Shown here piece by piece: positions 1-64,000 of a stretch of 64,000 nucleotides of DNA. The notes below the pieces were generated by a model. The model was not told the origin of the DNA, searched no databases, and was given only the letters and a program-made list of their open reading frames with translations. The DNA is from Streptomyces sp. NBC_00539 (lineage in GTDB: Bacteria; Actinomycetota; Actinomycetes; Streptomycetales; Streptomycetaceae), in assembly GCF_036346105.1 (NCBI RefSeq), contig NZ_CP107811.1, positions 4,793,501 to 4,857,500 on the forward strand. Reading direction: 5' to 3'. Both the position numbers and the translations under genes were made by a program. Position 1 is the stretch's first letter, and the number at the start of each line of letters is the position of its first letter.

Positions 1-243
1 CCACTCCGTGAACGCGGCGATGCCGGCCTGGGCGACCAGGCCGATCCACGACCGGTTCTCCGGCGGCATCGCCCGGTACCACGGCAGGGTCTCGTCCATG
101 CGCGCGATCGCGTTCGCGGCGAGCCGGCCGGCGGACTTCTCCAGCCGGCGCAGCGTCGCCGAATGCGGGTGGGCGGGATGCGCGGCGTGCGCGGGACGCG
201 CCGGGCCGGTCTCGGGGGAATGCTCACGTTCGGGTTGGGGCAC
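1..243 (-). CDS. fasR: PucR-family regulator, FasR-like (5' part only)
   Basis: Only the first 81 codons are inside the window; the gene continues past the left edge. The start is a GTG at 243 followed by a Pro/His-rich tail and then a segment containing RLEKSAGRLAANAIARM and ENRSWIGLVAQAGIAAF. From memory this is the hallmark N-terminus of Streptomyces FasR, the PucR-family activator of the fabDHPF fatty-acid synthase operon. The C-terminal helix-turn-helix that would confirm the family lies outside the window. It is transcribed divergently from the pirin gene with about 116 bp between them. The function is a family inference; the assignment to the FasR-type PucR group looks solid from the conserved block alone. 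Confidence 0.75.
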   Translation of the reverse strand, partial: MPQPEREHSPETGPARPAHAAHPAHPHSATLRRLEKSAGRLAANAIARMDETLPWYRAMPPENRSWIGLVAQAGIAAFTEW

Positions 244-346
244 GGGACAAGACTGCCTTATCGGTGACGGGGCGCGGAGCCGGGTCACCGGCACCCGCCC
301 CCGCCGCGCCCGCCGCACCCGTCCCGGAAGGACGCGCACAGAGGTC

Positions 347-352
347 TACGGT
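347..352 (+). promoter_or_regulatory. -10 hexamer, leaderless pirin gene
   Basis: TACGGT fits the actinobacterial TAnnnT -10 form and lies 7 nt before the pirin ATG, so the transcript probably starts at the start codon. No clear -35 is visible. Confidence 0.45.
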
Positions 353-359
353 GGCCACC

Positions 360-1016
360 ATGATTGACGTACGCCGCGCCGCAGACCGGTACGAGGGCGG
401 GAACCCGGCCGCCGGGATCACCACCCGGCACGCCTTCTCCTTCGGGTCCTTCTACGACCCGGACAACATCCGCTTCGGGCCCCTGCTGGCCTGCAACGAG
501 GAGTTGCTCCGGCCCGGCTCCGGTTTCGACGAGCACCCCCACAGCCAGACCGAGATCGTCACCTGGGTGGTGGAGGGCGAGCTCACGCACAAGGACAGCA
601 CCACCGGCCACACCGGCCAGGTCGGTGCCGGCGACGTGCAGCACTTCTGCGCCGGCTCGGGCGCGCGGCACATCGAACGCAACGACGGGCCCGTCCCGCT
701 GCGCTTCGTCCAGACCTGGCTCGCCCCGCTCACGGCGGGCGGTGAGCCCTCCTACCGGCTCGTCCGGGGCCTCGCGGACGGCGAGGCCTGCGAGATCCCG
801 GCCGCCGGGGCCGTCCTGCGCGTGCGGCGGCCCGGGGCGGGCGAGCGGATCACCGTGCCGGCGGCGCCCCGCGTCTACCTGCACGTCGTACGGGGCGACC
901 TGCGTCTGGACGGCGAGGAACTCGGCCCCGGCGACTCGGCGCGCATCACCGGCGAGCCGGAGCTGCAGATCGTCGCCGGCTCCCCGGGCGAGCTGCTGAT
1001 CTGGGAACTGCCCTGA
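360..1016 (+). CDS. pirin family protein
   Basis: 218-residue bicupin of the pirin family. The N-terminal cupin carries the metal-site pattern HPHSQTEIVTWVVEGEL and, further on, GDVQHFCAGSGARHIE, which supply the His/Glu ligands of iron-binding pirins. The C-terminal cupin is weaker, as is usual. Pirins are cytosolic; characterised members act as quercetinases or redox-sensing co-regulators, but the substrate here cannot be told. I chose the ATG at 360 rather than upstream in-frame codons because the pirin homology starts there and TACGGT sits 7 nt upstream. It stands alone between the FasR-like gene and a convergent serine hydrolase, so context gives no further clue. Confidence 0.88.
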   Translation: MIDVRRAADRYEGGNPAAGITTRHAFSFGSFYDPDNIRFGPLLACNEELLRPGSGFDEHPHSQTEIVTWVVEGELTHKDSTTGHTGQVGAGDVQHFCAGSGARHIERNDGPVPLRFVQTWLAPLTAGGEPSYRLVRGLADGEACEIPAAGAVLRVRRPGAGERITVPAAPRVYLHVVRGDLRLDGEELGPGDSARITGEPELQIVAGSPGELLIWELP

Positions 1017-1068
1017 ACCCGTGCGGCGCCGGGCGACGCGGCGTCCGGCAAGATGCGAAAGAGACTGC

Positions 1069-1905
1069 CTAGCGCCCGCGCAGTTCTGCGAGGACCGCGT
1101 CGGTGAACGGGGTCCAGGCCTCCACGGCCCACGGGCCGAAGGCGCGGTCGGTCAGCGCCACGCACGCCGCGCGGGCGTCCGGGTCCACCCACAGGAAGGT
1201 GCCGGACTGGCCGAAGTGCCCGAAGGTGCGGGGCGAGGAAGTGGTGCCCGTCCAGTGCGGGGACTTGCCGTCGCGGATCTCCAGGCCGAGCCCCCAGTCG
1301 TTGGGGGACTGGTGCCCGTAGCCCGGCAGGACGCCCTTGAGGCCCGGGTGCACGACCGAGGTGGCCTCGGCGACGGTCCGGACGTCGAGCAGCCTCGGCG
1401 CCTGGAGCTCCGCGGCGAAGCGCACCAGGTCGGAGACGGTCGAGACGCCGTCCTTGGCCGGGGAACCGTCCAGGGAGCTCGACGCCATGCCCAGCGGCTC
1501 GAAGACGGCCTGGTGCAGGTACTCGGCGAAGGGGATCCCGGTGGCCTTGGCGATGTGGTCGCCGAGCACCTCGAAACCCGCGTTGGAGTACAGCCGGCGC
1601 CGGCCGGGCGGGCCCATCACCCGGTGCTCGTCGAAGGCGAGACCGCTGGTGTGGGCGAGCAGGTGACGGACCGTCGAACCCTCCGGTCCGGCCGGCTCGT
1701 CCAGTTCGACCGCGCCTTCCTCGTACGCGACGAGAGCGGCGTACGCGGTGAGCGGCTTGGTGACCGAGGCCAGGGGGAAACGGTGGTCCACGGGCCCGTG
1801 GGAGCCGGCCACGCTCCCGTCGGCGCGCACGACGGCCGCCGCGGCGGTCGGTACCGGCCAGCTCTCGATGGTCCGCAGGGTCTGCAAGGTCTCCGGGCTC
1901 TCCAT
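1069..1905 (-). CDS. serine hydrolase, beta-lactamase/PBP-like
   Basis: 278-residue member of the class C beta-lactamase / PBP4* superfamily. The nucleophile motif SxxK is visible as ASVTKPLTAY near residues 46-55, the YxN motif as LYSNAGFEVLG, and a C-terminal HFGQSG takes the place of KTG. No signal peptide is evident, so it is probably a cytosolic esterase or peptidase rather than a penicillin-degrading enzyme. The ATG at 1905 has TAGGCT 7 nt upstream, which suggests a leaderless transcript. It is divergent from the MerR gene, and the 18-bp palindrome between them lies just upstream of this promoter, so MerR may control both directions. Confidence 0.85.
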   Translation of the reverse strand: MESPETLQTLRTIESWPVPTAAAAVVRADGSVAGSHGPVDHRFPLASVTKPLTAYAALVAYEEGAVELDEPAGPEGSTVRHLLAHTSGLAFDEHRVMGPPGRRRLYSNAGFEVLGDHIAKATGIPFAEYLHQAVFEPLGMASSSLDGSPAKDGVSTVSDLVRFAAELQAPRLLDVRTVAEATSVVHPGLKGVLPGYGHQSPNDWGLGLEIRDGKSPHWTGTTSSPRTFGHFGQSGTFLWVDPDARAACVALTDRAFGPWAVEAWTPFTDAVLAELRGR

Positions 1906-1912
1906 GCGCCCG

Positions 1913-1918
1913 AGCCTA
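1913..1918 (-). promoter_or_regulatory. -10 hexamer of the serine hydrolase gene
   Basis: Read on the minus strand this is TAGGCT, seven nucleotides before the ATG at 1905. It is a candidate leaderless promoter element abutting the MerR palindrome. Confidence 0.5.
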
Positions 1919-1919
1919 C

Positions 1920-1950
1920 TTGCTTGGAGTGCACTCCAAGGTTTTAGCGT
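1920..1950 (+). promoter_or_regulatory. MerR-type promoter with 19-bp spacer
   Basis: TTGCTT (1920-1925) and TAGCGT (1945-1950) are separated by 19 bp, the over-long spacer typical of MerR-activated promoters. The spacer is almost filled by the palindrome at 1923-1940. The predicted transcription start falls at or within a few bases of the MerR ATG at 1958, so the message is probably leaderless. Confidence 0.65.
1923..1940. promoter_or_regulatory. MerR operator, perfect 18-bp palindrome
   Basis: CTTGGAGTGCACTCCAAG is perfectly symmetrical. CTTGGAG/CTCCAAG half-sites are the known form for MerR regulators of the aldehyde/AdhR-NmlR type. Its position inside the spacer of the merR-AKR promoter and next to the divergent serine hydrolase -10 makes it the likely binding site of the adjacent MerR protein. 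Confidence 0.75.
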
Positions 1951-1957
1951 GGTGGTC

Positions 1958-2338
1958 ATGAGCCTGACGCAGACGCGGTACACGATCAGCGAAGTCGAGG
2001 CCCTGACCGGTCTGACCCAGCACACGCTGCGCTGGTACGAACGGATCGGCCTGATGCCGCACGTGGACCGTTCCCACTCGGGGCAGCGGCGGTTCAGCGG
2101 CAAGGACCTCGACTGGCTGGCCTTCGTGGGCAAGCTGCGCACCACCGGGATGTCGGTGGCGGACATGGTGCGGTACGCGGAGCTCGTCCGGGAGGGGGAG
2201 CACACCGTCGACCAGCGGCGGGAGCTGCTGGAGCGGACGCGCCGCGAGGTGCGGGCGCGGATCTCGGAGATGACGGACGCGCTGGCCGTACTGGACTACA
2301 AGATCGAACACTACGCGGGGAAGGCTGTACGTCGATGA
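1958..2338 (+). CDS. MerR family transcriptional regulator
   Basis: 126 residues. The N-terminal winged helix-turn-helix covers about residues 8-76, with YTISEVEALTGLTQHTLRWY and the wing HSGQRRFSGKDLDWL. A dimerising helix follows, ending in ALAVLDYKIEHY, a typical tail of the AdhR/NmlR-like MerR group. No cysteine pair for metal sensing is present, so the inducer is more likely a small reactive molecule than a metal; this is inference. The ATG at 1958 was chosen from the promoter geometry. The stop overlaps the aldo/keto reductase start (ATGA), so the two are co-translated and the reductase is the obvious target. Confidence 0.9.
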   Translation: MSLTQTRYTISEVEALTGLTQHTLRWYERIGLMPHVDRSHSGQRRFSGKDLDWLAFVGKLRTTGMSVADMVRYAELVREGEHTVDQRRELLERTRREVRARISEMTDALAVLDYKIEHYAGKAVRR

Positions 2339-3357
2339 CGCAGAGCACGGCGAAGATCAAGCAGGTCGAACTCGGCAAGGGCGGCCCCCTGGTCGGTGTC
2401 CAGGGCCTCGGCTGCATGGGCATGAGCGAGTTCTACGGGGACACCGACGTGGCGGCGGCCCGCCAGACCCTGAACGCGGCGCTGGCCGCCGGGGTCACCC
2501 TCTTCGACACCGCGGACGTGTACGGGCGCGGGGCGAACGAGGAGTTCCTCGCGTCGTTCGTGGCGGCGCACCGGGACGAGATCACCCTCGCGACGAAGTT
2601 CGCCATAGAGCGAACCGACGACCCGCACTACCGCGGGGTCCGCAACGACCGCGCCTACATCAGGCAGGCGGTCGAGGGCAGCCTGCGGCGGCTCGGCACC
2701 GACGTGATCGACCTCTACTACATGCACCGGCGCGACCCGGCCGTGCCGTTCGCCGAGTCGGTGGGCGCGATGGCCGAACTCGTACAGGAGGGCAAGGTGC
2801 GCCACCTCGGCCTGAGCGAGGTCACCGGCGCGGAGCTGCGCGAGGCGCACGCGGTGCACCCGATCGCGGCGCTCCAGTCGGAGTGGTCGCTGTTCAGCCG
2901 GGACGTGGAGCGCAGCGCGGTGGGCGCGGCGGCGGAGCTGGGGGTGGCGTTCGTGCCGTACTCCCCGCTGGGGCGCGGGTTCCTGACGGGCGCGTTCGCG
3001 GACGCGGCGGCGGACCTGTCCGAGGGGGACTTCCGACGGTTCCAGCCGCGGTTCACCGGCGACAACGCGAAGGCGAACGCGGAGCTGCTGGCCCCGGTGC
3101 GGGAGATCGCGGCCGCGCACGGGGCGACGCCGGCGCAGATCGCGCTGGCGTGGGTGCATCAGCGGGCGCAGGTGCACGGGCTGACCGTGGTGCCGATCCC
3201 CGGAACCCGCAAGCCCGGGCGCCTCGCCGAGAACACGGCGGCGACGCGGATCACCCTGACGCAGGCGGAGCTCGACCGGCTGGAGCCGATCGCCGCCCAG
3301 GTCAGCGGTGACCGCTACCCGGACATGTCCTCCACCTCGGCAGCCCGCGAGGGGTAG
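2335..3357 (+). CDS. aldo/keto reductase
   Basis: 340-residue NADP(H)-dependent aldo/keto reductase with a TIM-barrel fold. The catalytic tetrad is visible as Asp58 and Tyr63 (FDTADVYG), Lys88 (ATKF) and His131 (YYMHRRD). The C-terminal cofactor segment VVPIPGTRKPGRLAEN is intact. It overlaps the MerR gene by four bases and probably answers to the same signal, reducing reactive carbonyls such as aldehydes or methylglyoxal; the substrate is inferred only from the regulator pairing. Length and motifs are typical of the AKR13/YakC-like group. Confidence 0.92.
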   Translation: MTQSTAKIKQVELGKGGPLVGVQGLGCMGMSEFYGDTDVAAARQTLNAALAAGVTLFDTADVYGRGANEEFLASFVAAHRDEITLATKFAIERTDDPHYRGVRNDRAYIRQAVEGSLRRLGTDVIDLYYMHRRDPAVPFAESVGAMAELVQEGKVRHLGLSEVTGAELREAHAVHPIAALQSEWSLFSRDVERSAVGAAAELGVAFVPYSPLGRGFLTGAFADAAADLSEGDFRRFQPRFTGDNAKANAELLAPVREIAAAHGATPAQIALAWVHQRAQVHGLTVVPIPGTRKPGRLAENTAATRITLTQAELDRLEPIAAQVSGDRYPDMSSTSAAREG

Positions 3358-3402
3358 TCCCCCCGGCCCGGGGCCGCTCCCGCAGGGCCGCGCCGCGGCG
3401 GC

Positions 3403-4227
3403 TCAGCCCAGCCGGTCCCGCAGGGCCGAGTACTCGGCGTCCGTGAGCAGCCCCGCGCTGTGCAGCTCCCGCAGGTGGTGCAGACGGTCCCCGCCGGAAC
3501 CCTTCGGCGCGGCCGTCGCCACCGTCAACCGCCGCCCCCGCACCGCCGCCAAGACGGCCGCCGCGAACGGCAGTGACTCGTGCACCGCCCCGTACCCCAC
3601 CCCGAACACGGCCGCGGCCAGGTCGTGGTCGGGCCGGGCGTCACCGCCGGGGGCGTCCCGCAGCCGCAGCCGCAGATGCCCCTCCGGCCCCTCCGGCGAG
3701 CGCCACGCCACCGCGGTCACCGCCGCCAGCGGATACCGCTGGTCGCCCGCCTTCCACTTGGCGCTGCTCGCCCCCGTGCGCGACCAGTGGAAGGTGACGG
3801 CCGTCCCGTCGAAGCCGACGCGCGCGTCGTACGCCTTGAGGGGAGCCGTCACCTCGGGGACGCCGACCAGGAAACGTTCCGCCGCCGTCGCCGGTCCGAG
3901 CCGGCCCCGTACCTCGTCCGCCAGCGCCGCGGCCCGCGCGCCCGCCTCGGCGGGAAGCACCAGGCGGTACGGGTCGCAGCTCTCCTTGAGCTGCCCGGCG
4001 GCGGCCTCCATCAAGGGATCCGCCCCGGCCCGCGGCACGGCGCGCAGCACCACGGTGTCCCGTTTGCCTCCGGTCACCGTCACCTCCGACAGTGCCTCCA
4101 ACGGGATCCGGCGCTCCCTCAGGGCGTGCCAGAGCCGTGGTGTCCGCAGCCCCCGCGCGAACCGAATGATCACCGAGTCGGAGTCGAGCTCCCAGACAGC
4201 ATGGTTTCCGGCCAGTACGTCCCCCAT
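3403..4227 (-). CDS. DUF4429 domain protein with SHOCT-like tail
   Basis: 274 residues from the ATG at 4227 (an in-frame ATG at 4236 is equally possible). Two DUF4429 modules are recognisable, each with a strand-rich pattern of the type VIIRFARG...IPLEALSEV and a repeat of it in VGFDGTAVTFHWSR...YPLAAVTAV. The last 30 residues, containing LHHLRELHSAGLLTDAEYSALR, form a SHOCT-type short helical oligomerisation motif. No membrane segment or signal peptide is seen, so the protein is cytosolic. The function of DUF4429 is unknown and the neighbours do not inform it. Confidence 0.8.
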   Translation of the reverse strand: MGDVLAGNHAVWELDSDSVIIRFARGLRTPRLWHALRERRIPLEALSEVTVTGGKRDTVVLRAVPRAGADPLMEAAAGQLKESCDPYRLVLPAEAGARAAALADEVRGRLGPATAAERFLVGVPEVTAPLKAYDARVGFDGTAVTFHWSRTGASSAKWKAGDQRYPLAAVTAVAWRSPEGPEGHLRLRLRDAPGGDARPDHDLAAAVFGVGYGAVHESLPFAAAVLAAVRGRRLTVATAAPKGSGGDRLHHLRELHSAGLLTDAEYSALRDRLG

Positions 4228-4314
4228 ACGGCTCATGGTAAAGGGACGCACCCCCGCTCGTCCCCTTCACCGCAGAGACGGTTCTTCGGTCCCTGCGGGA
4301 GCCCTGAGATCCCG

Positions 4315-5538
4315 TCAGTCCTCGGAAACCCCATGTCGGCAGGTGTCGGCCCCGGTCACGCACACAACGGAACCGAAGGCCCCGGTTCCGATCTTCGCGA
4401 AGTTGTCCAGCGAAGCGGTCCCTGGCTCGAAATAGCCGGTGTGGGTGCGGGCCCCCGCCGAGGACAGCAGTCGCGCGCCGAAGCCCGGCGAGACGGGGTC
4501 CGCCCCGTGGCCCAGGCCGCCCAGTTCGAGGTGCGGCACATCGGCGATCCAGTCACCGGAGTCGCGCATCGCCCAGACCCGGGCCGGCGTGTGCAGCTCG
4601 GCGGCGTTCGACACGCGCATCCCGGGGCTGCCCGCCACCACCACGTCGGTCACCCGCGGCGGCAGCTCGCGGGCCGCGACCCCGCACACCACCGACCCGT
4701 AGCTGTGGCAGAACAACGCGACGCTGGACTGACCCGGCAGGGCGGTGGTCAGCGCCCGCAGCCGTACGGAGCCCTCCACCGCGAGCTTGCCGGTGGCGGC
4801 GTCCATGCCGACCCCGGTCGGCGCCGTGTAGCCGGCCCAGGCGATGACCGCGGTCCTGCTGTCCGGCGCCGTCACGCGTTCGGCCTCGTAGAGGGAGTGC
4901 GCCATGCCGGCGGGCGCGGTCAGGCTGCGCTGCGTCCGCTCGAAGGTGAGCAGGTCGGTGTCGACGCCGGGCACGACCACCGAGACCCGGCCGGCCCGGT
5001 CGAGGTCGCCGAAGACCTCCGCGACGAGTCCGTCGCCGGTGGGATCGAACAGGAGGATCTGGCGTCCCGGTTCGGCGAGGGACTCCAGGCGGTGGGCGCG
5101 CCGCAGCGCGGTGGCGCGGTCGGCCGGGGTCAGGGCGACGTCCCGGCTGCGGGCCTCCTCCACGCGCCGCGCCTGCTCCAGGGAGCGCAGGTTGGCCCGG
5201 TAGCGGGTGGTGGCGGGCACCCCGTCGAGGTTGCCGACGACGAGCGGGTAGCCGTCCGCGAGCCGGGCCCGCTGGGCTCCGTCGAGCCCGGCGAAGAAGC
5301 GCGAGACCGCGGCCACGGGGGCGTCGGCCGCGGGCAGGGCCCGTCCGTCGATCCGGGCCAGCGACCAGGCGGAGAGGGCGGCCGCCCGGGGCGAGATGCC
5401 CGCCTCGGGCCGGTGCACGGAGGTCCAGCCGGTGATCACCAGCATGACGAGGACGACCGCGAGCGCGAGCAGGGTGCGCATTGCGGCGGGGGGCGCTGTG
5501 GCGCCGGCGGTGTGGTGGACGGAGCCGGGCAGTTTCAC
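4315..5538 (-). CDS. alpha/beta hydrolase, DUF1023 family, membrane-anchored
   Basis: 407 residues from a GTG at 5538. Residues about 20-40 (RTLLALAVVLVMLVITGW) form a signal anchor or signal peptide, so the enzyme faces outside. The DUF1023 alpha/beta-hydrolase core shows the nucleophile elbow as CHSYGS, preceded by the family's VVVPGVDTDLLTFERT and followed by VVVAGSPGM. A conserved Gly/His region near the C-terminus (GGLGHGADPVSPGFG) probably supplies the catalytic Asp/His environment. Substrates of this family are not established; an esterase or lipase role is likely. An alternative start is the ATG at 5481, directly before the hydrophobic segment. Confidence 0.82.
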   Translation of the reverse strand: MKLPGSVHHTAGATAPPAAMRTLLALAVVLVMLVITGWTSVHRPEAGISPRAAALSAWSLARIDGRALPAADAPVAAVSRFFAGLDGAQRARLADGYPLVVGNLDGVPATTRYRANLRSLEQARRVEEARSRDVALTPADRATALRRAHRLESLAEPGRQILLFDPTGDGLVAEVFGDLDRAGRVSVVVPGVDTDLLTFERTQRSLTAPAGMAHSLYEAERVTAPDSRTAVIAWAGYTAPTGVGMDAATGKLAVEGSVRLRALTTALPGQSSVALFCHSYGSVVCGVAARELPPRVTDVVVAGSPGMRVSNAAELHTPARVWAMRDSGDWIADVPHLELGGLGHGADPVSPGFGARLLSSAGARTHTGYFEPGTASLDNFAKIGTGAFGSVVCVTGADTCRHGVSED

Positions 5539-5743
5539 TGGAACCAGCCTAGGAGACCGCTCGAGTACCTGGCGCGCGGGGTGACGGGTCTCACCGCCGA
5601 CCGTGTCACACGCAGTCACCCCGCCACCGTCGGCCACGGCACTGCCCCGCCGCGGCCGCGGCGGGGACCGGCGCCGTCACCGCCGCCCGCCACGCCGCCG
5701 TTCGCGCCGCGGACCGGCGCCGCCGCCCGCGGCAACGCCCCGC

Positions 5744-6397
5744 TCAGCGCCAGTCCGCGGCCAGCGCCGGGCCGATCTGGTCGAGGTAGGACTCGGTCAT
5801 CCGCCGGATCGCCGCCACGCTGGTGTCCTGGCCCTGCCCCCACAGCCGTCCGGTGACCCGCATGACGCCGGAGAAGGCGGCCACCGCCACCCGCGGCCGC
5901 GGATCGGCGTCCACGTCCAGGCCCTCGCGGTCGGCGACGAGCCGGGCGATGCGCTCCTCCAGCTCGGCGGAGCGCCGCAGGTGTACGGCGAGCAGTGCCG
6001 GGGTCGACTCGATGAGCTGGTAGCCGCGCATGTAGAGGTCCACGGGCACCACGTCGGAGATGGCCTCGTCGACGGTGTCCCAGGCGACGAGCACCGCGTT
6101 CCGCATCGCCGTCAGGGGTCCCTCGGCGGCCGGCCGCGCCCGCAGCGCCGCCACGAAGTGCGACTCGACCAGGTCCTGGACGGCGAAGGCGACCTCTTCC
6201 TTGTTGGCGAAATAGCGGAAGAAGGTGCGCTGGGAGACCTGCACGACATCGGTGATCTCGTCGACCGTCGTCTTGTCGTAGCCCTGCGAAAGGAACAGCA
6301 GGAGGGCCGCGCGCAGCAGCGCGTCCCTGGTGCGCTGCTTCTTGCGCTCGCGCAGTCCGCCCGCCGGGACGGCCGGCGCGGGCCGGTGTTCGGTCAT
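5744..6397 (-). CDS. TetR family regulator of the adjacent MFS pump
   Basis: 217 residues. An N-terminal HTH occupies about residues 18-65 (TRDALLRAALLLFLSQGYDKTTVDEIT then VSQRTFFRYFANKEEV). The rest is the helical ligand/dimer domain. Start: ATG at 6397, preceded in frame by GTG at 6400; a purine-rich ribosome site (GGAAGGGGA) fits either. It is divergent from an MFS drug exporter across 164 bp that contain a perfect 12-bp-arm inverted repeat overlapping the exporter promoter. This is the classical arrangement of a ligand-responsive repressor of its own efflux pump. Confidence 0.9.
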   Translation of the reverse strand: MTEHRPAPAVPAGGLRERKKQRTRDALLRAALLLFLSQGYDKTTVDEITDVVQVSQRTFFRYFANKEEVAFAVQDLVESHFVAALRARPAAEGPLTAMRNAVLVAWDTVDEAISDVVPVDLYMRGYQLIESTPALLAVHLRRSAELEERIARLVADREGLDVDADPRPRVAVAAFSGVMRVTGRLWGQGQDTSVAAIRRMTESYLDQIGPALAADWR

Positions 6398-6499
6398 CAC
6401 CGCGGGGTCCCCTTCCGGTGCCGCTGCCGGTCCGTGGTGCCGGGCCGCCGTTGGTCTGTTCTGACGCTGAGTGAGCGGTCAGGTTACCTGTGACCCACC

Positions 6500-6548
6500 T
6501 GACAGCGACTGCCCCGTTAAGCCGTTTGTGAAGTGTCAGTCGCTGTCA
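6500..6548. promoter_or_regulatory. TetR operator candidate, 12-bp inverted repeat
   Basis: TGACAGCGACTG at 6500-6511 is perfectly repeated in inverse as CAGTCGCTGTCA at 6537-6548, 25 bp apart. The right arm lies between the -35 and -10 of the MFS gene, so occupancy would block transcription. The adjacent TetR protein is the likely ligand. Confidence 0.65.
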
Positions 6549-6555
6549 CTAGCCT
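6526..6555 (+). promoter_or_regulatory. MFS gene promoter, leaderless
   Basis: TTGTGA (6526-6531) and TAGCCT (6550-6555) have an 18-bp spacer. The ATG at 6562 follows the -10 by six nucleotides and there is no ribosome-binding site, so the message probably begins at the start codon. Confidence 0.6.
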
Positions 6556-6561
6556 GTTCGC

Positions 6562-8169
6562 ATGACTAGTCAGATCACCGCCGACGGCCGGGTGACCCTG
6601 GACAAATCCGGCCCGGCGCCGTCGCGTTCAGGACTGCGCGGCCATCCATGGCTCACCCTCTTCGCCGTTGCGATCGGCGTGATGATGGTGACCCTGGACG
6701 GCACGATCGTCGCGGTCGCCAACCCCGCCATCCAAAAGGACCTCGGCGCCACCCTCGCCGAGGTGCAGTGGATCACCAACGGCTACCTCCTGGCCCTGGC
6801 CGTCTCCCTCATCACCGCGGGCAAGCTCGGTGACCGCTTCGGTCACCGGCAGACCTTCCTCATAGGCATCGCGGGCTTCGCGCTGTCCTCGGCCGTCATC
6901 GGGCTGTCCGACGGCGTCGAGCTCGTCATCGCGTTCCGCGTCGCCCAGGGCCTCTTCGGCGCGCTGCTGATGCCGGCCGCGCTCGGACTGCTGCGCGCCA
7001 CCTTCCCCGCAGAGAAGCTGAACATGGCCATCGGCATCTGGGGCATGGTGATCGGCGCCTCGACCGCCGCCGGTCCCATCGTCGGCGGCCTGCTGGTCGA
7101 GCACGTCAGCTGGCAGTCCGTCTTCTTCATCAACGTGCCCGTCGGGATCGTCGCGCTCGGCTTCGGCCTGTTCATCCTGCTCGACCACCGGGCCGAGAAC
7201 GCCCCGCGCTCCTTCGACCTGATCGGCATCGTGCTGCTGTCCGGTGCGATGTTCTCCCTGATCTGGGCCCTGATCAAGGCCGCCGAGTGGGGCTGGGGGG
7301 ACACCAAGACCCTGGTGTTCCTCGGCGCCTCGGTCGTCTGCTTCGCGCTCTTCGCCTTCTGGGAGACACGGGTCGCCGAACCGCTCATCCCGCTCGGGAT
7401 GTTCCGTTCGCTGCCGCTGTCCGCGGGCACCGTGCTGATGGTGCTGATGGCCTTCGCGTTCATGGGCGGCCTGTTCTTCGTCACCTTCTACCTGCAGAAC
7501 GTCCACGGCATGAGCCCGGTCGACAGCGGCCTGCACCTGCTGCCGCTCACCGGAATGATGATCATCGGCTCGCCGCTGGCGGGCGCCGCGATCACCAAGA
7601 TCGGCCCGCGGATCCCCCTCGTCGCCGGCATGGTCGCCACCGCCGTCGCCTGCTTCGGGATGGCTCGGCTGACCCCGGGCACCGGCACGCTCGTCATGTC
7701 GCTCTGGTTCGCCCTCCTGGGCCTCGGCCTCGCACCCGTCATGGTCGGCGCCACCGAGGTCATCGTCGGCAACGCCCCGCTGGAGCTGTCCGGGGTGGCC
7801 GGCGGGCTCCAGCAGGCGGCCATGCAGGTCGGCGGCAGCCTCGGCACCGCCGTGCTCGGCGCCGTCATGGCGGGCACCGTCCGTGACTCGTTCGGGGACA
7901 ACTGGCAGCGCGCGCAGCTGCCGCCGCTCAGCCCCGAGCAGCTCGACCTCGCCGAGAAGGGCGTGCAGGTCGGCATCGCGCCCGTCCCGCCGGGCGCCCC
8001 GCCCCAGATCGCGCAGGCGATCACCACGGTCGCCCACGACACGTTCGTCTCGGGCATGAGTACGGCCTTCACCGTCGCGGGCGTGGTCGCGGTGCTCGCC
8101 GCGATCGTGGCCGGCTTCACCAAGCGCGGCGAGAACGCCGCCGCGGGGGCGGGCGCGGCCCACGTCTGA
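6562..8169 (+). CDS. MFS drug exporter, DHA2 (14-TMS) family
   Basis: 535-residue inner-membrane proton antiporter of the DHA2 (QacA/EmrB) family. The signature motif A region reads ITAGKLGDRFGHRQTFL after TM2; a DxxI-type motif D1 (TLDGTIVAVANPAIQ) lies in TM1, and motif C-like glycines follow in TM5 (GASTAAGPIVGG). Length and hydrophobic pattern fit 14 membrane segments. It probably exports cationic or amphipathic drugs; the substrate is unknown. It is divergent from its TetR regulator and followed by a strong hairpin terminator at 8217-8242. Confidence 0.93.
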   Translation: MTSQITADGRVTLDKSGPAPSRSGLRGHPWLTLFAVAIGVMMVTLDGTIVAVANPAIQKDLGATLAEVQWITNGYLLALAVSLITAGKLGDRFGHRQTFLIGIAGFALSSAVIGLSDGVELVIAFRVAQGLFGALLMPAALGLLRATFPAEKLNMAIGIWGMVIGASTAAGPIVGGLLVEHVSWQSVFFINVPVGIVALGFGLFILLDHRAENAPRSFDLIGIVLLSGAMFSLIWALIKAAEWGWGDTKTLVFLGASVVCFALFAFWETRVAEPLIPLGMFRSLPLSAGTVLMVLMAFAFMGGLFFVTFYLQNVHGMSPVDSGLHLLPLTGMMIIGSPLAGAAITKIGPRIPLVAGMVATAVACFGMARLTPGTGTLVMSLWFALLGLGLAPVMVGATEVIVGNAPLELSGVAGGLQQAAMQVGGSLGTAVLGAVMAGTVRDSFGDNWQRAQLPPLSPEQLDLAEKGVQVGIAPVPPGAPPQIAQAITTVAHDTFVSGMSTAFTVAGVVAVLAAIVAGFTKRGENAAAGAGAAHV

Positions 8170-8216
8170 GCCGCCCGCCCGCGCGCCGCGCAGGCGTCAA
8201 CCCCGCACGCACGACA

Positions 8217-8242
8217 GCCCCGCCGGACGGTTCCGGCGGGGC
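8217..8242 (+). terminator. hairpin terminator after MFS gene
   Basis: Perfect 11-bp GC-rich stem with a 4-nt loop, 47 bp after the MFS stop codon. There is no U-tract, as is common in Streptomyces. Confidence 0.75.
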
Positions 8243-8368
8243 CGTCGCCTATCAGGGTGGACCCGTCCGCGGCCCCTTCCGTACGCACGTCACCGCAGGT
8301 CAGCGTGGGGTCGTCGGAGCTTCGGAAACGGTCCGGGGCCCGAGTCGTCCACAAGGAGTTGACCCGTC

Positions 8369-8764
8369 ATGCGTACGAGTACCCCCGTGCAGCCCAGCAC
8401 GTTCCTGGCCGCCGTCGCCCTGGCCGCGGCCGCCCTCATCCCGGGCACCGCCGGCCCCGCACACGCCGCCGGGCCACCGACGCTCGGGGCCTGCGCCACC
8501 GGACAGCTGTGCCTGTGGGCGAAGCCCGACTTCAAGGGCACCCGGCACACCTACGAGCTCAGCACCCTCGACATCAACAGCTGCACCGCGCTGCCCGCCG
8601 GGACCAGCGCCCAGGCCCTCACCAACCGGACCGGCCGCCCGGTGACCACGTACCAGTCGGCCGAGTGCCAGGAGACGGGAGAGTTCCAGACGTACCCGGG
8701 CGACGGCGTCTGGCTCCCGCAGTCGCCCTACCAGGTGCGGGCGTTCAAGGTCTGGGAGCGCTGA
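8369..8764 (+). CDS. secreted peptidase inhibitor, family I36
   Basis: 131 residues. A Sec signal peptide with hydrophobic core TFLAAVALAAAALIPGTAG is followed by AxA-type cleavage at AHAAG. The mature part of about 100 residues has four cysteines and the beta-gamma-crystallin-like pattern ATGQLCLWAKPDFKG, as in the Streptomyces metalloproteinase inhibitor SMPI (MEROPS I36). It probably protects the cell or its secreted proteins from metalloproteases. A good AAGGAG ribosome site precedes the ATG at 8369. Its 3' end overlaps the convergent potassium-channel gene by 20 bp. Confidence 0.85.
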   Translation: MRTSTPVQPSTFLAAVALAAAALIPGTAGPAHAAGPPTLGACATGQLCLWAKPDFKGTRHTYELSTLDINSCTALPAGTSAQALTNRTGRPVTTYQSAECQETGEFQTYPGDGVWLPQSPYQVRAFKVWER

Positions 8765-9611
8765 CGGGCTCCCCGGGGAGAAGTTCCCCGTCCGCCGCCC
8801 CGTCCGCCGCCCCGGCGCGGTCCTCCCGCGCCGGGGCGGCGCCCGGGCCCGGACCCGGACCCGGACCCGGCTCCGGCCCCGGGCCGGCCGCGCCGCCGAG
8901 GCGGGCGACTTCGGCGCGCAGCGCCCGTACCTCCCGCGCCAGTTCGGCGATCGCGGCGGTCTGCGCCCGCTCCACCTGGTCGTCGCGTTCGAACCGGGAG
9001 ATGAACCAGGCGGCGATGTTGGCGGTGACCACACCCAGCAGCGCGATGCCCGACAGCATCAGCCCGACCGCCAGCAGCCGCCCCAGCCCGGTGGTGGGGG
9101 AGTGGTCCCCGTACCCGACCGTCGTCATGGTGGTCACCGACCACCACAGCGCGTCCCCGAGGCTCTTGATGTTGCCGCCGGGCGCGTCCCGCTCCACGCT
9201 CAGCACCGCCAGCGAGCCGAACATCAGCAGCCCCACCACCGCGCCCGCCACGTACGTGGTCAGCCGGACCTGCGGCGCCATCCGGGCGCGCCGGCCCACC
9301 AGCAGCAGCGTCGACACCAGCCGCAGCAGCCGCAGCGGCTGGATCATCGGCACCAGTACCGCCGCCAGGTCCAGCCAGTGGCCCCGTACGAACGCCTTCC
9401 GCGACGGCGACAGGCCCAGCCGCACCAGGTAGTCGGCGGCGAAGGCGCCCCACACCACCCACTCGGCGTGCGTGCACGCCCGGTGCACCGCGGGGCTGGC
9501 GTCCGGGGCCACGATCGGCACGGCGTACGCGACGGCGAACGCCACGGCGAGCACGAGCAGCGGGGTCTGGCTCCGCCGCTCCCACCGGGCCTGGCGGGAG
9601 GGTTCCTTCAT
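8745..9611 (-). CDS. voltage-gated-type potassium channel
   Basis: 288-residue integral membrane protein of the Kv superfamily. The pore loop contains the K+ selectivity filter TVGYGD at residues 164-169. An S4-like amphipathic segment (LRLLRLVSTLLLVGRRAR, about 93-110) carries regularly spaced arginines, and a C-terminal coiled coil (about 215-245) ending in a Gly/Pro-rich tail may mediate tetramerisation. ATG 9611 is preceded on the minus strand by TACCAT at 6 nt and no Shine-Dalgarno, so a leaderless message is likely. The end overlaps the I36 gene by 20 bp in convergent orientation. Confidence 0.92.
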   Translation of the reverse strand: MKEPSRQARWERRSQTPLLVLAVAFAVAYAVPIVAPDASPAVHRACTHAEWVVWGAFAADYLVRLGLSPSRKAFVRGHWLDLAAVLVPMIQPLRLLRLVSTLLLVGRRARMAPQVRLTTYVAGAVVGLLMFGSLAVLSVERDAPGGNIKSLGDALWWSVTTMTTVGYGDHSPTTGLGRLLAVGLMLSGIALLGVVTANIAAWFISRFERDDQVERAQTAAIAELAREVRALRAEVARLGGAAGPGPEPGPGPGPGPGAAPAREDRAGAADGAADGELLPGEPVSAPRP

Positions 9612-9617
9612 GCCAGC

Positions 9618-9623
9618 ATGGTA
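9618..9623 (-). promoter_or_regulatory. -10 hexamer of the potassium channel gene
   Basis: TACCAT on the minus strand, six nucleotides before the ATG at 9611. No clear -35 is seen. Confidence 0.4.
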
Positions 9624-9635
9624 AAGAACGAGTAA

Positions 9636-9665
9636 GGGGCGCTGGGACAACCGTCCCAACGCCCC
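9636..9665 (-). terminator. terminator of aceE
   Basis: 13-bp stem with one mismatch and a 4-nt loop, beginning 17 bp after the aceE stop codon on the minus strand. It also lies just upstream of the potassium channel start, insulating that gene. Confidence 0.6.
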
Positions 9666-9681
9666 CTCGCACGAGTGACCC

Positions 9682-12414
9682 CTACGCGTCGCCGCCCGCC
9701 GCGCCCGGATCGGCCGCCGCGACGTCCAGCAGCTGGTACCGGTCGATCGCCTGCTTGAGCACCGAACGGTCGATCCGGCCCGCCTTGGCGAGCTCGGTCA
9801 GCACGGCCAGCACCACCGACTGCGCGTCGATGTGGAAGAACCGGCGGGCCGCGCCACGGGTGTCCGCGAAACCGAAGCCGTCGGCGCCGAGCGAGGTGTA
9901 CGGGCCGGGGATCCAGCGCGAGATCTGGTCCGGCACCGACCGCATCCAGTCCGAGACCGCCACGAACGGCCCCTCGGAGCCCGAGAGCTTGCGCGTCACG
10001 TACGGGACGCGCTGCTCCTCCTCCGGGTGGAGCAGGTTGTGCTCCTCCACCTCCACGGCCTCGCGGCGCAGCTCGTTCCAGGAGGTCGCCGACCAGACGT
10101 CCGCCTTCACGTTCCACTCCGCGGCCAGGATCCGCTGCGCCTCCAGCGCCCACGGCACGGCTACGCCGGAGGCCATGATCTGCGCCCCGACGCTGCCCTC
10201 GGTGCCCGCCGACACCCGGTGGATGCCCTTGAGGATGCCGTCGACGTCGACGTCGGCCGGCTCGGCCGGGTGCTGGATCGGCTCGTTGTAGACGGTGAGG
10301 TAGTAGAAGACGTCCTCGGAGTCGGCGCCGTACATGCGCCGCAGACCGTCCTTGACGATGTGCGCGATCTCGTACCCGTACGCCGGGTCGTAGGCCACGC
10401 AGCCCGGGTTGGTCGACGCCAGCAGCTGGGAGTGACCGTCGGCGTGCTGGAGACCCTCACCCGTGAGGGTGGTCCGCCCCGCCGTCGCGCCGAGGACGAA
10501 ACCGCGCGCCAGCTGGTCGGCCATCTGCCAGAACTGGTCACCGGTGCGCTGGAAACCGAACATCGAGTAGAAGACGTAGACCGGGATCAGCGGCTCGCCG
10601 TGCGTCGCGTACGCCGAACCCGCCGCGATCAGCGAGGCCGTGCAGCCCGCCTCGGAGATGCCGTCGTGCAGCATCTGGCCGGTCGGCGACTCCTTGTAGG
10701 CGAGCAGCAGCTCGCGGTCGACCGCCTCGTACTGCTGCCCCAGCGGGTTGTAGATCTTGGCGCTCGGGAAGAAGGCGTCCATGCCGAAGGTGCGGTACTC
10801 GTCGGGGGCGATCAGCACGAACCGCTTGCCGATCTCCTTGTCGCGCATCAGGTCCTTCAAGATGCGCACGAACGCCATCGTCGTCGCGATCGACTGGTGT
10901 CCCGAGCCCTTCTTGGCCGCCGCGTACGCCGAGTCGTCGGGCAGCTGGAGCGGCTTGGCGCGCACCACCCGGGTCGGCACGTAGCCGCCGTGGGCGTTGC
11001 GCTGGTCGTGCATGTACTGGATCTCGGGGGAGTTGCGGCCCGGGTGGTAGTACGGCGGGGCGCCGCTCTCGAGCTGCGCGTCCGTGATCGGGATGTGCAG
11101 GCGGTCGCGGAAGCGCTTGAGGTCGTCGACCGTCAGCTTCTTCATCTGGTGCGTCGCGTTGCGGCCCTCGAAGTTCGGGCCCAGCGTCCAGCCCTTGACC
11201 GTCTGCGCCAGGATCACCGTCGGCTGGCCCTTGTGGGCCTTGGCTGCCGCGTACGCCGCGTACACCTTCTTGTGGTCGTGGCCGCCGCGCCCCAGGTGCT
11301 GGATCTGCTGGTCGGACATGTTCTCGACCATCGCGCGCAGCCGCTGGTCGCCGCCGAAGAAGTGCTCACGGATGTACGCGCCGGACTCGGTGGCGTACGT
11401 CTGGAACTGCCCGTCGGGGGTGGAGTTCATCTTGTTGACCAGGATGCCGTCGCGGTCCTGGGCCAGCAGCGGGTCCCAGGAGCGGTCCCAGATCAGCTTG
11501 ATGACGTTCCAGCCGGCGCCCCGGAAGATCGACTCCAGCTCCTGGATGATCTTGCCGTTGCCGCGGACCGGGCCGTCGAGGCGCTGGAGGTTGCAGTTCA
11601 CGACGAACGTCAGGTTGTCCAGACCCTCGCGCGCCGCGATGGACAGCTGGCCCAGCGACTCCGGTTCGTCCATCTCGCCGTCACCGAGGTACGCCCAAAC
11701 GTGGGACTTGGAGGTGTCCGCGATCCCGCGCGCCTCCATGTACCGGTTCATCCGCGCCTGGTAGATCGCACCCAGCGGGCCCAGGCCCATCGAGACGGTC
11801 GGGAATTCCCAGAAGTCCGGCATCAGCCGCGGGTGCGGGTAGCTGGACAGCCCGTACGGGGCCTTCGACTTCTCCTGGCGGAACGCGTCGAGCTGCTGCT
11901 CGGAGAGCCGGTCCAGGAGGTAGGCGCGGGCGTAGATGCCGGGGGAGGCGTGACCCTGGAAGAAGATCTGGTCGCCGCCGTCGCCCTCGTCCTTGCCGCG
12001 GAAGAAGTGGTTGAAGCCCACGTCGTAGAGGGAGGCGGAGGAGGCGAAGGTCGCGATGTGACCGCCGACGCCGATCCCGGGACGCTGGGCGCGCGAGACC
12101 ATGACGGCAGCGTTCCACCGGGTCGCGTTGAGGACCTTGCGCTCGATCTCCTCGTTCCCGGGGAAGAAGGGCTCGTCCTTGGTGGCGATCGTGTTGACGT
12201 AGTCCGTGCTGCGCATCTCGGGCACGGCCACGCGCTTCTCGCGGGCCCGCTCGATCAGTCGCAGCATGAGGTAACGGGCACGTTCACGGCCGCGCTCGTC
12301 AACGGCCGCGTCAAGGGAGTCGAGCCACTCCTGCGTCTCTTCCGGATCGAAGTCCGGGACCTGGCTCGGCAGGCCGCCAATAATGATCGGATTGCGATCG
12401 GATGCGGAAGCCAC
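9682..12414 (-). CDS. aceE: pyruvate dehydrogenase E1, homodimeric type
   Basis: 910 residues, the usual length of AceE. It decarboxylates pyruvate with thiamine diphosphate and acetylates the E2 lipoyl group in the pyruvate dehydrogenase complex. The ThDP/Mg site GDGEMDE is at residues 244-250, with the downstream asparagine in [31 protein letters not shown] and [20 protein letters not shown] are AceE signature stretches. GTG at 12414 was chosen because the family N-terminus [17 protein letters not shown] begins there and AGGAACAGC lies just upstream. Actinomycete AceE partners with dihydrolipoamide acyltransferases encoded elsewhere; none is here. The gene is monocistronic with its own terminator. 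Confidence 0.97.
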
Positions 12415-12863
12415 GCTGTTCCTTCGCTGTCGGGGGAGTCGTGCCTTGGGGTCGCCGCCTCCCATGGTCTTACGCTCGGCCGAAATCTTCACCTCTACCA
12501 CTGGGTAACCCCTGGAAAGTCTGGGCACCGCGGGTGGAGCGGGGAGAAGGGACGTCCGAGCGGGTCCGGCCGGACCGCCACCTTACGCCCCTGTGGATCA
12601 ACCCCTTCGTAAAGCCGTTCGTCCCTCAAACAGGTGGGAAGTCCCGAGCGATGCCGAATGAGGCGGAATGGTGTGGGATGAATCACCACAGGCCCGTACG
12701 GGCAGGCTCAAAGTTGCGGCGAGACGGCCGCAATCGTCACCGTTTCGACGGTCTCGGCGGCCGGGTACTTGCGCGATCCGCCGCGCCCGTGTGGACTACG
12801 CCCAATGCTGCGCGTACGCGCGCCGCCGAAAGACATTCACCGAACATGAGCAGGAGGCACCCC
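12415..12863. other. 449-bp divergent intergenic region aceE / DUF3052 gene
   Basis: No ORF with coding character. It must hold the aceE promoter (minus) and that of the DUF3052 gene (plus). I see no perfect operator palindrome and no riboswitch. The stretch is less GC-rich than the flanking genes, consistent with a regulatory region. Confidence 0.5.
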
Positions 12864-13289
12864 GTGAGCGCGACCGCGGACCACGCGGAGAGCCTGGCCG
12901 CCCGGCTGGGTTTCCAGTCCGAACAGGTGGTCCAGGAGATCGGCTACGACGACGACGTCGATCAGGAATTCCGTGACGCCGTCGAGAAGCTCGTCAGCGA
13001 GCTCGCCGACGAGGACTACGACGACGTCGCCGACGCGGTGCTGTTGTGGTTCCGCGACGAGGACGGCGATCTGACGGACGCCCTGGTCGATGCGACCGAG
13101 CTGGTCGAGGACGGCGCACTGATCCTGCTGCTGACCCCCAAGACGGGCCGTGACGGCTACGTCGAGGCCAGCGACATCAGCGAGGCAGCCGAGACGGCCG
13201 GCCTCTCCCTTGCCAAGGGCCTGCCCGTCGGCAAGGAGTGGACCTCCACCAAGCTGGTGACGCCGAAGGCCGCCAAGGCCAAGCGCTGA
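12864..13289 (+). CDS. DUF3052 family protein
   Basis: 141-residue acidic cytosolic protein of the actinobacterial DUF3052 family, recognised by the N-terminus HAESLAARLGFQSEQVVQEI, the Asp/Glu-rich segment DEDYDDVADAVLLWFRDEDG and the end LVTPKAAKAKR. AGGAGG sits six nucleotides before the GTG at 12864. The family is widely conserved next to aceE-type genes in Streptomyces (from memory) but has no assigned biochemical role. A strong terminator follows. Nothing in the sequence suggests an enzyme active site. Confidence 0.9.
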   Translation: MSATADHAESLAARLGFQSEQVVQEIGYDDDVDQEFRDAVEKLVSELADEDYDDVADAVLLWFRDEDGDLTDALVDATELVEDGALILLLTPKTGRDGYVEASDISEAAETAGLSLAKGLPVGKEWTSTKLVTPKAAKAKR

Positions 13290-13316
13290 GCCGCGCCCCC
13301 GCAGCCGAGCGGGACG

Positions 13317-13353
13317 CACCCCGCCGACCGGAATCACCCCGGTCGGCGGGGTG
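13317..13353 (+). terminator. hairpin terminator after DUF3052 gene
   Basis: Perfect 15-bp stem with a 7-nt loop, 28 bp after the stop codon. Confidence 0.8.
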
Positions 13354-13462
13354 CGCGCTTTCCCCGGGCGCACGCCCGTTCCCCTCCCGGAGGCGGTACC
13401 CCATAGGCTGGCCGCACCCGAACAGCCCAACGCAGGCATGCAGGAACGAAGGGATGCGACAG

Positions 13463-13921
13463 ATGGCGATCGAGGTCGGCAGCAAGGCCCCGGAATTCGA
13501 GCTCAAGGACAACCACGGCGCCACCGTGCGGCTCTCCGACTTCCGGGGGGAGAAGGCCGTCGTGCTGCTCTTCTACCCGTTCGCCTTCACCGGCGTGTGC
13601 ACCGGTGAGCTGTGCGAGCTGCGCGACCAGCTCCCCCGCTTCCAGAACGACGAGGTCCAGCTCCTCGCGGTCTCCAACGACTCGGTGCCCACCCTCCGGG
13701 TCTTCGGCGAGCAGGAGGACCTGGATTACCCGCTGCTCTCCGACTTCTGGCCGCACGGCGAGACCTCCCGCGCCTACGGCGTCTTCGACGAGGACAAGGG
13801 CTGCGCGGTCCGCGGCACCTTCATCATCGACAAGGACGGCATCGTGCGCTGGACCGTCGTCAACGGGCTGCCCGACGCACGCGACCTGAACGAGTACATC
13901 AAGGCTCTCGAAAGCCTCTGA
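13463..13921 (+). CDS. peroxiredoxin, AhpE/BCP type
   Basis: 152-residue thioredoxin-fold peroxidase. The active-site pattern PFAFTGVCTGELC gives Thr43, peroxidatic Cys46 and a second cysteine at 51. The fold continues with SNDSVPTLRVF and the C-terminal RGTFIIDKDGIVRW. It reduces hydroperoxides with thiol reductants in the cytosol. ATG 13463 was preferred to the in-frame ATG at 13454 because GAAGGGA is then 9 nt upstream. It lies between the DUF3052 gene and the Ter cluster, and oxidative-stress defence fits next to a stress island, though co-regulation is not shown. Confidence 0.93.
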   Translation: MAIEVGSKAPEFELKDNHGATVRLSDFRGEKAVVLLFYPFAFTGVCTGELCELRDQLPRFQNDEVQLLAVSNDSVPTLRVFGEQEDLDYPLLSDFWPHGETSRAYGVFDEDKGCAVRGTFIIDKDGIVRWTVVNGLPDARDLNEYIKALESL

Positions 13922-14049
13922 ACGGGTACGCCGTCCGATCCGCGGGAAATCCGGTGACGGGCGGGAACCCGTCACTAGGATCGGGACGTTGATCCGACAG
14001 CAACCGCACGAAGGGGCGCAGCCCCACACCGAAACCCAATGGAGGACCC

Positions 14050-14625
14050 GTGGGAGTCAGCCTCAGCAAGGGCGGCAACGTCTCGCTGACCAAGGCCGCG
14101 CCTAACCTGACGGCGGTCATCGTCGGTCTGGGCTGGGACGCTCGCACCACCACCGGTGTCGACTTCGACCTCGACGCCAGCGCGATCCTGACCAACGACC
14201 AGGGCAAGGTCGCCAACGACTCGAACTTCGTGTTCTTCAACAACCTGAAGAGCCCGGACGGCTCGGTCGAGCACACCGGCGACAACACCACCGGTGAGGG
14301 CGAGGGCGACGACGAGGCCATCAAGGTCAACCTGGCCGGCGTCCCGTCCGATGTCGCCAAGATCGTCTTCCCGGTCTCGATCTACGAGGCCGAGACCCGT
14401 CAGCAGAGCTTCGGCCAGGTGCGCAACGCGTACATCCGCGTCGTGAACCAGGCGGACAACAGCGAGCTCGCCCGCTACGACCTCTCCGAGGACGCCTCGA
14501 CGGAGACCGCCATGGTCTTCGGCGAGCTGTACCGCAACGGCGCGGAGTGGAAGTTCCGCGCGATCGGCCAGGGCTACGCCTCGGGCCTGCGTGGCATCGC
14601 CCAGGACTTCGGCGTCAACGTCTGA
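14050..14625 (+). CDS. terD: TerD family stress protein
   Basis: 191 residues. TerD-family beta-sandwich protein that binds Ca2+; the key acidic motif DFDLDAS lies at residues 38-44, with the second ligand cluster in [10 protein letters not shown]. The end [24 protein letters not shown] is the family hallmark. TerD proteins are peripheral membrane or cytosolic stress proteins linked to tellurite, phage and metal resistance. GTG 14050 has GGAGGA upstream. It forms a tandem pair with the next TerD gene (over 70% identical by eye), followed by TerC, so it is the start of the Ter island. Confidence 0.95.
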
Positions 14626-14669
14626 GTCCTGGCCCCAGCCAGCCGGCTGTGACCCCACAGCCGTTTCCT

Positions 14670-14704
14670 GTCCGGCGCCGTGCACTGTGTGTACGGCGCC
14701 GGAC
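14670..14704 (+). terminator. hairpin between the two terD genes
   Basis: Perfect 12-bp stem with an 11-nt loop followed by a short CTTT run, 45 bp after the first terD stop. Transcription of the second terD may therefore need read-through or its own promoter. Confidence 0.6.
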
Positions 14705-14760
14705 CGGCTTTACCCGCACCACCGGAACCACCGGTTCTACCGGCGGCACGGCAGCACCAC

Positions 14761-14826
14761 CGCAACACCGGCACCACCGCAGTACGGCACCGCAACACCG
14801 GCACCACCGCAACACCGGCACCACCG
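14761..14826. repeat. 19-bp direct repeats upstream of second terD
   Basis: CGCAACACCGGCACCACCG occurs at 14761, 14791 and 14808. The copies sit in the leader of the second terD, just ahead of its ribosome site. Confidence 0.6.
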
Positions 14827-14863
14827 CACCACCATCACCACGTCGTCCGGGGAGGACCACAAC

Positions 14864-15439
14864 ATGGGCGTCACACTCGCCAAGGGGGGCAATGTCTCCC
14901 TGTCCAAGGCCGCACCGAACCTGACCCGGGTCCTGGTCGGTCTCGGATGGGACGCGCGCTCGACCACGGGCGCCGACTTCGACCTCGACGCCAGCGCGCT
15001 GCTGTGCCGCGACGGCCGGGTGCTCGGCGATGCGTACTTCGTCTTCTACAACAACCTCAAGAGCCCCGAGGGCTCCGTCGAACACACGGGGGACAACCTC
15101 ACCGGCGAGGGTGAGGGCGACGACGAGTCGATCATCATCGACCTCACCAAGGTGCCGGTGGAGGTCGACAAGATCGTCTTCCCCGTCTCCATCCACGAGG
15201 CGGAGGCCCGCCGGCAGAGCTTCGGCCAGGTCAGCAACGCGTTCATCCGCGTGGTGAACCAGGCCGACGGCCAGGAACTGGCCCGCTACGACCTCACCGA
15301 GGACGCCTCCAGCGAAACCGCGATGATCTTCGGTGAGGTCTACCGGTACGGCGGCGAATGGAAGTTCAGGGCGGTGGGACAGGGGTACGCGTCGGGGCTG
15401 AGGGGCATCGCTCTAGACTTCGGGGTCAACGTTTCGTAA
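14864..15439 (+). CDS. terD: TerD family stress protein (second copy)
   Basis: 191 residues, same length as the upstream paralogue, with the Ca2+-binding motif DFDLDAS and the terminal [24 protein letters not shown]. It differs mainly in the loop after strand 4 ([14 protein letters not shown]) and in [21 protein letters not shown] 14864 has GGGGAGG upstream. A tandem duplication is the simplest origin. It is probably cotranscribed with the TerC gene 25 bp downstream. Different acidic loop residues could give the two copies different Ca2+ affinities; that is inference. Confidence 0.95.
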
Positions 15440-15464
15440 AGCCGTACAAGACGATGGGGTGCCA

Positions 15465-16583
15465 GTGGTTCTCAAAACCTTCGGCTGGTCGTTCGCAATC
15501 ACTGCGCTCGGTCTGGCCGCAGCGGTGTTCTACGGGGGGTGGACCGCTTTTGGGATCGTGGCGATCCTGTCGATCCTCGAAATCTCGCTGTCCTTCGACA
15601 ACGCGGTGGTCAACGCCGGCATCTTGAAGAAGATGAATGCCTTCTGGCAGAAGATCTTCCTCACGGTCGGCGTTCTGATCGCGGTCTTCGGCATGCGGCT
15701 GGTGTTCCCCGTCGTCATCGTCGCGATCACCGCCAGCTTGGGCCCGATCGAAGCCGTCAATCTGGCTTTGACCGACAAGGACCGTTACCAGCAGCTGGTC
15801 ACCGACGCCCACCCGGCGATCGCGGCCTTCGGCGGAATGTTCCTGCTGATGATCTTCCTCGACTTCATCTTCGAGGACCGGGACATCAAGTGGCTCGCCT
15901 GGCTGGAGCGTCCGCTGGCCAAGCTCGGCAAGATCGACATGCTGTCCGCGTGCATCGCGCTGATCGTCCTGGTCATCACCTCGGCGACCTTCGCCACCCA
16001 GGCCCACCAGCACGGCGGCGCACACGTCGACAAGGCGCAGACCGTCCTGGTGTCCGGCATCGCCGGTCTGATCACCTACATGATCGTCGGCGGTCTCTCC
16101 GGCTACTTCGAGAACAAGCTCGAAGAGGACGAGGAGGCCGAGCACGAGGCGGAGGAAGCGGCGAAGAAGAGCGGCAGCCCCGTCCCCGCCGTCGTCATGG
16201 CCGGCAAGGCCGCCTTCTTCATGTTCCTCTACCTCGAAGTCCTCGACGCCTCCTTCTCCTTCGACGGGGTCATCGGCGCCTTCGCCATCACCAACGACAT
16301 CGTGCTCATGGCCCTCGGCCTCGGCATCGGTGCCATGTACGTCCGGTCGCTGACGGTCTACCTGGTCCGCCAGGGCACCCTGGACGACTACGTGTACCTG
16401 GAGCACGGCGCGCACTACGCCATCGGCGCGCTCGCCGTGATCCTGCTCGTCACCATCCAGTACGAGATCAACGAGGTCATCACCGGCCTCGTCGGCGTCG
16501 TGCTGATCGCCTGGTCCTTCTGGTCCTCCGTGCGCCGCAACAAGCGCCTGGCGGAACTGGAAGGGGTGCCCGTCGAGGCATGA
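15465..16583 (+). CDS. TerC/DUF475 family integral membrane protein
   Basis: 372 residues from GTG 15465 (GTG at 15459 is an alternative; the ribosome-like GGGG fits 15465 better). Multi-pass membrane protein with the TerC signature EISLSFDNAVVNA at about residues 39-51, repeated near the end as DASFSFDGVIGAFA; the aspartates in these two membrane motifs probably bind divalent metal. A long charged cytosolic loop (LEEDEEAEHEAEEAAKK) is typical of the DUF475 branch. TerC proteins pair with TerD proteins at the membrane in predicted metal-sensing complexes; the adjacency to terD fits. A strong terminator follows. Confidence 0.93.
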   Translation: MVLKTFGWSFAITALGLAAAVFYGGWTAFGIVAILSILEISLSFDNAVVNAGILKKMNAFWQKIFLTVGVLIAVFGMRLVFPVVIVAITASLGPIEAVNLALTDKDRYQQLVTDAHPAIAAFGGMFLLMIFLDFIFEDRDIKWLAWLERPLAKLGKIDMLSACIALIVLVITSATFATQAHQHGGAHVDKAQTVLVSGIAGLITYMIVGGLSGYFENKLEEDEEAEHEAEEAAKKSGSPVPAVVMAGKAAFFMFLYLEVLDASFSFDGVIGAFAITNDIVLMALGLGIGAMYVRSLTVYLVRQGTLDDYVYLEHGAHYAIGALAVILLVTIQYEINEVITGLVGVVLIAWSFWSSVRRNKRLAELEGVPVEA

Positions 16584-16612
16584 GCCCGGCGGGAATGCGG
16601 AACGCTCCAAGT

Positions 16613-16654
16613 GCGGGGCGGCCTGGGGGTCCACGGACCCCCGGGCCGCCCCGC
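16613..16654 (+). terminator. terminator after terC
   Basis: Long imperfect hairpin with an 11-bp perfect outer stem, followed by TTCC, 30 bp after the terC stop codon. Confidence 0.75.
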
Positions 16655-16690
16655 TTCCGTACGTCAGTGGGCTTCAGGGGGGTAGGGGAC

Positions 16691-17458
16691 ATGGGTTTCT
16701 TCGGCAGCTTCTTCGACGGCGGCCTCTTCGACGGCATCAGGGGCGCCCGCGCCATGCAGTTCGACTCGGGCAGCGCCTCGTCCAACGCGATCGAGCTGAC
16801 CAGGCGGCACCCGACGGTGTCGCTCACCAAACAGGGGGCCGTCCACGGCAACCTGCGCGTCAACCTCTCCTGGCGGATGCGCAGCTCCGACATCGGCGGC
16901 CGCTCCGGCCAGAGCGGCCGGCTCCTGCGGCACCCGTTCAAGCTCTTCAAACCCGACATGGTGCAGGCGCACACCCAGGGCATGGTCAACGTCGACCTCG
17001 ACATCGGCTGCCTGTACGAGCTGACCGACGGCACGAGGGGAGTGGTCCAGCCGCTGGGGAACCTGCACGGCGACATCAACAACCCGCCGTACGTGAAGCT
17101 CAGCGGCGACGACCGGTTCGGCGCGCCCTCGGGAGAGACGATCTTCGTCAACCTCGACCACGCCGACGAGATCAAGAGGCTGCTGGTCTTCGTCTACATC
17201 TACGACCAGACCCCGGCCTTCGACCGCACCCACGCCCTGGTCACCTTGTACCCCAGCACCGGGCCGCGGATCGAGATCCAGCTGGAGGAGCGCCACCCGC
17301 AGGCCCGGTCCTGCGCCGTGGTGTCGCTGGAGACCGTCAAGGGCGAGCTGACGGTGCGCCGCGAGGTGAAGTTCGTCTACGGGTTCCAGGCCGAGCTCGA
17401 CCGGCTGTACGGGTGGGGGCTCCAGTGGGGGCGGGGCTACAAGAGCACCAAGGCCTGA
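16691..17458 (+). CDS. TerD/TerA-like tellurium resistance protein
   Basis: 255 residues, longer than TerD proteins. The TerD-type fold is seen from VNLSWRMRSS (a variant strand without the DFDLDAS motif) through VNVDLDIGCLYELTDG, which carries the acidic D-x-D ligand set, to VKFVYGFQAELDRLYGWGLQW. The first 45 residues (GFFGSFFDGGLFDGIRG) are Phe/Gly-rich, unlike TerD. This architecture matches the Streptomyces TerA/TerD-like proteins encoded next to TerC. GGGG-rich ribosome site before ATG 16691. It is transcribed away from TerC after a terminator and is convergent with the next TerD gene. Confidence 0.85.
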   Translation: MGFFGSFFDGGLFDGIRGARAMQFDSGSASSNAIELTRRHPTVSLTKQGAVHGNLRVNLSWRMRSSDIGGRSGQSGRLLRHPFKLFKPDMVQAHTQGMVNVDLDIGCLYELTDGTRGVVQPLGNLHGDINNPPYVKLSGDDRFGAPSGETIFVNLDHADEIKRLLVFVYIYDQTPAFDRTHALVTLYPSTGPRIEIQLEERHPQARSCAVVSLETVKGELTVRREVKFVYGFQAELDRLYGWGLQWGRGYKSTKA

Positions 17459-17521
17459 CCGGCACCGGTCAGGCCCTGGTGCGCGGGGCCGCAGGTCAGG
17501 CCCCGGCCCGCGCGGGGCGGG

Positions 17522-18322
17522 TCAGCGGCGGATGAACTGGGGACCCTGCACCGGCAGCCGGAAGGCGGAGTCGCCGCCCGGCCCGGGAACCGGTGACACC
17601 GGCTGCGGGTAGCCGTAGGCGGGCTCGACGGCCGGCGGGGCCTGCGTCGGGGGAGCGGGCACCGGGGGCGCCGCCGGCATCGGGGGCGTGGCCGGGGCAG
17701 GCGCCGCCATCGCGGCCGTCTGCTCGTCGGTGGTTCCGGGGGCGGGGCTCGCCGCCTGGTCCGGGGCGTTCTCGTCCACGGAGATCCCGTGGTCCGTGGC
17801 CAGCCCGACCAGCCCGTCCGAGTACCCCTCGCCCAGGGCGCGGAACTTCCACCCCTCAGCGCGGCGGTAGAGCTCGCCGCAGATCAGCGCCGTCTCGGCG
17901 CCCGTCTCCGGGTGCACGTCGAAGTAAGCCAGCGGTTCGGAGCCGCCGGTGGAGGTGGCGTCGTACAGAAGGATCCGCAGGTCATGGACCCGCTGGAACG
18001 GCACGTCCTCGGCGGAGGCCACCACCAGGACGCGGTCCACCGCGGTGGGCACCGCCCGCAGGTCCGCCTGGACGGCGTCGGTGATCGCCTCGCCGATCTG
18101 TTTCTTGCCCAGGCGCCACACCGCCCCCGAGGGGTGCCTGGGCTGGTTGTAGAAGACGAAGTCCTCGTCGGAGCGCACGCGCCCGTCCGCCCCCACCAGG
18201 AGCGCGGACGCGTCCACATCCGGTACCTCGGCCCCGGTGGTCCAGCGCAGCACCGCCCGGACCGCCACGGCGGACACCGGGATGTTCGAGCCCTTCTGCA
18301 TCGCGTGCGTCATGCCGGTCAT
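17522..18322 (-). CDS. TerD domain protein with Pro/Ala-rich tail
   Basis: 266 residues from ATG 18322, with GGGAGG five bases upstream. Residues about 10-190 are a TerD domain: [28 protein letters not shown] contains the acidic motif DVDAS, and [24 protein letters not shown] is the family end. The last 75 residues are low-complexity Pro/Ala/Gln, probably a flexible tether ending in [13 protein letters not shown]. It is the only Ter gene here on the minus strand and is divergent from the aldolase operon (about 200 bp apart), so one regulatory region may serve both. TerD proteins with long tails are common in actinobacteria; their partners are unknown. Confidence 0.9.
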
Positions 18323-18521
18323 CCTGCCCTCCCGGCCATGACCTGGACAATGCGGCCCCCCGTAGTCACGTGCCGGTAGCCACTTGTACGGAACGCGAGA
18401 CGTGGGCATGGTGCAAGAGGGTTACCTGAACTTCATGTGCTTGCGGAACTCTCGACTCTCATTCGTACGTACTATTACCGGCCACGCCAGTTGGGCCGCC
18501 GAGGCAGTACGGGGGAAGCGC

Positions 18522-19688
18522 ATGCGTCACTTCGGGCACATTTCGCCCAGCGTCCGCAAGGACCTCTTCCACCAGGAGCCGGCCGAATTCACCGCCGCCT
18601 CGCCCGCCCGTACGCTCGCCGCCGGCCTCGGCGCCACCCTCTACAGCCCGGCGGTCCGCCCCCACCTCGCCGACGACATCCGCAAGCAGGCGGCCCGCGG
18701 AGTGGTCTCCATGGTGCTCTGCCTGGAGGATTCCATCAGCGACGGCGAGGTGACGGCCGGCGAGGCCAACCTGATCCGTCAGTTCGCCGCACTCGAAGAG
18801 GACCACGAACAGCTCCCGCTCCTGTTCATCCGGGTACGCACCCCCGAGCAGATCCCCGACCTCGTGCGCCGCCTCGGCGGCTCCGGACGCCACCTGGCCG
18901 GATTCGTACTGCCGAAGTTCACGGAGAGTCGCGGAACCGCCTTCCTCGACGCCGTCACCCAGGCGGAACAGGTCTCCGCCGTCGCCCCCCTGTACGCAAT
19001 GCCCGTCCTGGAGACCCCCGACCTGCTCCACCTGGAAACCCGGGTCGAAGCCCTCGCCGGGATCTCCCGGACGGTCAACCGCTACCGCGAGCGCGTCCTG
19101 GCCCTGCGCCTCGGCGTGACCGACTTCTGCTCCGTGTACGGACTGCGCCGCACCCCCGACATGACCGCCTACGACGTCAAGATCGTCGCGGGTGTCATCG
19201 CCGACGTCGTGAACGTCCTCAGCCGCGCCGACGGCACCGGCTTCACCGTCACCGGTCCCGTCTGGGAGTACTTCCGCAGCCAGCAGCGCCTCTTCAAGCC
19301 GCAGCTGCGCCGCAGCCCGTTCCTGGCAGAGGGCGTCGAAGAGCTGCGCACCGCCCTCATCGAGCACGACCTCGACGGGCTGCTGCGCGAGATCGAACTC
19401 GACCGGGCCAACGGACTGCTGGGCAAGACCTGCATCCACCCCGCCCACGTCACGCCCGTCCACGCGCTGTCGGTGGTCTCCCACGAGGAGTTCAGTGACG
19501 CCCAGGACATCCTGCGCCCCGAGCGCGGCGGCGGCGGGGTCATGCGCTCCGCCTACACGAACAAGATGAACGAGGTGAAGCCCCACCGGGCCTGGGCCGA
19601 GCGCACCATGCTGCGCGCGGAGGTCTTCGGTGTGGCCAGGGAGGAGGTCGGCTTCGTCGACCTGCTCACCGCCGGGCTCCAGGTGTGA
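18522..19688 (+). CDS. HpcH/HpaI aldolase / citrate lyase-like protein of Ter module
   Basis: 388-residue TIM-barrel protein of the HpcH/HpaI (CitE-like) superfamily. Characteristic points are LYSPAVRPHLADDI near the N-terminus, the acidic metal site VSMVLCLEDSISDGEV, a second acidic site in YAMPVLETPDLL, and the C-terminal GKTCIHPAHV typical of CitE enzymes. Within Ter gene neighbourhoods this protein is the predicted first enzyme of a module thought to make a nucleoside-like metabolite (Anantharaman, Iyer and Aravind 2012). It overlaps the phosphoribosyltransferase gene by four bases (GTGA), so the operon of four genes is translationally coupled. ATG 18522 with GGGGGAAG upstream. Confidence 0.88.
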   Translation: MRHFGHISPSVRKDLFHQEPAEFTAASPARTLAAGLGATLYSPAVRPHLADDIRKQAARGVVSMVLCLEDSISDGEVTAGEANLIRQFAALEEDHEQLPLLFIRVRTPEQIPDLVRRLGGSGRHLAGFVLPKFTESRGTAFLDAVTQAEQVSAVAPLYAMPVLETPDLLHLETRVEALAGISRTVNRYRERVLALRLGVTDFCSVYGLRRTPDMTAYDVKIVAGVIADVVNVLSRADGTGFTVTGPVWEYFRSQQRLFKPQLRRSPFLAEGVEELRTALIEHDLDGLLREIELDRANGLLGKTCIHPAHVTPVHALSVVSHEEFSDAQDILRPERGGGGVMRSAYTNKMNEVKPHRAWAERTMLRAEVFGVAREEVGFVDLLTAGLQV

Positions 19689-22324
19689 GACGGCCGTCGG
19701 ACACGGATTTTTCAGCGCTCCCCGATCGTTTCCGGTGGTGGGGGCTTTCCACGGAGAAGGGCAAGACGATCGAAGAGGTGTGGTCGGGAACCTGGGTCGC
19801 GGACCGGCTGGGCGTGCGCCTGGAACAGGGCGCGGCGCCGGGGCGGACGATGGTGCCGGGGCAGGCTGCGCCCGGGGGGCCGCCGCTGCGTGAGCTCCTG
19901 GGCCTCGCCCTGCGCCGCAACCCCAAGCGCGCCCACCTGCTGGTCTCCCGGATCCTCGGCAAGCACGTCCCGCAGTCCCCGGCGGCCGTGCACGCCGCCG
20001 GATACGGGCTCGGCGAACGCGTCCGGGGCCTGCTGGGCGGGGAAGCCGCCGACGCCGTCGTCCTCGGGTACGCGGAGACCGCCACCGGCCTCGGCCACAG
20101 TGTCGCCGACGGCCTCCGTGACGCCCCCTACCTGCACTCCACCCGCCGCCCCGTGCCCGGTGTCGAGCCCGCGGGCGGCTTCGAGGAGGCCCACTCGCAC
20201 GCCACCTCGCACCTGCTGCTGCCCGAGGACCCGAAGCTGCTGACCGGCAGCGGGCCCCTGGTACTGGTCGATGACGAGTTCTCCACCGGCAACACCATCC
20301 TGAACACCATCAGCGACCTGCACGCCCGCCACCCCCGGCCCCGCTACGTCGTGGTCGCCCTGGTCGACATGCGCTCCCCGGCCGACCGCGAGCGGCTCGA
20401 CGCCTTCGCCGCCGGGCTCGGGGCCCGGATAGACCTCGTCGCCCTCGCCTGCGGGACGGTCCGGCTGCCCGAGGACGTGCTGGCCAAGGGGCAGGCGCTG
20501 GTCGAGGAGCACGAGACCCGGGGTGCCCCGGCCGAGGCCGGCCCGGCGGCCCCCGTCCGGCGCATCGGCCTGGACTGGCCCGCCGGGCTGCCCGACGGGG
20601 GCCGGCACGGCTTCACCCCCGCCCACCGGGCCCGGCTGGAGGCGGCGCTGCCCGCGCTGGCTGCCCGGATCGACGCAGAACTCGCCGCCGGGCCGGGGGG
20701 CGGGGCCGACGCCGGGCCGGGGGCGGGGACGGCGGCTGGGCGGCCCCGGCGGGTCCTGGTCCTGGGCAACGAGGAGCTGATGTACGCGCCGCTGCGCCTC
20801 GCGCGGGCCCTGGAGGAGTCCGGGGCGCCCGCGGGACGCGAAGTCCGCTTCTCCACCACCACCCGCTCGCCGGTCCTCGCCGTGGACGACCCCGGCTACG
20901 CCATCCGGACGCGGCTGACCTTCCCGGCCCACGACGATCCCGCCGACGGGCCGGGGGAGCGGTACGCGTACAACGTCGCGGGCGCCGGCTTCGACGCCGT
21001 CGTCGCCGTGGTGGACTCCCACGGCGACACCGACGCGCTGCACGCCCCCGACGGGCTCCTCGCCCGGCTCGCCGCGCACACCGGCCAGGTGCTGCTGGTG
21101 GTGGTGCCGTCGTACGTACCGGGGACACCGTCGCAAGCCCCCGCGGCGGTCCCCACCGAGCCCTACGACCGGCAGGAGCCGATCATGACCGAGCCCCTGC
21201 GCGGGCCCGCCTTCTCCTCCTACGCGGCCGAGGACGTCGGCTGGCTGCTCCAGGACTTCTCGGCCGTGGAACTGGAGGCCCCGACCGAGGAGCGCGAGGA
21301 GGCCATCCAGGCGGGCGGCGCGCACTACGCCGAGTCGCTGCCCGTGGAGTACCAGCCGTCCCCCGAGTACCAGCGGCTGTACCAGAGCGCGCTGACCGCC
21401 TCCGCCGCCCGAATAGCCCGCGCCGTGGGCACCGTCACCGAGACGGTGCTCGCCGAACGGTCACCCTCGCCCGTGCTCGTCTCCCTCGCCCGCGCGGGAA
21501 CCCCCGTCGGTGTGCTGATGCGGCGCTGGGCGCAGGCCCGGCACGGACTGCACCTGCCGCACTACGCCGTCTCCATCGTGCGCGGGCGCGGGATCGACGC
21601 CAACGCGCTGCGCTGGCTGGCCGCCCACCACGACCCCGCCGACGTCGTCTTCGTCGACGGCTGGACGGGCAAGGGGGCCATCACCCGGGAGCTGCGCGAC
21701 GCCCTGGCGGAATTCGACGGGTTCGACCCGGAGATCGTCGTCCTCGCCGATCCCGGCTCGTGCGTGGCGACGTACGGCACCCGCGAGGACTTCTTGATCC
21801 CCTCCGCCTGCCTCAATTCCACCGTCTCCGGACTCGTCTCGCGTACGGTGCTCAGGTCCGACCTGGTCGGGCCCGCCGACTTCCACGGCGCGAAGTACTA
21901 CCGCGAGCTCGCCCCCGCCGACGTGTCGGTCGCGTTCGTCGACGCCGTCGCCGCCCGCTTCGACGAGGTGGCCGATGCCGTGGACGCCGAGGTCAAGGAA
22001 CTGCTCGCGGCCGACCGGACCCCCACCTGGGAGGGCTGGGCGGCGGTCGAGCGGATCAGCGAGGAGTACGGGATCCACGACGTGAACCTGGTCAAGCCCG
22101 GCGTCGGCGAGACCACGCGCGTACTGCTGCGCCGGGTGCCGTGGAAGATCCTCGCCAAGCGCGGCGCCGGCGCCGACCTGGACCACGTACGCCTCCTCGC
22201 GCAGCAGCGCGGGGTGCCGGTCGAAGAGGTCGACGGGCTGCCCTACACCTGCGTGGGACTCATCCACCCCCGCTTCACGCGCGGCGCCACCGGCGCCGAC
22301 GGAAAGGCCGTGGCCTCCAAGTGA
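19685..22324 (+). CDS. fused double phosphoribosyltransferase (PRTase_2-TRSP + StiP-like PRTase_1)
   Basis: 879 residues in one frame. Residues 1-about 290 form the first PRTase with PRPP loop VDDEFSTGNT at 195-204. About 350-480 is a TRSP-type domain (RRVLVLGNEELMYAPLRLA). From Met501 a second PRTase-like unit, annotated elsewhere as 'cysteine protease StiP family', begins; its PRPP-loop equivalent FVDGWTGKGAI is near 656-666. In many relatives the two halves are separate proteins. Here an ATG at 21185, with a GCAGGAG ribosome site in front, marks the seam, so a separate C-terminal product may also be made. It probably transfers ribose phosphate to a base-like acceptor; inference from family. 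Gly/Ala-rich spacer at about 335-350. Confidence 0.85.
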   Translation: MRRPSDTDFSALPDRFRWWGLSTEKGKTIEEVWSGTWVADRLGVRLEQGAAPGRTMVPGQAAPGGPPLRELLGLALRRNPKRAHLLVSRILGKHVPQSPAAVHAAGYGLGERVRGLLGGEAADAVVLGYAETATGLGHSVADGLRDAPYLHSTRRPVPGVEPAGGFEEAHSHATSHLLLPEDPKLLTGSGPLVLVDDEFSTGNTILNTISDLHARHPRPRYVVVALVDMRSPADRERLDAFAAGLGARIDLVALACGTVRLPEDVLAKGQALVEEHETRGAPAEAGPAAPVRRIGLDWPAGLPDGGRHGFTPAHRARLEAALPALAARIDAELAAGPGGGADAGPGAGTAAGRPRRVLVLGNEELMYAPLRLARALEESGAPAGREVRFSTTTRSPVLAVDDPGYAIRTRLTFPAHDDPADGPGERYAYNVAGAGFDAVVAVVDSHGDTDALHAPDGLLARLAAHTGQVLLVVVPSYVPGTPSQAPAAVPTEPYDRQEPIMTEPLRGPAFSSYAAEDVGWLLQDFSAVELEAPTEEREEAIQAGGAHYAESLPVEYQPSPEYQRLYQSALTASAARIARAVGTVTETVLAERSPSPVLVSLARAGTPVGVLMRRWAQARHGLHLPHYAVSIVRGRGIDANALRWLAAHHDPADVVFVDGWTGKGAITRELRDALAEFDGFDPEIVVLADPGSCVATYGTREDFLIPSACLNSTVSGLVSRTVLRSDLVGPADFHGAKYYRELAPADVSVAFVDAVAARFDEVADAVDAEVKELLAADRTPTWEGWAAVERISEEYGIHDVNLVKPGVGETTRVLLRRVPWKILAKRGAGADLDHVRLLAQQRGVPVEEVDGLPYTCVGLIHPRFTRGATGADGKAVASK

Positions 22325-23151
22325 CCGTCCTCGTAGCCAGTGACCTCGACCGCACGCTCATCTACTCGGCGGCAGCCCTCGGCCTGACCATGCCCGACCC
22401 GGTGGCGCCCAGGCTGCTGTGCGTGGAGGTCCACGAGAGCAAGCCGCTGTCGTACATGACCGAGACCGCGGCGGCCCTGCTGGCGGAGCTGACCGCCGAC
22501 CCGGGCGTCGTCTGGGTCCCGACCACCACCCGCACGCGCAAGCAGTACCAGCGCATCCGCTTCCCCGGACGCCCCGCGAAGTACGCCATCTGCGCCAACG
22601 GCGGGCAGCTGCTCGTGGACGGCGTACCGGACCGGGACTGGCGGCGTCAGGTCGCGGCGCGGCTGGCCGAGGAGTGCGCCCCGCTCGCCGAGGTGTACGC
22701 ACACCTGCTGGCGACCGCCGACCCGGCGTGGCTGCGCAAGGCGCGGGTGGCGGAGGACCTGTTCGCGTACCTGGTGGTGGAGCGGGCGCTGGTCCCCGAC
22801 GAGTGGCTCAAGGCGCTGGTCTCCTGGGCGGAGCCCCGCGGCTGGACGGTGTCCCTGCAGGGCCGCAAGATCTACGCCGTCCCGGGCCCGCTGACCAAGA
22901 GCGCCGCCATGCGGGAGCTGGCCCGCCGCACCGGGGCCGCCACGACCCTGGCCGCCGGTGACTCGCTGCTGGACGCCGATCTGCTGCTGGCGGCGGACCG
23001 GGGATGGCGGCCGGGCCACGGCGAACTCGCGGACGCGGGCTGGACCGCCGGGTCGGTCACGGCGCTGGCGCAGGCCGGCGTCCTGGCGGGTGAGGAGATC
23101 GTGCGCGCGTTCCGGCGAGCGGTCGGGGAACTCGGCACACTGGGCGCATGA
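22321..23151 (+). CDS. HAD-family phosphatase of Ter module
   Basis: 276 residues from GTG 22321, overlapping the previous stop by four bases. HAD motif I is SDLDRTLIY (residues 7-15) with both catalytic aspartates; motif II is in VVWVPTTTRTR; motifs III/IV are in GPLTKSAAMRELA and LAAGDSLLDADLL. The large cap between them suggests a C2-type, small-molecule phosphatase. In Ter operons such HAD proteins are predicted to dephosphorylate the ribosylated product of the upstream PRTases. It overlaps the methyltransferase gene by four bases (ATGA). Confidence 0.88.
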   Translation: MTVLVASDLDRTLIYSAAALGLTMPDPVAPRLLCVEVHESKPLSYMTETAAALLAELTADPGVVWVPTTTRTRKQYQRIRFPGRPAKYAICANGGQLLVDGVPDRDWRRQVAARLAEECAPLAEVYAHLLATADPAWLRKARVAEDLFAYLVVERALVPDEWLKALVSWAEPRGWTVSLQGRKIYAVPGPLTKSAAMRELARRTGAATTLAAGDSLLDADLLLAADRGWRPGHGELADAGWTAGSVTALAQAGVLAGEEIVRAFRRAVGELGTLGA

Positions 23152-23807
23152 CCAAGGGCAACAGCACCAAGATCACCGACGAGCTCTACCAGTACATGCT
23201 CGACCACAACCCGCCGCTGGACGCCGTCCAGCGGGGTCTCGTGACGACCACGTACGAGAAGTTCCCCGATGCTGCGGGCATGCAGTCGGCGCACGAGCAG
23301 GGCCCGCTGCTGGCCTTCCTGGTCCGGCTGACGGGCGCCCGCCGCATCGTGGAGATCGGCACCTTCACCGGCTTCTCGACCCTGTCCATGGCGCAGGCGC
23401 TGCCCGCGGACGGCGCGCTGATCGCCTGCGACATCTCCGAGGAGTGGACGGCGTACGGCAGGCAGGCCTGGGAGGAGGCGGGCGTCGCGGACCGCATCGA
23501 CCTGCGGATCGCCCCGGCGCTGGAGACGCTGCGCGCCATGCCGGGGGAGCCGCACATCGACATGGCCTACGTGGACGCCGACAAGGAGAACCAGATCGCC
23601 TACTGGGAGGAGCTCGTGCCGCGCATGCGGCCGGGAGGGCTGATCGTCAGCGACAACACCCTCTACCACGGCCGGGTGGTGGACGAGGCGGCGACGGGCG
23701 CGGCGGCCGCCATGCGCGCCTTCAACGACCACGTGCTGGCCGACGACCGCATGGAGTCGGTGCTGCTCGCCATCTCGGACGGCCTGACCCTGTCGCGCAA
23801 GCGGTAA
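23148..23807 (+). CDS. O-methyltransferase, caffeoyl-CoA OMT type
   Basis: 219 residues. Class I SAM-dependent methyltransferase with SAM motif VEIGTFTGFSTL at about 68-79 and the metal-binding acidic sites in MAYVDADKENQIAYW and VSDNTLYHG, as in cation-dependent catechol/caffeoyl-CoA O-methyltransferases. ATGA overlap with the HAD gene makes it the fourth member of the coupled operon, so it probably methylates a hydroxyl on the metabolite made by the aldolase-PRTase-HAD set. That link is inference from operon structure. It has no clear terminator; the next gene is convergent. Confidence 0.92.
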   Translation: MTKGNSTKITDELYQYMLDHNPPLDAVQRGLVTTTYEKFPDAAGMQSAHEQGPLLAFLVRLTGARRIVEIGTFTGFSTLSMAQALPADGALIACDISEEWTAYGRQAWEEAGVADRIDLRIAPALETLRAMPGEPHIDMAYVDADKENQIAYWEELVPRMRPGGLIVSDNTLYHGRVVDEAATGAAAAMRAFNDHVLADDRMESVLLAISDGLTLSRKR

Positions 23808-23860
23808 CGGCAGCCGCCGCCATTTCAGGCGCAGCCGCCGTTTCAGCCGTCGCCGCGGTT

Positions 23861-24082
23861 TCAGCCGCAGCCGCCCCCACCGCAGCAGCCGCCGCCCATG
23901 GCGGGGGCGGGGGCGGAAGCCGGCCCGCTGCGGGCCGCACCGCCGACCGCGACCGCGGAGAGCAGCTTGACGGTGTCGGCGTGACCGGCGGGGCAGTCGG
24001 CGGGCGCCGAGGACTCGGCCATCGGACGGCTCACCTCGAAGGTGTCGTCACAGGTCCGGCAGCGGTATTCGTAACGGGGCAT
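23861..24082 (-). CDS. FmdB-type zinc-ribbon protein
   Basis: 73 residues. The N-terminus PRYEYRCRTCDDTFEVSRPM gives the first CxxC knuckle (Cys8, Cys11); CPAGHADTVKLLS gives the second metal-binding part (Cys30, His34), as in the FmdB regulatory zinc-ribbon family. The C-terminus is an unusual Gly/Cys run with four more cysteines that could bind another metal. TAGCCT lies 6 nt before ATG 24082, so the message is probably leaderless. Role unknown; FmdB proteins are small predicted regulators. Confidence 0.85.
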   Translation of the reverse strand: MPRYEYRCRTCDDTFEVSRPMAESSAPADCPAGHADTVKLLSAVAVGGAARSGPASAPAPAMGGGCCGGGGCG

Positions 24083-24088
24083 GGGCAC

Positions 24089-24094
24089 AGGCTA
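24089..24094 (-). promoter_or_regulatory. -10 hexamer of fmdB-type gene
   Basis: TAGCCT on the minus strand, six nucleotides before ATG 24082; identical in sequence and spacing to the MFS gene's -10 at 6550-6555. Confidence 0.5.
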
Positions 24095-24137
24095 GCGGCA
24101 CCGGCCCCGCAGCCGTAGTGCTCTGGCGGGCGGGGCG

Positions 24138-24185
24138 TGCCTCAGGGGGGGCGTGCCTCAGGGGGTGGGGCATGCCTCAGGGGTG
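24138..24185. repeat. threefold short direct repeat
   Basis: Three near-identical units built on GGGGCGTGCCTCAGGGG (third copy with CAT for CGT) run across the end of the DUF4383 gene and the gap to the zinc-ribbon gene. Confidence 0.6.
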
Positions 24186-24749
24186 GGGCGGCGTGCGACG
24201 GGTGCCGAGTGCGCGCCGGGCCGCGGCGCGGTCCTCCCGGGCGGCCTCCTCGGGGTGGCGGGCGCGCCAGTACGGGTTGTCGTGCGACAGGCCGCCCCCG
24301 ACCCGCCCGTACATGCCGAACCACATCAGCATCACGCCGACGACGAAGCTGAACAGCACGTTCGGGAGGTGGAACGCCAGGAAGTTGAGCCCGGTGTCCA
24401 GCAGCGCGAGGTTCACGAACCCGCTCGCGATGAACAGCAGACCCAGCGCGATGTTCAGGGTCGAGGCGAAGTTCCCGCCGACCACCATCCCGTAGAACAG
24501 CAGCGCGCCGATGCAGATCGACAGCACGCTCAACGCCCCGTTCGTGTTCAGCGCCATCACGGTGTCCCCGCCGGTGTCGAAGAACCCGATCCGGTGCACC
24601 AGCCCCAGGACGCCGAACACGACCAGCAGCAGCCCGGTCAGGCCCGCGCCCACCCGGTACACCTTGCTGAGCTTGTGATCGACCGGCAAGTGCTCGTCGA
24701 GCCGGGCACTGACCGGCCGCCGCATGTGCGGAGCCGCGTGAGTGACCAT
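24177..24749 (-). CDS. DUF4383 membrane protein
   Basis: 190 residues with four predicted membrane helices (VGAGLTGLLLVVFGVLGLV, SVLSICIGALLFYGMVVG, STLNIALGLLFIASGFVNLA and VLFSFVVGVMLMWFGMYG) and the DUF4383 core. ATG 24749 has GGAGG seven bases upstream. The C-terminal Arg/Glu-rich tail is cytosolic. The family is typical of Streptomyces and related actinobacteria and its function is unknown. The stop codon lies inside a threefold direct repeat (24138-24185), so the C-terminus may vary between strains. Confidence 0.87.
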   Translation of the reverse strand: MVTHAAPHMRRPVSARLDEHLPVDHKLSKVYRVGAGLTGLLLVVFGVLGLVHRIGFFDTGGDTVMALNTNGALSVLSICIGALLFYGMVVGGNFASTLNIALGLLFIASGFVNLALLDTGLNFLAFHLPNVLFSFVVGVMLMWFGMYGRVGGGLSHDNPYWRARHPEEAAREDRAAARRALGTRRTPPHP

Positions 24750-24850
24750 GGCGGCCTCCTCTGCCGAGGTCTGCTGAGGTCCTTCCCAGCATCCGCCGCG
24801 GGCAGTGCCCGGACAAGTTCGGCCATCAGGCGCGCGGCCCCGGAGACGGC

Positions 24851-26095
24851 CTACGCGTGTCCGCGCTCGGCCCGGATCTCGTTCACCACCCGGTTCACGG
24901 ACGCCCGGACGCCCTCCATCTCCTGGAGGAACTGCCAGTAGTCGGGGTGGCGCCCCTCCAGCCCCGACAGCGCCCGCTCCACCCGCGCCACCGACTCGTC
25001 CAGCGGCCGGGCGTGGCGCGGATCGGGCACGGTACGGCCCTCCATCGCCAGCCGTTGCGCGTCGCGGATCGCGAAGCGGGTCCGGCGGACCTCGTCCTGG
25101 GGGTCCCGCGCCACGGCCTCCAGCCGCGCCAGCCGGTCCTGCGCCGCCGACACCGCCTCGTCGGTCGCGTCCAGGCAGGTGCGGACCTCCTCGATCAGCG
25201 CCCCCACCTCGGTCCACCGCTGGGCGTCACGTGCCCGGCCGGCCTCCGCCAGCTTCTCCTCCGCCCGCGCGACCTCCCGTACCGCCTGTTCGGGGACGTG
25301 CTGGAGGTCCTGCCAGCAGGCCGCGCTGAACCGCCGGCGCAGCTCGCTCAGCACCGGATCCACCCGGTCCGCCCGGTTGCGCAACGCCTGCGCGCGGGTC
25401 CGCAGGCTCACCAGCCGCCGGTCGACCTCCGCCGCCCGCTCCGGCAGCCTGGCCGCCTCGGCCCGTATCGCCTCCGCGTCGCGCAGGATCCGGTCGGCGC
25501 GCTGCACCGTCTCCTGCACCCCGTGCTGGGCCGCGCCCTGGTTCAGCTTGGTCAGCTCCGGCCCCAGCGCGGCGAGGCGCGCCGCCAGGTCGTCGGCCCG
25601 CATCCCCTTCGCCCGGACCTCGTCCAGCGCGTTGCTCGCCGCCAGCAGCGCCGCCTTCGCCCGCTCCCGGGCGGGCGCGACCCGGGCCAGCTGCGTCTCG
25701 GCCTTGTCCAGCAGCGGCTGCAACCCCTGCGCGAAGCGGTCCAGCTCCGCCTTGACCCGTACGAGGTCGTCCCGCGCCCGCGTCAACTGCTCCCGCGCCC
25801 GCGCGGCGACCGAACCCTCCAGCTCGGGCCGGTCCAGGTCGTGCGCGTCGACGGCCTCGATGTACACCTGGCTGGCCTGGTCGATGCGCTGCCCGAGCGC
25901 GACGAACCCCTGCGCCGCCTGCCGCGCTGCGGGCGACCCGTCCGCCGCGGCGATGGTCTCCATCGAGATCCGCAGGTCCCGCTGCGCCGTATCCAGCTCG
26001 TAGAACGCGGCCGCGGCGGCATCCTTCGCCGCCTGCGCATCGGCCCGCCGGCCCTCGTCCCGCCCACCGAACCACCGCCGGGATGCCGTTGTCAC
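24851..26095 (-). CDS. long coiled-coil protein of unknown function
   Basis: 414 residues from GTG 26095 with GGGAGAGGG upstream. Nearly the whole chain is Ala/Arg/Glu/Leu-rich with heptad spacing, predicting long helical bundles or coiled coils (for example DDLVRVKAELDRFAQGLQPL and VDRRLVSLRTRAQALRNRAD). No signal peptide, membrane helix, ATPase motif or enzyme motif is seen. I recognise it only as a conserved actinobacterial hypothetical. Structural or cytoskeletal-adaptor roles are possible but unsupported. It sits upstream of and divergent from the tRNA-Val gene. Confidence 0.8.
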   Translation of the reverse strand: MTTASRRWFGGRDEGRRADAQAAKDAAAAAFYELDTAQRDLRISMETIAAADGSPAARQAAQGFVALGQRIDQASQVYIEAVDAHDLDRPELEGSVAARAREQLTRARDDLVRVKAELDRFAQGLQPLLDKAETQLARVAPARERAKAALLAASNALDEVRAKGMRADDLAARLAALGPELTKLNQGAAQHGVQETVQRADRILRDAEAIRAEAARLPERAAEVDRRLVSLRTRAQALRNRADRVDPVLSELRRRFSAACWQDLQHVPEQAVREVARAEEKLAEAGRARDAQRWTEVGALIEEVRTCLDATDEAVSAAQDRLARLEAVARDPQDEVRRTRFAIRDAQRLAMEGRTVPDPRHARPLDESVARVERALSGLEGRHPDYWQFLQEMEGVRASVNRVVNEIRAERGHA

Positions 26096-26279
26096 AATCC
26101 CTCTCCCGTGCCGCGTCCGCCATGCCCCGCTCCATTCTCCCCTACGCCAACGCGTTTGCGCCGGGGGTGCACCCGCCATGTAGGCTGTCGTCCTGCCTTC
26201 GGGCACCGGGCACCCCTGGTCCTCAGACCAGGGGCACGTGGGCTGTCCCCTCACCAGGCGGCCACGGCCAAGCCCTCGC

Positions 26280-26354
26280 GGGTGCGTAGCTCAGGGGTAG
26301 AGCGCTGCTCTTACAAAGCAGATGTCGGCGGTTCGAAACCGTCCGCGCCCACCA
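26280..26354 (+). tRNA. tRNA-Val (anticodon TAC)
   Basis: Full cloverleaf: 7-bp acceptor GGGTGCG/CGCGCCC with one G-T pair, D-arm GCTC...GAGC, anticodon stem CTGCT/AGCAG around loop CTTACAA (anticodon TAC), T-arm GGCGG TTCGAAA CCGTC, discriminator A at 26351 and an encoded CCA at 26352-26354. It reads GUA valine codons. A strong terminator follows immediately. Confidence 0.93.
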
Positions 26355-26358
26355 GCAC

Positions 26359-26392
26359 AAAGGCCCCCAACCGATCATGGTTGGGGGCCTTT
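26359..26392 (+). terminator. terminator of tRNA-Val
   Basis: Perfect 14-bp stem with a 6-nt loop ending in CCTTT, five bases after the tRNA CCA end. Confidence 0.85.
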
Positions 26393-26917
26393 GACGGCTA
26401 AAAGTGACGGCAGTCCCTGGAGCGCTGACCCGGGTCGGGCGGCCTGGGACGGCTACACGGGGTCCACGACAGCTGGTGGTGGCTCAGCCGCAGAGGGAGG
26501 CGGCGGGGCGTCAGTCGTGGCTGGGCTGAGCGCCGTTGGGCGCCCGGATCGGGGCCAGTGCGCGGACCTTCGTCCGTCGGCTTGCGCCTGCCGCAGTACC
26601 TGGGGGAGGCGGCCAGCGCCGACGTGTTGCCGGTCGCGGATGGGGACGATGCGAGGGGGCCGTCGCCTCCCTTCACCGAACCACTCGTATGACGTCCGTC
26701 GGGGCCGGGGAAGCCGTGCGCCTTCCGCCTCGACGACCTGACCTCACATCCTGGGAGCGCGCGGTCGCCAGGCTGCCTCCCGGTGGTCGCGTGCCGGTCG
26801 CAACGCCGGACCCGCCGAGCGGGATCCCCACGGAAGGTCACGGTTCGGGCATAGCGCCACGGGCGCGCCCACGCCCCCCTACGGTGGCCGGATTCGCACT
26901 CGTCCCGTGGGGGTCTC
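26393..26917. other. 525-bp region after tRNA-Val without a recognised gene
   Basis: No ORF here has homology that I recognise. Codon-position GC bias looks less regular than in the flanking genes. It may be decayed sequence; I found no copy of the tRNA 3' end that would mark an integrated element. Confidence 0.4.
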
Positions 26918-27508
26918 ATGTCCCATCAGTTTCCGCCGTCCGGCCCGCCCCAGCCCGGATACGGCTACCCGCCCCCGCCGGCGCCGAAGAAGTCCAACGC
27001 CGGCAAGATCGTCGGATTCTCGTGCCTGGGTGTCGTCGGCGTAGTCGTCCTGCTCGGCGTCGTCGGCGCCCTGGTCACTGGTGGCGACGACCAGAAGAGC
27101 CCTTCGCGACCCGTCGAGGCCGTGGCCTCACAGCCCGTCAAGGCCCCGGAGGTCCAGCCTTCCAAGGCGCCGGAGAAGAAGCAGTCGGTCACCGTCACCG
27201 CCCAGAAGACGGCCTTCAAGGCGAGCGTCCTCGCGCAGGGCGACGGTTACACCAGCGTGTCCGTCACCGTCACCAACAACTCGACGAAGCCGATCAACGT
27301 CAACCCGCTCTACTTCACCCTCACGGACACCAACGGCACCAAGCACGCCTCCCAGCTCGCGGTGGACGAGAACCAGATCGACACCGTCGAACTCGCGCCG
27401 GGCGAGAACATCACCGGTGCCGTCACCGGCAAGGGCGCGTTCAGCGCGAAGACGGTGACCTATACGGACGGGCTCATCGGCGAGGCTGTGCGCGCCGAGG
27501 TCCCCTAG
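26918..27508 (+). CDS. DUF4352-type membrane-anchored protein
   Basis: 196 residues. A Pro/Gly/Tyr-rich cytosolic start (GPPQPGYGYPPPPAPKK) precedes one membrane helix at about 28-50 (VGFSCLGVVGVVVLLGVVGALV). Outside is a linker and an immunoglobulin-like DUF4352 domain (about 95-196) with VSVTVTNNSTKPINVNPLYFTLTDTNG and the terminal VTYTDGL. Such domains are found in secreted or lipid-anchored actinobacterial proteins of unknown binding function. A GGGGG tract precedes the ATG. It is followed by a terminator-like hairpin, so it is probably monocistronic. Confidence 0.85.
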   Translation: MSHQFPPSGPPQPGYGYPPPPAPKKSNAGKIVGFSCLGVVGVVVLLGVVGALVTGGDDQKSPSRPVEAVASQPVKAPEVQPSKAPEKKQSVTVTAQKTAFKASVLAQGDGYTSVSVTVTNNSTKPINVNPLYFTLTDTNGTKHASQLAVDENQIDTVELAPGENITGAVTGKGAFSAKTVTYTDGLIGEAVRAEVP

Positions 27509-27523
27509 CCGGCCACGCGCACC

Positions 27524-27563
27524 CACGACGCCTGCGCGCCTGCGCCGGCACGCAGGCGTCGTG
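27524..27563 (+). terminator. hairpin after DUF4352 gene
   Basis: Perfect 13-bp stem with a 14-nt loop, 15 bp after the stop codon. Confidence 0.6.
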
Positions 27564-27627
27564 AGGTCGGACAGAAGGGCATGACGGCGGTCTTGGCGGC
27601 GGGGGTGGGCCGTGCGATCGTCGGGGG

Positions 27628-28260
27628 ATGGGGGAGTGGGTGGCGTGGGCGGCCGCGCTCGTGGGCGGGGCGGGATACCTCGTACTGGAGCGGCGGGCCC
27701 GGCAGGGGTTCGAGCGGAGGCGGGAGGCCGAGCGGGAGCGGTTGCTCGCGCTGCTACCGGCACCCCGGGCGGAGGCGGGCGATCCGAAGTACGCGGACGT
27801 CGGTGGGATACCGGTCAGGACCGCGGCCCGGGGCGACGATTTCACCCCGCTGCTCGTCGAGTACTACGCCTACGGGCTCACCCAGGCGCGCAGCAGCTTC
27901 GTGACCAGCCAGCGCTTCGCCGGGGCCGGGGCGGTGATCCTGCTCGGCGGGGTGGCGCTGGCGGTGTGGAAGGCGGAGAGCAGCGGCGACCTGTACCTCG
28001 GCATCGTCACCAGCTCCGTCGGACTGGTCGTCACCGTCATCGGGCAGCTCTTCCACCGCAGGGCCGACGTCGCCCTGCGCTACATGGCCGGGCAGACGGC
28101 CTCGCTGCGGGACGACCGGCGCTCGGCGGAGTCGATGGCGCAGGCGGTCCGGCTGCTGGACGAGGTCGCCGATCCGGAGCTACGGGGACGGCTCCAAGCC
28201 GGCCTGATCATGAAGCTGTCCGGGGCCGAGCTGCCGGAGCAGGGCCCGGCCGCGGGGTAG
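27628..28260 (+). CDS. TRADD-N-associated-type two-helix membrane protein
   Basis: 210 residues. One N-terminal hydrophobic helix (VAWAAALVGGAGYLVL) and, after a charged region, the segment EYYAYGLTQARSSFVTSQRF followed by two membrane helices (AGAVILLGGVALAVW and LGIVTSSVGLVVTVIGQLF) and an amphipathic tail (AQAVRLLDEVADPELRGRLQ). This layout matches the 'cyanobacterial TRADD-N-associated TM' family, found in predicted bacterial conflict and signalling proteins. No partner effector domain is fused or adjacent, so the role is open. Start ATG 27628 after a GGGGG tract. Confidence 0.7.
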   Translation: MGEWVAWAAALVGGAGYLVLERRARQGFERRREAERERLLALLPAPRAEAGDPKYADVGGIPVRTAARGDDFTPLLVEYYAYGLTQARSSFVTSQRFAGAGAVILLGGVALAVWKAESSGDLYLGIVTSSVGLVVTVIGQLFHRRADVALRYMAGQTASLRDDRRSAESMAQAVRLLDEVADPELRGRLQAGLIMKLSGAELPEQGPAAG

Positions 28261-28278
28261 CGGAGCCATAGTGGAGGT

Positions 28279-28512
28279 ATGTGCCGTTCCATTAAGACCC
28301 TGCGCCCGCCCGCCATCCCGGAAAAGGCCACGGAGGAGGAGATCCGCGCAGCCGCCCTCCAGTACGTGCGGAAGGTCTCCGGGTTCCGGGCGCCCGCCGC
28401 ACACAACCGGGAAGTGTTCGACGCCGCCGTGGACGCCATCGCCGAAGCGACGGCAGCGCTCCTCGACGGTGTGCACGTACGGGGCCGGGAGCCGGTCGCC
28501 CAGACCGGGTGA
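28279..28512 (+). CDS. DUF2277 family protein
   Basis: 77 residues. The whole chain matches DUF2277: MCRSIKTLRPP at the start, then ATEEEIRAAALQYVRKVSG and a helical C-terminus. GGAGG lies immediately before the ATG. DUF2277 proteins are small helical proteins of unknown function; some genomes encode them near DNA-repair genes. It lies 18 bp after the membrane protein gene, so cotranscription is likely. Confidence 0.9.
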   Translation: MCRSIKTLRPPAIPEKATEEEIRAAALQYVRKVSGFRAPAAHNREVFDAAVDAIAEATAALLDGVHVRGREPVAQTG

Positions 28513-28522
28513 CGGGAGGTCG

Positions 28523-29017
28523 TCAGGCGTGCGGTTCGCGGCGTCGGCGCAGCACCCACAGGCCGGCGCCCAGCGCACTCGCGACGAGCGCGCCGCCGAT
28601 GGCGACCGGACCCGTACTCACCGTATCCACGCTGCCGCCGAGCCCGCCGCGGGCGGCGCCGAGGCTGACGGTCAACGTCACCGTGACGCGTTCACCGCCG
28701 GTGCCGCCGCACTGGAAGGTGACGGGGTGGGAGCCGGTCGTGGCGCCGCCGAAGACGATGGCACTGCCGGACAGCCGGGTGGCCTGAGCGTTGCCGGGCG
28801 CGAGCTGGACGTCCCCGAACGCGGGTGAGGACGCCCTGGCGGTCCGGCTGCTACAGCCCGTGACGCTGAGGTTGACGCGGCTGCCGGGGGCGACGACCCC
28901 GGGCGAGACGGACGCGGAGGCGTTGGCGTGGGCGACGGTGGCGGGTGTGACGGCGGTGACGGCGAGCGTCGCGGCAGCGGCTCCCATCAGGCGGTACCGC
29001 TTGCGGGTAGCGGGCAT
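28523..29017 (-). CDS. secreted cell-surface protein with C-terminal anchor
   Basis: 164 residues. Signal peptide with core MGAAAATLAVTAVTPATVA and cleavage near AHANA. The middle is one Ig-like beta domain with two cysteines (VTGCSS and FQCGG) that probably form a disulfide. The end is a membrane helix (VAIGGALVASALGAGLWVL) followed by RRRREPHA. No LPxTG sortase motif precedes the helix, so it is a membrane-tethered surface protein. No family recognised. A good GAGGAG site precedes ATG 29017. Confidence 0.8.
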   Translation of the reverse strand: MPATRKRYRLMGAAAATLAVTAVTPATVAHANASASVSPGVVAPGSRVNLSVTGCSSRTARASSPAFGDVQLAPGNAQATRLSGSAIVFGGATTGSHPVTFQCGGTGGERVTVTLTVSLGAARGGLGGSVDTVSTGPVAIGGALVASALGAGLWVLRRRREPHA

Positions 29018-29265
29018 GGGAACTCCTCGGGCTGCTCGAAACGGCGCGGCCAGGACACGGGTGGGACGCGGATTCGGTCGCGCTCCGTGTTCAGGACGCT
29101 AGAAGCCCGGCCCCGAACCGGCGATCGCAGCCGGGTGAACGGGTGACCCGCTGCCCCGGCCGGCCTACAACCGGCCCGTCTGGTGCTGCCGGAGCCGGAG
29201 CCGGGCCCGGCGCCTGCGCACCGCGTCCGGAGCCCGGCGTCCGGACACCGTCCCGACCAGACGGC

Positions 29266-29898
29266 CTACGCGGCCGGTGCCGCCGACGGCAACGGGCGGC
29301 GCAGCAGGAACACCGCGAGGGAGCCCGCCGCGAACAGGGCGATCACGGAGACCGCCGTACCCAGCCACGCCGCGCCCAGCCACTGCGTCCCGAAGTAACC
29401 GAGCGCCACGCTGTAACCGGCCCACGCCATGCCCGCCAGCACCGACCACGGGAGGAACTCGCGCACCTCGCGCTGCGTCTTGCCCGCACCCAGGGACACC
29501 ACCGAGCGGCCCGCCGGGGCGAAGCGGGCGATCACCACCAGCGCGCCGCCCCCACGGGCCAGAGCCACGCCCAGCCGCTCATGGGCCCGGGTCAGCCGGC
29601 GCGAACGGGCGATGACCCGGTCCAGGCGGGCACCGCCGCGCCGCGCCAGCCGGAACGCGGCCATGTCGCCCAGCACGGAGGCCGTCGTCGCGATCACCAG
29701 CAGCGCCATGACGTCCGGCACCCGCGCGTGCACCGGCGCCGCCGAACCCGCGGCCCCGGCCGCCGCCGCTGCGGCCGCCGAGGTGATCACCAGGACCCCG
29801 CTCGGCAACACCGGCAGGAACACGTCGAGCACGACGGACACCGCCACCACGGCGTAGATCCAGGGGCTCGAAGTCAGCGAACCCAGAGCCTCAAGCAA
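29266..29898 (-). CDS. DedA family membrane protein
   Basis: 210 residues from TTG 29898, chosen because GGGGAG lies 7 nt upstream and the family N-terminus LEALGSLTSSPWIYAVVAVS starts there; ATG 29964 would add 22 residues. DedA/SNARE-associated (VTT) fold: re-entrant segment DVFLPVLPSGVLVI, the family arginine/glycine motif FARFAPAGRSVVSLGAG-type sequence (VIARFAPAGRSVVS) and multiple membrane helices. DedA proteins are flippases for undecaprenyl phosphate or phosphatidylethanolamine and support membrane-potential homeostasis. No partner in the neighbourhood. Confidence 0.88.
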   Translation of the reverse strand: MLEALGSLTSSPWIYAVVAVSVVLDVFLPVLPSGVLVITSAAAAAAAGAAGSAAPVHARVPDVMALLVIATTASVLGDMAAFRLARRGGARLDRVIARSRRLTRAHERLGVALARGGGALVVIARFAPAGRSVVSLGAGKTQREVREFLPWSVLAGMAWAGYSVALGYFGTQWLGAAWLGTAVSVIALFAAGSLAVFLLRRPLPSAAPAA

Positions 29899-30138
29899 AG
29901 CGGGACTCCCCAGTCCGAAGCGCCGCGTCGTCGCGGGGAGCGGCAGGGGCGGCTTGACAGCCATACAGCGTACGCCCGACGCCGTAGCCCCCGAGCCCCG
30001 GGGCCGTCGGTCCGTCAGCCTCCCTGCGCAGCCCACCGCCCGCGGTCCCCGGCAGCAGCCGCCCGCCCCCGGGCCCGCCCCCCGGCCGCACTCGGGCCGG
30101 ACCTCCGTCGGCCGCCCCGCGCCGCTCGGCCGTGCGCG

Positions 30139-31797
30139 TTACTCCGGTTCGGTGAGCCGCCGGTCCAGCACCGTCACCAGCCGGGCCCCCGAGCCGCCCG
30201 AACGGGCCTGGTCCAGCCACAACCTGGCCGTCCGCCCCGCCAACGCCAGCGTCATCAGCTGGTTGCCGAACCAGGGTCCGCCCGTACGCCGCCAGCTCAG
30301 CGGCGGCCGGCCGGTACGGCCGTGGCGGGAGAAGCCGCGCCCCAGCCACCGCCCCAGCCGCGACCAGCCCAGCCGGAAGCCGAGCTTCACCGCGAAGTGG
30401 ATCGAGTTGTGGACCGGTGAGCAGGTCAGCTGGAACACCCGGGCCGTGCTGGGTATTCGGGGCTCGGCCACATACGCGTGGTGCACGTCCCCGGACAGGA
30501 CCATGACGGTCGCCGGAGCCCGCGGGCCCGTGGCCACCTCCTCGATCAGATCACTCAACGCCGCGAACGAGGCCGGGAACGCCGCCCAATGTTCCAGGTC
30601 GGCGCGCCGGCGCAGATCCTCCCCGATCCGCGCCCACCGCGGCCCGCGCTCCCCGCGGCACAGCGCCGCGTTCCACACCTCCGCGTCGTGTATCAGCGGC
30701 GGCATCAGCCACGGCAGGGAGGACCCGATCAGCAGGTGGTCGTAACCACCTTGCCCGGCCAGGGCGTTGTCCCGGAGCCACTGGTGTTCCGCCGGGTCCA
30801 GCATCGCCCGGCCGTCCTCGGCGAGGACCCGCGCCGCACGGGTGTCCACCATCAGCAGCCGCGAGCGGCCGAAGTCCCGCCGGTAGCTCCACCGCTCCGA
30901 ACCCGGATCGGCGTCCGCCCGGGCCGCGAAGGCGCGCAGCGCGTCCGTACCGTCCGGGCAGGCCCGTACCGCCCCGTACAGCTCGTCGGCGGCGAGCTCG
31001 GCCGGGGAAAGATTGCCGAGGTGCTGGTACACCCAGTACGACATCAGCCCGCTGAGCACCCTCTCCTGCCACCAGGGCGTCGCCCGCATCCCCGCCAGCC
31101 AGGCCTCGCTGGTGTTCCAGTCGTCCACGACGTCGTGGTCGTCGAACATCTGCAGACTGGGCACGGTCGACAACAGCCAGCGGATCTCCGGGTCGAGCCA
31201 GGACTCGTAGTAGAGCCGGGTGTACTCCTCGAAGTCCGCGACCTGGGCGCCCGGAGGCTCCCGCAGGTCCCGCCGGGCCGCCAGCCACCGGCGGGTCTCC
31301 CGCGACAACTGGTCGGCGTACACCTGGTCGCCCAGGAGGAGAAGGACATCCGGCCGGACCGCGTCCGGCTCGGCGGCCATCCGGGCCGCGAGGGTGTCCA
31401 GCGCGTCGGGACCGTGCGGCCCGCGCCGGCCGGCGGGCGGCGCCGCCTGCCGGCAGGACCCGAACGTCATCCGCAGCTCCGGCGCCGTCCGGCCGGGTCC
31501 GGCGACGGCGGGCGTGGTGATGGTGCTCGGCGGGAAACCGCTGTCGGGCAGGGGCCACACGCGGACGCCGTCGAGCAGCACCTCGTACGCCGTGGTCGCA
31601 CCGGGGGTCAGGCCCGTTATCGGGACCAACGCGTAGTGGTGGCCGGCTATCTGGAAGGTGCGCACGCTCCCGGCGGCGCCGTCCGTGCACCGCACCTCGG
31701 CGGTGCACGGGCGGTCCGCCTCGATCCACACCGTGGCGGAGCCGCCGTCGTCCCAGTCGACGTAGCGCAGCAGCGGCCCCAGACGCAGTCCGGCCAT
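30139..31797 (-). CDS. alkaline phosphatase D (PhoD-like)
   Basis: 552 residues. PhoD-type metallophosphoesterase: an N-terminal Ig-like domain (about 1-95) followed by the metal core MTFGSCRQA, LLLGDQVYADQL, FDDHDVVDDWN and SGDVHHAYVAEPR, which supply the Fe3+/Ca2+ ligands. There is no Tat signal peptide, unlike canonical PhoD, so this branch is probably cytosolic; its substrate may be a phosphodiester other than external lipid. ATG 31797 has GGAGGGGGAG upstream. Not obviously in an operon. Confidence 0.88.
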   Translation of the reverse strand: MAGLRLGPLLRYVDWDDGGSATVWIEADRPCTAEVRCTDGAAGSVRTFQIAGHHYALVPITGLTPGATTAYEVLLDGVRVWPLPDSGFPPSTITTPAVAGPGRTAPELRMTFGSCRQAAPPAGRRGPHGPDALDTLAARMAAEPDAVRPDVLLLLGDQVYADQLSRETRRWLAARRDLREPPGAQVADFEEYTRLYYESWLDPEIRWLLSTVPSLQMFDDHDVVDDWNTSEAWLAGMRATPWWQERVLSGLMSYWVYQHLGNLSPAELAADELYGAVRACPDGTDALRAFAARADADPGSERWSYRRDFGRSRLLMVDTRAARVLAEDGRAMLDPAEHQWLRDNALAGQGGYDHLLIGSSLPWLMPPLIHDAEVWNAALCRGERGPRWARIGEDLRRRADLEHWAAFPASFAALSDLIEEVATGPRAPATVMVLSGDVHHAYVAEPRIPSTARVFQLTCSPVHNSIHFAVKLGFRLGWSRLGRWLGRGFSRHGRTGRPPLSWRRTGGPWFGNQLMTLALAGRTARLWLDQARSGGSGARLVTVLDRRLTEPE

Positions 31798-31957
31798 CCG
31801 ACTCCCCCTCCTTCTCATCCCCTTCGATCACGGTACGGGGTGGAGGGGGAGCCTGGCCTCCCCCTGACGGGGGAGAAAGATCGCAGTCCGTTTCCCGTGA
31901 GCGCAGTCCGTTTCCGCGGGGCGGGGGACCGGGGCCGGAGCGGGCGCCGAAGCGGTG

Positions 31958-32620
31958 TCAGCAGCCGTTGAGGACGTTGACCAGGGCCGTCTTCTCGCCG
32001 GAGTTCATGCTGAGGCCCCAGTACTGCTTCACGTTCACCCACATCCGGGCGTACGTACAGCGGTAGGCGGTCCGGGGCGGCAGCCACGTGCCGGGGTCCT
32101 GGTCGCCCTTGGACTGGTTGACGTTGTCGGTGACCGCGATGAGCTGCGGCCGGGTGAGGTCGTTCGCGAACTGCTCGCGCTTGGCGGTGGTCCAGGAGGC
32201 GGCGCCCGAGCGCCAGGCCTCGGCGAGCGGTACCACGTGGTCGATGTCGACGTCCGAGGCGGCGGTCCAGGTGGCGCCGTCGTACTCGGAGTACCAGCTT
32301 CCGCTGACTGCCGAGCAGGAGGAGTTGACGGTCACGCCGGAGCCGTCGCGCTTGAGGACGGTCTCGCGGGTGTCGCAGGAGCCGGAGACCGTGCTCCAGT
32401 GCGGGAAGAGGGTGCGGCTGTAGCCGGAGAGGGAACCTTCCGCCACCGGGGTCACCGTGGCCAGGTACGAACGGGCCGCCGCGGCACTGATCGGGGCGGG
32501 CGGGGACGCCTGGGCGGTGGGCGCGCTGACGAGGGAGGTCAGGGCGGCGAGCGCGGCGGCCGGGGCGAGGACGCCGATCCGGCCGGCTCGACGCGCGTAG
32601 ACGGAGGGTATGAACGCCAT
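31958..32620 (-). CDS. secreted HNH nuclease (DUF1524-type)
   Basis: 220 residues. Signal peptide (VLAPAAALAALTSLVSAPTAQA). The mature enzyme has the DUF1524/HNH motif DVDIDHVVPLAEAWRSGA with the catalytic DH pair, then the downstream asparagine set in RPQLIAVTDNVNQSKGDQDP. Four cysteines probably form disulfides. This is the common Streptomyces extracellular nuclease family, likely scavenging DNA/RNA for nutrients. AAGGGAG precedes ATG 32620. Monocistronic. Confidence 0.92.
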   Translation of the reverse strand: MAFIPSVYARRAGRIGVLAPAAALAALTSLVSAPTAQASPPAPISAAAARSYLATVTPVAEGSLSGYSRTLFPHWSTVSGSCDTRETVLKRDGSGVTVNSSCSAVSGSWYSEYDGATWTAASDVDIDHVVPLAEAWRSGAASWTTAKREQFANDLTRPQLIAVTDNVNQSKGDQDPGTWLPPRTAYRCTYARMWVNVKQYWGLSMNSGEKTALVNVLNGC

Positions 32621-32859
32621 GGGGGCTCCCTTGATGCGTGGGGGTGATGGCCGTGCGACCCCGGCGGGTCGCGGCCATGGTGGCGGCGCCAGGTGTCCGA
32701 CGGGTGGGCGCCAGGTGACAGGGTGCCGACATGGGCACGTCACATCAAGGAGTTCAACGGTCCCGAGTGGTAAAGGAGTTGAGGGGGAGGGGGAAGTGGC
32801 CGGGCGAGCTGGGGTCAACGTCACATTCCGGACGCCCCTGAGTGGCGGCGGGCATCGCG

Positions 32860-32865
32860 TACCCT
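32860..32865 (+). promoter_or_regulatory. -10 hexamer ahead of Mn riboswitch
   Basis: TACCCT (TAnnnT form), eight or nine bases before the start of the conserved riboswitch sequence. Confidence 0.4.
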
Positions 32866-32871
32866 GGAGGA

Positions 32872-32990
32872 GCGAAGGGGAGTAGCTCTACGCCGGACCG
32901 TCGACATACTGCTGGGTCACACCAGCCGGCGCCCGGAGGCAGACCGCGTCAGCGGCCGGCCAGCGAGACCTTCGGCCGCAGTGTCCTGGA
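32872..32990 (+). ncRNA. yybP-ykoY manganese riboswitch
   Basis: The leader of the TMEM165-type gene contains the strongly conserved AAGGGGAGTAGCT box at about 32874-32889, the element CCGTCGACATACTGC, GCCCGGAGGCAGACCG and finally CAGCGAGACCTTCG at about 32961-32974. This order matches the two-legged yybP-ykoY aptamer as found in actinobacteria. It binds Mn2+ and turns on exporters, which fits the UPF0016/GDT1 Mn2+/Ca2+ transporter gene downstream. The expression platform probably lies at 32975-33100. Confidence 0.85.
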
Positions 32991-33105
32991 GCCGCGCATT
33001 CCGCGTGGCGACGTACCGGGGTGCCGCCGTGCCGAAGCGACCCCCGATCCACCCAGGTCTCTCGGTACGACGGCGTCCTGCCCGACCGATTGAGGTTCAG
33101 CCCCC

Positions 33106-33687
33106 GTGTTCAGCTTCACCGTCACGGCGATCGCCTTCGGCGTCGTCTTCCTCGCCGAACTCCCCGACAAGACGGCCCTGGCCGGACTGATGCTCGGCAC
33201 CCGCTACCGCGCGTCCTACGTCTTCGTGGGCGTCGCCGCCGCCTTCGCCCTGCACGTCGGCCTCGCCATCGCGGCGGGAAGCGTGCTCACGCTGCTTCCG
33301 CACCGGCTGGTACAAGCCGTCGTGGGCGTGCTCTTCCTCGCGGGGGCGGCCGTGCTGCTGCTCAAGAAGAGCGATGACGAGGAGGAGGTCAAGCCGCCCG
33401 CCGACCAGTCCTTCTGGAAGGTGTCGGGGGCCGGTTTCATGCTGATCCTGGTGGCGGAGTTCGGTGACCTGACCCAGATCATGACCGCCAACCTCGCCGC
33501 GCGGTACGACAACGCCGTCTCTGTCGGCGTCGGGGCGGTGCTGGCCCTGTGGGCGGTCGCCGGCATCGGCATCCTGGGCGGGCGCACGCTGATGAAGTAC
33601 GTGCCGCTGCGGCTGATCACCAAGGTCGCGGCCGCGGTGATGGCGGCGCTGGCCGGGTTCTCGCTGTACGAGGCGATCACGGGCTGA
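33106..33687 (+). CDS. TMEM165/GDT1 family Mn2+/Ca2+ transporter
   Basis: 193 residues from GTG 33106. UPF0016 protein with two inverted repeats, each with the E-x-G/P-D-K/L-T signature: AELPDKTALAG near residues 18-28 and AEFGDLTQI near 120-128. Six membrane helices are expected. The acidic motifs coordinate Mn2+ or Ca2+ for export. The central linker KKSDDEEEVKPP is short and charged. The yybP-ykoY riboswitch upstream supports a manganese exporter. GAGG about 9 nt before GTG is a weak ribosome site. Confidence 0.93.
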   Translation: MFSFTVTAIAFGVVFLAELPDKTALAGLMLGTRYRASYVFVGVAAAFALHVGLAIAAGSVLTLLPHRLVQAVVGVLFLAGAAVLLLKKSDDEEEVKPPADQSFWKVSGAGFMLILVAEFGDLTQIMTANLAARYDNAVSVGVGAVLALWAVAGIGILGGRTLMKYVPLRLITKVAAAVMAALAGFSLYEAITG

Positions 33688-33711
33688 GGTCCGTCCCGGC
33701 GGGGTGGTGAT

Positions 33712-33773
33712 GCCGGGTGCCGGGTGCCGGGTGCCGGGTGCGGGGTGTCGGGTGCGGGGTGTCGGGTGCGGGG
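33712..33773. repeat. GCCGGGT-type tandem repeat
   Basis: Heptamer GCCGGGT repeated about four times, passing into a 14-bp form GCGGGGTGTCGGGT repeated twice. Confidence 0.8.
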
Positions 33774-33811
33774 TCGCTGCGGGCGCCGCGGACGGTGCGC
33801 AGCTCGTGCGC

Positions 33812-33849
33812 CCGCGCGGGTTGCGGCGCCCCGCGCGGGTTGCGGCGCC
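33812..33849. repeat. 19-bp tandem direct repeat
   Basis: CCGCGCGGGTTGCGGCGCC occurs twice back to back (33812-33830, 33831-33849), with a partial third. Confidence 0.75.
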
Positions 33850-34240
33850 CCGCGCGGGGCCGTCCCGCTGCCCCGCGGGGCGGCACGGAGCCTGATCCAC
33901 CGCTTTGGCCGGGTGGGCACTCGGGTCGCGCCCCGGGCGGCCTTCAAGCCCCGGGAGGGGCTGGAATGCCCCTGCGGGGCGGAGCTGAACCCGGGCGCTG
34001 ACCCGCCGCCCTGGCCGGGGCGGTGCCCTGCCGGCCGTGATGGTGCTCTGTCGGCCCGTCATCGGACGGCCTGGGCCCGGAAGGCCCGGACGGGCCGGGG
34101 CCGCCCGGCCCCCGGGGTGGTGAGGCCGCTCTGCGGGTCTCCCCGTTGACTGCTCCCGGCGGCCGCCCTGCGCATGTGCCGACGGGCGGCGTGCTCCTTG
34201 GCGCGGCCGTTCGTCAGCGTGCGGAGTGGTCCACAGTGCG

Positions 34241-34645
34241 GCCGAGCCTGGTGCCGCCGTAGGTAACCAGGGGGGTCCCCTCTGAGCAGGCCGGACGGGG
34301 GCGGGTGACGGGCCGCTCCGGAGGGCCGGTGTGGGTGGCTCGCGCTGCGGCCACAGCGTGATTCCTCCCCGGCCCTGGTCCCTCCCAGGGTGAGGCGTTC
34401 GGTCGCGTGCCACAGCGAAGTGGGCGCGGGGCGTAGGGCTGGCCGAGGCTGGTGTCGCCGTAGGGCGCCAGGGGGTCTCCTCTGAGCAGGCGGGACGGGG
34501 GCGGGTGACGGGCCGCTCTAGAGGGCCGGTGTGGGTGGCTCGCAGTGTGGCCGCGGAGTGGTGCCGTCCCCGGCGGTCCCGCCCAGGGTGAGGCGTTTGG
34601 CCGCGTGCCACAGCGGCGCACAAGGCCGGCCGAGCCTGGTGCCGA
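34241..34645. repeat. imperfect ~200-bp tandem repeats
   Basis: Units begin with GCCGAG(C/G)CTGGTG at 34241, 34442 and 34629 (the last only about 17 bp long). The first two are roughly 75-80% identical by eye and share blocks such as CCTCTGAGCAGGC, GGGGGCGGGTGACGGGCCG and GGGTGAGGCGTT. No conserved ORF spans them. Confidence 0.7.
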
Positions 34646-35189
34646 CCGCGGGAGCCCGACAGGCACGCGCCGACGCACGGTACGAGCCACCCGGGCACCG
34701 GCACCGGCCTCGGCCGCTGCCCGTTCGCGGGTCGTTCTGCCGGGGCCCCAAGGGCTGTCCCGTGATCCGCGGTGGGTGAGCGCGGGGCGTCGGGGCGCGG
34801 TGCATCGCACGGCCCAGGGGCCATTGCCTCCTCAGGCGGTCTCGACATGTCGGTCGCCGTCGCGTGGATGCGCGACAAGGGTGCGACCCGATGTCGGGCT
34901 CGTCGTACTGGCCGATGCCGGCGGTGTAGGTGCAGGGAGGGTGAGCGCGGCGTTCCTGGGCGGGGCTGGGGGCGTCCTCACACTGGGCGTACGCGGGCGA
35001 TCCGACAGCACGGCGAGATGCCGTAGCCGGCGCCCGCGCGCCCGGGGTTACCGGACAGCCCTGAGCCCCCTGCGGGCACTGATGCCGCAGCGGGGCGTAC
35101 GCCACCGGCCGTCGGGCGCCGCTCCCGGAGGTACGGGAGTCGGCCGCGGGCCGGCCCGCCGGGTGGGATCCGTAGACCCGCCGGGCCGG

Positions 35190-35888
35190 TCAGGCGGGGG
35201 TGAGGGTGAGGGTGAGGGTGAGGGTGCCGTCCGGGGTGGAAGTGACACGTACCCGTGTCAGGTCGGGGACGTGGGCGGTCGGGGCGTGTGCGGCGGCGCG
35301 GGGCCCGATGCCGATCACGCGCATGCCGGCCGCCTGGCCTGCGGCGATACCGGCGGCCGAGTCCTCGAACACGATGCAGTCGGCCGGGTCCACGCCCAGC
35401 TCGGCCGCGCCTTTGAGGAACCCCTCGGGGTGGGGCTTGCTGGCGCCGACCGACTCGGCGGTCACCCGCACCCGCGGCATCGGCAGTGCGGCCGCCGCCA
35501 TCCGGGTCCGGGCCAGGGCGGCGTCGGCGGAGGTGACCAGGGCGTGCGGCAGGTCGGCGATCGACGCCATGAACTCCGGGGCGCCGGCGATCGGGACCAC
35601 GCCGTCGGTGTCGGCCGTCTCGCGGGCGAGCATCTCGGCGTTCTCCGCGTGGTTGAGCTCCATCGGACGCCCGGGCAACAGGATCGCCATCGTGGCGTAG
35701 CCCTGGCGGCCGTGCACGACCTCGAGCGCTTCCTGCGGGTCGAGCCCGTGGGCCACTGCCCAGTCCCGCCAGCACCGTTCGACCACCGCGTCGGAGTTGA
35801 CGAGTGTGCCGTCCATGTCCAGGAGCAGGGCCTTGGCGGAGAGGGCGACGGTGGTGCGGGCGGCGTTGTTGGTGGTGCTGGCCGACAT
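35190..35888 (-). CDS. HAD-superfamily phosphatase (sugar-phosphatase-like)
   Basis: 232 residues. Motif I LLLDMDGTLVNSD (about 21-33), motif II VTSADAALARTR, motif III KPHPEGFLKG and motif IV FEDSAAGIAAGQAAGM give a beta-phosphoglucomutase/2-deoxyglucose-6-phosphatase-like HAD with a C1 helical cap. It probably hydrolyses a sugar phosphate. ATG 35888 is chosen; an in-frame GTG at 35963 has GGAGGA five bases upstream and would add 25 residues through an inverted repeat. The C-terminus is a Thr-Leu repeat encoded by a hexanucleotide microsatellite. Confidence 0.88.
   Translation of the reverse strand: MSASTTNNAARTTVALSAKALLLDMDGTLVNSDAVVERCWRDWAVAHGLDPQEALEVVHGRQGYATMAILLPGRPMELNHAENAEMLARETADTDGVVPIAGAPEFMASIADLPHALVTSADAALARTRMAAAALPMPRVRVTAESVGASKPHPEGFLKGAAELGVDPADCIVFEDSAAGIAAGQAAGMRVIGIGPRAAAHAPTAHVPDLTRVRVTSTPDGTLTLTLTLTPA
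35201..35224. repeat. TGAGGG hexanucleotide repeat (4 copies)
   Basis: Four tandem TGAGGG units at the 3' end of the HAD gene, read as (Thr-Leu)n on the minus strand. Confidence 0.85.
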
Positions 35889-35921
35889 CGGCGGGGCTCC
35901 AGACGGGGGACAAAAGAGAAC

Positions 35922-35965
35922 AAGTGGTTCCGTCCCCCGGTCAGGGAGTGAGGACGGAACCACTT
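35922..35965 (-). promoter_or_regulatory. 14-bp inverted repeat in HAD gene leader
   Basis: AAGTGGTTCCGTCC (35922-35935) and its exact inverse (35952-35965) are 16 bp apart, downstream of a minus-strand TATAGT -10. It could be a repressor site or a 5'-leader hairpin. Confidence 0.6.
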
Positions 35966-36067
35966 TGTTCCTCCACTATACAAAATCTGACGCCGTTCGC
36001 GCCACCGGCTGTCAGTGAGGGGAGGCATGATCGGCGCAGCGGTCCTCGACAGGAGACGGGAGGCGTC

Positions 36068-36409
36068 ATGCCGATCACGAGTGAGCAGGTCGCGCGGTAC
36101 GGCTTCCTGCGGCAGCTGTACGCCGACCCGTACTTTCCCGACCACGTCGTCGACAAGGGCAGGGCGGTCCTCGTGCGGCTGTGTGAGCGGGTGGAGGCGG
36201 AGCAGCCGGCCGACCTGGCGGCGCTGTACGTGCTCACCCACGCGGCGACGGACGCGTTCAATCTGCTGGAGGCCGACTTCGAGGCGGCCGGGAGCGGGAT
36301 CGAGACCGTTGCGCGGGAGGCCATCGCCGAGGACTTCTGGTTCGTGGCCGCGGCCTACGGGTTCACGGACGCGGACGTCGAGGAACTCATCGCCACCCGG
36401 GAGTGGTGA
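36068..36409 (+). CDS. DUF5713 family protein
   Basis: 113 residues, all-helical acidic protein. The N-terminus YGFLRQLYADPYFPDHVVDKG and the middle ALYVLTHAATDAFNLLEADFE are the DUF5713 signature. GGGAGG lies four bases before ATG 36068. The family is small, cytosolic and of unknown function. It is divergent from the HAD gene over a 179-bp region holding the inverted repeat. Confidence 0.85.
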   Translation: MPITSEQVARYGFLRQLYADPYFPDHVVDKGRAVLVRLCERVEAEQPADLAALYVLTHAATDAFNLLEADFEAAGSGIETVAREAIAEDFWFVAAAYGFTDADVEELIATREW

Positions 36410-36520
36410 GCAGAGCCACGGGGCCCGGCGCCCCGGGCGCTGGGCCGTCTCTTCCGGATCCTGCCTGACCCGCGCCGCCCGACACCGGCACCTCGCCGCG
36501 TTGTCGGGGAAAGAGGCGGC

Positions 36521-37522
<1,002 letters not shown>

Positions 37523-37664
37523 TGGAAAACCCTCCCTGGGCCGATGCCAGCGATTATGCAGACCCACCGGGCCGCACCCAACCTCCCGACAGGCCATAAC
37601 CGGACACACCGCTCAGGATGGAGATGTTGTCCTGCCCGAGGCCCAGACATTTACGGAGGAGCCG

Positions 37665-39716
37665 ATGGCACAGGAAGTGACCACATCGGCGGTGGACCCC
37701 CGTCCACGCTCGGAGCACACCTCCCGTGAGGCGCTCGTCGCCATCGGCGCGCTGCTGCTCGGACTGCTCATTGCGGCACTCGACCAGACCATCGTCTCCA
37801 CCGCGCTGCCCACGATCGTCAGCGACCTCGGCGGCATGGAACACCTGTCCTGGGTCGTCACCGCCTACATCCTCGCCTCCACGGCCGCGACACCGCTGTG
37901 GGGCAAGCTGGGTGACCAGTACGGACGCAAGAAGCTGTTCCAGGCCGCCATCGTCATCTTCCTCATCGGTTCGGCACTGTGCGGGCTGGCACAGAACATG
38001 CCGCAGCTCATCGGGTACCGCGCCCTGCAGGGTCTGGGCGGCGGCGGCCTGATCGTGCTGTCCATGGCGATCGTCGGAGACCTCGTCCCGCCCCGCGAAC
38101 GCGGCAAGTACCAGGGCCTCTTCGGTGCGGTCTTCGGCGCCACCAGCGTCCTCGGCCCTCTGCTGGGCGGCCTGTTCGTGGACCACCTGTCCTGGCGCTG
38201 GGTCTTCTACATCAACCTCCCCATCGGTCTCGTCGCCCTCCTCGTCATCGCGGCCGCCCTGCACATTCCGGGGCGCCCCTCGAAACACACCATCGACTAC
38301 CTCGGCACGTTCCTCATCGCCTCCGTCGCCACCTGCCTCGTGCTCGTCGCCTCCCTGGGCGGCACCACCTGGCCCTGGGGGTCGGCGCAGGTCATCAGCC
38401 TCGTCGTGCTGGCCGCCGTGCTGCTCGTCGCCTTCATCGCCGTCGAACGGCGGGCCGCGGAACCCGTCCTGCCGCTGAGCCTGTTCAAGATCCGCACCTT
38501 CACCCTCTGCTCGGTGATCAGCTTCGTCATCGGGTTCGCGATGTTCGGCGCGATGGTCTACCTGCCCACCTTCCTCCAGGTGGTCCGGGGCGTCTCACCG
38601 ACGATGTCCGGTGTCCACATGCTGCCGATGGTCCTCGGCCTGTTGATCTCCTCCACCGGCTCCGGTCAGATCGTCAGCCGGACCGGCCGCTGGAAGGTCT
38701 TCCCGATCGTCGGCACCGCCGTCACCGCGGTCGGCCTGCTGCTCCTGCACCAGTTGCAGCGCACCAGTTCCGATCTGGTCATGAGCGTCTACTTCTTCGT
38801 CTTCGGCGCCGGTCTGGGCCTGGTCATGCAGGTGCTGGTCCTCGTGGTGCAAAACGCAGTCCGCTACGAGGACCTGGGCGTCGCCACTTCGGGCGCGACC
38901 TTCTTCCGTTCCATCGGCGCCTCCTTCGGCGTCGCCATCTTCGGCACGATCTTCAACAACCGTCTGGGTGACGAGCTGTCCGCCGCCCTCGCCGGGGTGC
39001 CGTTGCCTCCCGGGGTGAGCGTCAACGGTCTGGAGGCAGACCCGCGGGCAGTCGCGATGCTGCCGCCTGCTCTTCGGCCGCCCGTGCTCGACGCCTACGC
39101 GTCCTCCATCACCGACGTGTTCCTCTACGCCGTGCCGCTGGTCCTCGTCGCTTTCGTCGTCGCCTGGTTCCTCAAGGAGGACAAGCTGCGCGGCTCGGTC
39201 ACCGCACCCGACGGGAGCGAGACCCTGGCCACCAACCCCGTCCAGCGTTCCTCCCGGGACGAGGTGGCCCGGGCGCTGTCGGTGCTCGGCACCCGTGAGG
39301 GCCGCCGCCACGTCTACGAGAAGATCACCGAGAAGGCCGGCTTCGATCTGCTGCCCGCCGCCAGCTGGATGCTGCTGCGGATCAACAAGTACGGATCGGC
39401 GGAGCCGGCGGTGCTGGCGGAACGCACCACCGTGCCGCTCAAGACCATCACGGATGCCGCCCGCCAGGTCGAGGAGCGCGGGCTCGCCGTCCGCGACGGG
39501 CTGCCGTTGATCCTGACCGACCGCGGCCGCGAGGTCGCGGCCCGGCTGGCCCGGGCGAGGGAGGAGTCGCTCGCCCAGCTGCTCGGTGATTGGTGGGGTC
39601 CTGAGCGGCCGACCGACCTGGCCGACCTGCTCAAGGAGCTCAACGACGAGCTGTGCGGATCCGACGCCGAGGAGCCCTACGACACCTTCTCGCGCCGCGA
39701 CCACTCCAGCCACTGA
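37665..39716 (+). CDS. DHA2 MFS exporter fused to C-terminal winged-helix domain
   Basis: 683 residues. Residues about 20-510 are a 14-helix DHA2 exporter with motif D1 ([14 protein letters not shown]), motif A ([15 protein letters not shown]) and motif C-type glycines ([15 protein letters not shown]). After the last helix ([19 protein letters not shown]) about 165 cytosolic residues remain; from about 590 they look like a MarR/PadR-like winged helix ([57 protein letters not shown]). CGGAGGAG precedes ATG 37665. The fusion could sense or regulate pump activity; role not established. Confidence 0.88.
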
Positions 39717-39826
39717 CCCGCGGGGTCGGCAGGGCGAGCCGCAGCTGTGGACGCCGTCAGCTGCGCACGTCCGTCAGCTGCCCACGCCCTCAACTGCGCC
39801 GAAGTACGGCCAGGTCCCGGCGTCGC

Positions 39827-40405
39827 TCACGCCCCTTCGGGGACGTCCGTCGCGGATATCGGCTTCTCGAACCAGTGCTCCGCATACGGGCCGGTGTTGT
39901 AGGCGGGTATCTCCACATACCCCTGCCGCGCGTACAGGCGCCGCGCCTCCACGAGATCGGACCGCGTGTCCAGGCGGACCCGCTCGGCGCCCAGTTCCCG
40001 GCCCGCGTCCTCAAGAGCCCTCAGCAGGGCCGCCCCGCCGCCGGTGCCGCGGGCGCGCGGGTCGACGTACACCCTCGTGAGTTCGGCGGTGGTCGCATCG
40101 AGGAGGCGTATGCCGCCGCAGGACATCGGACGGCCGTCGTACCGGCCGACCACGAAACGGCCCGTCGGCGGAGCGAGCCCGTCGGCCGGGTCGTCGCGCA
40201 GCCCCTGGTCGATCTCGTCCTCGGTGACGGACCTGCGCCAGTACCGGCCGGCGACTTCGGCGTAGTACGCGCGGCGCAGGGCGGTGGCGTCGGTGGTGGT
40301 GAACGGTTCGGGGGCGACCTGCCAGGTGCCCGTTGCGGTGATCTGCTCGCCGGCCTGTGCGTTGCTTTGTTCCGTGTGCTGTTCCGTGCTCTGTTCGCTG
40401 GTCAT
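39827..40405 (-). CDS. GNAT family N-acetyltransferase
   Basis: 192 residues. The first 30 residues are Gln/Glu/Thr-rich and probably disordered. The GNAT core follows: strand beta4 with AELTRVYVDPRARGTGGGAAL, whose RGTGGG is the acetyl-CoA pyrophosphate loop, then VRLDTRSDLVEARRLYARQG and a C-terminal YAEHWFEKP. The substrate is unknown. CAGAAT lies 6 nt before ATG 40405 and there is no ribosome site, so a leaderless message is possible. Confidence 0.88.
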   Translation of the reverse strand: MTSEQSTEQHTEQSNAQAGEQITATGTWQVAPEPFTTTDATALRRAYYAEVAGRYWRRSVTEDEIDQGLRDDPADGLAPPTGRFVVGRYDGRPMSCGGIRLLDATTAELTRVYVDPRARGTGGGAALLRALEDAGRELGAERVRLDTRSDLVEARRLYARQGYVEIPAYNTGPYAEHWFEKPISATDVPEGA

Positions 40406-40534
40406 GGCGTCATTCTGGGGCGGTCGGCGGATGGCTGCGCTGGAATATCCACAGGGGCGGCCCGATGATGTGAAAAGGGGTAAATCACTGAGGTCGGAAT
40501 GCCGGCCAGAGTTCGATCAGAGGATGTGGGCGCC

Positions 40535-40930
40535 ATGTCCGAACACCCTGACGCCGCCTTGGTCCGCCGTGGCTACGAGGCCTTCAACAGCGGCGACTTG
40601 GAGACGCTCGGCTCCCTCATGACGGCCGACGTCATCCACCACGTACCCGGCGACAACATGCTCTCCGGGCACCACAAGGGCCGCCAAGCCGTCCTGGACC
40701 TCTACCGCGCCTTCGGCGAGGAGACCGGCGGCACCATGCGGGTCGAGCTGCTGTCGGTGCTCGTGGACGGACGCGGCCACGCCATGGCCTTTTACAACAC
40801 CCGCGCCGACCGCGCCGACCGCGGGATCGAGATCCACCAGGGCCTCTTCTTCACCATCGTCGGCGGCAAGATCAGCGACATCGACCAGTGCACCCAGGAC
40901 ATCGACGAGGAGAACACCTTCTGGGGCTGA
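40535..40930 (+). CDS. SnoaL-like / NTF2-fold protein
   Basis: 131 residues. SnoaL/ketosteroid-isomerase-like alpha+beta barrel: RRGYEAFNSGDLETLGSLM at the start, a central DVIHHVPGDNMLSGHHKGRQ and the final strand VGGKISDIDQCTQD. Such proteins are small cytosolic lyases, isomerases or ligand binders; no catalytic residue assignment is possible here. AGAGGA lies upstream of the ATG at 40535. Stands alone. Confidence 0.87.
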   Translation: MSEHPDAALVRRGYEAFNSGDLETLGSLMTADVIHHVPGDNMLSGHHKGRQAVLDLYRAFGEETGGTMRVELLSVLVDGRGHAMAFYNTRADRADRGIEIHQGLFFTIVGGKISDIDQCTQDIDEENTFWG

Positions 40931-41056
40931 GGGCCGGGCAAGAACCGCAAGGAGACGGCGGCCGCCCGCCAAGAACAACGGACAGCCGCCGCGCGCCAAG
41001 AACAACGGACGGCGGCCGCCGACCGGCCCCGGCCCCCAGCCCCTGGGGCCCGGGCC

Positions 41057-41392
41057 TCAGCCCTGGGGCTTGGGCGCCGCCTGCTGCACGACCTCGAACG
41101 ACCACACCGACGAACCCGACGCGGCCGGCTTCGGCCGCTCACCGCCACCCGCACCACCGCCACCCTGGTGCGCCGCCTTCATCGGGCCCTCCATCCACGC
41201 CTGGAAGTCCTCCTCGGAACGCCACCGCGTGTACACGAGGTACTGGTCCGTGCCCTCCACCGGACGCAGCAGCTCGAACCACTCGAACCCGTCCGAACCC
41301 TCCACGGCCCCCGCCCGCGAGGCGAACCGCTGCTCCAGCACCTCCCGCTGCTCGGCGGGCACGGTCAGCGCGTTGATCTTCACGATGCTCAT
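41057..41392 (-). CDS. antibiotic biosynthesis monooxygenase (ABM) domain protein
   Basis: 111 residues from ATG 41392. Ferredoxin-like ABM fold: MSIVKINALTVPAEQREVLE, then GFEWFELLRPVEGTDQYLVY and the Trp-rich helix EEDFQAWMEGPM. The N-terminal Asn and Trp pattern resembles IsdG/MhuD heme-degrading monooxygenases as well as quinone-forming monooxygenases; a heme role is possible but not provable here. The Gly-rich C-terminal tail is low complexity. TAGGAT lies 7 nt before this ATG; the upstream ATG at 41401 would lie too close to the promoter. Confidence 0.87.
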   Translation of the reverse strand: MSIVKINALTVPAEQREVLEQRFASRAGAVEGSDGFEWFELLRPVEGTDQYLVYTRWRSEEDFQAWMEGPMKAAHQGGGGAGGGERPKPAASGSSVWSFEVVQQAAPKPQG

Positions 41393-41399
41393 GCCCGCC

Positions 41400-41405
41400 A
41401 TCCTA
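41400..41405 (-). promoter_or_regulatory. -10 hexamer of ABM gene
   Basis: TAGGAT on the minus strand, seven nucleotides before ATG 41392; decides that start over the ATG at 41401. Confidence 0.45.
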
Positions 41406-41513
41406 GGGATCCCGCGCGGGATATCGTCGTCCCCAGGTAATCAAGTGGTGCATGAAGCGCGGCAGCCAGGCGAAGTCAGGGTTGCGGTCAACAGGGCGGG
41501 AGGCCGGCGAGGC

Positions 41514-43556
41514 GTGGCTAACGCGGCGGAGCACAGGGGTGGACCCGGACATGCCGGGGTCATAGGCGATGGCGGAAGGCTCGGGGCGGCGCGCCTCCTG
41601 CTGTGGGCGCTGGCGGCGGTACTCGCCGTCAGACAGGCCGCCGTCGTACTGCGCGTCCCACCGGGGCAGTGGCTCAGCGCCTTCCACCTCCCGGGCAGCC
41701 TGCCCGGCTCGCTCTACGACAGCGGTTCCGGCCAGTTCACCGGCACACCCTTCGCCGGCCTGGTCCTCAAGCCGTTCGTCGGGTTCGCCGCGCCCTCGCT
41801 GGAGGTGGCGTGGACCTGCGTCACGCTCCTGTTCGTCGCCGCGATCGGGCTGGTGGCCGCCCGGGCGCTGCCCGACCCGGTGCCGCGCCGCACCGCGCTG
41901 CTGGCCGCGCCCGTGCTGGTCGCGCTGATGATGGTGTCGCTGCCCGTCCGCGAGGCCGCCTCGCCCGGGCAGACCGCCGTACTCCCCGTCCTGCTGGTGC
42001 TGCTCGCCGTCTTCCGGGTGCCCGCCGAGCGGCCGGCCGGGTTCCTCGTCGGCCTCGCCGCCGCGCTGCAGCCCGGGCTGCTGCTCTTCGCGCCGCTGCT
42101 GTGGCTGACCGGGCGCCGCGCCGGGGCCAGGGCCGCCGCCGTGACCTTCGCCGGTGCCACCGCGCTGTCCTGGGCGTCGCTGCCGCGCGACTCGTGGACG
42201 TACTGGGTGCACAACGTCGCCGGCACCGGCCTCGGCGGAGCCCCCGACAGCCTCGCCAACCAGTCCCTGCACGGCGCCCTGCTGCGGATCGGCCTGAGCG
42301 GCCCGGGCGAGATCGTCCTCTACGTCGCCCTGGCCGCCGCAGTCGTCTGGACCGGCCTGCGCCGCGCGGCCCGCTACGCCCGCGACGGGCAACTGCTGCT
42401 CGCCGCCGCGATCACCGGCTGCGTGGCCGTCGCCGTCTCCCCGGCCGGCTGGCGCCACCAGCTGCTGTGGGTCCTGCTCGCGGTCGCCGGGAAGGTGGGC
42501 AGGCGCGCCGCCGACCGCACCGTGTGGCCGGTGGCCGTGGTCCTGGCCATGACCCTGTCCGCGGACGTGCTGCTGCCGAACCTGGCCGCGCTGGCCCCCG
42601 TACGCGACAACGTGCTGCTCCTGACGGCGCTGGCCGCGGCCTGCGCCGTACCGTTCCTGCCCCGCTCGTCCCCGTACTGGCGCGAGCCCGTACCCACGGC
42701 CTACGGGCGGCCGGCCGCCGCCCGCTGGTCACGCGTGCCGCTGATGCCGTTCTGGCGACGCGTACTGTCGCGCCCCAACCTGTTGCTGGAGCTGCTGCTG
42801 ATACGGGTGGGGTACTCGCTCTACTCGCACATCCGGGCCGCCGCACCCACCAGCCGCAGCCTCGCCGAGAGCAACGGCAGGCTCATCCACGGCATGGAGA
42901 AGGCGCTCGGCCTCGACATCGAGCACGCTGTGAACCACGCGGTGGTCAACGCGCCCCCGGTGAAGGCGTTCTTCAACTTCTACTACACCTCCTTCCACTT
43001 CGTGGTCCCGCTGACCATCCTGGCCGTCCTGTACTGGCGCCGCCCCGGTGACTACCGCTGGGCGCGGGCCTCGCTGGGCCTGGCCACGGTCCTCGCGCTC
43101 GTCGGTTTTTGGCTGTTCCCGCTCGCGCCGCCGCGCCTGATGCCCGACCTCGGGTTCGTCGACACGGTGCACGGGGTGCAGGACCTGGCGCACCCCCAGT
43201 ACGGGGCGATGACCGCCATCTCCAACCAGTACGCGGCGATGCCCTCGCTGCACTTCGGCTGGTCGCTGTGGTGCGGGATCGTCATCATCGTGCTGGCGCC
43301 CAAGACCTGGCAGAAGCTGCTGGGGGCGCTGCACCCGCTGATCACGGTGTGCGCGATCGTCGCCACCGCCAACCACTGGGTGCTCGACGCGGTCGGCGGC
43401 GCCCTCGTCGTCGCCGCCGGGTTCGGGCTGGTCTACGTGCTCTCCGGGCCGCGCGGCGCGCTCGCGCCGGCCGACGTCAGCCTCAGCATGCCGCGCCCGC
43501 GCACGCCGGAGCGGATGGGCAGCGCCAACCCGTCCGGGGAGCGCACCAGCGCCTGA
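41514..43556 (+). CDS. bifunctional GT87 glycosyltransferase / PAP2 phosphatase membrane protein
   Basis: 680 residues. Residues about 15-390 are a multi-helix GT87-type membrane glycosyltransferase (polyprenyl-phosphate-sugar dependent), with LYDSGSGQFTGTPFAGLVLKP as its external loop and PGQTAVLPVLLVLLAVF in the core. A cytosolic link leads to a PAP2 (type 2 phosphatidic acid phosphatase) domain at about 430-640: APPRLMPD, YAAMPSLHFGWSLW and ATANHWVLDAVGG give the three catalytic motifs with both histidines. The pairing suggests use and recycling of polyprenyl phosphates in cell-envelope glycan assembly. GTG 41514 chosen from the family N-terminus ANAAEHRGG. Confidence 0.9.
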   Translation: MANAAEHRGGPGHAGVIGDGGRLGAARLLLWALAAVLAVRQAAVVLRVPPGQWLSAFHLPGSLPGSLYDSGSGQFTGTPFAGLVLKPFVGFAAPSLEVAWTCVTLLFVAAIGLVAARALPDPVPRRTALLAAPVLVALMMVSLPVREAASPGQTAVLPVLLVLLAVFRVPAERPAGFLVGLAAALQPGLLLFAPLLWLTGRRAGARAAAVTFAGATALSWASLPRDSWTYWVHNVAGTGLGGAPDSLANQSLHGALLRIGLSGPGEIVLYVALAAAVVWTGLRRAARYARDGQLLLAAAITGCVAVAVSPAGWRHQLLWVLLAVAGKVGRRAADRTVWPVAVVLAMTLSADVLLPNLAALAPVRDNVLLLTALAAACAVPFLPRSSPYWREPVPTAYGRPAAARWSRVPLMPFWRRVLSRPNLLLELLLIRVGYSLYSHIRAAAPTSRSLAESNGRLIHGMEKALGLDIEHAVNHAVVNAPPVKAFFNFYYTSFHFVVPLTILAVLYWRRPGDYRWARASLGLATVLALVGFWLFPLAPPRLMPDLGFVDTVHGVQDLAHPQYGAMTAISNQYAAMPSLHFGWSLWCGIVIIVLAPKTWQKLLGALHPLITVCAIVATANHWVLDAVGGALVVAAGFGLVYVLSGPRGALAPADVSLSMPRPRTPERMGSANPSGERTSA

Positions 43557-43672
43557 CCCGCACACGGGCGCAGCGCAGGGCGCGTACATGCGGCCCGCGC
43601 AGGGCGTGCACATGCGGCCCGTGCAGGCGCGCGCGGCCCCAGGCGTTCCCCACGCGGCCCCCGCGCAGGCCG

Positions 43673-43716
43673 AAGGGGTGCCGGAGCACGGCATCGAGCC
43701 CGCTCCGGCACCCCTT
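43673..43716. terminator. bidirectional terminator between PAP2 and DUF6193 genes
   Basis: Perfect 15-bp stem with a 14-nt loop; AAGG/CCTT ends give short A and T tracts on either side. Convergent genes flank it. Confidence 0.8.
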
Positions 43717-43788
43717 AGATGGATCGCCGCGTCCGTCCAGGATGGGGCCGCAGCACCGCCCCCGCCACCCGGGACACCGCTCGACGTC

Positions 43789-44163
43789 CTACGCCTGCCC
43801 GTCCGCGGGCAGCTGCGCCACCACGAGTGCGATCGCGGCCTCGGCGGTGTCGGTCTCGCCGACGACCTGCTCCCCACGCGGGCCGCGCACCCGGAACCGG
43901 CCGTCGGGCAGCGGTTCGGCCGCCGGCACGTCGACGTTGAACGGCGGGCTCGTACGGGAGCTGAACCACAGGGTCCACTGCTTCGTGAACGGGTACAGCC
44001 GGCGCAGCCGCGGTTCGGCGGAGGCCGCCGCCAGCAGCGCCAGAACGCCCTGGCTCAGCGTCTTGGACTCGGCCCGGTCCCGCACCAGCCGCCACGTCAA
44101 GGGCATGCGCTGCCAGCGGGCTTCCACCGCGTCGGTGGCCCCGCGTTCCTCCTGAAGGTTCAT
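43789..44163 (-). CDS. DUF6193-like protein, probably truncated
   Basis: 124 residues from ATG 44163 (an open frame continues upstream to 44283 without family similarity). The part ATDAVEARWQRM, AEPRLRRLYPFTKQW and GETDTAEAAIALVVAQLP matches the C-terminal half of DUF6193 natural-product-biosynthesis-type proteins, which are normally about twice as long. No ribosome-binding site is convincing. It is likely a decayed or shortened copy. It lies three bases or so beyond the P450 gene end on the same strand (123 bp apart), so read-through expression is possible. Confidence 0.55.
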   Translation of the reverse strand: MNLQEERGATDAVEARWQRMPLTWRLVRDRAESKTLSQGVLALLAAASAEPRLRRLYPFTKQWTLWFSSRTSPPFNVDVPAAEPLPDGRFRVRGPRGEQVVGETDTAEAAIALVVAQLPADGQA

Positions 44164-44286
44164 CCGCGAAGTGTGCTGCCCCGACGCCGCAAGGACAACG
44201 GTTTCGCAGGTCACGAACCGGTAGACCAGCGGACGGCAGGGGCCGGGGCGTGGGCGGGAGCGGCCCCTGCCGCCCTGGATCACGGG

Positions 44287-45537
44287 TCAGCCGCGGCCGT
44301 GGCTGACCCGGAGCTCCTTGATCCCGTTGAGCCAGGCCGCGCGCAGCCGCCGCGGGCCGTCCCCGGCGAGGCGCAGGTCGGGCAGGGAATCGGCGAGCGC
44401 GTTGAAGATCAGGTCGATCTCCATCACGGCCAGGGACTTGCCGAGGCAGAAGTGCGGCCCGCCGCCACCGAACCCGAGGTGGGGGTTGGGGTCGCGGGTG
44501 ATGTCGAAGACGTCCGGGTCCTCGAACACCTCGGGGTCGTGGTTGGCGGAGGAGTAGAACAGCCCCACCCGGTCGCCCGCCTTGATCTTCTGCCCGCCGA
44601 GCTCGGTGTCCTGGGTGGCGGTGCGCTGGAAGGACACCACCGGCGTGGCCCAGCGCACGATCTCCTCCGCCGTCGTCGACGGGCGCCTGTCCTTGTACAG
44701 CTCCCACTGCTCGAGGTGGGTGAGGAAGGCGTGCATGCCGTGGCTGATGGCGTTGCGGGTGGTCTCGTTGCCGGCGACCGCCAGCAGCAGCACGAAGAAG
44801 CCGAACTCGTCGGAGCCCAGGTTGCCCTGGCCCTCGGCGGCCACCAGCTGCGTCACGATGTCCTTGGCCGGGCACTCCTTGCGCGCAGCGGACAGGTTCA
44901 TGGCGTAACCGATGAGTTCCATCGCCGCATCGGCGCCGACCTCCTCGGTGATCGCGTACTCCGGGTCGTCGTAGGCGATCATCTTGTTCGACCAGTCGAA
45001 GATGCGCGCGCGGTCCTCCTGCGGCACGCCGATCAGCTCGGCGATGGCCTGGAGGGGGAGTTCGCAGGCGACCTGGGTGACGAAGTCGAAGCTGCCGTCG
45101 GCAGAGGCGGACAGCGCCTCTTCGACGATCTTCCGCGCGCGGTCGCGCAGTGCCTGCTCCAGTCCGCGGATCGCCCGGGGGGTGAAGCCGCGCTGCACGA
45201 TCTGGCGCACGCGCGTGTGTTCCGGCGGGTCCATGTTCAGCATGATGAGGCGCTGGGCATCAATGGCATCACGCCGGATGTGCTCGTTGAAGCGGATGAT
45301 CGCCGTGTTGAGGGTGGAGGAGAACAGCTCCGGGTGCGTGGAGACGTACTTGACGTCCGCGTGCCGGGTGACGGCCCAGTACCCCTCGTCGTCGAAGCCG
45401 GTCACGCCCCGCCGCTGGGCGCACCACCACACGGGCGCCGTCCGCCGCAGCTGCGCGAACTCCGGGAAGGGGACGCGGGCGTGGAGGAGGTCGGGGTCGG
45501 TGGCGTCGAAGCCTTCGGGCAGCGCGGGACACGACAT
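44287..45537 (-). CDS. cytochrome P450, CYP125/142-like steroid hydroxylase type
   Basis: 416 residues. Heme loop FGGGGPHFCLGKSLA with the cysteine ligand at 364; I-helix oxygen motif LAVAGNETTRN; K-helix ETxxR equivalent AEEIVRW. The N-terminal block RTAPVWWCAQRRGVTGF with DEGYWAVTRHADVKYVS is typical of CYP125-like enzymes that oxidise steroid side chains at C26/27. It is divergent from a FadA5-like thiolase, and its promoter contains a KstR-type motif between a TTGTCA -35 and a TACCTT -10. Steroid side-chain oxidation is a family- and context-based inference. Electron donor may be the ferredoxin at 57.0 kb. Confidence 0.92.
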   Translation of the reverse strand: MSCPALPEGFDATDPDLLHARVPFPEFAQLRRTAPVWWCAQRRGVTGFDDEGYWAVTRHADVKYVSTHPELFSSTLNTAIIRFNEHIRRDAIDAQRLIMLNMDPPEHTRVRQIVQRGFTPRAIRGLEQALRDRARKIVEEALSASADGSFDFVTQVACELPLQAIAELIGVPQEDRARIFDWSNKMIAYDDPEYAITEEVGADAAMELIGYAMNLSAARKECPAKDIVTQLVAAEGQGNLGSDEFGFFVLLLAVAGNETTRNAISHGMHAFLTHLEQWELYKDRRPSTTAEEIVRWATPVVSFQRTATQDTELGGQKIKAGDRVGLFYSSANHDPEVFEDPDVFDITRDPNPHLGFGGGGPHFCLGKSLAVMEIDLIFNALADSLPDLRLAGDGPRRLRAAWLNGIKELRVSHGRG

Positions 45538-45579
45538 CGGGCGACTCCAAGGTCTGACAGCCCATCAGAAGATGGCTCG

Positions 45580-46948
<1,369 letters not shown>

Positions 46949-47001
46949 CGGCGGTCGCCGAGGGGCGTACCGCCACTGAACCCATTGGGATGGGGAAAGC
47001 C

Positions 47002-47047
47002 GAAGGCCCCGGTGGCCGGCCTGGGGAGGCCGGCCACCGGGGCCTTC
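47002..47047. terminator. bidirectional terminator thiolase / SLT gene
   Basis: Perfect 20-bp stem with a 6-nt loop, flanked by GAAGG/CCTTC, between convergent genes. The strongest hairpin in the window. Confidence 0.9.
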
Positions 47048-47097
47048 GCACACGCACCACTCAGGTGCGTCGTGCGGCGTCCGCTGCCACTGGCGGC

Positions 47098-47502
47098 TTA
47101 GTACCAGTGGTGCGACTGCCAGAAGTTCCAGGCGCCCACGGGGCTGCCGTAGCGGGAGTTCATGTAGTCCAGGCCCCACTTGATCTGGGTGGCCGGGTTC
47201 GTCTTCCAGTCGGAGCCCGCGGAAGCCATCTTCGAGGCCGGCAGGGCCTGGACCAGGCCGTACGCGCCGGAAGAGGCGTTCGTGGCGGTGTGGTTCCAGC
47301 CACTCTCGCGGGACACGATCTGGTTGAAGGCCGCGAACTGCGCCGGGTCCTTGATCATCTGGCGCGCGATGGCCTTGGCGTCCATCGGGGCCGCCTGGGC
47401 GGGAACCGTGGCGAGCATGGAGCCGGCGACGCCCAGGGCGAGGACGGAGCCCGCGAGGGTCTTCTTGGTGGCGGCGATGCGGCGGATGACGGCGTTGGAC
47501 AC
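47098..47502 (-). CDS. secreted lytic transglycosylase-like protein
   Basis: 134 residues from GTG 47502, with GGAAGG nine bases upstream. Signal peptide (TLAGSVLALGVAGSMLATV, cleavage near AQAAP). The mature 90 residues hold a short SLT/lysozyme-like domain: catalytic Glu in IVSRESGWNHTATN, then SGAYGLVQALPASKM and WGLDYMNSRYGSPVGAWNFWQ, the family's end. It probably cleaves peptidoglycan during growth or germination. A long upstream region (47503-47891) with several hairpins suggests post-transcriptional control. Confidence 0.9.
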   Translation of the reverse strand: MSNAVIRRIAATKKTLAGSVLALGVAGSMLATVPAQAAPMDAKAIARQMIKDPAQFAAFNQIVSRESGWNHTATNASSGAYGLVQALPASKMASAGSDWKTNPATQIKWGLDYMNSRYGSPVGAWNFWQSHHWY

Positions 47503-47891
47503 GGAGGGAACCTTCCGAAGGGGACAAGGGCGGTCGCTGCATGCCGAAGACATGCGTGAGCCACTCACGCAAAGGAGAGGGGTTCGTCAGGCGGGGGGTG
47601 GGAACCCCTGCCGCCGTGGCGACATCACCCAGTTAGCCAGGTCCGGGCAGCCCTGGCAACGACCCCTGTTACTAGGCACTTTCATAGCGGGCCCCCTGTG
47701 ACCCGGGTGCGCTCCGGCAGGGGTCCGCGCAGGTCAGGGCGGGTTTTGCGGGGGTCGAACGGGGGCCCGGGAGGCTACTAAAGAGCGCCGTATGTGACGT
47801 GGGTCCTGTGGGCCGCCTCACCCCGAAAGGGCCCGGATCTCACGCTGTGTGACCGGGCGTGCAACGAAATAGGGTGTGGTCGGGGCCACTT
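47503..47891. other. 389-bp leader region of the SLT gene
   Basis: No ORF. On the minus strand it contains several possible hairpins (for example GCGTGAG/CTCACGC near 47551-47569). The ECF S-component gene ends at its far side. No riboswitch class was assigned. Confidence 0.5.
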
Positions 47892-48698
47892 TCAACGCAT
47901 ATCGAAGCAAATCGGGGCATCGAACGCTGCTTTCCGCGTCGCCCGGCGGAGCGCTTTCAGCAGGGTCGTGCCGAGCGCGAGCGTCAGTACGACGGTCAGG
48001 GCGGCCCGGCCGAGGTCCCAGCCGACCGAGGTGGCGAGGCAGTACGCGAGGAAACGGGCCAGGTTCGCCGGCACCGGGTCGCCCGGGTGGAAGGAGATGC
48101 CCTGGCCCATGCCCTGGAGCAGCACCCAGCCCTGCAGGTTCATGACCGTGCCGTAGGCGAACGAGCCCACGCACCCGTACGCCGCGAGCATCCACACCTC
48201 GGCCCGCCCCCGGATCCGGCCGGGCCCCGGAAGCAGCCCGGCGCCCAGCGAGAACCAGCCCAGCGCCAGCATCTGGAACGGCATCCACGGCCCCACACCG
48301 CCCGTGAGCAGCGCGGACGCGAACATCGTCACGGAGCCGAGGACGAAACCGAAACCGGGACCCAGGACGCGGCCGCTGAGCACCATCAGGAAGAACATGG
48401 GCTCCAGGCCGGCCGTACCGGCGCCCAGCGGTCGCAGCGCGGCGCCCACCGCGGCCAGCACGCCCAGCATGGCGACGGCCTTGGAGTCCATCCCCTGGTC
48501 GGCGATCGTGGCGACGACCACCGCAACCAGCAGCGGCAGGAGCGCCGCGAAGAGCCAGGGGGCGTCCTGGGAGTGGGAGAGGCCGGAGCGGCCGTCGGCG
48601 AGCAGGGGCCAGCCGAAGGCGGCGATGCCGATGAGGGTGACGAGGGTCAGCGCGGCGGCGGCGCGGGGCCCGAGGGGCAGGGGGCGGGCGGCGGTCAT
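47892..48698 (-). CDS. ECF transporter S component (probable cobalamin)
   Basis: 268 residues, about six membrane helices. ECF S-component fold with substrate-loop residues in GWPLLADGRSGLSHSQDAPWL, AVGAALRPLGAGTAGLEPMFFLMV and GWDLGRAALT. It is the last gene of the operon headed by a cobalamin riboswitch and overlaps the A component by four bases (ATGA), so cobalamin or a precursor is the likely substrate, as for CbrT-type S components. The substrate assignment is inferred from the riboswitch, not from binding residues. Confidence 0.87.
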   Translation of the reverse strand: MTAARPLPLGPRAAAALTLVTLIGIAAFGWPLLADGRSGLSHSQDAPWLFAALLPLLVAVVVATIADQGMDSKAVAMLGVLAAVGAALRPLGAGTAGLEPMFFLMVLSGRVLGPGFGFVLGSVTMFASALLTGGVGPWMPFQMLALGWFSLGAGLLPGPGRIRGRAEVWMLAAYGCVGSFAYGTVMNLQGWVLLQGMGQGISFHPGDPVPANLARFLAYCLATSVGWDLGRAALTVVLTLALGTTLLKALRRATRKAAFDAPICFDMR

Positions 48699-50824
48699 GA
48701 GGGGCGGCCCTCCGGGGCCGTGGAGGCCTTTGCCGAAGGCTCCGGCGGCGGGGACAGGGCGGCGGCGACCTGGGACACCGTGAGCCAGTGGCCGGGCGCC
48801 AGGACCTTGGCCACCTGCGGGGCGAAGGCGGGGGAGGAGACGACCACCTCGGCGGTCGGGCCGTCGGCGACGACCTCCCCGCCGGCCAGGACCACCACGC
48901 GGTGGGCCAGCTCGGCGGCGAGCTCGACGTCATGGGTGGCCAGGATGATGGCGCGGCCGTCGGCGGCCAGGGCGCGCAGGAGCTCGACCAGTCGCGCCTT
49001 GGCGGCGTAGTCGAGGCCGCGGGTCGGCTCGTCGAGCAGCAGCAGGGCCGGTTCGCCGGTCAGGACCAAGGCGAGGGCCAGGACCAGGCGCTGGCCCTCG
49101 GACAGGTCGCGGGGGTGGGTGTCGTCGGCGACGCCGGGGAGGAGGGAGGTGACGAGGGCGCGGCAGGTGCCGGGGGCGGCGCCCGCGTCCGAGTCGGCGG
49201 CGGCGCACTCGGCGGCGACGGTGTCGGCGTACAGGAGGTCACGGGGGTCCTGCGGGACGAGCGCGACACGGCGGATCATCTGCGGGGGTGGCGTGCGGTG
49301 GGGGGTGAGGCCGCCGACGAGCACCTCGCCGGTGGTGGGGGCGAGGGTGCCGGCGAGGGCGGCGAGGAGGGTGGACTTGCCGGCGCCGTTGCGGCCCATG
49401 AGGGCGATGGTTTCGCCGGGGGTGACGGTGAGGGTGATGTCGTGGAGGACCTCGGCGCGGGCGCGGCGCAGGGTGAGGTGGGTGACCCGGGCCGGTTGCT
49501 CCGCCGGTTGCTCCGCCGGTTGCTCCGCGGGTTTCGTGGCGGGGTCGCGTCGGCGGAGGCGGGCCCAGAGGGAGGTGTGCGGCGCCGTCGCGCGAGCGGC
49601 CCCGGCTGCGCCGGGCTGTGCGGGGCTCCGCCCCGCGCCCCGCGCCTCAAACGCCGGCGGGGCTGGAAAACCGGCCTCGCGCGCCGGCGGGGCTGGAAAA
49701 CCGGCTTCGCGCGCCGGCGGGGTGGGAGAACCGGCCTCGCGCGCCGGCGGGGCTGGAAAACCGGCCTCGCGCGCCGGCGGGGTGGGAGAACCGGCTTCGG
49801 GCGCCGGCGGGGTGGGAGAACCGGCTTCGGGTGTCGGCGGGGTGGGGGAACCGGTGTCGCGCGCCGGCGGGGCCGGGTGGGGGTGGGTCGGAAGCTGCGC
49901 CCCGGGCATCGGCGGGGTGGGAGAACCGGCCTCGGGCGTCCGCGGGGCCGGAAAACCGGTCACGAGGGCCGGGTGAAGCGTAGGTGCGGCCGGGGTAGGG
50001 GGCGGTGCCGCTGCGAGGCGGGCTTTGAGGGGGGCGGCGAGGCGGCGGGCGTCGCGGACGGAGAGCGGGAGCGGGGACCAGCCCGCGAGACGGCCGAGGG
50101 AGACGACCGGGGGGTGGACCGGGGAGACCGCCATGATCTCGGCCGGGCTGCCGAGGACGGGGGCCGCGCCCGGTGCGGCGAGGAGCAGCACGCGGTCGGC
50201 GTACTGCACCACCCGCTCCAGGCGGTGCTCCGCCATCAGCACCGTCGTGCCGAGGTCGTGCACCAGGCGCTGCAGGACCGCCAGCACCTCCTCCGCCGCC
50301 CCCGGGTCCAGCGCGGACGTCGGCTCGTCCAGCACCAGCACGCGCGGGTGCGGGGTGAGCACCGACCCGATCGCGACCCGCTGCCGCTGACCGCCCGACA
50401 GGGTGGCCAAGGGCCGGTCCCGCAGCTCGTTCAGGCCCAGCAGGTCCAGCGTCTCCTCCACCCGACGCCGCATCACCGCAGGTGGCAGCCCCAGCGACTC
50501 CATCCCGTAGGCCAGCTCGTCCTCCACCACGTCCGTCACGAAGTGGGCCGCCGGGTCCTGCCCGACCGTGCCCACCACGTCCGCGAGCTCCCGCGGCCGG
50601 TGCGTGCGCGTGTCCCGTCCCGCAACGGTGACCCGCCCCCGCAGCCGGCCGCCCGTGAAGTGCGGGACCAACCCGCAGACGGCACCCAGCAGCGTCGACT
50701 TGCCGACTCCCGACGGGCCGACCAGCAACGTCAGCTCGCCCTCCGGCACGGTGAAGTCCGCGTCCCGCAGCGCGGGGGCGCGGGCGCCCTCGTAGGTGAC
50801 CGAGACCTGCTCGAACCGGATCAC
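48695..50824 (-). CDS. ECF transporter ATPase, fused A1-A2
   Basis: 709 residues from GTG 50824 (GTGA overlap with the T gene). Two ABC ATPase units in one chain: first Walker A GPSGVGKST (36-44), signature LSGGQRQ, Walker B VLVLDEPTSALD; second Walker A GRNGAGKST, signature LSEGQRL, Walker B LLLLDEPTRGLD. They drive uptake with the T and S components. Between them, about residues 260-450, is an abnormal linker of decapeptide-like repeats (AREAGFPAPP / AGSPTPP) encoded by tandem ~30-bp units and a copy of a common Streptomyces intergenic repeat. A flexible tether is expected; an insertion origin is likely. Confidence 0.92.
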   Translation of the reverse strand: MIRFEQVSVTYEGARAPALRDADFTVPEGELTLLVGPSGVGKSTLLGAVCGLVPHFTGGRLRGRVTVAGRDTRTHRPRELADVVGTVGQDPAAHFVTDVVEDELAYGMESLGLPPAVMRRRVEETLDLLGLNELRDRPLATLSGGQRQRVAIGSVLTPHPRVLVLDEPTSALDPGAAEEVLAVLQRLVHDLGTTVLMAEHRLERVVQYADRVLLLAAPGAAPVLGSPAEIMAVSPVHPPVVSLGRLAGWSPLPLSVRDARRLAAPLKARLAAAPPPTPAAPTLHPALVTGFPAPRTPEAGSPTPPMPGAQLPTHPHPAPPARDTGSPTPPTPEAGSPTPPAPEAGSPTPPAREAGFPAPPAREAGSPTPPAREAGFPAPPAREAGFPAPPAFEARGAGRSPAQPGAAGAARATAPHTSLWARLRRRDPATKPAEQPAEQPAEQPARVTHLTLRRARAEVLHDITLTVTPGETIALMGRNGAGKSTLLAALAGTLAPTTGEVLVGGLTPHRTPPPQMIRRVALVPQDPRDLLYADTVAAECAAADSDAGAAPGTCRALVTSLLPGVADDTHPRDLSEGQRLVLALALVLTGEPALLLLDEPTRGLDYAAKARLVELLRALAADGRAIILATHDVELAAELAHRVVVLAGGEVVADGPTAEVVVSSPAFAPQVAKVLAPGHWLTVSQVAAALSPPPEPSAKASTAPEGRPS
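49620..49960. repeat. ~30-bp tandem repeats and Streptomyces-type GC palindrome inside ECF ATPase gene
   Basis: From 49620 the element GGGGCTCCGCCCCGCGCCCC...CTCAAACGCCGGCGGGG, known to me as a frequent intergenic repeat of Streptomyces, leads into at least eight units of CGCCGGCGGGG(C/T)(T/G)GG(A/G)(A/G)AACCGG. The units keep the reading frame. Confidence 0.75.
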
Positions 50825-52053
50825 AGCGACGACGCCTCCTTCGGCGGTACGGGTGCCACGAGGGCGGGGAGCAGCCCGATGAGGATCGCCGCCGCGGGCC
50901 ACAGCGGCAGCGCCGGGGCGACCAGCGGCACCACCCCCGGGCGCAGGCCCTGCGGGTCCGCCGCCCCGGCGTAGGCGAGCAGGGCCGCCACCGCCGCGCC
51001 CGACCCGGCGACCAGCCAGGCCCGGCCGCCCCACCGGTCGGGCCGGTACCGGGTGCGGACGCTGCGCCGGCCGCCCAGGCGCAGTCCGGCCAGGGCCAGG
51101 GCGAGGCCCATCAGGAGGACGGGCAGGCCGAACACGGCGCCCTCCGCCGCGAGCAGCCCGTACGTTCCGGCGCACATGCCGAGGAGTCCGCCGAGGGTGA
51201 GCGCGCTGGTGGTGCGGCGCACGGCGGGCGGGACCTGCGCGGTGCGGCCGTACCCCCGCGCGTCCATGGAGGCGGCCACCGCCACCGAGCGCTCCAGGGC
51301 GCCCTCCAGTACCGGCAGGCCGATCTGCAGGACGGCCTTCACCCCGCCGGTGGGGCGCCCGCGCAGCCGGCGGGCGGTGCGCAGGCGGGCCACGTCGGCC
51401 ACCATGTTGGGCGCGAAGGTCATCGCGACGACCACGGCCACGCCCGCCTCGTACAGGGCGGCGGGCAGCGACTTGAGCAGCCGGGCCGGGTTCGCGAGCG
51501 CGTTCGCGGCGCCGACGCACACCAGCAGGGTGGCGAGCTTCGCGCCGTCGTAAAAGGCGAAGACCAGCTGCTCGGCGCTGACGCGACCGCCGAGACGGAT
51601 GCCCTGCGCCCATGCGGGCAGGGCGACCTCCGGGAGGGTCACGAGGGTGTGCGCGCCGGGGACGGGCGAGCCGAGCAGGGTGGAGAAGACCAGGCGCAGG
51701 CCGATGACGACGAGCCCGAGCCGCAGGAACGCGCCGTAGGAGCGCGCCCAGGGCGCGGCGGTGCGGCGGGCGGCGACGACGTAACCGGCGACGGCGACGA
51801 TCAGCCCGAGCAGGAGCGGGTTGGTGGTGCGCGAGGCGGCGGTCGCGAGCCCGAGCGCCCACACCCACCAGGCCCCTGCGTGCAGGGCGTTGCCCCGACG
51901 TGCCTCGGGAGCCCTGCCCAAGCCCCTTGCGTCGTACGCCGGCACGCGCGACCCCTCACCGGCCCCGCCCGGACCGTCCCCGGCCGGGGCCAGGTGGCCG
52001 GGTGCGGCGCCGTGCGGGGTGTCCGTGCGCGGGGCCCGCGGGAGCGGCGTCAT
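50821..52053 (-). CDS. ECF transporter transmembrane T component
   Basis: 410 residues. The first 55 residues are a Pro/Gly-rich cytosolic extension, then five to seven membrane helices. The T-component coupling motif is seen as AASMDARGYGR (the ARG box in the SMDARGYG loop) preceded by ARLRTARRLRGRPTGGVKAVL. It links the ATPases to the S component. ATGA overlap with the SCO2322 gene upstream and GTGA overlap with the ATPase gene downstream show tight translational coupling. Confidence 0.9.
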   Translation of the reverse strand: MTPLPRAPRTDTPHGAAPGHLAPAGDGPGGAGEGSRVPAYDARGLGRAPEARRGNALHAGAWWVWALGLATAASRTTNPLLLGLIVAVAGYVVAARRTAAPWARSYGAFLRLGLVVIGLRLVFSTLLGSPVPGAHTLVTLPEVALPAWAQGIRLGGRVSAEQLVFAFYDGAKLATLLVCVGAANALANPARLLKSLPAALYEAGVAVVVAMTFAPNMVADVARLRTARRLRGRPTGGVKAVLQIGLPVLEGALERSVAVAASMDARGYGRTAQVPPAVRRTTSALTLGGLLGMCAGTYGLLAAEGAVFGLPVLLMGLALALAGLRLGGRRSVRTRYRPDRWGGRAWLVAGSGAAVAALLAYAGAADPQGLRPGVVPLVAPALPLWPAAAILIGLLPALVAPVPPKEASSL

Positions 52054-52691
52054 CGGGAGCGGCGGCGGGACTGCCAGACGCCGGCCGCCGCGAGGGCGGC
52101 TACCGCCGCGGTACCCGCGAGCAGGCCCGCCGAGGGACCGCCGTCACCGCCCGGGGCGGCCTTCGGCTCCTGCCGCGCGCCCTCCGCGAGCGGCTCCCCG
52201 CAGCCCTGCCCCGGGTAGCCGGAGATCGCGCACAGCAGCGCCGCGCTGTTGTAGCGCAGCGGCTTCGCCACCGAAGCCAGCGCCTCGGCGGTCATGGCGT
52301 CCGGGGCCACCTGCGCGCAGGCGGTGCGCGGTCCGGCCTGCGGCGGGGTCTCACCGGAGGGCGAGTCCTGCGGGAGCCCGAAGTCGATGACCAGGGCCAC
52401 CCGCTTCTTGCCCTCCACCGCCGGGGTGCCCGCGCAGACCGCCGCGAAGTCGGCGTCGGCCCGCGGCCGGGACGCCCGGTCCCCGGCGTCCTTGCTCACC
52501 GCGAAGCGGAAGCCCTCGACGGTTCCGTCCGCCGGACGGGCCGCCGTCCCCTGGGTGGCGTACGTCCAGGGGCCCTTCGCGCCGCCGTCCCAGAACGACC
52601 AGTAGCGGTAGCTCGACGCCAGCGCCGGGGACGCGGCCAGGAGGGTGAGGAGGACGCCGAGGGCGGCGGCGAAAACGGGCAGCCGGCGCAT
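52050..52691 (-). CDS. SCO2322-family surface protein
   Basis: 213 residues. Signal peptide (FAAALGVLLTLLAASPALA). Mature domain begins SYRYWSFWDGGAKGPWTYA, a strand-rich segment with aromatic residues, and has four or more cysteines (AVCAG, TACAQV, LLCAI and GCGEP). A C-terminal membrane helix (GLLAGTAAVAALAAAGVWQ) followed by SRRRSR anchors it outside. It is known only as the SCO2322 family. The TGATG overlap with the preceding barrel protein gene and its place in the B12 operon suggest it helps bind cobalamin at the surface; its small beta domain could correspond to the DUF4430-like half of intrinsic factor. That is inference. Confidence 0.85.
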   Translation of the reverse strand: MRRLPVFAAALGVLLTLLAASPALASSYRYWSFWDGGAKGPWTYATQGTAARPADGTVEGFRFAVSKDAGDRASRPRADADFAAVCAGTPAVEGKKRVALVIDFGLPQDSPSGETPPQAGPRTACAQVAPDAMTAEALASVAKPLRYNSAALLCAISGYPGQGCGEPLAEGARQEPKAAPGGDGGPSAGLLAGTAAVAALAAAGVWQSRRRSR

Positions 52692-53923
52692 CAGACCTGG
52701 TTCTTCTTCCGGCGGCCGCTCAGCAGGAAGCCGATGCCGACGCCCGCCGCGGCGCCCGCGCCGATCATCCAGCCGATGTTGCCGGAGCCGTCCTCGTCCT
52801 TGTCACGTGCGGGCATGGCGCCCGTCGCCGGCGTCTGCGGGGCCGGGCCCGTCGCGTTCAGCGCCGCGATCAGGTCGGTGCCGCCGAAGGCCCGCGGGTC
52901 GGTGCCCGTCGCGTGTGCGGTGAGGACCAGGGTGCCCAGCGCCGCCGGGTTGCCCTTGGCCCACTGCGCCGAGTTGCCCTTGAGCCACTCCAGCGCGCCC
53001 GCCGCCGACTGCTTGTGGCCGGCCGCGGCCAGGGCGATGACGGCGTCGGCGGTGTTGCCGGTGTCGGGGGTGGGCTGGTCGGCGCCCGGGGTGGCGGCCG
53101 TCAAGTGGCCGTCCTTCTTGAGGGCTTCGGCCAGGTACCCGGCCGCGCCCTCGGCGGCGGCCGCGGGGTCGGGTGCGCCCGCCGGGCAGGCCGGGGCGGC
53201 CGCGGGGGTGTCCGTGGAGGCCGGGGCGACGACGGCGCCCTTGCCGAGGCCGGCCAGGGTCGCGGCGGCCGTCGCGTCGGCGTTGGCGGGGAGCTTGCCG
53301 TCGGTCGGCTGGTACCCGAAGGCACCCCGGTCGGAGGCCGGTTCGGCGTCGCAGCCCAGCCGGAAGGAAAGCAGGCCGTCGTACGCGGACTTGCCCGCCT
53401 TCGACGTGACGTCGGCCGGCTTCTCGCCCGCCACGGCCAGCGCGCTGATGACGACGGAGGTGGAACTCGCCTCGCTCGGGGAGCCCGGGACGTACGCCCA
53501 GCCGCCGTCCTCGTTCTGGACGGACTTGAGCCAGTCCACGCCCTTCTTGACCTGGGCGTCGTGGCCGCCGAGCGCCTTGAGTGCCTGCACGGCCACCGCG
53601 GTGGCGTTGGTGTCCAGCGGCGTCGCCGGGTCGCACGCCTTCGTCGCGTCCGCGCGGAAGGAGGCGAAGCCGCCGTCGGCGCACTGCTGGCCGCTGAGCC
53701 AGGCGATGGCCTGCGGGGCGGGGCGCAGACCGACCGTGTGCTGGGCGAGCAGGGCGAACGACTGGCGCCAGACACCGTCGTAGGTGGGGTCGGCCTGGCC
53801 GAACAGACCGGAGGGGATCACCGGCGCCGGGGAGGGGGAGGGGGCGGCGAGTGCGGCGGGAGCGGCGCCCAGGCAGAGCACGGCGGAGGCGGCGAGCGCG
53901 GCTGCGCTGCGGCGGACGTTCAT
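52691..53923 (-). CDS. surface-anchored prenyltransferase-repeat (alpha-alpha barrel) protein
   Basis: 410 residues. Signal peptide (AALAASAVLCLGAAPAALA). Residues about 50-360 contain prenyltransferase/squalene-cyclase-type alpha-helical repeats, e.g. AIAWLSGQQCADGGFASF, GVDWLKSVQNEDGGWAYV and AGALEWLKGNSAQWAKGN. This is the alpha6/alpha6-barrel fold shared by terpene cyclases and the N-terminal domain of vertebrate intrinsic factor/transcobalamin; no catalytic DxDD motif is seen. The chain ends in a membrane helix (IGWMIGAGAAAGVGIGFLL) and GRRKKNQV. First gene after the cobalamin riboswitch. It is most likely a surface cobalamin binder. Confidence 0.87.
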   Translation of the reverse strand: MNVRRSAAALAASAVLCLGAAPAALAAPSPSPAPVIPSGLFGQADPTYDGVWRQSFALLAQHTVGLRPAPQAIAWLSGQQCADGGFASFRADATKACDPATPLDTNATAVAVQALKALGGHDAQVKKGVDWLKSVQNEDGGWAYVPGSPSEASSTSVVISALAVAGEKPADVTSKAGKSAYDGLLSFRLGCDAEPASDRGAFGYQPTDGKLPANADATAAATLAGLGKGAVVAPASTDTPAAAPACPAGAPDPAAAAEGAAGYLAEALKKDGHLTAATPGADQPTPDTGNTADAVIALAAAGHKQSAAGALEWLKGNSAQWAKGNPAALGTLVLTAHATGTDPRAFGGTDLIAALNATGPAPQTPATGAMPARDKDEDGSGNIGWMIGAGAAAGVGIGFLLSGRRKKNQV

Positions 53924-54004
53924 GGCGGGGCGGGTGCCTCTCGTGCTGGGGGAGCGGGGGCAGGCACACGCGGGTACCGGGCTCCGGCTCCGTATTCCTC
54001 GACG

Positions 54005-54153
54005 GTGCCGGCCGCCGGGGGCCCGGCGGCACGAGCCGCGCACTCCCGGCGGGGCATCCCGGCTTCCCGCCCCCGGCGGCGCCGGTGCGGGTCACGGTTG
54101 CGGGTCAGCGCCGGATTCGCACCGGCTTGCCCCCGTACGGAAGTGTGGACGAC
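54005..54153 (-). ncRNA. cobalamin riboswitch
   Basis: On the minus strand, from about 54153 downwards: CGTACGGGGGCAAGCCGGTG, CGAATCCGGCGCTGACCCGC and AACCGTGACCCG, which match the B12-riboswitch core (GGTGnnAATCC, then CTGnCCCGCAACnGT). Further down GGGAAGCCGGGATGCC is the usual 3' part, ending in a strong GC hairpin at 54011-54030. TACAGT at 54160-54165 is the likely -10. It controls the barrel-protein/ECF operon. Confidence 0.88.
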
Positions 54154-54159
54154 GGCCTT

Positions 54160-54165
54160 ACTGTA
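54160..54165 (-). promoter_or_regulatory. -10 hexamer of the B12 uptake operon
   Basis: TACAGT on the minus strand, placing the transcript start just before the riboswitch aptamer. Confidence 0.45.
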
Positions 54166-54298
54166 CCGGCCCGGGTCCGGCCCCCCGGGGGCCGCCTGCC
54201 CGGGGTGCAACTGAGGAGCGCCCCTTACCCGGCGCCGGGGCCCGGGGCGGCGCACCGCCCGGGTGCCGCGCCCTGGGCGGCACACACCGGCCGGTACG

Positions 54299-55351
54299 TC
54301 ACACCGCCCGGTACGTCACCGGGTCCGTGCCCGGCACCGCTTCCGCCCTGCCCTGTTTCACCAGCCGCCGCAGGTGCGCTTCGGCTTCGGAGACCGCGAT
54401 GTTCCGGGACCCGTACGGGATCTGCTCCCAGGGCCGGTTCCACTGCATCCGCTCGGCGAGCCCCCACGGGGTCAGCGGCTCGGCGAGCAGCTCCCGGAGC
54501 CCGTCCAGCCGTTCCTCGTGGTGTGCCAGCAGCTCCCGCACCCGGGCCGGGGCGTCGGTGAAGGGGTGCTGGTGGGCGGGGAGCACCTCGGCCGGGCGGA
54601 GGCGGCCGACGCGTTCGAGGGAGTCGAGGTAGTCCCCGAGCGGATCGGTGACCCGCTCGTCCTGCGGGTTCTCGTACAGCCCGATGTGCGGGGAGATGCC
54701 GGGCAGGAGGTGGTCCCCGGAGAAGAGGCGGCCGTTGCCGGGGAGGTCCGCCGGGTGGGCCTCCTCCAGGTGCAGGCAGACGTGGCCGGGGGTGTGGCCG
54801 GGGGTCCAGATCGCGCGCAGCCTCCGCCCGGCGAGGGGCAGCAGCTCGCCGGGGACGATCTCCCGGTCGGGGACGGCGGCCCGCAGCCCGGGCAGGGTCC
54901 GCATCCGGCCGCTCGCCCGGGCCGCCCGCAGCGGGGCGATGTGCTCCTCGGGGGCGCCGGCGGTGACCAGCTTCTCGCTCATGTAGTCGAACCAGACGCC
55001 CGGTTCGGCGGACCGGGTCCGTACGACGACTTCGGTGTCGGCGGCGTGCATCGCGATCCAGGCGCCCGACGCCTCCCGGACCCGCCCCGACAGGCCGTGG
55101 TGGTCGGGGTGGTGGTGGGTGATGACCACGCCGTGGAGGCCGGTGACGGGGATGCCGAACGCGGCGAGGCCGGCCACCAGGGTGTCCCAGGAGTCGGGGT
55201 CGTCCCAGCCGGTGTCGATCAGGACGGGCCCGCGGTCGGTGTCGAGGACGTGGACGAGCGTGTGCCCGAGCGGGTTGTCGGGGATGGGGACCTTGATGCT
55301 CCGCACGCCTCCGCCGTGGTCGGTGACCTGAGGTGGGGCGAGGGGCGTCAT
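54299..55351 (-). CDS. MBL-fold metallo-hydrolase
   Basis: 350 residues from ATG 55351, with CTGGAG upstream. Metallo-beta-lactamase fold with the metal motif THHHPDHHG (about 82-90), the second-sphere histidine in WTPGHTPGHVCLHL, the aspartate in LFSGDHLLPG and a terminal LPAHQHPF. After the core, a C-terminal winged-helix-like region (EAEAHLRRLVKQGRAEAV) is typical of glyoxalase-II-like or acyl-CoA/thioester hydrolases of this branch. A KstR-like site lies in its promoter, so it may act as a thioesterase in the steroid set. Divergent from the aldehyde dehydrogenase. Confidence 0.88.
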   Translation of the reverse strand: MTPLAPPQVTDHGGGVRSIKVPIPDNPLGHTLVHVLDTDRGPVLIDTGWDDPDSWDTLVAGLAAFGIPVTGLHGVVITHHHPDHHGLSGRVREASGAWIAMHAADTEVVVRTRSAEPGVWFDYMSEKLVTAGAPEEHIAPLRAARASGRMRTLPGLRAAVPDREIVPGELLPLAGRRLRAIWTPGHTPGHVCLHLEEAHPADLPGNGRLFSGDHLLPGISPHIGLYENPQDERVTDPLGDYLDSLERVGRLRPAEVLPAHQHPFTDAPARVRELLAHHEERLDGLRELLAEPLTPWGLAERMQWNRPWEQIPYGSRNIAVSEAEAHLRRLVKQGRAEAVPGTDPVTYRAV

Positions 55352-55404
55352 GCGGACTCCAGGGGACGAGAACGTGGAACGGGTGCGGAACGGGAGCACG
55401 GAAC

Positions 55405-55418
55405 GAGAACGTGTTGCA
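55405..55418. promoter_or_regulatory. KstR-like operator 3 (MBL side)
   Basis: GAGAACGTGTTGCA matches TnnAACnnGTTnnA except for the first base; it lies 54 bp before the MBL start. Confidence 0.55.
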
Positions 55419-55511
55419 TTGGTCGCCCCAGTCCACCATCCGGGTACGGGTTCTGACTAGTCGTCGGATCCGCGCCCCGGCTGTTGCGTGCGCGCCGTGG
55501 ACTCCTGCAAC

Positions 55512-55525
55512 TAGAACTGGTATCA
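55512..55525. promoter_or_regulatory. KstR-like operator 4 (aldehyde dehydrogenase side)
   Basis: TAGAACTGGTATCA matches the motif except for A in GTA. It is nested in a longer dyad, AGAACTG / CAGTTCT with a 4-bp centre (55513-55530). Confidence 0.6.
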
Positions 55526-55569
55526 GTTCTGGGACGCCCAGCCCGCTGGTAGCCGCAGGAGGCCTTGCC

Positions 55570-57042
55570 ATGACCGAGCTCGTGGAACACGGACAGCTGT
55601 TCATCGGCGGGCAGTGGACGGATCCGCTGGGCGACGCCACCATCTCCGTCGTCTCACCCCACACCGAACAGGTCATCGGCAGCGTCCCGCACGCGAGCGC
55701 GGCGGACGTGGACCGCGCCGTCGCCGCCGCCCGCAAGGCCTTCGACGAGGGGCCCTGGCCCCGGATGACCCTGGAGGAGCGGATAGCCGTCGTCTCCCGG
55801 ATCAAGGACGCCATCGCCGTCCGGCACGAGGAGATCGCGCGCTCGATCAGCTCCCAGAACGGGTCCCCGTACTCCTGGAGCGTCCTCGCCCAGGCGCTGG
55901 GCCCGATGATGGTCTACGACGCCGCGATCACCGTCGCGCGCGACTACCGGTACGAGGAACACCGCCAGGGCGTGCTCGGGCCGATCCTGGTGCGGCGCGA
56001 GCCGGTGGGGGTCGTCGCCGCCGTCATCCCGTGGAACGTCCCGCAGTTCGTGGCCGCCGCCAAGCTGGCGCCCGCGCTGCTCACCGGCTCGGCGGTGATC
56101 CTCAAGCCCTCGCCGGAGTCGCCGCTCGACTCCTACATCCTGGCCGACATCGCGCGGGAGGCCGGCCTGCCGGAGGGCGTGCTGTCGATCCTGCCCGCCG
56201 ACCGGGAGGTCAGCGAGTACCTCGTCGGGCACCCCGGCGTGGACAAGGTCGCCTTCACCGGTTCGGTGGCGGCCGGCAGGCGCGTCATGGAGGTCGCCGC
56301 GCGCAACCTGACCCGGGTCACCCTCGAACTCGGCGGCAAGTCCGCCGCCGTGATCCTTCCGGACGCCGACCTGGAGTCCACCATCGCCGGGATCGTCCCG
56401 GCCGCCTGGATGAACAACGGGCAGGCCTGCGTGGCCCAGACCCGGGTCCTCGCGCCGCGCAGCCGCTACGGGGAGGTGGCCGAGGCCCTCGCCGCCGCCG
56501 CGGCCGCGCTGGTCGTCGGAGACCCGCTGGACCCGGCGACGCAGCTCGGGCCGCTCGTGGCGCAGCGGCAGCAGCAGCGCTCGCTGGACTACATCCGGAT
56601 CGGGCAGGAGGAAGGCGCCAAGGTCCTCACCGGCGGCGGCCGCCCGGCGGGCCTGGAGCGGGGCTGGTACGTCGAACCCACCCTCTTCGGGGACGTCGAC
56701 AACTCGATGCGGATCGCCCAGGAGGAGATCTTCGGCCCGGTGGTGTGCCTGATCCCCTACGGGGACGAGGCCGAGGCGGTACGGGTCGCCAACGACTCGG
56801 AGTTCGGCCTCAGCGGCAGCGTCTGGACCGGCGACGTGGAACACGGCCTCGACTTCGCCCGCGCCGTCCGCACCGGCACCTTCAACGTGAACACCTTCAG
56901 CCTGGACATGCTGGGGCCGTTCGGCGGCTACAAGAACAGCGGCGTGGGCCGGGAGTTCGGGCCCGAGGGGCTGAGCGAGTACCTGGAGCACAAGATGATC
57001 CACCTTCCGGCGGGGTACCAGGCCCCGGGGACCGGTGCCTGA
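55570..57042 (+). CDS. aldehyde dehydrogenase family protein
   Basis: 490 residues. NAD(P)+-dependent aldehyde dehydrogenase: cofactor loop VAAVIPWNVPQF, general base in TLELGGKSAAV, nucleophile Cys in NNGQACVAQTRV, and the late motif EEIFGPVVCLIPY. It oxidises an aldehyde to the acid; with the P450 set the likely substrate is a side-chain aldehyde of a steroid or terpenoid. AGGAGG precedes ATG 55570. The stop TGA overlaps the ferredoxin ATG by one base (TGATG), so the two are co-translated. Confidence 0.93.
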   Translation: MTELVEHGQLFIGGQWTDPLGDATISVVSPHTEQVIGSVPHASAADVDRAVAAARKAFDEGPWPRMTLEERIAVVSRIKDAIAVRHEEIARSISSQNGSPYSWSVLAQALGPMMVYDAAITVARDYRYEEHRQGVLGPILVRREPVGVVAAVIPWNVPQFVAAAKLAPALLTGSAVILKPSPESPLDSYILADIAREAGLPEGVLSILPADREVSEYLVGHPGVDKVAFTGSVAAGRRVMEVAARNLTRVTLELGGKSAAVILPDADLESTIAGIVPAAWMNNGQACVAQTRVLAPRSRYGEVAEALAAAAAALVVGDPLDPATQLGPLVAQRQQQRSLDYIRIGQEEGAKVLTGGGRPAGLERGWYVEPTLFGDVDNSMRIAQEEIFGPVVCLIPYGDEAEAVRVANDSEFGLSGSVWTGDVEHGLDFARAVRTGTFNVNTFSLDMLGPFGGYKNSGVGREFGPEGLSEYLEHKMIHLPAGYQAPGTGA

Positions 57043-57275
57043 TGGGTGACCGCTGGCAGGTGGAGGTCGACCGCGGGGTGTGCATCGGCTCGGGCATGTG
57101 CGTGAACCACGCCCCGGCGGGCTTCACCCTCGACTCGGCACGCCAGTCCCACCCCCGCGAGCCGGAAACCGACGCGAACGAGCTGCTCCTGACGGCGGCC
57201 GAAGGCTGCCCGGTGGAGGCCATCACGATCACGCTGCTGACCACGGGGGAGGCGGTGTTCCCGCCGGAGGAGTAG
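57042..57275 (+). CDS. ferredoxin, 3Fe-4S type
   Basis: 77 residues. Single-cluster bacterial ferredoxin: VDRGVCIGSGMCVNHAP provides two cysteine ligands in CxxxxxC spacing and AAEGCPVEAITI the third, as in the 3Fe-4S ferredoxins that serve actinobacterial P450s. It is coupled to the aldehyde dehydrogenase by overlap and, by type, is a plausible electron donor to the P450 encoded 11.5 kb away. Its 3' side runs directly into GC-rich tandem repeats. Confidence 0.92.
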   Translation: MGDRWQVEVDRGVCIGSGMCVNHAPAGFTLDSARQSHPREPETDANELLLTAAEGCPVEAITITLLTTGEAVFPPEE

Positions 57276-58303
57276 GGGCGGGGCTTCGGGGGGCGGGGTT
57301 TCGGGGGGCGGGGTGTCGGCCGGGGTGCTCGGCCCGCTGGGCGGGGCCGGGGGGCGGGGTGTCGGCCGGGGTGCTCGGCCCGCTGGGCGGGGGTTGCGGG
57401 GGCGGGGTTTCGGCCGGGGTGCTCGGCCTGCCGGGCGGGGTTGCGGGGGCGGGGTGTACACCGGACGGGATCAGAGAGGGCATGGGGGGTTCCCGTCAGT
57501 CCGATCGTCTCTCCGCGTCGGGCCGGTCCCTCAAGGGCGCTCCTTCGTCGCGTCGCTTCGCGATGGCCTTCGGCCACCCTTGACCGACCGGCCCGCCACG
57601 GATCAACGAAGACTGCCGGGAACCCCCCAAGAGAACGATCACCGGGCAGAGACCCGGAGGAGCGGCCACGTCAGCGATCCGAGGCGGGGTCCCCGCGCAT
57701 CAGATCGCTACGCGCTCCTCCCGTCCCGGCGTCCGCAGACCGTCTGGGGCTGGACATAGGCTGCCAATTCGGGCATGTGGTGCGGGCGGTGGGCGTCTGC
57801 GGGCGGTGAAGGGCTCTTGTCGGAGTCTGATGCCGGATTTCTCCACCTCAGGCTCCGACAGGAGGCCGGGCGGCCCGCAGTCGCAGTCCGGGGCGGCTGG
57901 AGGGGGCCGTGGGCGGCCTATGTCCAGCCCAAGACGGTCCGGAGACGCTGGGACGGGGGGAGCGCGTAGCGATCTGGCGCGGTATCCAGGAGTGGGGCCC
58001 CTGCAGCTGTGAGGGGGATGGGCAGAAAGCAGGCACCGGCCCGTTCCTCTGGGGGTTTCCCGTCAGTCTTCGTTGATCCGTGGCGGGCCGGTCGGTCAAG
58101 GGTGGCCGAAGGCCATCGCGAAGCGACGCGAGCGCAGCGAGCGCCCTTGAGGGACCGGGCCGACGCGGAGAGACGATCGGACTGACGGGAAACCCCCATG
58201 CCGTCTCTGAGCCGGTCCGGTGAACACCCCGCCCCCGCAACCCCGCCCGGCGGGGCGAGCACCCCGGCCGAAACCCCGCTCCCGCCCCCCGCCTACGACG
58301 CGT
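57276..58303. repeat. 1-kb repeat region with large inverted repeat
   Basis: No gene. Left part: three tandem copies of a ~40-bp unit based on GGCCGGGGTGCTCGGCC (57316-57440). An outer inverted repeat of about 225 bp follows: about 57400-57627 against 58050-58290, over 90% identical by eye (e.g. CCCGTCAGTCCGATCGTCTC on the left, its inverse on the right). An inner arm pair lies at about 57701-57775 and 57914-57977. The spacer between them is about 140 bp. It separates the convergent ferredoxin and KstR-like genes. Confidence 0.85.
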
Positions 58304-58927
58304 TCAGGCCCTTTCCGGCGCCGTCAGGTCGATCAGGCGGCAGACCGTCTCGATGTCGATCTTGACCTGGGCGATCGAGGCGCGGCCCGAGAGCCAGGTG
58401 ATCAGAGCCGAGTGCCAGGTGTGCTCGATCACCCGGACCGCCGAGAGCTGTTCCGCCGTCGGCGCGGACTCCAGGCCCATCGCGTCCAGGATGATCGCCG
58501 TCGTCAGTCGCGAGACCGTGTCGACCTCCGGGCTCACGCTGCGGTCCGCGAACGTCAGGGCGCGCACCATCGCGTCCGCCAAGTGCGGCTCCCGCTGCAG
58601 GGCCCGGAACGCGCGCATGAGGGTCTCCGCGACGCGGGCCGCCGGGTCCTCGGCCGCCGGGGGCCGTTTGCGCAGCGTCGTGTGCATGTGCTGGAGCTGG
58701 TCCTGCATGGTGGCCACCAGCAGGTGGACCTTGGAGGGGAAGTACCGGTACAGGGTGCCCAGCGCCACGCCCGCCGCCTCCGCGACCTCGCGCATCTGGA
58801 CCGCGTCGAACCCGCCCCGGCCGGCCAGCTGCGCGCTGGCGTGCAGGATCCGCCGGCGGCGCGCCTCCTGGCGCTCCGTCAGGGGCGGGGACGCCGGTGT
58901 GGTCACGGCCTTCGCTTCCACTGTCAT
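58304..58927 (-). CDS. TetR family regulator, KstR-like
   Basis: 207 residues from ATG 58927 (AGGACAG upstream; a GTG at 59023 would add 32 residues). The HTH region RRILHASAQLAGRGGFDAVQ then VALGTLYRYFPSKVHLLVA is nearly identical in pattern to mycobacterial KstR, repressor of cholesterol catabolism. The ligand domain keeps ALTFADRSVSPEVD and HTWHSALITWLSGRAS, matching KstR's corresponding helices. Five KstR-type motifs occur nearby, one in its own upstream region. Its ligand in mycobacteria is a steroid-CoA or cholestenoic intermediate; here inference. Confidence 0.9.
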   Translation of the reverse strand: MTVEAKAVTTPASPPLTERQEARRRRILHASAQLAGRGGFDAVQMREVAEAAGVALGTLYRYFPSKVHLLVATMQDQLQHMHTTLRKRPPAAEDPAARVAETLMRAFRALQREPHLADAMVRALTFADRSVSPEVDTVSRLTTAIILDAMGLESAPTAEQLSAVRVIEHTWHSALITWLSGRASIAQVKIDIETVCRLIDLTAPERA

Positions 58928-59087
58928 CTGTCCTGTTCCAAGGCGTTCCGTGTCGTTGGCGGGGCTGCTCGCGCCGGGTTCGCCCGTCAGCATGTCAGCC
59001 GCCGGAGCCGTGGCGTGAATCACCTGCTCCGCCTCTTACGGTGTGGTTTCCGGCCGGTAGATTCAATGCTCTTCGACGGATCAAGTC

Positions 59088-59101
59088 TGAAACTTGTTCT
59101 A
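59088..59101. promoter_or_regulatory. KstR-like operator 5 (between kstR-like and GT4 genes)
   Basis: TGAAACTTGTTCTA fits TnnAACnnGTTnnA in every fixed position. It overlaps a plus-strand TACATT (59100-59105), a candidate -10 for the glycosyltransferase operon. Confidence 0.65.
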
Positions 59102-59154
59102 CATTATGCGAGCGGTTACGCTCCGGCGAAAGTGCAGGGAGAAGGGGGCCGAGA

Positions 59155-60465
59155 GTGACCGCAGAGGCCATGGTGACGAGCCCTTTCGCGGGTTCCGTCG
59201 CCGACGGCGACCGCCCGTTGCGCATCGCACTCCTCACCTACAAGGGGAACCCGTTCTGCGGTGGCCAGGGCGTCTACGTCCGGCACCTTTCGCGCGAGCT
59301 CGTACGGCTGGGCCATTCGGTGGAAGTCATCGGCGCGCAGCCCTACCCGGTGCTCGACACCGGCGCCACCCTCACCGAGCTGCCGAGCCTGGACCTCTAC
59401 CGCAGCCCCGACCCGTTCCGCACTCCGGGACGCGAGGAGTACCGGGACTGGATCGACGCCCTTGAGGTCGCCACCATGTGGACCGGCGGCTTCCCCGAGC
59501 CCCTGACGTTCTCCCTGCGGGCCCGCCGCCATCTCGCCGCGCGCGCCGGGGACTTCGACGTCATCCACGACAACCAGACCCTCGGCTACGGCCTGTTGGG
59601 CGAGCTGGGCGCTCCTCTCGTCACCACGATCCACCACCCCATCACCGTGGACCGGAAGCTGGACCTGGCCGCCGCCAAGGACCGCAAGAAGCGCCTTTCC
59701 GTCCGCCGCTGGTACGGCTTCACCCGCATGCAGGGCCGCGTGGCCCGCCGCCTGCCGTCGGTGCTGACCGTCTCCGGCTCCTCCCGGCAGGAGATCGCAG
59801 AGCACCTCGGTGTGCGCGACGAGCGCATCCACGTCGTCCACATCGGCGCCGACACCGACCTGTGGTCGCCCGACGCCTCGGTGGCGGAGGTGCCCGGGCG
59901 GATCGTGACGACCTCCAGCGCCGACGTGCCGCTCAAGGGGCTCGTCCACCTCGTCGAGGCGCTCGCCAAGCTGCGCACCGAACGACCCGACGCCCACCTG
60001 GTCGTCGTCGGCAAACGCGCCGAGAAGGGCCCGGTCGCCCGCGCGATCGAGACGTACGGGCTCCAGGACGCCGTGCGGTTCGTGAAGGGCATCACCGACG
60101 CCGAACTCGTGGACCTGGTGCGCAGTGCGCAGGTCGCCTGCGTGCCCTCCCTCTACGAGGGCTTCTCGCTGCCGGCCGCCGAGGCCATGGCCACCGGTAC
60201 GCCGCTCGTCGCCACCACCGGCGGGGCGATCCCCGAGGTCGCCGGCCCCGATGGGGAGACCTGCCTCGCCGTGCCGCCCGGCGACGCGGGGGCACTGGCC
60301 GCCGCGCTGGGCCGGCTGCTGGGTGACGAGCGGCTGCGCGCCCGCCTCGGCGCCGCCGGACGCGAGAGAGTCCTGGCCCGGTTCACCTGGGCGAAGGCCG
60401 CCGAGGGGACCGTGGTCCACTACCGGGCCGCCATCGAGCAGGCCCGTTCCCGTCGCTCGCGCTGA
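59155..60465 (+). CDS. glycosyltransferase family 4 protein
   Basis: 436 residues from GTG 59155, after GGGAGAAGGGGG. GT-B fold, GT4: N-terminal LTYKGNPFCGGQGVYVRHLS binds the acceptor side, TIHHPITVDRK and VSGSSRQEIAEHLGV lie in the interdomain region, and the nucleotide-sugar motif EGFSLPAAEAMATGTP (E-x7-E) is in the C-terminal domain. It is cytosolic and probably retaining. It is followed by a methyltransferase (54 bp) and a barrel protein that overlaps it, forming a three-gene operon of unknown glycan product. A KstR-like site lies upstream, so a link to steroid regulation is possible but unproven. Confidence 0.9.
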   Translation: MTAEAMVTSPFAGSVADGDRPLRIALLTYKGNPFCGGQGVYVRHLSRELVRLGHSVEVIGAQPYPVLDTGATLTELPSLDLYRSPDPFRTPGREEYRDWIDALEVATMWTGGFPEPLTFSLRARRHLAARAGDFDVIHDNQTLGYGLLGELGAPLVTTIHHPITVDRKLDLAAAKDRKKRLSVRRWYGFTRMQGRVARRLPSVLTVSGSSRQEIAEHLGVRDERIHVVHIGADTDLWSPDASVAEVPGRIVTTSSADVPLKGLVHLVEALAKLRTERPDAHLVVVGKRAEKGPVARAIETYGLQDAVRFVKGITDAELVDLVRSAQVACVPSLYEGFSLPAAEAMATGTPLVATTGGAIPEVAGPDGETCLAVPPGDAGALAAALGRLLGDERLRARLGAAGRERVLARFTWAKAAEGTVVHYRAAIEQARSRRSR

Positions 60466-60519
60466 CACCGTTTCGACCCACCACCCGTACACCCCCGCGA
60501 CCCGCGAAGGCAGGACCCC

Positions 60520-61254
60520 GTGCTGACCGTCGATTTCTCCCGGTTCCCGCTCGCCGCAGGCGACCGTGTGCTCGACCTGGGCTGCGGCGCAGGCCGGCAC
60601 GCCTTCGAGTGCTACCGGCGCGGCGCCCAGGTGGTCGCCGTGGACCGCAACGGCGAAGAGATCCGCGAAGTCGCCAAGTGGTTCGCCGCCATGAAGGAGG
60701 CCGGCGAGGCGCCCGCGGGCGCCACCGCCACCGCCATGGAGGGCGACGCGCTGGCCCTGCCCTTCCCGGACGAGTCCTTCGACGTCGTCATCATCTCCGA
60801 GGTGATGGAGCACATCCCCGACGACAAGGGCGTCCTCGCCGAGATGGTGCGCGTGCTCAAGCCCGGCGGCCGCATCGCGGTCACCGTGCCGCGCTACGGC
60901 CCCGAGAAGATCTGCTGGGCGCTCTCCGACGCCTACCACGAGGTCGAGGGCGGCCACATCCGCATCTACAAGGCGGACGAGCTGCTCGGGAAGATGGAGG
61001 CCGCGGGCCTCAAGCCGTACGGCACGCACCACGCGCACGGCCTGCACTCCCCGTACTGGTGGCTCAAGTGCGCGTTCGGCGTCGACAACGACAAGGCGCT
61101 GCCGGTGAAGGCGTACCACAAGCTCCTGGTCTGGGACATCATGAAGAAGCCGCTGGCGACGCGCCTCGCCGAGCAGGCCCTCAACCCGGTCATCGGCAAG
61201 AGCTTCGTGGCGTACGCGACCAAGCCGCACCTCCCCCTCGGCGCGGCGCAGTGA
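60520..61254 (+). CDS. class I SAM-dependent methyltransferase
   Basis: 244 residues from GTG 60520 with AAGGCAGGA upstream. Methyltransferase_11-type Rossmann fold: SAM motif DRVLDLGCGAGRHAFE at about 15-30, acidic ribose ligand in VVAVDRNGEE, post-II FDVVIISEVMEHIPDD and motif III LKPGGRIAVTVPRYG. The variable C-terminal half with HHAHGLHSPYWWLKCAFG probably defines the substrate. It is followed by a gene overlapping by four bases (GTGA), so both products probably act on the same molecule with the upstream glycosyltransferase. Confidence 0.92.
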   Translation: MLTVDFSRFPLAAGDRVLDLGCGAGRHAFECYRRGAQVVAVDRNGEEIREVAKWFAAMKEAGEAPAGATATAMEGDALALPFPDESFDVVIISEVMEHIPDDKGVLAEMVRVLKPGGRIAVTVPRYGPEKICWALSDAYHEVEGGHIRIYKADELLGKMEAAGLKPYGTHHAHGLHSPYWWLKCAFGVDNDKALPVKAYHKLLVWDIMKKPLATRLAEQALNPVIGKSFVAYATKPHLPLGAAQ

Positions 61255-62360
61255 GCACTCCCGGACGCACCGAACACCTGGTCCTGGACGGCGTGCTGAC
61301 CGCCGAGCAGGCGGCGGGCACGGTGGCGGGGATCCTCGCGGCGCAGCGCGCCGACGGGGCGATCCCGTGGTTCCGCGGCCACCACCTGGACCCGTGGGAC
61401 CACACCGAGGCCGCGATGGCGCTGGACGCGGCCGGGGAGCACCGGGCCGCGGAGCGGGCGTACGAGTGGCTGGCGCGGCACCAGAACGAGGACGGCTCCT
61501 GGTACGCGGCCTACGCCGACCGGCCGGACGGGGTGGACACCGCCGAGCCGCAGGACGCGAGCCGGGAGACCAACTTCGTCGCGTACATAGCGGTCGGGGT
61601 CTGGCACCACTACCTGGCCACGGGCGACGACCCGTTCCTGGACCGCATGTGGCCGGCGGTGTACTCGGCCGTGGAGTTCGTACTGGCGCTGCAGCAGCCG
61701 GGCGGCGAGATCGGCTGGAAGCGGGAGGCGGACGGCACGCCCGTCGGTGACGCGCTGCTGACGGGTTCCTCCTCCATCCACCAGGCGCTGCGGTGCGCGC
61801 TGGCCATCGCCGACCACCGCGGGGACCCGCAGCCGGACTGGGAGCTGGCGGCGGGCGCGCTGGGGCACGCGATACGGCGGCACCCGGAGCGGTTCCTGGA
61901 CAAGTCGCAGTACTCGATGGACTGGTACTACCCGGTACTGGGCGGCGCCGTCACCGGCGCCGAGGCGAGGGCGCGCATCGAGGAGCGGTGGGACGAGTTC
62001 GTGGTCCCCGGGCTGGGCGTGCGGTGCGTGCTGCCGAACCCGTGGGTGACGGGCGGGGAGTCCTGCGAGCTGGCGCTCGCGCTGTGGGCGATCGGGGAGT
62101 CGGACCGGGCGCTGGAGATCCTGCGCTCGATCGGGCACCTGCGCGCCGACAACGGCATGTACTGGACGGGCTACGTGTTCCAGGACGAGGCGGTCTGGCC
62201 GGTCGAGCAGACGACCTGGACGGCGGGCTCGCTGCTGCTGGCCGTCGCCGCGCTCGGCGGCGACGAGGCGACGGGCGAGGTCTTCGGCGGCCTCTCGCTG
62301 CCCGCCGGTCTCGAACCGGACTGCTGCGGCCGGGAACAGGACCAGACCCCGGCCGGCTGA
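61251..62360 (+). CDS. prenyltransferase-repeat / alpha-alpha toroid protein
   Basis: 369 residues from GTG 61251 (GTGA overlap). All-helical toroid with repeat units AYEWLARHQNEDGSWYAAY and SLLLAVAALGG, and conserved HLDPWDHTEAAMAL and TGYVFQDEAVWPVEQTTW. It is annotated elsewhere as prenyltransferase, but there is no DDxxD or DxDD motif, and the Glu/Asp/Trp-rich pocket residues look more like an (alpha/alpha)6 glycosidase. No signal peptide, so it is cytosolic. Context points to modification of the glycan made by GT4 and the methyltransferase. Confidence 0.82.
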   Translation: MSTPGRTEHLVLDGVLTAEQAAGTVAGILAAQRADGAIPWFRGHHLDPWDHTEAAMALDAAGEHRAAERAYEWLARHQNEDGSWYAAYADRPDGVDTAEPQDASRETNFVAYIAVGVWHHYLATGDDPFLDRMWPAVYSAVEFVLALQQPGGEIGWKREADGTPVGDALLTGSSSIHQALRCALAIADHRGDPQPDWELAAGALGHAIRRHPERFLDKSQYSMDWYYPVLGGAVTGAEARARIEERWDEFVVPGLGVRCVLPNPWVTGGESCELALALWAIGESDRALEILRSIGHLRADNGMYWTGYVFQDEAVWPVEQTTWTAGSLLLAVAALGGDEATGEVFGGLSLPAGLEPDCCGREQDQTPAG

Positions 62361-62431
62361 GGGGCCTCGGGCAGGTAAGGGCCGGGTGGTAAGGGCCGGG
62401 TAGCAGCTGCGCCCCTATACGCCCGGGTCCT

Positions 62432-62437
62432 TATACT
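62432..62437 (+). promoter_or_regulatory. -10 hexamer of GNAT gene
   Basis: TATACT, seven nucleotides before ATG 62445; leaderless start expected. Confidence 0.55.
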
Positions 62438-62444
62438 TCGGCGC

Positions 62445-62963
62445 ATGCAGTCCGTGACGATCAGACGCGCCCTCGCCCAGGACGCGGAGCGCCTCACCGC
62501 GCTGGTCCAGGAGTCCGGGGCCTACTCGGGTGCGTACGCCTCGATCATCTCCGGCTACCGGGTCACGGCCGACTACATCGCCCGGCACGAGGTCTTCGTG
62601 GCCGTCGGCCCGGACGGGCGGGTGCTCGGCTTCTACGCCCTCGTCCTGGACCCGCCGGAGCTGGACCTGGCGTTCGTGGCGGACGAGGCGCAGGGCGCGG
62701 GCGTCGGACGGCTCCTGGTGCAGCACATGAAGGGACGTGCCCGGGAGGCCGGTCTGTCCGGCGTGCGGGTCGTGGCGCATCCCCCGGCGGAGGAGTTCTA
62801 CCGGCGCCTGGGGGCGCGGCGGGTGGGCGTGGTGCCACCGACGCCGCCGAGGATCGGCTGGGAGCGCCCGGAGCTGTGGTTCGACACGGGCGCCGGAACG
62901 CCGGCGGCCGCCACTTCGGACGTGGCGGCGGCCGGGGGAGGGTCCCGGGGTCAGCGGCGGTAG
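62445..62963 (+). CDS. GNAT family N-acetyltransferase
   Basis: 172 residues. GNAT fold: TIRRALAQDAERLTALVQ at the start, beta4 ELDLAFVADEAQGAGVGRLL with the acetyl-CoA loop QGAGVG, then VRVVAHPPAEEFYRRLGARR. Typical of small general acetyltransferases of unknown substrate. TATACT lies 7 nt before the ATG and no ribosome site is present, supporting a leaderless message. Its last 13 bp overlap the convergent membrane protein gene. Confidence 0.9.
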   Translation: MQSVTIRRALAQDAERLTALVQESGAYSGAYASIISGYRVTADYIARHEVFVAVGPDGRVLGFYALVLDPPELDLAFVADEAQGAGVGRLLVQHMKGRAREAGLSGVRVVAHPPAEEFYRRLGARRVGVVPPTPPRIGWERPELWFDTGAGTPAAATSDVAAAGGGSRGQRR

Positions 62964-63250
62964 AGCCAGCCCGAGACGACGTGACCGATGAAGAGGTAGA
63001 CCACCGCCGCCAGGCCGTAGCCGACCACCACCTGGACCCACTCGCGGTCGAAGGTGAACAGGTCGTACGACCAGCCGGCGAGCCAGGTCGCGGCGTCGTG
63101 GACGAAGTCGACGAACGCGTTACCCCGGTTGGCGTCCAGCAGGTAGAGCAGGATCCACAGGCCGATCACGAAAGCCAGCACGTCGGCCAGGACGGCGACG
63201 GCCCGGCCCAGGCCGCTACCTCGGGCAGGTGCTCTGGTGTATGTCCGCAT
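62951..63250 (-). CDS. small two-helix membrane protein
   Basis: 99 residues from ATG 63250. A basic N-terminus (MRTYTRAPARGSGLGRA) precedes helix 1 (VAVLADVLAFVIGLWILLYLL), an external aromatic loop (DAATWLAGWSYDLFTFD) and helix 2 (VVVGYGLAAVVYLFIGHVV), ending in SGWLYRR. No family recognised beyond 'hypothetical Streptomyces membrane protein'. It is divergent from the lipoprotein gene with 113 bp between. Confidence 0.8.
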   Translation of the reverse strand: MRTYTRAPARGSGLGRAVAVLADVLAFVIGLWILLYLLDANRGNAFVDFVHDAATWLAGWSYDLFTFDREWVQVVVGYGLAAVVYLFIGHVVSGWLYRR

Positions 63251-63363
63251 GTCCCGCGTCTTGCCGCCGCGGGGCGCGACAAACCCCGAACGGGTCCCCC
63301 GAGTAGCGCAGTCGCGCGGTCCGGGCGAGGCTGCGGAGGACACCTCAGTCCCCGGAGGCAACC

Positions 63364-64000
63364 GTGTCCCACCCCACCACTTCCGTCCGAATCCGCCGCG
63401 CCCTGACGGCGGCCCTGCTGTCCTGCGCGCTCTTGGCCGGTGCGACCGCCTGTGGTTCCGGCGGTGGCTCCGGCACGGTCACCGCGAGCCAGAACGACGA
63501 CGTCTCGGTCGCCGTGGCCGCCTTCGCGGAGGCCGAGGGAGCAGCCGCGGCAGCCGACGCCCGGGCCGCCGCCGCCGAGCCGACGCCCAGTACCTCCGCC
63601 GAGCGGCAGAAGTTCGCCAAGACCCGCTTCGTCGCCAACGCCGGTCTCGCGGCCGGGGCGACCTACCAGTGGATCATCAAGCCCTACAAGGCGGGCAAGT
63701 TCAAGAAGGGCGCCAAGGGGCGCACGTTCGCGCTCGTCAAGGCCGGCCTGGCCGGTGCCTTCGCCTACAACCGGCTCAAGGCGGCCGTCAACAACGCCAA
63801 GGGCGACCCGCTGCTGTCGAAGGCGGTGGCCCCGCTCACCGCGGGCATCGAGTCCCTCAAGGGCCTCGGTTCCAAGCTCCGCAAGGGCGACGCGAACGAC
63901 GCGGACGTCACCAACTTCCAGAACGTGATCGGCGGCGTCAAGGACGCGGGCCAGAGCGCCGGAGCCCCCGTCCAGGACCAGGTCCCGAGCCTGTCCCAGC
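63364..64000 (+). CDS. putative lipoprotein (3' end outside window)
   Basis: At least 212 codons from GTG 63364, with GGAGG six bases upstream; the frame is open to the window end. Signal peptide core ALTAALLSCALLAGATACG resembles a lipobox (ATAC), so it is probably a lipoprotein. Beyond it comes an Ala-rich segment (about 45-80) and a Lys/Gly-rich helical region (YKAGKFKKGAKGRTFALVKA, FAYNRLKAAVNNAKGDPLLS). No family recognised. Function unknown. Confidence 0.75.
   Translation, partial: MSHPTTSVRIRRALTAALLSCALLAGATACGSGGGSGTVTASQNDDVSVAVAAFAEAEGAAAAADARAAAAEPTPSTSAERQKFAKTRFVANAGLAAGATYQWIIKPYKAGKFKKGAKGRTFALVKAGLAGAFAYNRLKAAVNNAKGDPLLSKAVAPLTAGIESLKGLGSKLRKGDANDADVTNFQNVIGGVKDAGQSAGAPVQDQVPSLSQ

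Follow-up and report, generated by a model that had tools for sequence, protein, structure and literature searches.

Can a bacterium divide a transcobalamin-like carrier between two proteins on its surface, and does the operon described here do so? In vertebrates, intrinsic factor, transcobalamin and haptocorrin each join an alpha/alpha toroid to a small beta-grasp domain in a single soluble chain of canonical order. The window (the whole 64,000-nucleotide stretch of Streptomyces sp. NBC_00539, contig NZ_CP107811.1, that was analysed) encodes two proteins with predicted membrane anchors, of the SCO2321 and SCO2322 families, beside an ECF importer, and a sequence-only reading had proposed that they bind cobalamin as separate halves of such a carrier. 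We are reasonably confident in reading the locus as a riboswitch-controlled operon for import of a corrinoid, most probably cobalamin, in which two surface capture proteins, a permuted SLBB domain and an apparently permuted toroid, would feed the ECF importer. The proposal of the sequence-only reading is supported in part. Behind our own reading stand the arrangement of the genes, their association with a riboswitch, homology and rotation seen in sequence profiles, and predicted folds.

Operon layout and riboswitch

Five minus-strand genes follow one another in the order SCO2321-type toroid, SCO2322, ECF T component, fused A1-A2 and S component; successive genes overlap by 1, 4, 4 and 4 bases, and we infer that they form one transcript. 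The SCO2321-family protein (52691..53923, minus strand; NF053823, 562 bits against a cut-off of 300) is predicted to carry a signal peptide, an alpha/alpha toroid and a C-terminal membrane anchor, with hydrophobic stretches at residues 6-29 and, preceding Arg/Lys, at 383-403. The SCO2322-family protein (52050..52691, minus strand; NF040672, 202 bits against 85; GPS-CTERM, 33 bits against 28) likewise has a putative signal peptide and C-terminal anchor, with hydrophobic stretches at residues 1-28 and, again preceding Arg/Lys, at 187-206, on either side of the permuted SLBB-like domain discussed below. The gene order, strand, overlaps and anchors given in the sequence-only reading were all borne out, the hydrophobic stretches having been located by hydropathy. 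A plasmid search for SCO2322 returned no match.

The importer genes lie together, as expected for an ECF transporter with a T component, two ATPases and an S component, with T and S of the window scoring under their Pfam cut-offs. The CbiQ-like T component (50821..52053, minus strand) matches PF02361 CbiQ at 21 bits (cut-off 25) and has positional homologues in relatives. The fused ATPases A1-A2 (48695..50824, minus strand) contain two ABC_tran stretches and a repetitive linker, and reach 287 bits with TIGR04520/TIGR04521, under the cut-offs of 315/330. The S component (47892..48698, minus strand), the presumed corrinoid-binding subunit, matches PF12822 ECF_trnsprt at 30.5 bits, just under 30.7, and has homologues of 43-72% identity in 15 other systems, both permuted and canonical.

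Upstream, a focused scan placed the core of a cobalamin riboswitch (RF00174 model positions 49-166) at 54055..54128 on the minus strand with 27.8 bits (E 3.5e-5); no RF00174 match in the window reached the gathering score of 31.5, and positional counterparts in three relatives exceeded it (G161, 40.9 bits; G352, 39.2; G369, 33.9). We tested 53 operon heads from 51 genomes, a set that leaves out the canonical systems of G171 and G594. At 47 heads a riboswitch match lay on the operon's strand no more than 1.5 kb upstream, and the other six were undecided; wherever a genome had just one riboswitch match (E up to 0.05), as 22 did, that match was the operon's own. A simple core-motif search was positive in 62/77 leaders of related operons, and 25 motif-positive leaders were aligned with that of the window (n=26). 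Because the aligned leaders were chosen by this search, the invariance of their core is partly built in; variable stem pairs with changes on both sides are not a product of the selection, and five of the 15 predicted pairs, in support of aptamer-core pairing, kept their pairing with such changes across the 26 leaders. The earlier proposal of a riboswitch-associated ECF import operon is supported, and the survey that it had suggested, of barrel, SCO2322 and ECF genes behind B12 riboswitches, shows neighbourhood and riboswitch recurring across the phylum. Corrinoid import is the likely role of the operon.

Chain order of the two surface proteins

SCO2322 resembles a beta-grasp (SLBB) domain of the transcobalamin type whose chain order has been circularly permuted. 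Its profile matched relatives from G390, G366, G134 and G284 in two pieces of swapped order, and rotating it (22 alignment rows, L130 and L132 being left out of 24) against canonical-order relatives of the same operon lifted the hhalign score from 96.8 to 171, with 109 columns aligned instead of 47; the best of 20 shuffles scored 20.1 and the reversed profile 15.5. The first canonical SLBB alignment (A1) contained two out-of-frame rows, L134 and L135, which were left out of a later one (A5). By these split matches, half A (residues 27-66; 52494..52613, minus strand) would carry strands S3-S4-S5 and correspond to the C-terminal half of canonical homologues, and half B (residues 95-167; 52191..52409, minus strand) would carry S1-S2-helix-insert and correspond to their N-terminal half. 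Between them, at the best rotation point (columns 54-66), lies the putative seam (residues 81-93; 52413..52451, minus strand), where the old C-terminus would be joined to the old N-terminus.

The AlphaFold model of SCO2322 (pLDDT 91.2, pTM 0.86; model residue 1 is protein residue 24) agrees with this division. All SLBB elements (S1, S2, helix, beta insert, S3, S4 and S5) can be assigned, S4 with only two residues: the strands of half A fall at model residues 4-12, 20-21 and 34-43, and the elements of half B at 73-80, 99-105, 111-118 (helix), 122-124 and 130-133. Assigned by element order, the model runs S3-S4-S5-S1-S2-H-insert, a rotation of the transcobalamin-type SLBB order given in the available text of PMC1949818. 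SCO2322 does not follow the canonical N-to-C order, and since it appears circularly permuted we propose it as a permuted SLBB variant and not as a canonical member. Neither Foldseek nor VIA found a sequential match to the model in the PDB; a permuted chain may defeat such searches, and their outcome should not be taken to mean that the fold is new. Searching PDB sequences with SCO2322 and with canonical SLBB profiles also gave no meaningful match. The structure alignments covered 62/75 SCO2322 and 62/77 toroid references, each with the window.

The link to transcobalamin itself is transitive at the profile level, from rotated SCO2322 through canonical SLBB-like domains and DUF4430 to transcobalamin-1. 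Canonical SLBB-like domains matched DUF4430 with a score of 43 (best of 30 shuffles 15.9) and, in another comparison, with E 6e-6. DUF4430 in turn matched human transcobalamin-1 weakly (E 0.016, ranked behind another protein at 0.011), and by hhalign at 84%, with shuffled scores up to 14.3. Rotation of SCO2322 brought almost no gain in score against DUF4430 (29.3 to 29.8), aligned columns rising from 41 to 72 and, in another comparison, probability from 45% to 64%. Against the transcobalamin-1 fragment directly, SCO2322, rotated or not, did no better than shuffled profiles, and canonical actinobacterial SLBB-like domains gave no match; the Pfam DUF4430 model matched only one of 24 canonical domains (E 0.13). 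These comparisons used 28/30 DUF4430 loci for SCO2322 and the canonical domains and 26/30 in alignment A9; in one genome of the window's genus a DUF4430 protein adjoins the toroid of a canonical operon. The suggestion that SCO2322 is the counterpart of the beta domain is supported by way of this chain of profile matches, without a direct transcobalamin match, and the circular permutation had not been foreseen.

SCO2321, described earlier as a barrel, is indeed predicted to be an alpha/alpha toroid. Among the structural matches listed were terpene cyclases, epimerases, glycosidases, prenyltransferases and complement fragments, and transcobalamin was absent from the best 50 of 591 and from the best 50 of a second comparison. 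Toroid sequence profiles found squalene-hopene cyclase, complement C3/C4 and prenyltransferases in the PDB, again with transcobalamin absent from the matches listed (in one case the best 60 of 67). PF01122, the eukaryotic cobalamin-binding protein family, had no match in the window toroid at E 1, and its matches in the related loci L089 (E 0.0059) and L087 (E 0.26) failed the cut-off. Minus-strand toroid-like matches in Streptomyces loci, about one repeat long (E ~1e-5 or 1e-6 for the 12 listed), were set aside. The structural neighbours could suggest that SCO2321 is a terpene-cyclase-like or glycosidase-like enzyme that sits in a B12-regulated operon by chance; however, the positions aligned with the DxDD motif of squalene-hopene cyclase read D-T-N-S, the protein looks secreted and membrane-anchored, and both its gene neighbourhood and the riboswitch are seen repeatedly across the phylum. 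We give this explanation very little credence.

The toroid, too, is apparently circularly permuted relative to its homologues. Rotation at a single linker (about residues 234-249; 53177..53224, minus strand) gave a score of 427 against canonical-order toroids, up from 327 without rotation, and 271 aligned columns instead of 176; the best of 10 shuffles scored 17.6. The canonical sets (22 and 25 members) had themselves been chosen by swapped order. As toroids consist of similar helical hairpins, a profile could slip by one repeat, and the rotation might then be an artefact of repeats out of register, with only SCO2322 truly permuted. The size of the gain at one linker speaks against this, as does the finding that every toroid of the first set fits one of two orders and that this order tracks the state of SCO2322, so that such an artefact seems distinctly improbable.

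Proposed corrinoid capture and import

In the mechanism we propose, low cobalamin would lead to expression of the operon, and membrane-anchored SCO2322 and SCO2321 would capture a corrinoid outside the cell, hold it between toroid and beta-grasp domain as in transcobalamin, and pass it to the S component for import by T and A1-A2 at the expense of ATP. More specifically, the pair might form a two-chain, membrane-tethered bacterial intrinsic factor whose halves underwent permutation together, since both grip a single corrinoid before its hand-over to the S component, an idea we hold tentatively, at a little short of even confidence. Permuted and canonical arrangements never mix in the 36 loci that hold both toroid and SLBB, and we know of no other case in which adjacent proteins have had their chain order rearranged jointly. 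Whether the permuted systems form one clade was neither established nor rejected (p-AU 0.198; the tree covered the window and 63 fetched loci, of which 14 came from a set of 80).

Ten genomes encode permuted SCO2322 with T, AA and S but no toroid detected in a whole-genome search, and one (G671) has a canonical SLBB with ECF genes and likewise no toroid match. As these ten keep SCO2322 and the importer, the two-half module is not obligatory, and where the toroid has been lost SCO2322 may by itself offer the S component its ligand. One could go further and regard SCO2322 as the sole surface corrinoid-binding partner throughout, the toroid being an optional accessory without a transcobalamin-like sandwich. 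Because the search profile had SCO2321 order, however, a very divergent toroid could have been missed; moreover, toroid and SLBB genes adjoin in most fetched operons and are fused into single chains in L077, L078 and L089, and in the 36 loci the two never differ in permutation state. We consider SCO2322 acting alone unlikely, though worth keeping in view. The fusions, like the permutation of SCO2322 and apparently of the barrel, go beyond the sequence-only reading; L077, from the same phylum, combines a toroid, two SLBB domains and a CWB2 wall anchor, and its tandem domains illustrate a possible route to SLBB permutation by duplication and loss.

Cobalamin riboswitches also govern precursor salvage genes. 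The imported substrate might thus be a corrinoid precursor or fragment (cobinamide or a lower ligand) and not intact cobalamin, roles of the kind assigned to cbrUVT and cblTS in the available text of a review (PMC8123684). However, CobJ was over the cut-off in only 13 of the 48 operon carriers and absent at that level from 35, and PF02310 B12-binding domains, whose proteins may in some cases do without B12, occurred in all 48. This pattern would be anticipated if corrinoids were taken up finished or almost so, and it makes a precursor substrate improbable. Among the 35 carriers without CobJ, 20 also lacked a FecCD/BtuC-type match over 100 bits. The operon is a probable way for many actinobacteria that lack CobJ to take up B12, some of them with genomes of 1.3 to 1.9 million bases. 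CobJ is present in the window genome, which therefore probably makes B12 itself; this counts against the import reading.

Relation to known systems

Scavenging of B12 by toroid, SLBB and ECF-type proteins is already predicted elsewhere: Burroughs et al. 2007 (PMC1796856), in the text available, describe secreted or anchored SLBB and toroid proteins, often fused, in operons with a CbiO-like ATPase and a CbiQ-like membrane protein. The window operon shares these components but places the two modules on different anchored chains, with SCO2322, and apparently also the toroid, permuted, and it has a recurring riboswitch, in Actinomycetota; that text mentions neither the SCO2321/SCO2322 operon nor permutation. 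In acI actinobacteria without cobalamin synthesis, an ECF module preceded by cobalamin and AdoCbl riboswitches has been proposed as a cobalamin transporter (PMC5301498); it is similar by description to the window operon, and surface proteins go unmentioned in the part available. ECF-CbrT of Lactobacillus delbrueckii is an ECF-type cobalamin transporter (PMC5997447), like the window importer in type but with a shared group II module and, in the available text, no mention of surface SLBB or toroid. In the open-licence literature we did not find SCO2322-SCO2325, and we recognised no permuted transcobalamin-type domain among the 15 of 702 matches listed; the name SCO2321 occurs there in one paper, a peptide-delivery study.

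With the vertebrate carriers, SCO2321 and SCO2322 gave no direct sequence match in the searches made; the likeness lies in the pairing of toroid and beta-grasp domain and in the weak match of DUF4430 to transcobalamin-1. On our reading, two actinobacterial families so far named only after gene numbers acquire a function that can be tested, and what is known of intrinsic factor relatives in bacteria would be extended within Actinomycetota.

Operon, riboswitch and neighbouring genes

Five minus-strand genes of the window, encoding a SCO2321-type toroid, SCO2322, EcfT, a fused EcfA1-A2 and an ECF S component, overlap successively by 1, 4, 4 and 4 bases. NCBIfam identifies the first two as members of the SCO2321 (562 bits; cut-off 300) and SCO2322 (202 bits; cut-off 85) families, and each has a hydrophobic N-terminus and another hydrophobic segment C-terminally. 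Gene order, overlaps and terminal segments are as the sequence-only reading had described them, and its claim that a cobalamin riboswitch heads the operon was likewise confirmed. The riboswitch core lies 132-205 bases 5′ of the first gene; at 27.8 bits it falls below the Rfam cut-off of 31.5 and so escapes detection when the curated threshold is applied. Among related operons in 51 carrier genomes, at least 47 of 53 heads have a match no more than 1.5 kb upstream in the same orientation; the other six heads, in G023, G107, G193, G594, G062 and G706, lie outside the matches listed. In all 22 of these genomes with a single match (E up to 0.05, strict filters), that match was the operon's own. 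The core-motif search was passed by 62 of 77 leaders from related loci. Alignment of 26 leaders showed changes on both sides, with pairing kept, in 5 of the 15 predicted pairs; the invariance of the core is partly built in, since leaders were chosen by core motif, while the pair changes are not so affected. The consulted part of a reannotation of S. lividans assigns cobalamin riboswitches to two places, cbiM and cobD (PMC8079986). At one related locus (L087, genome G204, 8185-12561), a single ECF set follows two successive canonical-order SLBB-toroid pairs, which several riboswitch matches surround.

Within the operon, a 30-base tandem repeat of 7.4 copies (49652-49873) encodes Pro/Ala-rich decapeptides in the linker between the ECF ATPase halves. 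Upstream of the riboswitch, on the operon's strand, lies a Strvi_7410-family MBL-fold hydrolase (54299-55348; 675 bits). Directly past the S gene, the same strand encodes a small protein with a signal-like start (47098-47568), whose sequence resembles a transglycosylase, perhaps of the RpfA type. Long inverted repeats (57391-57981 with 57912-58290; 152 nt at 93%, 90 nt at 94% and 70 nt at 87%) are centred at about 57.84 kb and adjoined by GC-rich direct repeats.

Circular permutation and probable domain identity of SCO2322

The SCO2322 profile matched in 54 of 396 phylum genomes (13 above cut-off) and 162 of 394 class genomes (135 above cut-off). Among the weaker matches, in G390, G366, G134 and G284, it aligns as two pieces, second half first: the G134 protein reads VAVVVD...C...GYP...YWSYW...GDIEGWRF, against YRYWSFW...VEGFRF...KRVALVIDFG...GYPGQGC in SCO2322. 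Compared with 24 canonical domains, the profile (22 rows) scored 96.8 across 47 columns when unrotated and 171 across 109 columns when rotated at columns 54-66, with controls reaching 20.1 (best of 20 column shuffles) and 15.5 (reversed profile). Pairwise scores rose after rotation in all six sequences compared of the 24, from 77-108 to 95-174 (smallest gain, 82 to 97). Judged by sequence comparison, SCO2322 is circularly permuted relative to its canonical-order homologues.

From 63 sequences, AlphaFold predicts for SCO2322 (pLDDT 91.2, pTM 0.86) strands at 4-12, 20-21, 34-43, 73-80 and 99-105, a helix at 111-118 and short strands at 122-124 and 130-133 (model numbering). Set against the transcobalamin-type order S1 S2 H eee S3 S4 S5 (PMC1949818, as far as consulted), these predicted elements can be read as S3-S4-S5-S1-S2-H-insert, that is, a rotated order. 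Four cysteines, W19 and P137 are among the residues invariant in 63 of 63 rows, as are R6, Y7, W8 and W11 of the first strand.

Between the canonical domains and DUF4430, the alignment is collinear (score 43, best of 30 shuffles 15.9; E 6e-6). For SCO2322 against DUF4430, rotation adds little (29.3 to 29.8), with columns rising from 41 to 72 and, in a separate comparison, probability from 45% to 64%. The DUF4430 profile weakly reaches the beta domain of human transcobalamin-1 (E 0.016, positions 12-96 of 100), which a putative metal-binding protein outranks (E 0.011). The proposal that SCO2322 is the beta-domain counterpart is supported by the rotated SLBB-like order in profiles and model. Compared directly, neither SCO2322 nor the canonical domains scored better than shuffled against the transcobalamin-1 fragment, so that the link to animal transcobalamin is transitive. 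In the consulted part of Burroughs et al. (2007; PMC1796856), the transcobalamin beta domain and bacterial surface proteins are assigned to the SLBB superfamily, and toroid fusions and CbiO/CbiQ operons of SLBB proteins are described.

Pairing with the toroid

In a first set (L071-L151 as fetched), none of the 36 loci with both proteins was mixed: 16 (including L146, which is truncated at a contig end) combined a SCO2321-order toroid with permuted SCO2322, and 20 a shifted toroid with a canonical SLBB domain, 14 of the latter being called from a match to the S3-S4-S5 half (residues 27-66 of SCO2322) alone plus sequence reading in the 24-row alignment. The 80 named loci of a second set (Streptomyces, Nanopelagicales, Micrococcales and other MAGs) were collected by searching with the SCO2321-order toroid, for which reason the 73 concordant ones are no independent test of pairing. 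The operon also occurs on MAG contigs titled Bifidobacterium breve (L205, L237); the isolate names resemble other MAG samples in the set, and this species label seems doubtful.

The canonical order, which DUF4430 also has, is likely ancestral. The tree of T, AA (EcfA1-A2) and S requires three changes of permutation state; a single permuted clade was not rejected (p-AU 0.198). Permutation via tandem SLBB domains, by duplication and loss, is plausible. In L077, a signal peptide, a toroid, two SLBB domains and CWB2 wall-binding repeats form a single chain, whose gene precedes a separate SLBB gene and the ECF genes; the locus is one of the 20 counted as canonical, although its two canonical domains in tandem led the automatic call to mark it as permuted. 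In L084, the toroid is joined with S-layer homology domains. Within the window's genus, G171 holds both systems, with a DUF4430 protein immediately downstream of the canonical toroid. In G594 (loci L136 and L137), no ECF genes accompany the permuted pair across the 20 kb retrieved, and the genome has a complete canonical system at another place and no CobJ (the marker used for B12 synthesis) above cut-off; the permuted pair may depend on a borrowed importer.

The SCO2321-order toroid profile had no match in 13 of 20 genomes searched. Ten of these retain permuted SCO2322 alongside T, AA and S, and G671 a canonical SLBB alongside the same genes; the regions retrieved from G467 and G635 contain SCO2322 with only part of T or no T. 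With SLBB and ECF kept where no toroid was detected, the constant partner appears to be the SLBB protein and not the toroid.

Probable role in B12 uptake and relation to known systems

All 48 carriers encode PF02310 B12-binding domains, and 13 have CobJ above cut-off. Of the 35 others, 15 have a FecCD/BtuC-type permease above 100 bits, six only partial matches (≤ 33 bits, yet above the Pfam cut-off of 26.5) and 14 nothing above that cut-off. In the resulting 20 without a clear BtuC-type permease, several being incomplete assemblies, the operon's ECF importer is the best candidate for B12 uptake. The window's own genome has CobJ, so that there the operon would serve salvage. Most likely, low cobalamin would switch the operon on, SCO2322, plus SCO2321 where present, would capture corrinoid at the surface of the membrane, from where the S component would receive it for ECF import. 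The window's S component shares 43-72% identity with those of 15 other systems, both permuted and canonical ones, an argument for a single substrate.

Toroid-SLBB-ECF scavenging in other bacteria was proposed in 2007 (Burroughs et al., PMC1796856, part consulted), and another beta-grasp branch has a permuted member, the E1 UFD domain (PMC1949818, part consulted). In the open-licence literature that we searched, we found neither a description of SCO2322 as an SLBB domain nor one of the paired permutation. Within that literature, we therefore regard the system as known in kind, and SCO2322 as SLBB together with the paired permutation as a new variant. The consulted part of work on acI actinobacteria proposes that ECF modules preceded by cobalamin riboswitches transport cobalamin (PMC5301498); these modules resemble the window operon in placing a cobalamin riboswitch ahead of an ECF importer.
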